A program made the translations under genes and the position numbers. A stretch of 24,598 bases of DNA from a bacterium (GTDB lineage: Bacteria > Cyanobacteriota > Vampirovibrionia > Gastranaerophilales > UBA9971), in the NCBI GenBank assembly GCA_037147175.1, contig JBAWVS010000041.1:1-24598 (forward strand), in the 5' to 3' direction. This document shows, one piece after another, positions 1 through 24,598 of this stretch. The notes beneath the pieces are model-generated. The model was not told the DNA's origin. It searched no databases and saw nothing but the letters and a program-made list of their open reading frames with translations. The number at the start of each line of letters is the position of its first letter. Within the stretch, counting starts at the first letter, position 1.

Positions 1-1388
<1,388 letters not shown>

Positions 1389-1551
1389 CAAATCATTATA
1401 AAAATGTAAATAAATTTACAATTTAGATTCTGAAGGTTTCCTGACTGTTTATTTTTGAATTAACAGGTTGATTTCGTATTTCAGTTATTCAGTTTTCAAG
1501 GTTCATCGCTCTTTCAGCGTTTTAACTCGTCCCTTTTCGGGGGTACAGAGT
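1389..1551 (-). other. 16S rRNA leader with boxA-like sequence
   Basis: This is the transcribed leader between the rRNA promoter and the mature 16S 5' end, about 155 nt. Reading on the minus strand, ACCTTGAAAACTGAATAAC (1484-1502) resembles the boxA-type antitermination sequences found ahead of 16S genes. Closer to 16S there is a small hairpin, GTAAAT-TT-ATTTAC. No open frame of interest is seen. The boxA assignment rests on resemblance and position only. Confidence 0.55.
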
Positions 1552-1580
1552 ATATTAACACCACCGATTTTTAGAGTCAA
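1552..1580 (-). promoter_or_regulatory. rRNA operon sigma-70 promoter
   Basis: On the minus strand TTGACT (1580-1575) and TAATAT (1557-1552) are separated by exactly 17 bases. A/T runs just upstream (about 1583-1600) could serve as an UP element. The predicted start near 1545 is about 155 nt ahead of the mature 16S end. Five of six bases match at -35 and four of six at -10, and position and orientation fit an rrn promoter. Confidence 0.8.
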
Positions 1581-2101
1581 GTGGTTTTTTTTAAATTTTA
1601 CAGCTTTTATTTAACCCAGCTAAAACTTAAAATCTCTTGTCATTCCTGCCTTAACTTTTAAGAAGAAGTCATTTATTTGAGAGTTACTATAATCTAACTC
1701 AAACAAAATTTGCTGACAACCCATGTTTTTAATAAATTTTAAAAATTTTTTGCTTTTTCAAAAAGTGATTCGCTGCATTCCTTTATTTATAAGGTTTTTT
1801 AAAATTTAATTTCTTAAAAAATTTTTAAAATCTTTAATTTTTAACATTAAAATATGCGAAATTCATGCCGGAACATGCTTTTTCGGTTTTTTTATTAGTA
1901 AACTATACGACTCTTTTTTGAAATTTTTGTTCCACAAAAAAAATATTAAAAAATGTTAAAACACTTTTTACCCAACAAACTTAAATACTAATGAGGCTTT
2001 TGAAGGTTTTTATAAAAAAAATTTTTACTCAACTAGCAATTTTTTTCCTTGAGGTGCTTTAAAAGATTAAATAGTTACTAAATTTACGAAAAGGGAAAAG
2101 A
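1581..2101. other. AT-rich intergenic region without a recognisable gene
   Basis: About 520 bases between the rRNA promoter and the next gene are very AT-rich, with many A and T runs and no open frame of coding character. A weak hairpin (CCGGAA, loop CATGCT, TTTCGG, near 1869-1888) is followed by a T-run on the plus strand, but no plus-strand gene ends before it. No tRNA-like fold and no convincing promoter for the gene at 2102 were found. Confidence 0.6.
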
Positions 2102-2359
2102 ATGCGTACGACCGACAAATTTCCTGTAACGCCAAAAATTATTGGCGGAGCCATTGATAGAACGCTTAGCAAAAGAAGCGCATGGCTTAAAAAATATTAT
2201 ATGCTTTTTAAAAAATCAACCGATGTATTACCGGATGAAGAAAAAAAGATTCTACTTTTTTCCTTAAACGAAGGCGAGAGAAGGATCCAAAGAACAGGCA
2301 AGAGATTAAAAAACCTTGAATCATTTTTTCTCAGAATGTCTTCAAATCAACTTCTTTAA
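2102..2359 (+). CDS. Small basic protein of unknown function (85 aa)
   Basis: I do not recognise this protein. It is lysine/arginine-rich, predicted soluble and largely helical, with no signal peptide or membrane segment. A run of basic residues (KRSAWLKKYYMLFKK) near residues 24-38 and a second one (RRIQRTGKRLK) near 60-70 could contact nucleic acid, but that is only a charge-based guess. AAGGG lies about six bases before the ATG as a plausible ribosome binding site. The gene stands alone between the rRNA promoter region and convergent recJ, 59 bases from the recJ stop. Coding status is supported by the binding site and the complete frame. Homology is unknown. Confidence 0.6.
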   Translation: MRTTDKFPVTPKIIGGAIDRTLSKRSAWLKKYYMLFKKSTDVLPDEEKKILLFSLNEGERRIQRTGKRLKNLESFFLRMSSNQLL

Positions 2360-2418
2360 AAATTATTGATAAAACGTTAAAACCTTCTCAAAACCAAAAT
2401 ATATTTATCTGAAGCCTT

Positions 2419-5115
2419 TTATACCAATTCAAGGCATGCCTTATTTATTTTTTCTTGTATTTTTTCAATTTCAAGAGTTGCTAATTTTTGTCTAAATATT
2501 GTTGACTCTTTAATGGAATCAACAAAAGTCTGATATTCAGGCTGCTCAACCATTGTATTTAATTCCTTACTTCCCGAAAAATTAAATTTAATTGAATCTT
2601 CGTTAATTTCCAAAACTTCTATAACCTTAGCGCTGTCAAGCAATTCAACACATGCCAGAATGGACTCTGATGAAATAGAAAGAATAGACGCCATCTGTTC
2701 AATATTTATAATGCCGTTTTTGTTATTAAAAGCATATTTGAGCATGCTGGAAAACTTTTTTATTGTTTCAACATGATCAATTTCAATTTTTAAACCTATC
2801 AGATAAATTTCTTTGGCATGCGTTTTACTTAAAATACTGAAAAAAGTTTTTTCATCAGGAGGCAAGTCCATAATAACAAGATGATCTGATTTTTTAAGGT
2901 TTGTCCTGTTTGAAATAAGTTCTTTTAATACCGTATTATTCTCGAAAATATTTAAAGAACGGCTTGTTTCGGCAAAAATCGTAATATTATTCTTTAAAGA
3001 CTTCATATATTTTACAAAATCTTTTTTTAGCCCTGTTGCATTTCTTTGATCAAACCACTTTATACCGTTGTTATTAAGCTCACATGTATTGCCATGCCCT
3101 GCTCCGGCAGAAGAATTTGTACTGATTGCAACTGTAGATTTTGCTTCCTCTCTCACAGTTGCTTCATTTCGCCCGGGAGGACAGGCAGATTTTAAATGAC
3201 CGGTTTTATCAAAGGTTTCTTTTTCGGCTTTCTCTGTTTGACTGCTATTCTTAAATCGGGTTTCCTCAGAACTTTGCTCTGACTCCAAAGACTTTTCGCA
3301 ATCTGCAATAATTTCAGAAATTTCTTCTGTTTCTAACTCGAAAAATTCTTCTTCAGTTTCTTCTTCATACACCTGTTCTTTGTCAGAAGTCGGTTTTAAA
3401 TCTTTTACAATCAATTGAATTGAAGTTTTATCCATAAATGTATTTAATGCCGCAGCAAAAGCAATATTAACTTTTTCCCCTTCTTCTATATGAAGGTTTT
3501 CTTTTTTCCACCATACTGCTTCAAAAATTAACCCCTGCTCATCAGAAAGAAAAAGTTTAAGATGATTTTTTTTAGCGCCCATTTTCTTTTTTTGCATCAA
3601 AGTAAGATTTGACATACTAAAAACAGGACTCGGGTTTGCTTCTCCAAACGGCTCCAGCTTTTCAATTTCTTTTATAAAATTTTCCGTCAGGTCTTGCGGC
3701 TGAATTTCAACATCAATTCTTAATTCCGGTTTTAATAATTCCGTATTTAAATTTTCATTTATATATGAATCCAATTTTTCTCTGAACCGCTCAAAGGTTA
3801 TTTTGTTTAAATCAAAAGAAAAACCTGCGGCAAGGGCATGCCCTCCAAACTGAATAAATAAATCGGCAAATTCCGAAAGCGTTTCAAATAAATTTAAACA
3901 ATCAACGCTTCTTGCTGAACCTCTTGCCTGCATTTTTTCTTCGCTTATCGAAACTAAAAAAGCAGGTCTATAATATTTTTCAACAAATTTTGAAGCAACT
4001 ATTCCTATAATTCCGGGATGCCAATCTTTGTCGGCAAGGATTATAGATTTACTTTTTTCAAGGTCTATTTCTTCTTTGATTTTTTTTTCAGCCTGAAGAA
4101 AAGTTTCTTCACACATTTCCTGCCGTTTTTTATTATTTTCATTTAATTCTTCGACATAAGCGTTTAATTTTTCTTCATCTTCGGTTAATAAAAAATCAAC
4201 CATGGGAGAGGCATCTCCCAATCTTCCTACAGCATTGATTTTTGGCACAATACCAAAAGCTATGGTTCCCGCTGAAATTTTTTGTTTTGTTTTATACCCG
4301 CCTATTTCAAGAATTTTCCCGATAGCGGGAGGTTTTTTCTGAGAAATTAAATTCATTCCCTGATGGACAAAAGTCCTGTTTTCCCCCAAAAGCGGCACTA
4401 CATCCCCAACTGTTCCGAGGGCTACAAAATAAAAAATTTCATCATGTAAATGTTCTTTATTGTTGGATTCCAATAAAGCGACAGCCAATTTATAAGCAAC
4501 TCCGACACCTGCCAGATGCTGTATATTTTTATTTAATTCAGTTTCTTCAAGCATTTTAGGGTCAATAATTGCATAAGCAGGCGGGATTTCTTCCTGCGGC
4601 TCATGGTGATCGGTTATTATAACGTCTGCCCCAAAACTGTTTGCAAGCTTAATTTCGTTTACATTACTGATTCCGCAGTCTACAGTAATAAATAATTTTG
4701 TTTTTCTGCTGCTTATAAGTTTACACACATTTGCCCTGTTTAAACCATGTCCTTCGTCCATTCTGTCCGGCAGATAAAAACTTGCATTGGCTTCTAAAAG
4801 TTTTAATGTTTTATACAAAAGAGAAGTGCTTGTAACCCCATCGGCATCAAAATCTCCGAAAACAACTATATGTTCTTGTTCCTTTATAGCTTTATTGATT
4901 CTTTTTACAGCTTTTTCCATGTCAGGAAAAAGATATGGCGAAGAAATTTCTGCATTGGCAAAGTCAAGAAAGTTTTCAGCCTCTTTCGGATTAACTATTC
5001 CTCTGTTAATCAGCAGCTTCGCAATTATTTCCGAGCCTGCAACTTTTTTTATCTCGGCAAATAATTCATCGCTTATATTATTTTGAGAATAAATCCATTT
5101 ATAGCCATTTTTCAA
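2419..5115 (-). CDS. recJ: Single-stranded-DNA-specific exonuclease RecJ (898 aa, extended)
   Basis: RecJ degrades single-stranded DNA 5' to 3' in recombination and mismatch repair. The DHH phosphoesterase core is clear: VVFGDFDADGVTS (84-96), VDCG (145-148), TDHHEP (168-173). DHHA1 elements follow: HPGIIGIVASKF (366-377), ARGSARS (397-403) and the FGGHALAAGF block (423-432). An OB-like region runs to about 575. Residues 580-640 are strongly acidic and low-complexity. Residues 685-898 resemble the RecJ C-terminal domain of Firmicute-type enzymes (Pfam RecJ_C), an assignment I could not test. Residues 641-680 are unlike their surroundings and look inserted (see the repeat entry). The start is TTG: no ATG or GTG lies upstream before an in-frame stop, and the N-terminal WIYSQNNISDEL fits RecJ. 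The Shine-Dalgarno match is weak (GGTG). RecJ core proteins are usually about 560-780 aa, so this is a long form. Confidence 0.95.
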   Translation of the reverse strand: MKNGYKWIYSQNNISDELFAEIKKVAGSEIIAKLLINRGIVNPKEAENFLDFANAEISSPYLFPDMEKAVKRINKAIKEQEHIVVFGDFDADGVTSTSLLYKTLKLLEANASFYLPDRMDEGHGLNRANVCKLISSRKTKLFITVDCGISNVNEIKLANSFGADVIITDHHEPQEEIPPAYAIIDPKMLEETELNKNIQHLAGVGVAYKLAVALLESNNKEHLHDEIFYFVALGTVGDVVPLLGENRTFVHQGMNLISQKKPPAIGKILEIGGYKTKQKISAGTIAFGIVPKINAVGRLGDASPMVDFLLTEDEEKLNAYVEELNENNKKRQEMCEETFLQAEKKIKEEIDLEKSKSIILADKDWHPGIIGIVASKFVEKYYRPAFLVSISEEKMQARGSARSVDCLNLFETLSEFADLFIQFGGHALAAGFSFDLNKITFERFREKLDSYINENLNTELLKPELRIDVEIQPQDLTENFIKEIEKLEPFGEANPSPVFSMSNLTLMQKKKMGAKKNHLKLFLSDEQGLIFEAVWWKKENLHIEEGEKVNIAFAAALNTFMDKTSIQLIVKDLKPTSDKEQVYEEETEEEFFELETEEISEIIADCEKSLESEQSSEETRFKNSSQTEKAEKETFDKTGHLKSACPPGRNEATVREEAKSTVAISTNSSAGAGHGNTCELNNNGIKWFDQRNATGLKKDFVKYMKSLKNNITIFAETSRSLNIFENNTVLKELISNRTNLKKSDHLVIMDLPPDEKTFFSILSKTHAKEIYLIGLKIEIDHVETIKKFSSMLKYAFNNKNGIINIEQMASILSISSESILACVELLDSAKVIEVLEINEDSIKFNFSGSKELNTMVEQPEYQTFVDSIKESTIFRQKLATLEIEKIQEKINKACLELV
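3093..3190. repeat. Possible inserted repeat inside the recJ linker
   Basis: This stretch is clearly richer in G+C than its flanks. It contains the inverted repeat GCAACTGT (3128-3135) / ACAGTTGC (3155-3162), and its coding-strand text (CCTCCCGGGCGAAATGAAGC) looks like a non-coding interspersed repeat read through in frame. It encodes about 40 residues (roughly RecJ 641-680) rich in Gly, Ala, Ser and Arg, lying between an acidic linker and the C-terminal domain, where an insertion would be tolerated. No second copy is visible in this window, so the call is tentative. Confidence 0.4.
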
Positions 5116-5155
5116 AATTTCACACCAAAATCAGTTTCTATTTCCTTTTAATTCT

Positions 5156-5185
5156 ATTATATTCATACCCGAAATCTTTAATAAA
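5156..5185 (-). promoter_or_regulatory. Probable recJ promoter
   Basis: A perfect TATAAT (minus strand, 5161-5156) lies about 40 bases upstream of the recJ TTG start. The sequence 17-18 bases further upstream (TTATTA/TTTATT) is a poor -35, so the call rests on the -10 box and its position. Confidence 0.4.
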
Positions 5186-5327
5186 CTGAAAGGAATCGCA
5201 AAATTTTGTAATATTACAAGACTGCCACATCCAAGCAAAAGCCTCTCCTCTCAACTACAATCATTAAGGATTAGACCTGTTGCCTTTAGCAAAAACTATT
5301 AAGAAATATTAAGAAAAAGTAAACATT

Positions 5328-5356
5328 TTGCCATATTACATATGATTGTGTAATAA
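5328..5356 (+). promoter_or_regulatory. Sigma-70 promoter of a candidate small RNA
   Basis: TTGCCA (5328-5333) and TAATAA (5351-5356) are separated by exactly 17 bases. No open frame follows before the hairpin at 5396-5415, so the predicted product is a short untranslated RNA. Confidence 0.5.
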
Positions 5357-5362
5357 TCTATA

Positions 5363-5432
5363 ACGTTAATAGTCTAACCATTCCTTTCTTGACTGATGCG
5401 GCAGAAGTGTCGCATTTATTTTTGTCTTTTTT
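5363..5432 (+). ncRNA. Candidate small RNA (about 70 nt)
   Basis: A plus-strand promoter at 5328-5356 is followed about 40 bases later by an eight-pair hairpin (5396-5415: ATGCGGCA, loop GAAG, TGTCGCAT, with one G-U pair) and then a T-rich tail to 5432. That is a start and an intrinsic terminator with nothing coding between them. The transcript would be about 70 nt, divergent from recJ. I recognise no known RNA family. The promoter and terminator are both visible; expression is inferred. Confidence 0.4.
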
Positions 5433-5543
5433 AAGAAAAACTATTAAAAATCTATCTTATTAAAATCAAAACCGACTTTTCAAACAAGCCTCTAAAACTT
5501 ATATATCTTAGTTTAAATATTTTTAACAGATAGGCTCTTATAA

Positions 5544-5587
5544 AATAAAAGGGGGATAAATCTTTAACAATTTATCTCCCTTTTATT
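5544..5587. terminator. Strong bidirectional intrinsic terminator
   Basis: An 18-base stem (5544-5561 with 5570-5587) is perfect except for one G/T pairing, with an eight-base loop. Its AATAAAAGGG arm gives A/T tails on both sides. On the minus strand it lies 15 bases past the stop of the secreted-peptide gene, so it most likely ends that transcript. Confidence 0.8.
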
Positions 5588-5601
5588 ATTGGCATAAAAG
5601 C

Positions 5602-5841
5602 TTATTTAGCTTTAGCTTGTGTTTCTTTTTTAGCTTCTGCTGCTTTTTTTATTTCTTCTTTTTTTGTTTTCTGTATCTTTTGTTCTTTAGTCATTTTTAT
5701 AGGACGAACTTCAGCAGCTCCGCCTGTTTTTACAATAGGACACTGTTTACTACATGGACATGGGGTTGAATTTGCAAAACTTGCAATGCCAAAACTTGCA
5801 ATTAACGCGATTGTTGATAAAACGGCTACTGTTTTTTTCAT
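5602..5841 (-). CDS. Small secreted Cys- and Lys-rich protein (79 aa)
   Basis: The family is not recognised. The N-terminus is a standard Sec signal peptide: MKK, a hydrophobic stretch to about residue 20, then a probable cleavage near SFA-NS (residues 21-25). The mature part starts with a compact cysteine motif, CPCSKQCP (residues 28-35), which could bind metal or form disulfides. A long Lys/Glu/Ala-rich tail, probably a single charged helix, runs to the end. There is no lipobox in the usual position. The ribosome binding site AGGAAGG lies about eight bases upstream of the ATG, and a strong terminator follows the gene, so it is probably its own transcript. It would be exported to the periplasm or cell surface. 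Function is unknown. Confidence 0.75.
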   Translation of the reverse strand: MKKTVAVLSTIALIASFGIASFANSTPCPCSKQCPIVKTGGAAEVRPIKMTKEQKIQKTKKEEIKKAAEAKKETQAKAK

Positions 5842-5953
5842 AATAAAAATCCTTCCTGTTTTTTAACTAACTGTAAAATCATTATTTTTATTTAATTCAC
5901 AATTACTCATACACCAAGATTTTAAAATTGTTCATATTTTTTCAACAAAAATT

Positions 5954-6712
5954 TTATGCGAACATTTTTTCATTAACGGAAAAACAATCAGCAACAGAGG
6001 CAACAACTGACATTACAGATGCAGTCATTTCAATAGCAGATTCGCACTTATTAACACATGAACCTATTCCGACCGCACTGGCTCCCGCAGCAAAAGCCAT
6101 TGAAGCTGTTGTTGAAGTAATACCGCTGGCTGTCATAACAGGAATGTTAATATTTCTTACAAGTTCAATTGTATTCGCAATAGAAACATGGGCTTTCTGA
6201 ATAAGACCTTTTGCTCCATTTGCCTGTATTTCAACAGTCGCAGCACCTTCTGTCTGAATCAAATCAACACCCATCTCTTCTAATTTTTGAGCAAGTTCAA
6301 TTTGTTCATTTATTTCAAGATGTCCAGGAACTGTAACACTCAAGAAAATATTATGTCCTGCTAATTTCATTGTTTTTTCAGTTATTTCAAGAACTTCTTG
6401 TGATGTAATTCTCATGCCGTTTTTATAAAGAACATCAAAATTGCCGACTTCAAGAGCATCCACTCCAAGATTAGCCGCCATTGCAAGTTCTTCAGGATTT
6501 ATTGAAGAAACAAAAACAGGAAGACTGGTTGTTTCTCTGGTCATTCTGATGATTTCTTCACTTGCTGCAACATCAACAGCGTTTGCTCCACCTTTTTCTG
6601 CCGCTAAAACAACTTTTTTTACTTTTTCGGTATCAAAATTATCAATCCCTGCAATAACTTTCACAAATCTTTTTTGTGAAATAAGGTTTCTTAATTGTTC
6701 TCTTTTATTCAT
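5954..6712 (-). CDS. DUF561/Ycf23 family TIM-barrel protein (252 aa)
   Basis: The sequence matches my knowledge of the DUF561 (Ycf23) family, conserved in Cyanobacteria and in red-algal plastid genomes and of uncertain function. It reads as a (beta/alpha)8 barrel: VKVIAGIDNFD (18-28), GGANAVDVAA (41-50), LPVFVSSINPEEL (64-76), VDALEVGNFDVLY (84-96), IPVMTASGIT (about 191-200) and the phosphate-binding type end GASAVGIGS (about 211-219). GGAGG lies eight to nine bases ahead of the ATG, which fixes the start. A TATAAT promoter lies just upstream. It is divergent from fliW and not obviously in an operon. Its presence is one of the better lineage clues in the window. Confidence 0.85.
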   Translation of the reverse strand: MNKREQLRNLISQKRFVKVIAGIDNFDTEKVKKVVLAAEKGGANAVDVAASEEIIRMTRETTSLPVFVSSINPEELAMAANLGVDALEVGNFDVLYKNGMRITSQEVLEITEKTMKLAGHNIFLSVTVPGHLEINEQIELAQKLEEMGVDLIQTEGAATVEIQANGAKGLIQKAHVSIANTIELVRNINIPVMTASGITSTTASMAFAAGASAVGIGSCVNKCESAIEMTASVMSVVASVADCFSVNEKMFA

Positions 6713-6746
6713 TGATATTTTCCTCCAAATACTCTTTTAAGTTTAA

Positions 6747-6775
6747 ATTATATCATTGAATAATAAGTTAAGGAA
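6747..6775 (-). promoter_or_regulatory. Promoter of the DUF561 gene
   Basis: On the minus strand a perfect TATAAT (6752-6747) is preceded, after 17 bases, by TTCCTT (6775-6770), a weak -35. The predicted start near 6740 gives a leader of about 28 bases containing the GGAGG ribosome binding site. Confidence 0.5.
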
Positions 6776-6891
6776 TATTTAAAATCCATCAAAAAGACCA
6801 AATGGTATAAACCGCGGATGGTCATTTTGAACATATTATGGTTTAATATTTTTAGAGGGTTTTTATTACAATATTTATGGAATTTACTTAA

Positions 6892-7359
6892 ATGAAAATA
6901 AATACAAGCAGATTTGGCGATGTAGAAGTTGATGACAGTTTAATTTTTAACTTTATAGAACCTATTTTAGGTTACGAACATTTATCTAAATTTATTCTTC
7001 TTGATCACACACCTGATTCCCCTTTTAAATGGCTTCAATCGGTAGAAGATGCCGATGTCGCTTTTCCTATAACATTCCCTGCTTTATTTGGTATTGAATA
7101 TCAATTTGTTATTCCTGAAGAAAAAGCAAAAAAGCTTGAACTTACGGATGCTGAAAATCTTTTATCTTTTAATATAACTTGTGTTCCGCAGGGAAATCCT
7201 CAGAACGCCACAGTTAACCTTGTAGGGCCCATCGTAGTAAATATGGTTAATAAAAAAAGCATGCAGCTTGTTTTGACAAATGTAAGTTTTTCCACAAAAC
7301 ACAAATTATTTAACCAGCCGCTGCCAAAAGCAGACAAACCGGAAAATGTGCTTAGTTAA
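6892..7359 (+). CDS. fliW: Flagellar assembly factor FliW
   Basis: FliW is a small cytoplasmic protein that binds CsrA and flagellin. When flagellin is exported, freed FliW blocks CsrA and so permits flagellin translation. The 155-residue protein shows the family pattern: an opening beta strand (KINTSRFGDVEV), the PILGYEHLSKFILLDH segment (25-40), PFKWLQSVEDADVAFPIT (44-61), then NLVGPIVVN (109-117), and ends near the usual family length of about 150 aa. The gene is followed 49 bases later by csrA, the classic pairing. The Shine-Dalgarno sequence before the chosen ATG is weak, so the start is the least certain part. No flagellin gene lies in the window. Confidence 0.9.
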   Translation: MKINTSRFGDVEVDDSLIFNFIEPILGYEHLSKFILLDHTPDSPFKWLQSVEDADVAFPITFPALFGIEYQFVIPEEKAKKLELTDAENLLSFNITCVPQGNPQNATVNLVGPIVVNMVNKKSMQLVLTNVSFSTKHKLFNQPLPKADKPENVLS

Positions 7360-7408
7360 ATTATCCGCTGCGCACAATGTTTAAAAATTTATTTTTAGGG
7401 GTTTACAA

Positions 7409-7711
7409 ATGCTTGTTTTAACTAGAAAAAAGGGTCAAAAATTAATTATAAGCGACAATATAGAAATAACTATTTTAGAAACACGTGGAGATACTGTAAA
7501 AATAGGCATTAATGCCCCAAAACACGTTTCTGTATTTAGAGAAGAAATTTATGAAGAAATTAAAAAAGCAAATGAACAGTCAATTAAAGAAGTTTCATTG
7601 CCTGAGTTCAGTAATAATATCAATATTGATGAGTCAAAAAAAGATTTTGCTTCAGATTATTTAAATAAACTTCAGTCTGTTTCAACTAAAATAAACAAAC
7701 CTTCCAAATAA
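7409..7711 (+). CDS. csrA: Carbon storage regulator CsrA, with C-terminal extension
   Basis: CsrA is an RNA-binding dimer that recognises GGA motifs in mRNA leaders and usually represses translation. The first roughly 57 residues are canonical: [18 protein letters not shown], the [22 protein letters not shown] block, and the conserved Arg-44 used for RNA contact. At 100 aa it is longer than the usual 60-75: the last 40 residues are polar and probably disordered. AGGGG lies about seven bases before the ATG. The gene sits between fliW and a TPR gene, 10 bases before the latter, and probably forms one operon with them. FliW is its expected antagonist. Confidence 0.95.
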
Positions 7712-7721
7712 AAACTGAAAA

Positions 7722-8465
7722 ATGTTAAATTCACCAAAAGAAATAATAAATAAAGCCAGACAGGAACTTTTAATCAATAAAGACCCTGATGCTTCAATAA
7801 ATTTGCTTTTAAACTCAAGCGAAATTTTTAAAGATGCTTCCGATTTTGAACGAAATATGCCTAAAATAACTATTGCGCTTGCTTATCAGGAAAAAAAAGA
7901 ATACTCAAAAGCCGCGGAAATTTATAAAGAAACAGGTCAAAAATATCAGGCCGGTTTTTGTGAACTTTTGTCAGGAAACGAACGTGAGGCAGAAAAGCTA
8001 TGGTACAGCTGCTGCTCCTCTTCCGCTGCTGCCCACTGGGGAATATGCCTGCTGGATTTTATTAATTTAAGACATAATCCGCATGTTCCTTCGTATTTGC
8101 AGATAAGAAATTTTCTTGAAATGGACATAGGCAATTTTATTATTGCAAACAAAATCCGCTATGCCGAAAACCTTATTAAAAACGATAAAATTCTAGCATC
8201 AGTAAATCTGGAAACGTATAAATTAATCGGCAGAGCTTTATTAAATTATGGTTTTTTAAATCAGGCTAAAAAATACTTAATTAAAAGCATTGAAATAGTT
8301 GACCAGGACGCTGAAACTTTTTATCATTTAGGTCAATATAATTATGCCATAGGAGCTTATTCAGAAAGCATAAAAATGCTCAAAAAATGCCTTGAGCTAA
8401 ACAGTTATTATGTTCCCGCTGTAGGTTTGCTTAAAAAAGTTCACCTCAAACTGTCTTCACTGTAG
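7722..8465 (+). CDS. TPR repeat protein (247 aa)
   Basis: The protein is built of helical repeats. The clearest TPR units are AYQEKKEYSKAAEIYKETG near residues 53-71 and a C-terminal pair, ALLNYGFLNQAKKYLIKSIEI (about 172-192) and YHLGQYNYAIGAYSESIKMLKKCLEL (about 200-225). It has no signal peptide or membrane segment, so it probably acts as a cytoplasmic protein-protein scaffold. A cysteine/serine cluster (CCSSSAAAHW) lies near residues 105-115. It starts 10 bases after csrA with a poor Shine-Dalgarno sequence, suggesting translational coupling. Its place behind fliW-csrA suggests a role linked to that switch, but nothing in the sequence proves it. Confidence 0.85.
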   Translation: MLNSPKEIINKARQELLINKDPDASINLLLNSSEIFKDASDFERNMPKITIALAYQEKKEYSKAAEIYKETGQKYQAGFCELLSGNEREAEKLWYSCCSSSAAAHWGICLLDFINLRHNPHVPSYLQIRNFLEMDIGNFIIANKIRYAENLIKNDKILASVNLETYKLIGRALLNYGFLNQAKKYLIKSIEIVDQDAETFYHLGQYNYAIGAYSESIKMLKKCLELNSYYVPAVGLLKKVHLKLSSL

Positions 8466-8543
8466 ATTGCAGGCATTCTCGTTATATATTCGCATACTGC
8501 CAAGTATTATTCATAATAATATACAGTAATCGTCACTTAAGTT

Positions 8544-8557
8544 AGCCTATTCAGGCT
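8544..8557. terminator. Weak hairpin between convergent genes
   Basis: AGCCT-ATTC-AGGCT forms a five-pair hairpin followed by TTATTT on the plus strand, at the junction of the TPR gene and the convergent gene that ends at 8557. It could end the fliW-csrA-TPR transcript, but the stem is short and the T-run is interrupted. Confidence 0.3.
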
Positions 8558-8847
8558 TATTTCCAGAAATTTACATTTGTTTTAACTTTCAAGCCTAATT
8601 TTATTAGTTCTTCAGCAACAAATTTCTCTATCTTCCGAGAATTCTTTCCACCATATTCAGTTAATACCGTATCTGCTTCTCCAAAACGGTCGGCAGCTCC
8701 AAAGGCTCCAAAAAACTTGCTTGCCTGGTTTTCTATCTCCTTAATTACTGAGTTATTGCACCTCCAATGAGAAATAGGGTATTGAATTGCCCCAAAAGCT
8801 ACTGGTTTATTTACATACTGTTGTTTTGCTCCGATTTGCATTGACAT
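8557..8847 (-). CDS. Small protein with FGA-type N-terminal motif (96 aa)
   Basis: The family is not recognised. I start it at the ATG at 8847 (MSMQIGAK), which has GTAGG at normal spacing; the frame stays open to an ATG at 8877, ten codons further up, which lacks a binding site. The N-terminus is polar (QIGAKQQYVNKP) and leads into VAFGAIQYP (residues 16-24), the motif shared by six proteins in this window. The rest is soluble and mixed, with Gly/Ala/Phe-rich FFGAFGAADRFGEA, and ends in AEELIKLGL, which resembles VEELTKQGLDAW at the end of the 20655 protein. It may therefore be a distant paralogue. The conserved upstream element lies at 8904-8969. Confidence 0.7.
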   Translation of the reverse strand: MSMQIGAKQQYVNKPVAFGAIQYPISHWRCNNSVIKEIENQASKFFGAFGAADRFGEADTVLTEYGGKNSRKIEKFVAEELIKLGLKVKTNVNFWK

Positions 8848-8903
8848 AATTTTGCCTACTTTCTTATTTTTCCACAACTAAACTAATAATTTTTTTCATC
8901 CCC

Positions 8904-8969
8904 TTACAAATCTCGTGAAATACAAAAAATGACAGTTTCGCATTGAAATCGCAACACTTTGTTACAATC
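8904..8969 (-). promoter_or_regulatory. Conserved upstream element, copy A
   Basis: Read on the minus strand, this contains the inverted repeat GTAAC-AAAGT-GTTGC (8965-8951) and then, after a gap, CTGTCATTTTTT (8935-8924), GTAT, and TTCACGAGATTTGTAA (near 8919-8904). The same two blocks occur at nearly the same spacing ahead of the genes starting at 9489 and 24341. The element lies about 60 bases ahead of the chosen start codon. It is probably an activator site plus a promoter of unusual type. Confidence 0.6.
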
Positions 8970-9120
8970 GTAATTAATTTCAGAGGGAAACCTTTTTGGA
9001 TTCCTGACAATCTAATTTCTACCCGATGTTTAATATTACCCAAATATCTGCAAATTTTTGCAAGCCATCTCAGACTAAAATTTATGCCTGTATGCCGCAG
9101 TGCTTTTATTTCAACGTTCT

Positions 9121-9489
9121 CTAAATTGTATAACTAACTTTGTGATAATATTCATGATGAAGAGTATCCCCGACGCTTAGACCCTTTTGCATATTTTTTA
9201 TTGCTTCCCCAGGGGTACTCCCTTGCCATCTTGCAAAGCGATGTTCTGTTTCTCCAGGCTTAATATATGAATAGTATGCGCCACCATCTCCTGTTACTAA
9301 TTTTGAGCTATACAGAGGATTTTCTCCTGGTATTGAAATTTCTGGTGCTTTTACTGTAGCGCCACTATTTTTTTGTAGCTCTTGAAATTGCTTATCAGTG
9401 AGAGCACTAAAAGCAAGTTTTTTCTCATTGCCTTTTAAGTTACGATTTTGTTGGACTGAATAACCTGTGTTTTGAATTGCTAATGACAT
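9121..9489 (-). CDS. Small protein with FSA-type N-terminal motif (122 aa)
   Basis: The family is not recognised. The first 30 residues are polar, with many Asn and Gln (AIQNTGYSVQQNRNLKGN), followed by KLAFSALTDKQF (24-35), which carries the shared hydrophobic-F-[GAS]-A motif. The middle part (GENPLYSSKLVTGDGGAYYSY) looks like beta strands. The last dozen residues contain HEYYH, formally an HExxH zinc-protease signature, but the protein ends six residues later with no place for a third ligand, so it is either coincidental or a truncation. Two AGGAGA/GGAGAA sequences precede the ATG. The conserved upstream element (copy B) lies at 9533-9600. The mazEF terminator separates it from the toxin gene. 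Confidence 0.7.
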   Translation of the reverse strand: MSLAIQNTGYSVQQNRNLKGNEKKLAFSALTDKQFQELQKNSGATVKAPEISIPGENPLYSSKLVTGDGGAYYSYIKPGETEHRFARWQGSTPGEAIKNMQKGLSVGDTLHHEYYHKVSYTI

Positions 9490-9532
9490 TTTCTTTTTTC
9501 TCCTATTTCTCCTACTAAATTTTTTTCATACC

Positions 9533-9600
9533 CATACAAGATTCGTGAATAAAAAAAATTGCTAAAAACTTAACCCCCTCCTTAACAATTTGTTACAATT
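9533..9600 (-). promoter_or_regulatory. Conserved upstream element, copy B
   Basis: On the minus strand: ATTGTAAC-AAATT-GTTAA (9600-9582), then TAGCAATTTTTTTTA (near 9565-9551), then TTCACGAATCTTGTAT (near 9549-9534) and GGG. Compared with copies A and C, both blocks are conserved in sequence and order, and the distance between blocks is within two bases. It lies about 45 bases ahead of the ATG at 9489. Confidence 0.6.
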
Positions 9601-9660
9601 ACAGGGTAAAACATTGATAAACAAAGGGTTTTGTTTTTTACTTTCAAATTTTAGAGTGTA

Positions 9661-9684
9661 AAAAAGCCCCTTACGGAGCTTTTA
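9661..9684 (-). terminator. Terminator of the mazEF-type operon
   Basis: On the minus strand, AAAAGCTCC-GTAA-GGGGCTTTT makes a nine-pair stem (one wobble) ending in a T-run. It lies about 20 bases past the toxin stop codon and separates that operon from the small gene downstream. Confidence 0.75.
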
Positions 9685-9705
9685 AAAAATAATGGGGGAA
9701 AAAGA

Positions 9706-10038
9706 CTATATTTTAAAGATTTTTTTCAAAATATCTTCTACCTTGTTCATTATTTTAGTATCAACTTTCCCTATTTTTTTCATAAATCTTTTAACTGAAA
9801 TTGACTTAACATCTTCAACTTTAATATGACTGTCCATTGTCAAGCCGCTATCACCTGCTTTTATATCAACGTGTGTCGGGAATCCTTTATGTTTACTTGT
9901 AAGGGGACATACAATCAATAATTCTAAACCACTTTCATTAAATCCGTCTGTAGATATAATCAATGCGGGTCTTGTACCTGCCTGCTCTCTTCCGATTATA
10001 GGGTCTAAATTAACCAGCCATATTTCACCACGTTTCAT
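9706..10038 (-). CDS. mazF: MazF/PemK-type toxin endoribonuclease
   Basis: This is a growth-inhibiting, sequence-specific mRNA interferase of the MazF/PemK fold. The family pattern is plain: MKRGEIWLVNLDPIIGREQAGTRP (quoted here as MKRGEIWLVNLDP, then GREQAGTRPALIIS), then LLIVCPLTS, and a C-terminal helix ending VEDILKKIF. The Arg of GTRP and the TS after CPL are the usual active-site positions. I start at 10038, since GGAG lies ten bases before that ATG, whereas the ATG three codons upstream (10047) is only two bases from it. It overlaps the antitoxin gene by 14 bases, typical of translational coupling. A terminator follows at 9661-9684. Confidence 0.92.
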   Translation of the reverse strand: MKRGEIWLVNLDPIIGREQAGTRPALIISTDGFNESGLELLIVCPLTSKHKGFPTHVDIKAGDSGLTMDSHIKVEDVKSISVKRFMKKIGKVDTKIMNKVEDILKKIFKI

Positions 10039-10291
10039 TCTTTTCATTCTCCAATCCGTCTGCTAAGGTTTCTTCCCACTCTTTACGCTCATTTAATTCT
10101 TCAATCCAAGCTTCAGAATTACTCTTTAAATTTGTAACAGACTGATTAAGTTCTTCAAAAAATTTCTTGGTTTCATGCTCTTCTAATAATTTGTCTAAAG
10201 CATCCTGCATTGTCGAATTTTCTTGGTCGGCTATTATCTTTAAACCATTGTAAGTTTTACGTTTCACTCTGATTGTAGTTGTTGTACTCAT
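10025..10291 (-). CDS. Ribbon-helix-helix antitoxin for the MazF toxin
   Basis: The N-terminal TTTTIRVKRKTYNGLKIIADQ is a typical ribbon-helix-helix DNA-binding start: a basic strand followed by helix 1. NSTMQDALDKLLEEHE forms helix 2. The acidic, Trp-containing C-terminal half (residues 48-88) is the part expected to wrap around and neutralise the toxin. GAGGT stands nine bases before the ATG. The gene is first in the operon and overlaps the toxin gene. A palindrome lies directly over the predicted transcription start, which fits autorepression by the antitoxin or toxin-antitoxin complex. The pairing with MazF is certain from position; the antitoxin subfamily is not determined. Confidence 0.88.
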   Translation of the reverse strand: MSTTTTIRVKRKTYNGLKIIADQENSTMQDALDKLLEEHETKKFFEELNQSVTNLKSNSEAWIEELNERKEWEETLADGLENEKNETW

Positions 10292-10306
10292 GATGTATTA
10301 CCTCAT

Positions 10307-10330
10307 ATTGTAGACTAATATATCTACAAT
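10307..10330. promoter_or_regulatory. Palindromic operator of the toxin-antitoxin operon
   Basis: ATTGTAGA (10307-10314) and TCTACAAT (10323-10330) form a perfect eight-base inverted repeat with an eight-base spacer. It covers the predicted transcription start (about 10326). Another TCTACAA half-site on the minus strand lies upstream at about 10368-10374. This is the expected arrangement for a ribbon-helix-helix autorepressor. Confidence 0.75.
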
Positions 10331-10332
10331 TA

Positions 10333-10361
10333 AGTATACATTATTTTTGAAACTTTTACAA
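10333..10361 (-). promoter_or_regulatory. Promoter of the toxin-antitoxin operon
   Basis: On the minus strand TTGTAA (10361-10356) and TATACT (10338-10333) are separated by exactly 17 bases. The operator palindrome begins three bases after the -10 box. Confidence 0.75.
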
Positions 10362-10381
10362 TGGTTTTGTAGACTTATTAC

Positions 10382-10416
10382 AATAAAAAAATGTCCCTGA
10401 AAAAAACAGAGACATT
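10382..10416 (-). terminator. Terminator upstream of the toxin-antitoxin promoter
   Basis: AATGTC and CTG pair with CAG and GACATT (10390-10399 with 10407-10416, one internal mismatch) around an A-run loop. On the minus strand the stem is followed by TTTTTTATTG. No minus-strand gene is visible between here and 10603, so it either insulates the operon or ends an unseen short RNA. Confidence 0.55.
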
Positions 10417-10417
10417 G

Positions 10418-10603
10418 AGTAGCAAGTAAATTTAGAAGAGTTGAGGATTCACTCTTTAATTCTATAGATATATTTGCAAAATTTTATTCTCTTTAGGCGT
10501 TGTTTTTTCTTAATCGAAAAAATCAATTTATAATACTTTTGTACCGGTATATTTTTGAAACGGTATAATAAAACTACTCCTATACCAAAGATGAGGACAT
10601 AAA
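10418..10603. other. Intergenic region ahead of the uracil-DNA glycosylase gene
   Basis: No gene is seen. On the plus strand a perfect TATAAT (10564-10569) lies 35 bases before the ATG at 10604. TTGTAC (10539-10544) is 19 bases upstream, longer than ideal. The sequence CGGTATA occurs twice in direct repeat (about 10545 and 10561), the second copy overlapping the -10, and could be a regulator site. Confidence 0.4.
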
Positions 10604-11239
10604 ATGCCAAACACCGCGCAGAGCATATATAATTTTAACAAAGCAAATGAAAATTTAAGATACAAAACACTTCAGGAAGTCGATAATGTCTGTAAACATT
10701 GCTATAAATGCGATTTGTCCAAAACGAGAACAAATGTTGTTTTCGGAGAGGGTATTTTTTCTTCAAAAATAATGCTTATCGGTGAAGGACCCGGTCAACA
10801 GGAAGATGAAACCGGCAGACCTTTTATAGGCAAAGCAGGCAAATTTCTTGACAAACTTCTTGAATCTCAAGAGATTTCACGAGAAAAAAATATTTATATC
10901 TGCAATATTGTAAAATGCAGACCTCCCGAAAACAGAGTTCCTTCTGACAAAGAAATAAAGGCATGTCGTGAATATCTTGATGCCCAGATTCAGCTTATGA
11001 GACCGGAGATTATTATTCTTTGCGGATCAACTGCCGTTAAAGCAATGTTAAATATTAAATCAGGCATAACAAAAATAAGGGGGCAATGGTTTGATGGAGC
11101 ATTCGGCTCAAAAATGATGCCTTTGCTGCATCCTTCTTATTTATTACGCAATCAATCAAAAGCTGTCGGCTCTCCGCAATGGCTAACCTTACAAGATATT
11201 CAGGAAATAAGAAAGGTCCTTGATTCTTTAAACAGTTAA
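10604..11239 (+). CDS. Uracil-DNA glycosylase, family 4 (Fe-S type)
   Basis: It removes uracil from DNA in base-excision repair. Family 4 enzymes carry a 4Fe-4S cluster, and four suitably placed cysteines are visible: Cys33 and Cys36 (CYKC), Cys105 (IVKCRPP) and Cys121 (KACREYL). The active-site and uracil-binding motif is GEGPGQQEDETGRPFIGKAG (60-79); the second catalytic motif is HPSYLLR (176-182). At 211 aa the length is normal. GAGGA lies eight bases before the ATG. It appears to be a single-gene transcript. The first 25 residues before the cluster are poorly conserved, so a slightly later start cannot be excluded. Confidence 0.95.
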   Translation: MPNTAQSIYNFNKANENLRYKTLQEVDNVCKHCYKCDLSKTRTNVVFGEGIFSSKIMLIGEGPGQQEDETGRPFIGKAGKFLDKLLESQEISREKNIYICNIVKCRPPENRVPSDKEIKACREYLDAQIQLMRPEIIILCGSTAVKAMLNIKSGITKIRGQWFDGAFGSKMMPLLHPSYLLRNQSKAVGSPQWLTLQDIQEIRKVLDSLNS

Positions 11240-11557
11240 TAAATCTTAACAAGTTGTAATATTTCTAAACCTTTGTTGTGAGAGACTGTCGTTACAAGAC
11301 AGAAATCGCCTGAAAAATAAATACTGTCAAGCAACAAGGCAATCTTCCCAATTAACGTGTTCGCAACAAAAAAATTGCTTCACGCCAAAATTCAAAAATT
11401 TATTTACAAAATTTATGACCGGTAATACCAAATTCTCTTTTTAAAAAAATTATTACCAACTGTTTTAATTTTTGCTAAAATATATTAAAGTGTCGAATAA
11501 TATACTTAAAAAACAACCTGTAAAACAACTGAATCGGGATTGGAGATACAAGCTTTT
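11240..11557 (+). other. Intergenic region with palindromic repeat remnants
   Basis: No gene is visible. The part from 11286 to 11380 holds a perfect hairpin (CTGTC-N7-GACAG, 11286-11302), an AAGCAA/TTGCTT inverted pair near 11329 and 11375, and GGCAATCTTCCCAATTA, which resembles GGCAATCCATCCAAATTA inside the repeat at 20098-20177. It may be a decayed copy. A weak promoter (TTGCTA near 11472, AATAAT about 18 bases on) and GGAG at 11542-11545 serve the next gene. Confidence 0.4.
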
Positions 11558-13531
11558 ATGGAATATGTTCAAGAATTAGATAAAATAAAAACCGAAGTTG
11601 CAAACTCCGGTAAAAAACTTGAAGATTTATCAAACTTAATGCAAAATCTTTCCGGTTTAGCAAACCTTCAAGACTCAATAAAAGATTTTCAAGAAGACAA
11701 TGTTTTGAACAGGATTGAAACAAAAATAGATATTATTGCGCAAACTGACTATTCCGAATGCTTTGATTTTTCCGCAGAGCGCTTAATAAAAGATTCTTTA
11801 TTAGAAGATTTAACCTTTTTGAAAGAAAATTTTTATAAAATAAATGAGAAATTTTCTGAAATAAATCATTTAATTAAAACAAATACAGCTGAAAGCGAAG
11901 AACTGAACAACAGATTCGAAAGAAACCTTACTAATTTTAATTCCGGCTTTCAGAATGTTTATGAACGGTTTAATAATCTTGATAATACTTTTAGCAGCAG
12001 TTTTTCAGATTTTAAAACATGTATTAACGATATTTATGACCAATTTAGCACTATTGATAACAGAAAAGAGCTTGACCAAATAAAATTTTACGTTCAATCT
12101 TTCAGCAACAAGATTTTAAGTATTGCCGAGATTCTTGAAGAATTAAAAGAAAATAATTTTTCAATAACAACAAATAACAAGGACGAATTACAGGAACTTG
12201 AAGAAAATAAAAAGAAACTTGAACTCTTAAATAGCGCTATTTGTTCTTTAAAAGACAAAATTGAAATGAATGCTTTTTCAAAAAATGAAAAAGCCGAGGA
12301 AATTAATGACAAACTAAATTTTATTCTTAATGAAAACTCACAAGAAATTAACGATAAACTAAATTCTATTCTTGATGAAACTCAAAATTTTTCAATTAAA
12401 ATTTCTGATGAATTTTCTTCTCTCACAAATCCTTTATCTTCGGCAATAGAGCTTACTTATGGATTAAAAGAGTCTGTTGACGAGCTTCTTTCTCGTGATA
12501 ACGTACAAATTAAAAAAGAAACCGGCGAGCTTCTTGATAAATTTGAAACCACCTACAAAAACGCTGAGACCAATTTTGAATATATTTTTAATGCTTCAAA
12601 ACTTTTTTATGAAAAATTAGAAGAAATAAAAAATGAATTCAGCAATATTTCTTATGATACGAATTCAAAAATCATTGATTTTATTTCAAAAACTGATTCT
12701 ATTGAATTTAAAATCCAGAACACTTTATCGAGTTCCGAAACCGCTCTTATTGCATTAAAGAATATTTCCAGATTTACAGAAAACCAGATAAATCTGACCA
12801 GCGAAAGCATTAATTCTTTAAAAACAGGTGTTTTTGAATTGTCTGAAGAATTCGGGTTATTTAAAAATGATCTTACCGAAATAAGTTCAAAATTAAACAA
12901 ACTTATTTTAAACGAAAAAAACAATTCAACTTTATTTATTTCTTCTTTTAAAGAATTAAAGGAAGAAATAAATAAAACTTTTGAAGCAAATTTAGAAAAC
13001 CTGAATAAAACAGGCGAAAAAATACTTAAAAACCTTTCTGCCGAACTTAAAGATTTAAACAAAAAACTTGATAATGCCGAAAATATTTCTGCTGAAACAC
13101 TTGAAACAACTAAAGACGTTAAAAACGCACTTGTCTGCATCTCTGAATGGTTTGATGCAGCCGGCAAACTAATTGAAGAAAATAATCAACTCTTAAAGAA
13201 AAATTCTATCGAAAGAGTTGATGTCTTTATAAAAAGAACTGAAGAAAATGTAACCGAAAAAATTAAAAGGGTTTCAGATAAATTAAACCGTTTTGAAATA
13301 AGAATGGAAAATATCGAAGGAAAAATCGAAAAACTTTATGATCAGCACAGCAACAGAGAAGTTTTAAGGCAGCTGTCAGATATTCTTGAAAAAGTGGAAA
13401 TTGCAAACGAAAGAAGCAAATCCAACGAACTTATATTAAACAGGCTTGAGCAGCTTGAATCAAGAATAGAAGAATTTGAAGACAAAAAAGCCGCTAAAAA
13501 TAAAAAAAGACTTTCTGAAGAAAAATTTTAA
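11558..13531 (+). CDS. Large coiled-coil protein linked to an MCE transport locus (657 aa)
   Basis: The family is not recognised. Nearly the whole chain is Glu/Lys/Asn/Leu/Ile-rich heptad-like sequence, with repeats such as EINDKLNFILNENSQ followed by EINDKLNSILDETQ (about residues 255-285). There is no signal peptide, membrane segment or globular domain that I can see, so it is probably a long cytoplasmic rod. It ends two bases before the MlaF-like ATPase gene, so the two must be co-transcribed and probably coupled. I use the ATG at 11558, with GGAG twelve bases upstream; the frame is also open to a TTG at 11540, but no spacing is left there for a binding site. A partner or scaffold role for the transporter is an inference from position. 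Confidence 0.8.
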   Translation: MEYVQELDKIKTEVANSGKKLEDLSNLMQNLSGLANLQDSIKDFQEDNVLNRIETKIDIIAQTDYSECFDFSAERLIKDSLLEDLTFLKENFYKINEKFSEINHLIKTNTAESEELNNRFERNLTNFNSGFQNVYERFNNLDNTFSSSFSDFKTCINDIYDQFSTIDNRKELDQIKFYVQSFSNKILSIAEILEELKENNFSITTNNKDELQELEENKKKLELLNSAICSLKDKIEMNAFSKNEKAEEINDKLNFILNENSQEINDKLNSILDETQNFSIKISDEFSSLTNPLSSAIELTYGLKESVDELLSRDNVQIKKETGELLDKFETTYKNAETNFEYIFNASKLFYEKLEEIKNEFSNISYDTNSKIIDFISKTDSIEFKIQNTLSSSETALIALKNISRFTENQINLTSESINSLKTGVFELSEEFGLFKNDLTEISSKLNKLILNEKNNSTLFISSFKELKEEINKTFEANLENLNKTGEKILKNLSAELKDLNKKLDNAENISAETLETTKDVKNALVCISEWFDAAGKLIEENNQLLKKNSIERVDVFIKRTEENVTEKIKRVSDKLNRFEIRMENIEGKIEKLYDQHSNREVLRQLSDILEKVEIANERSKSNELILNRLEQLESRIEEFEDKKAAKNKKRLSEEKF

Positions 13532-13533
13532 AA

Positions 13534-14256
13534 ATGCTTATTGAACTTAAAAATATTTGTAAAAGTTTTGATGATACAGTAATTCTTGATGACATTAGTT
13601 TTTCTGTAGAAGCAGGGGAAACTCTTGCGATTGTTGGCTTCAGCGGTTCAGGCAAAAGCACCCTTTTGAAAATAATAAGCGGACTTGAAGAAATTGACTC
13701 AGGTCAAATCATTCTTAGCGCTGAAGAAATAGGAATGGCTTTTCAATATTCAGCACTTTTTGATTCAATGTCTGTTTACGAAAACGTTGCTTTTGCCCTT
13801 AAAGAAAGAACCAAGTTCAAAAAACTCTATACTGAGAGCCAGATTAAAGAAATAGTTCAGGAAAAACTTGAAACAGTAGGTTTATCAGGAATTGAAGACA
13901 AATTTCCGAGCGAGCTGTCAGGAGGGATGCAAAAACGTGTGGGCTTTGCACGGGCTATTGTTACAAACCCGAGAATTATTCTTTATGACGAGCCTACAGC
14001 AGGTCTTGATCCTGTTTCTTCAACAGTTATAGAAGAATTTATAGTAAAATTAAAAAACGATCTCCATGCTGCTTCTATTGTTGTTACACACCAACTTTCT
14101 ACCGTAACAAAAACGTCTGACAGAGTAATAATGATTTATGAAGGGAAAATCGTTTGGGAAGGAAGCCCTGTAGAACTTTTAACCTCTGCTGATCCTTATG
14201 CATATCAATTTGTCCACGCAGAAAAAGACGGTCCGATGGTTGCCGTGGTACACTAG
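13534..14256 (+). CDS. mlaF: MlaF-like ABC transporter ATPase
   Basis: This is the ATP-hydrolysing subunit of an MCE/Mla-type phospholipid transporter. The motifs are complete: Walker A GFSGSGKS (35-42), Q-loop near FQYSALFDSMSVYENVAF (70-87), signature LSGGMQKRVGFARA (128-141), Walker B IILYDEPTAGLDP (148-160) and H-loop VVTHQ (near 184-188). The ALFDSMSVYENV text is characteristic of the MlaF branch. Its 240 residues are slightly fewer than the usual 250-270. The MCE substrate-binding gene follows after 93 bases. The permease partner (MlaE) is not adjacent and must be elsewhere if the system works. Confidence 0.9.
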   Translation: MLIELKNICKSFDDTVILDDISFSVEAGETLAIVGFSGSGKSTLLKIISGLEEIDSGQIILSAEEIGMAFQYSALFDSMSVYENVAFALKERTKFKKLYTESQIKEIVQEKLETVGLSGIEDKFPSELSGGMQKRVGFARAIVTNPRIILYDEPTAGLDPVSSTVIEEFIVKLKNDLHAASIVVTHQLSTVTKTSDRVIMIYEGKIVWEGSPVELLTSADPYAYQFVHAEKDGPMVAVVH

Positions 14257-14349
14257 TTAAATGAAAAAATTTATACATGTTGAATATTTCTATCAAAGTT
14301 TTTAAGATATAAAAGAGTTCTCTAAATTAATTTAAGGAAAAAATAAGGA

Positions 14350-15720
14350 ATGAAATTATCCCCGGCAGCCAAAGTTGGCATATTAACATTATTTTCAATA
14401 TTAATACTTATTTTTGGAGTTCTTTGGCTCAAAGGCCGTTCAATTTCTGCTGGAGAAAGAACCGAAGTAATTTTTCATGATATAGACGGAATGAGACCGG
14501 GTTCTGCCGTTCAAATGATGGGCATAAGAATAGGACAGGTCGAAGATGTTATTCCTGTCATTAGTTCCGAAAACAGCTGTGTTAAAGTAAGATTTGTTAT
14601 AACCGAACCAAATATTAAAGTTCCTGATGCGTCAGTTATTTCTATCCAACAGTCAGGCATTATCGGGGAAAAATTTCTTGAAATTACTCCCCCCTGCACG
14701 AAAAATATTTTTATTCCGGTAAAAAAACATTTTAAAAAACTTTTAAAAGATAATTGCCCTGTCGAACTTCTTGTTGCAGGTAAATATACTGCAATAGGTG
14801 AAGTAAAAAATTCAGAAATAATAGATTCCAGAACTTTAACGCCTGAAGAGAAAAAATCAATAAAAACCCCTTATACTTATAAAATAGACTATATTTTAAC
14901 CAAGCCGGGCTTTATTGTTCCCAAATATTCATCCTTTAATTTAGCTTATGACGAAACTATTCAGGAATTTAAACTTCAAATAACACCTCCTGATGATATT
15001 ATTGTCGAAATTCCGGAATTTCAATCCAAGTATACAGTGATTGAACCTATAAGAATGCGCGAATTTTTTGATATTCAGCTTGAATCCGCGTCTGCCTTAA
15101 AAGAAACAAATGATAGAATAAACAGACTTCTTTCCGATAAATTTATTGATGATATAAGAATAACCCTGAATAATACTAAAGATTTTAGCGAAAAAGCTTC
15201 TAATGTAATGGATCAGGCTTCTGAAATATTAACTTCATCAAAAGATGATATTACAAACCTTATTTCTCTTTCAACAAAGCTTTCTGACAATATGATTGTC
15301 CTTACAGGCAACTTGAACAGCATTGTAGGAGATAAAAAATTCAAAACAAGCCTTATTTCAACTTCTCAATCAATTCAAAAATCTTCTGAAGAAATCTCTA
15401 ATTTGTTATCTAATTCTAAACTTCAGGATAGTCTTATAAATATTAATTCCACAAGCAAAGATCTTTCCGAAGTGGTTAAATATGTTAATAACCTTACTAA
15501 AAATGAGGATTTTAATAACAAAATTGATCAAACCATTGTTAATTTAAACACTTCTGTTTCCAAACTGTCTCAAGTTCTTGATACGGTTGATGAACTAACA
15601 ACTGATGAAAAAGATAAATTAAAAGAAATTTTGGATAATTCTCAAAATATTTCAAAAGACATGAAAACATTTTCTAAAAAATTAAACAAAAGATTCTTGT
15701 TACTAAGACTGCTTTTTTAA
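14350..15720 (+). CDS. mlaD: MlaD-like MCE-domain lipid transport protein (456 aa)
   Basis: MCE proteins form hexameric rings or tubes in the periplasm that carry phospholipids between membranes. One N-terminal transmembrane anchor (residues 9-27) is followed by a single MCE domain (about 37-115), with VEVIFHDIDGMRPGSAVQ-like text around residues 39-55 and the GIIGEKFLEI ending. Residues 115-235 are a beta-rich segment of unknown type. Residues 240-450 are Ser/Thr/Asn/Leu-rich helix with regular hydrophobic spacing, as in the helical tube-forming tails of long MCE proteins. It ends in a hydrophobic-basic KRFLLLRLLF. AAGGA stands directly before the ATG region. lpxK follows seven bases later, tying it to envelope biogenesis. 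Confidence 0.88.
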   Translation: MKLSPAAKVGILTLFSILILIFGVLWLKGRSISAGERTEVIFHDIDGMRPGSAVQMMGIRIGQVEDVIPVISSENSCVKVRFVITEPNIKVPDASVISIQQSGIIGEKFLEITPPCTKNIFIPVKKHFKKLLKDNCPVELLVAGKYTAIGEVKNSEIIDSRTLTPEEKKSIKTPYTYKIDYILTKPGFIVPKYSSFNLAYDETIQEFKLQITPPDDIIVEIPEFQSKYTVIEPIRMREFFDIQLESASALKETNDRINRLLSDKFIDDIRITLNNTKDFSEKASNVMDQASEILTSSKDDITNLISLSTKLSDNMIVLTGNLNSIVGDKKFKTSLISTSQSIQKSSEEISNLLSNSKLQDSLININSTSKDLSEVVKYVNNLTKNEDFNNKIDQTIVNLNTSVSKLSQVLDTVDELTTDEKDKLKEILDNSQNISKDMKTFSKKLNKRFLLLRLLF

Positions 15721-15727
15721 AAATTTT

Positions 15728-16813
15728 ATGAAAACTTATATAAATAAAATTCACTATTATGAAAAAATGAAACCGTTAGACTGTATAGTTTTAAGTATTT
15801 TGCTGTTTTGTTCTTTTTTTTACGGGATTATAGTCCGCATAAGACAACTTCTTTATAAATTTAAAATCCTAAAAAGCGTCAAATTAAACGCTTATGTTAT
15901 TTCTATAGGAAATTTAACCACAGGCGGAACGGGGAAAACACCAATAACCTGCGAAATTGCTAATTATATTAATAAAAATATTGATAAACAAGTTGCTATA
16001 ATCAGCAGAGGCTATGGCGGCATGCTTTCTAATAAAAATACAAATATCATAAGCGACGGGAAAAATATTTTTTATGATTCGATTCAGTCAGGCGATGAGC
16101 CTTACTGGATGGCTATAAATTCAAACAAAACAGCGGTAATAACAGGAAAAAACAGGGTAAAATCAGGTCAGCACGCTATAAATAATTTTGAAAGCAAAAT
16201 TTTACTGCTTGATGATGGTTTTCAGCATTTAAAACTTAAAAGGGACTTGGATATTGTTTTGATTGACTGCATAAAAGTTTTGGGGAACGGGTTTTTGTTG
16301 CCGGCAGGAGCCTTAAGAGAACATGAAAACCAAATCAAAAGAGCAGATAAAATTATTATTGTAAACAAAAAACCTTTCGATAAAGCCTCGGAAGAGCAAT
16401 GCGAAAAAATTGCAAAAAACATGTGGGATAAATATGGAAAAGAATCTCTTGTTTGCAAGCTTAAACCGGATAAAATTTATGATTTAAAGACAAATGAGCC
16501 TGTAAATATTTGCAGAGCAATAGCTTTTGCAGGCATAGGTCAACCTGAATTTTTCTTTAATTCTTTAAAACATCAAAATATCAAACTTTTATCAGAAAAG
16601 ATTTTCACAGACCATTATCTTTATACTAAACTTGATATTGAAAACATAATTAACAAGGCGCAAGAAAAGGGAGCTGATTCAATAATTACAACAGAAAAAG
16701 ACGCTGTAAAATTGATGCCTTTTTTAAATGAAATAAATTCCGATATTAAAATTTGTGCCTTAAAATTAAGTGTGGATATGAATTTAGAAGAATTATTAAA
16801 AGAATTAAAATGA
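15728..16813 (+). CDS. lpxK: Tetraacyldisaccharide 4'-kinase LpxK
   Basis: LpxK phosphorylates the lipid A precursor at the 4' position at the inner membrane. One hydrophobic helix near residues 18-37 anchors it. The Walker A loop is SIGNLTTGGTGKTP (about 59-72), the RGYGG element is near 92-96, SGDEP follows near 119-123, and the family motif LLLDDGFQHLKLKRD lies near 158-172. LLPAGALREH follows. Its length (361 aa) is slightly above the usual 325-350. It starts seven bases after mlaD and overlaps the heptosyltransferase start by four bases (ATGA), so all are probably one transcript. It is direct evidence that the organism makes lipid A. Confidence 0.95.
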   Translation: MKTYINKIHYYEKMKPLDCIVLSILLFCSFFYGIIVRIRQLLYKFKILKSVKLNAYVISIGNLTTGGTGKTPITCEIANYINKNIDKQVAIISRGYGGMLSNKNTNIISDGKNIFYDSIQSGDEPYWMAINSNKTAVITGKNRVKSGQHAINNFESKILLLDDGFQHLKLKRDLDIVLIDCIKVLGNGFLLPAGALREHENQIKRADKIIIVNKKPFDKASEEQCEKIAKNMWDKYGKESLVCKLKPDKIYDLKTNEPVNICRAIAFAGIGQPEFFFNSLKHQNIKLLSEKIFTDHYLYTKLDIENIINKAQEKGADSIITTEKDAVKLMPFLNEINSDIKICALKLSVDMNLEELLKELK

Positions 16814-17844
16814 TTAAAAAAATCCTTGTAATAAGATATAGATTTATAGGCGATACGGTTTTGACCATCCCTTTTCTTAGAAACTTAAGAAGAGCCTACC
16901 CGCAGGCACAGATTGATATGCTTGTAGGGCCTGTTTCCGGCGATGTCTTGCTAGATTGTCCTTATATAGACAATTTAATTTATTTTGATACCACAAAAAA
17001 ACACCGCTACGAGAATACAGGTGAACAAAAAAGGACTTTTTTCAGTTATGTAAAGCTTTTAAGACAAAGCCGTTATGATAAGGCTTATGTCCTGAAAAGG
17101 TCTTTTTCAAGCGCTGCTCTGGCTTTTTTAGCGGGAATTAAAGATAGAATCGGCTTTGACACCGAAGGCAGAGGTTTTTTGCTTACAAAAAAAATTCTCT
17201 ACGTTAAAAACAAACATGAAGTTGAATGTTTTCTCGATATTTTAAAAGCTGATGACATTCCCGTAAGGGATAATCACCTTGAAAACTGGATTTCCGACAA
17301 ATCAGAAGAAAAAATTCAGGAAATTTTAAAAAATTATGATTTATCTGAAAAACAAAAAGTTTTAGTTCATGCTACCAGCGGAAATATAAATAAACAGTGG
17401 CCGGTAGAGAACTTTGCAAAAATAATTGAGTTTCTCTCAAATGAAAAAAATATACTGGTTTTCTTTACAGGAACAGCCGGAGATTCAGAAATTTACGATA
17501 GAATTTTAAACTTAATTCACTTAGAACTCAAAAATAAACCTGTAAATCTTTGCGGAGAGCTTTCTATTCAAGACAGTACGGCACTTATAAACAAAATGAA
17601 TTTTGTTGTCGGCTCTGATTCAGGGACTTTGCATATAGCCGCCTCCTTAAACATTCCCGTAATAGGAATTTATGGACCTATGAATCCTAAAAAATGGAGG
17701 GCATGGGGAGAAATCCATAAACCTGTTTCTCTTGATTTACCATGTATTCCTTGCGAATTAAGAAAAAAATGCGACAAAGATTATGCCTGTATTAAGAACA
17801 TAACACCTGAAATGGTTATAAAAGAAATAGAATCATTTATTTAA
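16810..17844 (+). CDS. Glycosyltransferase family 9 (LPS heptosyltransferase-like)
   Basis: GT9 enzymes add heptose to the LPS inner core using ADP-heptose. The start at 16810 (MIKKILVIRYRFIGDTVL) overlaps the lpxK stop as ATGA; the frame extends further upstream but only through lpxK. The N-terminal Rossmann half has the GDTVLTIPFLRNLRRAYP pattern. The C-terminal half has HATSGNINKQWPVENFAKII (about 193-212) and SDSGTLHIAASLNIPVIGIYG (quoted as SDSGTLHIAASLN, near 272-284), the donor-site motif. A cysteine cluster CIPCELRKKCDKDYAC lies near the C-terminus, common in heptosyltransferase II. At 344 aa the length is typical. Its stop overlaps the stop of the convergent gene. Confidence 0.92.
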   Translation: MIKKILVIRYRFIGDTVLTIPFLRNLRRAYPQAQIDMLVGPVSGDVLLDCPYIDNLIYFDTTKKHRYENTGEQKRTFFSYVKLLRQSRYDKAYVLKRSFSSAALAFLAGIKDRIGFDTEGRGFLLTKKILYVKNKHEVECFLDILKADDIPVRDNHLENWISDKSEEKIQEILKNYDLSEKQKVLVHATSGNINKQWPVENFAKIIEFLSNEKNILVFFTGTAGDSEIYDRILNLIHLELKNKPVNLCGELSIQDSTALINKMNFVVGSDSGTLHIAASLNIPVIGIYGPMNPKKWRAWGEIHKPVSLDLPCIPCELRKKCDKDYACIKNITPEMVIKEIESFI

Positions 17845-19055
17845 CAGCTTGAACAACTTTTTGGAGTATTATCAGCTCTTTTAGAAGAAATGTACAAATA
17901 TGGGATATAGTCGTAGATGGTCTTTACTTCTATTTTATCGTTATGGACATTTAACACAAGAGTATTACCGCTGCCTCTATCCTGAGAAACTCTCCCCAGG
18001 CTGTCAATATGTGGAGATTGATTGTTTCCGTAATAAGCAATAGCAAGAACTTTTGTATCTTTAGGGGTTTCTTTATCCTGTAGATATTTTGTTATACCGA
18101 CCAAATCAGGACTTATAGACCATCTGCGAGTCCAATCCATTCTTTCACCGGGTGCGATTTTGCCATTACTGAATAACGCCGATACCGCCGCATTTTTACC
18201 CGACAATTCTGCTGTTTTTACCTTTCCAGAAGCAGCTTTGGCTTCCTGCACTAAATTTCGCAGAGTTTCATCAGAAATATTATTCTCAACTATGAACTTA
18301 CCTGCCTTTTCTGTTTTTTCTATTTTTAAATGCTCAATTGGTTTATCAGTAATTGAATTAGCATTTTCACCCCAATAGGGAAGAATTTCTTTAATATTTC
18401 TCATTTTGAGAATGAACTTACCAGACTCGGGACTTTTTTCTAATGTAGCAATCTGTGTTTTAGGGCTGAAATATCTGTCTTCATTTAACCAGTCAAGACA
18501 ATCCGAACAAGCATTGTACGAATATAAACCATCACCTGCACTCATCGCTAAATATTTTGCTTTAAGACCTTGGCCGGCTTTTTCTTTGTACGCTTTATCC
18601 GTCCTGAGTTTTTTAAGAGAAAGTTTTTCTAATGATTGATTCCATGTTCTTACGACTGCTGAACGCTCTCCACAAAAAACATTTTCAATAGTATTTTCAA
18701 TGTTTGCAGACAATGACCATTCACCATTTTCAAACATCATGTTTGTTGCAAAATACCTGCCTGTAAAATTTCCTAATTCTTTATTTTTTGCGGCATGCTC
18801 ATGTGCTTCAAGTAATTTTTTTAACAAAAGAATTTTTGTTGGCTTATCAACAGAAGATTTAGAAACAACCTCCACCTCATCAGGTTTAATTCCGTACTCT
18901 TTTAAAATATTTCTTTTTGCGCAAAAACCGATTGTGTCTTTATTTAAAGGATTTAATGATTTTAAATTACTCGGATTTTCAACAGTTTTGAGACTTTGAG
19001 TATTTTCTTTTAAGAATTTATTGTTGTAAGGTGTATAATTGACTGTGTTTAACAT
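17841..19055 (-). CDS. Cytidine-deaminase-fold protein with N-terminal extension (404 aa)
   Basis: Residues 90-205 follow the cytidine deaminase pattern. SANIENTIENVFCGERSAV (116-134) matches the usual CNxENASYGLTxCAERxA block, with Cys128 as zinc ligand and Glu130 as proton shuttle. ACSDC (182-186) matches PCxxC with Ala for Pro, giving Cys183 and Cys186. The gap between the two motifs is about 20 residues longer than in free cytidine deaminases. Residues 265-390 look like a second copy of the fold without catalytic residues (AAVSALFSNGKIAPGER, then SISPDLVGITKYL), as in the two-domain E. coli enzyme. The first 50 residues are polar, Asn-rich and end in TIGFCAKRN, the motif shared with five other proteins here. 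The chain ends in CSSC. Upstream element copy D is present. Substrate and location are unknown; exported deaminase is a guess. Confidence 0.75.
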   Translation of the reverse strand: MLNTVNYTPYNNKFLKENTQSLKTVENPSNLKSLNPLNKDTIGFCAKRNILKEYGIKPDEVEVVSKSSVDKPTKILLLKKLLEAHEHAAKNKELGNFTGRYFATNMMFENGEWSLSANIENTIENVFCGERSAVVRTWNQSLEKLSLKKLRTDKAYKEKAGQGLKAKYLAMSAGDGLYSYNACSDCLDWLNEDRYFSPKTQIATLEKSPESGKFILKMRNIKEILPYWGENANSITDKPIEHLKIEKTEKAGKFIVENNISDETLRNLVQEAKAASGKVKTAELSGKNAAVSALFSNGKIAPGERMDWTRRWSISPDLVGITKYLQDKETPKDTKVLAIAYYGNNQSPHIDSLGRVSQDRGSGNTLVLNVHNDKIEVKTIYDYIPYLYISSKRADNTPKSCSSC

Positions 19056-19084
19056 ATTTTAAGCCTTTACAGAACTCTTTCACT

Positions 19085-19152
19085 TGCTTTAAAAACCCTG
19101 AACACAAAAAATTGACAGTATTCTTTCCAATTATTAAATTTTATTTACATTT
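19085..19152 (-). promoter_or_regulatory. Conserved upstream element, copy D
   Basis: On the minus strand, ATACTGTCAATTTTTTGTG (19121-19103) and TTCAGGGTTTTTAAAG (near 19102-19087) match the second block of copies A-C, more loosely at the 3' side. About 32 bases upstream, TGTAAATAAAATTTAA stands where the TAAC-N5-GTTA repeat lies in A-C, but it is poorly matched. The element is about 35 bases ahead of the deaminase-like ATG. On the opposite strand it contains the TTGACA of the divergent promoter. Confidence 0.5.
19112..19140 (+). promoter_or_regulatory. Promoter of the BioF/Kbl-family gene
   Basis: TTGACA (19112-19117), a 17-base spacer and TAAATT (19135-19140) lie 25 bases before the ATG at 19165. 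The perfect -35 is the complement of the TGTCAA in element copy D, so the two divergent genes share control sequence. Confidence 0.65.
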
Positions 19153-19164
19153 AAGAGTTTAAAA

Positions 19165-20385
19165 ATGAATCTATACGAACACCTTAAAAAAGAATTAACT
19201 CAAATAAAAATCGATAATCTTTATCGCGACTTCAAGGTACTTTCTTCAAACTCAGGTGCTTTTGTTGAATACAGAGGCAATAAAGTCCTGCAAATGTCAT
19301 CTAATAACTATCTTGGTCTTGCAGGAGACCCGAGAATATCAGAGGCTGTCATAAAAGCTGTTGAAAAATATGGTGTCGGTTCAACAGGCTCAAGATTAAT
19401 TTCAGGAACACACAAACTACATACAGAACTGGAAGAAAAGATTGCTGAATTAAAAGAAACCGAAAAAGCCATTATTTTTTCAACAGGTTATGCTGCTAAT
19501 GTCGGTGCAATTTCAGCACTTTTAACGGAAAAAGATGCTGTATACTCTGATGAATTAAACCATGCCAGCATTATAGACGGAATAAAACTTTCCAGAACAA
19601 ATAAATTTATTTATAAACACCGTGATACACAGGATTTAGAAAGATTAATAGAAGAAAATCATAAAAAATACAGGTTTAACGTGATAATATCTGATTCTGT
19701 TTTCAGTATGGACGGAGATATAGCCCCTTTGAAAGATATTGTGGCTATAAAAGAAAGATATGGAGCTGTTTTCTTTCTTGATGAAGCTCATGCTTTCGGG
19801 ATTTATGGGAAAAAAGGGCAGGGATTAGCACATGAATTAGGCTTAAACGACAAAATAGATATCCAGATGGGGACTTTAAGCAAAGCGGCAGGCTCAGAAG
19901 GCGGATACATTTGCGGAAAATCAGATATTATAGACTACTTGAGGAACAAATCCCGTTCTTTTGTTTTTTCAACAGCCCCGTCTATTCCGTCCACAGCCGC
20001 ATCAATAAAAGCTGTTGAAGTTATCGGCAGTGATTTTGGACTGAGAAAAAAACTTTGGGAAAATATAGATTATTTTAGAACGGGCTTAAATAAAATTGCT
20101 ATTGCGAGCGGCAATCCATCCAAATTACCACACTCAACTGATTGCCATGTTGAACCTTTGACTCGCCTCGCAATAACAAAACAGTCAGAGTCAGCTATTT
20201 TTTGCATAAAATTTGATAATATCGAAAAAACCCTTGAATTTTCAAATGAATTACTGGAAAAACATGCCATCATGGCTTCTTGCATAAGACCTCCTACAGT
20301 AAAAACTCCAATAATTCGTCTTTGTACTATGACTCTGCATTCAAAACAAGATCTGGATTATGTTTTGGAAAAATTATCATTCTAA
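19165..20385 (+). CDS. Alpha-oxoamine synthase (BioF/Kbl family) with in-frame repeat
   Basis: PLP-dependent condensation of an amino acid with an acyl-CoA: either 8-amino-7-oxononanoate synthase (biotin) or glycine C-acetyltransferase. Visible motifs are NNYLGLAGDP (47-56), GSTGSRLISGTHKLH (72-86), SDELNHASIIDGIKLSR (128-144), FLDEAHAFGIYG (204-215), and the Schiff-base lysine in GTLSKAAGSEGGY (Lys240). The SRLISGT text is closer to BioF, but no other biotin gene is nearby, so I leave the reaction open. Residues 312-338 do not fit the family and are encoded exactly by a palindromic repeat. Without them the protein would be about 379 aa and LNKI would join KQSESAIF as expected. The insert lies in the C-terminal domain, away from the PLP site. 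A sigma-70 promoter lies just upstream; the Shine-Dalgarno match is weak. Confidence 0.92.
   Translation: MNLYEHLKKELTQIKIDNLYRDFKVLSSNSGAFVEYRGNKVLQMSSNNYLGLAGDPRISEAVIKAVEKYGVGSTGSRLISGTHKLHTELEEKIAELKETEKAIIFSTGYAANVGAISALLTEKDAVYSDELNHASIIDGIKLSRTNKFIYKHRDTQDLERLIEENHKKYRFNVIISDSVFSMDGDIAPLKDIVAIKERYGAVFFLDEAHAFGIYGKKGQGLAHELGLNDKIDIQMGTLSKAAGSEGGYICGKSDIIDYLRNKSRSFVFSTAPSIPSTAASIKAVEVIGSDFGLRKKLWENIDYFRTGLNKIAIASGNPSKLPHSTDCHVEPLTRLAITKQSESAIFCIKFDNIEKTLEFSNELLEKHAIMASCIRPPTVKTPIIRLCTMTLHSKQDLDYVLEKLSF
20098..20177. repeat. Palindromic interspersed element inside the BioF/Kbl-family gene
   Basis: The outer arms are GCTATTGCGAG (20098-20108) and CTCGCAATAAC (20167-20177), 10 of 11 bases complementary. 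Inner arms GGCAATC (20110-20116) and GATTGCC (20140-20146) are perfectly complementary. The 80-base unit adds about 27 codons in frame with no stop (protein residues 312-338, including SGNPSKLPHSTDCHVEPLTR). ATTGCGAG...CTCGCAAT termini are like those of small palindromic repeats known to insert in frame in Rickettsia proteins. Confidence 0.75.
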
Positions 20386-20447
20386 AACTTTATAGGATTT
20401 AACTCAAAACTAAATTTTTTATTAAGATTTGTAAAAATCAAGAGGGG

Positions 20448-20486
20448 AAACTATCAACTTTTTTCTTGAGAGTTTTTAAGTATACT
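20448..20486 (+). promoter_or_regulatory. Conserved upstream element, copy E
   Basis: AAACTATCAACTTTTTTC (20448-20465), TTGAGAGTTTTTAAG and TATAC (to about 20485) match the second block of the other copies, best with C and D. The TAAC-N5-GTTA repeat is not clearly present. It lies about 170 bases ahead of the ATG at 20655, much further than in the other copies, leaving a structured leader between. Confidence 0.45.
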
Positions 20487-20504
20487 GAAACGAGTTTGTT
20501 TTCA

Positions 20505-20571
20505 GGAAAACCGGCAAAGCCGGATTTTCCCGAAAAACATCACTCCTAAAAGCTATAGCGCTTTCGCGAAA
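20505..20571 (+). promoter_or_regulatory. Structured leader of the small tandem genes
   Basis: GGAAAA and CCGGC (20505-20515) pair with GCCGG and TTTTCC (20519-20530), leaving a single bulged A, a strong hairpin without a following T-run. Two further palindromes follow, GCTATAGC (20552-20559) and TTTCGCGAAA (20562-20571). This could be a 5' untranslated regulatory region, or the hairpin could be a leftover terminator for the gene ending at 20385. Confidence 0.35.
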
Positions 20572-20654
20572 AATATTTCATTTCTTAATTACTTTTTTAG
20601 AGCACTATATATGTAATTAAAAATTATATTTAATAATTTCAGAAAGGAATCAAG

Positions 20655-20939
20655 ATGATTAATCCGCTGCAAAAAAATTACGGAAACTCAAGCAGGCTTT
20701 CTTTTGCAGCCGTTTTTGTCAAAGTGCCTGTTCCTCTGAAAGATGCTCGTGGGGTCATTAACAAAATAGCTGAATCTCTTGATTCCGGTAAGTTAAATTA
20801 TATAATGACCGAAAACCTCACAGGACATACCCATAATGTTTGGAAAATGAAGGAATTCAAAAATAGTTCCAGCGACGGTTCTAATGATGCAAAATTGGTT
20901 GAAGAACTAACAAAACAAGGGTTGGATGCCTGGGTATAG
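20655..20939 (+). CDS. Small protein with FAA-type N-terminal motif, first of tandem pair (94 aa)
   Basis: The family is not recognised. It starts MINPLQKNYGNSSRLSFAAVFVK: a polar, Asn/Gln-containing beginning, then LSFAAVFVK (residues 15-23) with the shared motif. The rest is a small soluble domain with TENLTGHTHNVWKMKEF (about 53-69) and the ending LVEELTKQGLDAWV. AGAAAGGAA lies about eight bases before the ATG. The second gene starts 50 bases after this one, and the two agree at MIN, QxNY, LSF, VF, VW-MK and LDAWV. Their stop regions also match at DNA level (GGATGCCTGGGTATAG), which indicates a tandem duplication. There is no signal peptide or membrane segment. Function is unknown. Confidence 0.8.
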   Translation: MINPLQKNYGNSSRLSFAAVFVKVPVPLKDARGVINKIAESLDSGKLNYIMTENLTGHTHNVWKMKEFKNSSSDGSNDAKLVEELTKQGLDAWV

Positions 20940-20989
20940 CTTATTTCAAAATTAAACAAATTTAGTAATCTTTAAAAAGGAAGCAAAAA

Positions 20990-21259
20990 ATGATTAATTC
21001 AATACAACAAAATTACGAAAAACAAAACAGTCTCTCATTCGGATCAGTTTTTATTAAATTTCCTAACAAGCCTGGAGAGAGTATAAACGCCTCTGTTGCG
21101 GTAAGACAAGCTACCACCGCTGAAAATCCTTATAACCTAACTAACAAACTGGAAGGGGAAACTTATAAAGTTTGGGAAATGAAGGGGAAAAACGGCAATT
21201 CTGATGATAATAAAGTAGCTAACACTCTTATAGAACAAAAATTGGATGCCTGGGTATAG
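20990..21259 (+). CDS. Small protein with FGS-type N-terminal motif, second of tandem pair (89 aa)
   Basis: It is a paralogue of the preceding gene. The N-terminus MINSIQQNYEKQNSLSFGSVFIK is nearly parallel to the first copy, with LSFGSVFIK as the motif. The core KLEGETYKVWEMKGKNGNSDD corresponds to NLTGHTHNVWKMKEFKNSSSD. The C-terminus LIEQKLDAWV matches. The middle segment (about residues 30-50) differs completely, so it is either under diversifying selection or a flexible spacer. AAAGGAAG lies ahead of the ATG. It is probably co-transcribed with the first copy. The gene ends one base from the convergent glycosidase gene, with no clear terminator between them. Function is unknown. Confidence 0.8.
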   Translation: MINSIQQNYEKQNSLSFGSVFIKFPNKPGESINASVAVRQATTAENPYNLTNKLEGETYKVWEMKGKNGNSDDNKVANTLIEQKLDAWV

Positions 21260-21260
21260 T

Positions 21261-22139
21261 TTATTTCACAATTAAAATAGACTTAACATTGCGAGCGGTA
21301 TTGTCTTTTGAGGAATTTAACACAAATTTTTTGTCGGGCAGCTTAACATAAAGAGAAGTAGAGCTTCCTCCGTCAAAAGCCATTGCCTTTTCAACTCCTA
21401 AATCTTTCATAAAATCCGACAGCTCTTGAAGAGTCATCGCATTTTGATTGCTTACAGCCACAATCAAGATTCTGTCTTTTTTTATTCCTATAGCTGATCT
21501 TGCAAATTTATGCAGTGATGAAGCAGACTCTCTAACTATTTTACCGTCTTTTTTAAGCATAAAAAATTCTTTTTCAAGATTAAAATCAGGAACAAGCTCA
21601 GGTCCTGCTTGAATTGAATAAGACAGAGAACAATAATTTTCAGGAGGTAAAGGGTCTTTATGATTTTTTATTTCGAATATTGTTTCACTTCCTGCAATTT
21701 CTCCATTCTGTAGAATTTTATCAATAGGACAATTTAAAACCCTGAATTCTGACCTGTTTAAAATTTTATTGAAATAGGGTTTTAATTCTTCACTTTGAGC
21801 TAAACGCTCGTTTTTTTCGGGATTTTCAACAATTTCATTGTTTTTCAGGATATAAGAAGTTGTTTTTCCGTTATTAGGATCAAAAAACCCCGCATTTATG
21901 GCAACTTTAGCATTGTTTTCTTTTGCTGCCTTTTCAACAGTTTCAAGGGAATTACTAATATAAATATCAGAATTTTTAGCAAAATAGCCTGAATCAATAC
22001 TAACAACATAAATCCCGTTATTATAAATATTAAATTCAATTTCTTTTTTATTGCAAATTTGAGAATATACCGACAGTCCAAGGCTTAATAAAAGCCCTGA
22101 TAACAAGATTATTGAGAAAATTTTAATCTTTGAATTCAT
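21261..22139 (-). CDS. Phosphodiester glycosidase family protein (NAGPA-like, membrane-anchored)
   Basis: The domain resembles the phosphodiester glycosidase family (NAGPA/DUF2233), which cleaves sugar-phosphodiester bonds and in bacteria is tied to wall or envelope glycans. An N-terminal hydrophobic helix (residues 5-26) should anchor or export it. Family elements are KVAINAGFFDPNNGK (about 78-92), SYSIQAGPELV (about 168-178), FARSAIGIKKDR (about 207-218) and the motif AMAFDGGSSTSLYVKL (about 252-267), ending with ARNVKSILIVK. The 292 residues fit one domain plus anchor. It begins four bases after the isocitrate dehydrogenase stop, so it is the last gene of a three-gene minus-strand run. What links it to the other two is not apparent. 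Confidence 0.85.
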   Translation of the reverse strand: MNSKIKIFSIILLSGLLLSLGLSVYSQICNKKEIEFNIYNNGIYVVSIDSGYFAKNSDIYISNSLETVEKAAKENNAKVAINAGFFDPNNGKTTSYILKNNEIVENPEKNERLAQSEELKPYFNKILNRSEFRVLNCPIDKILQNGEIAGSETIFEIKNHKDPLPPENYCSLSYSIQAGPELVPDFNLEKEFFMLKKDGKIVRESASSLHKFARSAIGIKKDRILIVAVSNQNAMTLQELSDFMKDLGVEKAMAFDGGSSTSLYVKLPDKKFVLNSSKDNTARNVKSILIVK

Positions 22140-22143
22140 ATAT

Positions 22144-23163
22144 TTATTTACACGCTAACATAAAATTTTTAACTTCTTGCGCTATAGCCTGCCCCATTTG
22201 CATTGTTGTAGCACTGCCTCCAAGGTCATAAGTAACTTTATTTCCGTCAGCTATGACTTTTTTAACGGCATTATACAAGTTTTCCGAAGCCTGATACTCT
22301 CCGAGGTGCTTAAACATTAAAACAGCCGACAAAATTAAGGCTGTTGGGTTAACTTTATTTAGCCCTTTATATTTTGGCGCGCTGCCATGTACAGCTTCAA
22401 AAACAGCTGTTTCGTCGCCAAAATTTGCCCCCGGAGCTACGCCTAGTCCCCCGACAAGCCCTGCCGCAAGATCAGAAACAATATCCCCGTAAAGATTTGG
22501 AAGCAACAAAACATCGTATAATTCTGGTTTTTGAACCAATTGCATGCACATATTATCAACAAGTCTTTCTTCATACTCAATTTGAGGATAATTTTTTGCT
22601 ATTGTTCTTGATGCTTCAAGAAAAAGCCCGTCAGAAAACTTGCAGATATTTGCTTTAGTAACTGCCGTAACTTTTTTTCTGTTTTCTTTCACTGCATAAT
22701 CAAAAGCAAACTTTGCAATACGCTCAGAAGCACCTCTTGTATTTCTTTTGATGGTTTCGGCAGTGTCTTTATCAACCTGTCTTTCGATACCTGCATATAA
22801 ATCTTCTGTATTTTCCCTTACTATAACAAGATCAATATTTTCAAATCTGGTTTTAACCCCTTTAATTGTTTTTGCGGGTCTAAGACATGAATAAAGGTCG
22901 AGTTCTCTTCTTAATGCGACATTAACACTTCTGAAACCCGTTCCTATCGGTGTTGTTAAAGGACCTTTCAGTGCTACTTTGTTTTTTCTTACTGAATCCA
23001 AAACCTCTTGCGGTAAAGGAGTTCCGTATTCTTCTATTATATCGGCTCCTGCTTTGACAATTTCCCAGTTAATTTTTACTCCCGTTGCTTCTACAGCTGT
23101 TAAAGTAGCCTCTGTAAGCTCAGGGCCGACCCCGTCTCCAGGAATTAAAGTTATGTTATACAT
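22144..23163 (-). CDS. NAD-dependent isocitrate dehydrogenase family protein
   Basis: This is a metal-dependent oxidative decarboxylase of the isocitrate/isopropylmalate dehydrogenase family. LIPGDGVGPEL (6-16) opens the fold. GFRSVNVALRRELDLYSCLRP (in two parts, GFRSVNVALRREL near 76-88 and DLYSCLRP near 89-96) is the substrate-binding pattern of NAD-type isocitrate dehydrogenases. VIVRENTEDLYAGIE follows, then the catalytic Lys in TKANICKFSDGLF, the metal-binding NLYGDIVSDLAAGLVGG, and EAVHGSAPKY (near 256-265). At 339 aa the length is normal for the NAD form. GGAGA lies five bases before the ATG. The gene is 12 bases after the permease gene. Homoisocitrate or isopropylmalate activity is less likely but possible. 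Confidence 0.9.
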   Translation of the reverse strand: MYNITLIPGDGVGPELTEATLTAVEATGVKINWEIVKAGADIIEEYGTPLPQEVLDSVRKNKVALKGPLTTPIGTGFRSVNVALRRELDLYSCLRPAKTIKGVKTRFENIDLVIVRENTEDLYAGIERQVDKDTAETIKRNTRGASERIAKFAFDYAVKENRKKVTAVTKANICKFSDGLFLEASRTIAKNYPQIEYEERLVDNMCMQLVQKPELYDVLLLPNLYGDIVSDLAAGLVGGLGVAPGANFGDETAVFEAVHGSAPKYKGLNKVNPTALILSAVLMFKHLGEYQASENLYNAVKKVIADGNKVTYDLGGSATTMQMGQAIAQEVKNFMLACK

Positions 23164-23175
23164 ATCTTCTCCTTT

Positions 23176-24168
23176 TTATAAAAATTTTAAAATAAAATTA
23201 AAGAGATACCCTGTAAATATTATACCCAAAGTCATAATTCCTGCAAAAATTGCTATCATTTGGGGTCTTAGGACTTTTCTGAGAATTACAAATTCAGGAA
23301 ACGAAATTGCTGTAACAGCCATTGTAAAAGCCAGAACTGTTCCCATTGGAAGCCCTGATTTAACAAGGACATAAGCAAGAGGCAAAGCTCCCGCACATCC
23401 TGCATAAATAGGAATCCCCAGCAATACCGCAAGCGGCACTGCAAAAGGATTGGCAGCTCCTGCATACTTTAATAAAAACGCTGTCGGAATATAATTATGA
23501 ACCAATGCACCGATTCCAACCCCTAAAAACACGTATGGCCAGATGCTTGCATAAATTCCGAGCGAATGTTTTTTCCCTTCCTCTAGCCTGTGCCGAAAAG
23601 TCTGCTTTTCTTCGGTACATCCGCAGCAGGAAGAACTTTTTTCTTCTTTAAACTCAAAAACAAAAGGTTCTATATATTTTTCAAGTTTTAAAGCGCCTAT
23701 GATTAAACCGCCTGTTATCGCAATTATTAAACCTGATATCACGTAAAGACCCGTTATTTTCAGTCCAAAAAGGCTGAACAGCAAAACCATCGCCATTTCA
23801 TTAATCATAGGGGCAGAAATCAAAAATGAAAAAGTAATCCCAAGCGGAATTCCCGCTTCCACAAAACCTATAAAAAGCGGACAGGCAGAACACGAACAAA
23901 AAGGCGTAACAATTCCCAATAAAGCCGCAAAAATATTCCCTAAAACATTATTTTTTCCGCTCAAAAACTCTCTTGTTTTTTCAGGAGCAAAATATGTTTT
24001 GATTACTCCTGCCAAAAAACTTATAAAGATCACTAAAATAGAGATTTTTATTATGTCGTATATAAAAAATTGCAAGCTTTCGGCTAGTTTTGACGCTTCA
24101 GAAAGTTTAAAAACATCAAAAACAATATATTTTGCAAAAAATTCTATGGGTTTAAATAAATCTATCAA
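23176..24168 (-). CDS. ArsP/DUF318-type permease (330 aa)
   Basis: This integral membrane permease of the ArsP_1/DUF318 family (YraQ-like) is used by relatives for export of metals or organoarsenicals. About eight to ten hydrophobic helices are visible. The family signature TPFCSCSACPLFIGFVEAG (about 86-104) contains the CxCxxC cysteines, followed by FLISAPMINEMA (about 113-124). A cytoplasmic loop near residues 178-196 holds an extra cysteine motif, SSSCCGCTEEK, which may bind metal. The second half repeats the pattern with GIPIYAGCAGALPLA (about 244-258). GGAAA lies eight bases before the ATG. It heads a three-gene run with isocitrate dehydrogenase and the glycosidase. The substrate cannot be told from sequence. 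Confidence 0.88.
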   Translation of the reverse strand: MIDLFKPIEFFAKYIVFDVFKLSEASKLAESLQFFIYDIIKISILVIFISFLAGVIKTYFAPEKTREFLSGKNNVLGNIFAALLGIVTPFCSCSACPLFIGFVEAGIPLGITFSFLISAPMINEMAMVLLFSLFGLKITGLYVISGLIIAITGGLIIGALKLEKYIEPFVFEFKEEKSSSCCGCTEEKQTFRHRLEEGKKHSLGIYASIWPYVFLGVGIGALVHNYIPTAFLLKYAGAANPFAVPLAVLLGIPIYAGCAGALPLAYVLVKSGLPMGTVLAFTMAVTAISFPEFVILRKVLRPQMIAIFAGIMTLGIIFTGYLFNFILKFL

Positions 24169-24237
24169 TGTTTTTCCTTTTTTATGTTGTCATTGCAAAG
24201 AGGGGCGAAGTATAGAAGTTGAAATTTATTAAATTTC

Positions 24238-24304
24238 AATTATAACAAAAAGTTACAAAATCAAGTTTAAACTATCAATTTTTTCCATTCACGAGATTTA
24301 TATA
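24238..24304 (+). promoter_or_regulatory. Conserved upstream element, copy C
   Basis: ATTATAACAAAAAGTTAC (24239-24256) holds the inverted repeat TAAC-N5-GTTA. Then AAACTATCAATTTTTTCC (24269-24286), ATTCACGAGATT and TATATA follow (to 24304). The distance from the first A of ATTATAAC to CTATC is 33 bases, the same as in copy A. If TTATAT is the -10, the inverted repeat is centred near -62. The gene at 24341 begins about 37 bases further. Confidence 0.6.
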
Positions 24305-24340
24305 TTCAGAAGATTAAATACAAATAAAGGAGAAAATTTC

Positions 24341-24559
24341 ATGTTTAACAAAATAGGATTTTCAAGTGTAACAGGCAATGTTCAAATCAACAAGCCTATT
24401 AATAAAATTAAAATAGAACCATCCTTTCCTCTTGATATAATAAAAGGTGATGCTGTCTCTGCTAAAGCTTCTGATATTATAGCAGATTCGAATCATCAAA
24501 GGTTTTTAGTTTTAGACACATTAATAGAAAAGAATACTAAAAACTTAGAGGTCATCTGA
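24341..24559 (+). CDS. Small protein with FSS-type N-terminal motif (72 aa)
   Basis: The family is not recognised. It is the shortest of the six motif-bearing proteins: MFNKIGFSSVTGNVQINKP puts the motif (IGFSS) at residues 5-9, almost at the terminus, instead of 16-43 as in the others. The remainder is soluble and mixed, with no membrane segment. AAAGGAGAAAA lies ahead of the ATG, a strong ribosome binding site. The conserved upstream element (copy C) is at normal distance, and this is what lifts it above a chance frame. It ends with TGA 39 bases before the window edge. Function is unknown. Confidence 0.65.
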   Translation: MFNKIGFSSVTGNVQINKPINKIKIEPSFPLDIIKGDAVSAKASDIIADSNHQRFLVLDTLIEKNTKNLEVI

Positions 24560-24598
24560 AAAGTTTTTCATTTAGTTAACCGTCTTAGCATTAAATGT

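What the first reader, a model, noticed from the sequence alone, without database searches (positions are those of the whole stretch)
20098..20177. Palindromic mobile repeat inserted in frame in a BioF/Kbl-family enzyme
An 80-base unit with 11-base outer arms and perfect 7-base inner arms encodes residues 312-338, which have no counterpart in the family; removing it gives a normal 379-residue enzyme. In-frame palindromic repeats in proteins are known from Rickettsia but I know of no report for this lineage.
Basis: partly seen in the sequence, partly recalled or inferred. Interest (0 to 1): 0.75.

Follow-up and report, generated by a model that had tools for sequence, protein, structure and literature searches.

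The report
In-frame palindromic repeat in BioF/Kbl gene
A short, hairpin-forming DNA repeat that is scattered in dozens of copies through this bacterium has landed inside an enzyme gene without breaking its reading frame, adding about 27 amino acids; a sister species shows the same habit in many genes, as first described in Rickettsia.

Summary
The observation and most of the interpretation hold. The 80 bases at 20098-20177 form an inverted repeat (outer arms 10/11 complementary, inner arms 7/7) and encode residues 312-338 of a 406-aa BioF/Kbl-family enzyme. Eight of nine other genomes of the family lack the segment, including a congener (G002) whose protein is 83-85% identical. A second congener (G001) has a longer, more canonical copy at the same site and frame. 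The exact 80-mer is unique in the genome, but a covariance model built without it still finds it (42.8 bits, E=3.8e-9) as a degraded member of a dispersed family, GTCATTGCGAG...GCAATC...GATTGC...CTCGCAATGAC: 53 distinct copies in this genome, 111 in G001. In G001, 19 copies lie in frame inside long ORFs; relatives without insert were confirmed for LeuRS and MnmE. The enzyme stays under purifying selection on both sides of the insert (dN/dS about 0.1). Best reading: a REP/MITE-like non-autonomous element, tolerated in a surface loop. This is the phenomenon known as Rickettsia palindromic elements and intragenic REPs, with a different element in an unrelated lineage; not categorically new. The mobilising enzyme, and why G002 is empty while the more distant G000 is not, remain unresolved.

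The parts
19165..20385 (+). BioF/Kbl-family PLP-dependent acyltransferase gene, 406 aa, carrying the insert; only match of its family in this genome at E<=1e-3
20098..20177 (+). inserted palindromic repeat element, degraded copy; encodes residues 312-338 (AIASGNPSKLPHSTDCHVEPLTRLAIT)
   Evidence: absent from orthologues
20098..20108 (+). left outer arm GCTATTGCGAG (family consensus GTCATTGCGAG)
20110..20116 (+). left inner arm GGCAATC
20140..20146 (+). right inner arm GATTGCC
20167..20177 (+). right outer arm CTCGCAATAAC (family consensus CTCGCAATGAC)

Best explanation
The segment is a degraded copy of a dispersed, non-autonomous palindromic element of about 72-105 bp (REP/MITE-like, termini GTCATTGCGAG/CTCGCAATGAC). 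It inserted in frame into the loop between a helix and the next strand near the start of the enzyme's C-terminal part. Shown: it belongs to the family; most orthologues lack it; the reading frame is intact; purifying selection continues on both sides; other copies sit in frame in other genes of a sister species. Inferred: copies are moved in trans by an unidentified enzyme, since the element is too short to encode one; insertions that break the frame or the fold are removed by selection; the survivors, such as this one, are carried as harmless extra loops and drift (insert 40% aa identity between G000 and G001 against about 85% in the flanks). Most likely one old insertion by a 95-nt subfamily is shared by G000 and G001, with loss or allele replacement in G002.
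For: Model R1, trained on other copies, hits 20098-20177 at 42.8 bits, E=3.8e-9; genome-wide E=4e-7. Copy numbers: 53 distinct copies in G000 and 111 in G001; also 60-106 both-strand matches in G007, G008 and G012, few or none elsewhere. Eight family members lack the segment. G001 has GTCATTACGAG...CTCGCAATGAC at the same site and frame. The flanks of the G002 empty site match the junctions: AGATT^AAAT against AAATT[element]AAAT. dN/dS upstream 0.12 and C-terminal 0.08 for G000-G001, similar to pairs without the insert. In-frame copies in LeuRS and MnmE of G001 are absent from 5 and 1 aligned relatives; insert gaps also appear against solved homologues. The two BioF copies both match best to the 95-nt subfamily, which has 13 distinct copies in G001 and no other in the fetched G000 loci.
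Against: Transposition itself was not observed and no target-site duplication is visible. No clear mobilising enzyme was found: PF01797 (Y1 transposase/RAYT) gives only a sub-threshold fragment with stops in G000 and nothing in G001 or G002. A clean excision does not quite restore the orthologue sequence, because 3-4 codons on the right and nearby bases on the left also changed. G001 and G002 are closer to each other than to G000 (RecJ 90% against 79% and 83%), so a single insertion needs a loss or allele replacement in G002; two insertions at one site are not excluded.
Confidence: 0.88

Rival explanations
1. Two independent insertions of the same subfamily at one hot-spot codon, one in the G000 lineage and one in G001, with G002 never hit.
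For: RecJ and BioF distances place G001 with G002, and G002 keeps the outgroup-like sequence SRL-NLDLMP. The G001 BioF copy is only 96th of 328 in similarity to the G000 copy. The shared left flank AAAATT also occurs before some intergenic copies. Two other loci hint at re-used sites: the RecJ linker has different fillers in G000 and G001, and two neighbouring glycosyltransferase genes in L131 both carry insert-like segments at the same position.
Against: Same base position, orientation and frame, the same changed left flank AATAAAATT and a similar loss of 3-4 codons on the right in both genomes; one event explains these more simply.
Confidence: 0.3
2. A lineage-specific protein loop that happens to form a hairpin in DNA; not a mobile repeat.
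For: The 80-mer itself is unique in the genome.
Against: Covariance-model membership, more than 150 related copies in two genomes mostly outside long ORFs, and the same peptide-coding ends in unrelated proteins.
Confidence: 0.03
3. The insert has been put to use: the added loop or the mRNA hairpin changes activity or expression of the enzyme and is kept by selection.
For: Kept in two species with an open frame; the palindrome is still foldable in G000 (z -4.5).
Against: The insert evolves much faster than the flanks (dN/dS about 0.5 over 30 loosely aligned codons against about 0.1), changed length by about 24 nt between G000 and G001, and is absent in G002.
Confidence: 0.08

Closest known systems
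Rickettsia palindromic elements (RPE; Ogata et al. 2000, 2002, as summarised in PMC10969869 and PMC3733652)
   Same: Short palindromic repeats dispersed in the genome, many of them inserted in frame in unrelated protein genes whose products are likely functional
   Different: Different lineage and sequence; the insert peptides match no NCBIfam model at E<=10; in this genome only one in-frame copy was found, against 19 in its congener
CGTC-tagged REPs (PMC3733652), including RPE-4/RPE-6 and Neisseria dRS3
   Same: Half-units start TGTC/CGTC then AT, most end in CCA or CTA, are paired as inverted dimers, occur inside genes, and have no linked transposase
   Different: Published stems are 8-9 bp with 4-5 nt loops; here the longest contiguous stem of a half-unit is 5 bp in 31 of 42 halves, and the dimers have their tagged ends outward, which appears to be the arrangement that paper calls rare
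MITEs of bacteria (review PMC10969869)
   Same: Small, non-autonomous, terminal inverted repeats, in-frame fusions known
   Different: No target-site duplication and no parental transposon identified here

Membership tests
In-frame palindromic insertions of RPE type (phenomenon) | dispersed palindromic repeat family, with copies inserted in frame in unrelated protein genes and alleles without insert in relatives | tested here: met
Rickettsia RPE families (by sequence) | encoded peptide matches a catalogued RPE domain model | tested here: not met
   10 insert peptides against NCBIfam at E<=10: no match. That NCBIfam holds RPE models is from memory, and short peptides limit the test
CGTC REP superfamily | CGTC/TGTC head, AT at the first stem positions, CCA tail | tested here: met
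   heads GTC preceded by C or T in most copies; tails CCA 21 and CTA 16 of 42
CGTC REP superfamily | perfect 8-9 bp stem with 4-5 nt loop | tested here: not met
   longest contiguous stem 5 bp in 31 of 42 half-units, 8 bp in 2
GTAG REP / RAYT system | Y1 transposase (PF01797) in the genome together with the repeats | tested here: not met
   G000 sub-threshold fragment with stops; G001 and G002 none; G001 and G002 are about 80% complete
MITE | target-site duplication and a parental transposase with the same ends | tested here: inconclusive
   no duplication seen at BioF or in flanks; a parental transposon was not searched for genome-wide
BioF/Kbl acyltransferase (host gene) | profile match over the whole length apart from the insert | tested here: met
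   TIGR00858 6.7e-117 over 20-404 and TIGR01825 4.1e-116, both below the curated cut-off; PF00155

The most novel reading that the evidence does not exclude
A lineage outside the Proteobacteria has its own proteome-wide system of in-frame palindrome insertions: a family of GTCATTGCGAG elements, moved by an unknown enzyme, repeatedly adds 25-35 residue segments to core enzymes (three insertions in MnmE, two in LeuRS of G001, from more than one palindrome family), with filled, degraded and empty alleles available in sister species. It would be a second natural test of whether selfish repeats build new protein segments.
Probability: 0.45. Interest if true: 0.65.

Novelty: new member of a known kind. 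Interest (0 to 1): 0.5.

Why it matters
In-frame palindromes were long discussed mainly for Rickettsia. Here a set of related genomes gives three states of one gene (filled and degraded, filled and canonical, empty) and about 18 more in-frame copies in one sister genome. That makes it possible to ask directly which protein sites tolerate such insertions, how fast the added segments decay, and what moves the repeat.

Tried and rejected
RAYT as the mover: not supported. Rfam: no family for the element. Phage and plasmid collections: no match to the 95-nt subfamily. A built-in tendency of the elements to be open in all frames: G001 copies outside long ORFs average 1.67 open frames of 6 against 1.69 in shuffles, so no; the G000 excess (2.35 against 1.39) comes largely from one recent, non-independent subfamily. 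Naming the organism: the single genome-contig scan returned only distant hits. Literature: nothing relevant found on such repeats in Melainabacteria.

Full report
Observation. The window holds a 406-codon gene at 19165-20385 (+) whose product matches BioF/Kbl-family models (TIGR00858 6.7e-117, TIGR01825 4.1e-116, both below the curated cut-off; PF00155). The 80 bases at 20098-20177 are an inverted repeat. The outer arms GCTATTGCGAG/CTCGCAATAAC pair at 10 of 11 positions (12 of 13 when extended) and the inner arms GGCAATC/GATTGCC pair at 7 of 7. The strand folds far better than shuffles (RNA z -4.5; DNA z -3.1). The stretch is codons 312-338. Against solved homologues the alignment runs to residue 311 and resumes at 339, across only a few residues of the homologue chain. 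From the known fold this is the loop between a helix and the next strand near the start of the C-terminal part, away from the PLP lysine in TLSKAAG; that placement is inferred, because the structure prediction failed.

Presence and absence. Protein searches of the relatives show that eight of the nine other genomes of the family lack the segment: G002 (83% identity to residue 312, resuming at 340), G007, G003, G004, G005, G006, G008 and G009. Most carry about six other residues (NLDLMP in G002, NLDVIP in G007). One congener, G001, has a 104-base canonical copy at the same site, orientation and frame: GTCATTACGAGCGACGG...GTGGCAATCTATTCGG...GATAGATTGCCACGTCGGCGCTTCGCGCCTCCTCGCAATGAC. The G002 empty site reads AGCAGATT^AAATTTAGAC against AATAAAATT[element]AAATGAAGC in G001. 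One extra base plus the 104-base element keeps the frame; 3-4 codons to the right were also lost.

Repeat family. The 80-mer has no second copy in the genome, but a looser pattern gives 33 places including itself, against 0 for the reversed control, and a two-sided pattern gives full elements in G000, G001 and G002. Twenty-two copies, the window copy not among them, gave alignment A1 and covariance model R1. R1 hits the window at exactly 20098-20177 with 42.8 bits, E=3.8e-9. The helices pair in 95.9% of cells, against 29-45% when one strand is slid, with 27 double-change cells. Both-strand match counts are 92 in G000, 134 in G001, 23 in G002, 60 in G007, 106 in G008, 75 in G012, 33 in G006, 18 in G004, 0-6 in the other family members, and 0-1 in the other families sampled apart from that of G012. 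After fetching the R1 places of G000 and G001 and removing duplicates there are 53 distinct copies in G000 and 111 in G001. Most G000 copies are one subfamily nested in a longer palindrome, TAACTCGAATTGCTAAATCGCC...TTAGCAATTCGAGTTA. The nearest relative of the BioF copy is a different, 95-nt subfamily (L200, sharing ATCCAAATTAC), to which the G001 BioF copy is also closest. The subfamily signature occurs at 13 distinct places in G001 and at none in the fetched G000 loci. The BioF copy of G000 is therefore best seen as a relic.

In-frame copies elsewhere. Nineteen of the 111 G001 copies, the BioF copy included, lie inside long open frames, against 1 of 53 in G000. Hosts include MnmE, MqnE, a NifE-like protein, a thioredoxin-reductase-like protein, transketolase, a peptide transporter and a menaquinone decarboxylase, LeuRS, and an M16-type peptidase by sequence. 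Typical peptides are CHCERSEAIQ...IASSQAPRND and VIARSEATKQS...LDCHVEAEASPRND. For LeuRS all five aligned relatives lack the insert; for MnmE the 88% identical G000 protein lacks all three G001 inserts. The gaps also appear against solved homologues. The other hosts were not checked against relatives one by one. In MnmE, LeuRS, RecJ and the reductase, further in-frame segments come from what look like other palindrome families (CHPERSEGS...QNDN).

Is the enzyme still working? It is the only family match in G000. dN/dS is 0.12 upstream and 0.08 downstream of the insert for G000-G001, as in other pairs (0.05-0.12). The insert itself is 40% identical over 30 loosely aligned codons, dN/dS about 0.5. 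The simplest reading is a tolerated loop that drifts.

History. RecJ identities (G001-G002 90%, G000-G002 83%, G000-G001 79%) and BioF distances put G001 with G002, yet G000 and G001 share the insertion. The BioF tree does not resolve the three. One old insertion with loss or allele replacement in G002 fits the shared junctions and subfamily; two insertions at one hot spot remain possible (about 0.3).

Mechanism. The element is too short to encode a transposase and no target-site duplication is visible. The REP transposase family PF01797 is missing from G001 and G002 and only a broken fragment is in G000. Movement in trans by an unidentified enzyme is inferred. Copies outside genes are no more open than shuffles in G001, so the in-frame cases are best seen as survivors of selection rather than a design of the element.

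Comparison with the known. Rickettsia palindromic elements and intragenic GTAG/CGTC REPs in several phyla are the same phenomenon (PMC10969869, PMC3733652). The half-units here share the CGTC-REP head and tail but fail its stem rule, and the peptides match no NCBIfam family. So it works like an RPE but is not filed as one. The lineage could not be named by search. Ycf23/DUF561 suggests the Cyanobacteriota side, which is a guess from memory of that family's distribution; the partial 16S gene in the window would settle it.

Noticed in passing
window 1-1388 (-): Partial 16S rRNA gene cut by the contig end; would allow the lineage to be named.
   Followed up: partly
window 2419-5115 (-) and L258, L259: RecJ linker after about residue 590 differs strongly between species; G001 holds an in-frame segment of a second palindrome family (CHPEQSEGS...CPQNDN) and G002 what looks like a remnant (SSGNSPQND).
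   Followed up: partly
L197/L271 (G001 MnmE): Three separate in-frame insertions in one tRNA-modification GTPase, all absent from the 88% identical G000 protein.
   Followed up: partly
L261 (G001 LeuRS): Two in-frame insertions of two different palindrome families in one synthetase.
   Followed up: partly
L131 (G001): Two neighbouring glycosyltransferase genes carry insert-like segments at the same position of the protein; the second is a weak match (E 0.07).
   Followed up: no
L002-L031 (G000): Most repeat copies in this genome sit inside a longer composite palindrome with ends TAACTCGAATTGCTAA/TTAGCAATTCGAGTTA.
   Followed up: no
L272 (G000 MnmE): The empty site reads AGCTGCAATGACAGT; TGCAATGAC resembles the element's right end and may be an excision scar.
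   Followed up: no
window 20460-20600: A run after the gene (caggaaaaccggcaaagccggattttcccg) forms another hairpin that resembles a terminator.
   Followed up: no
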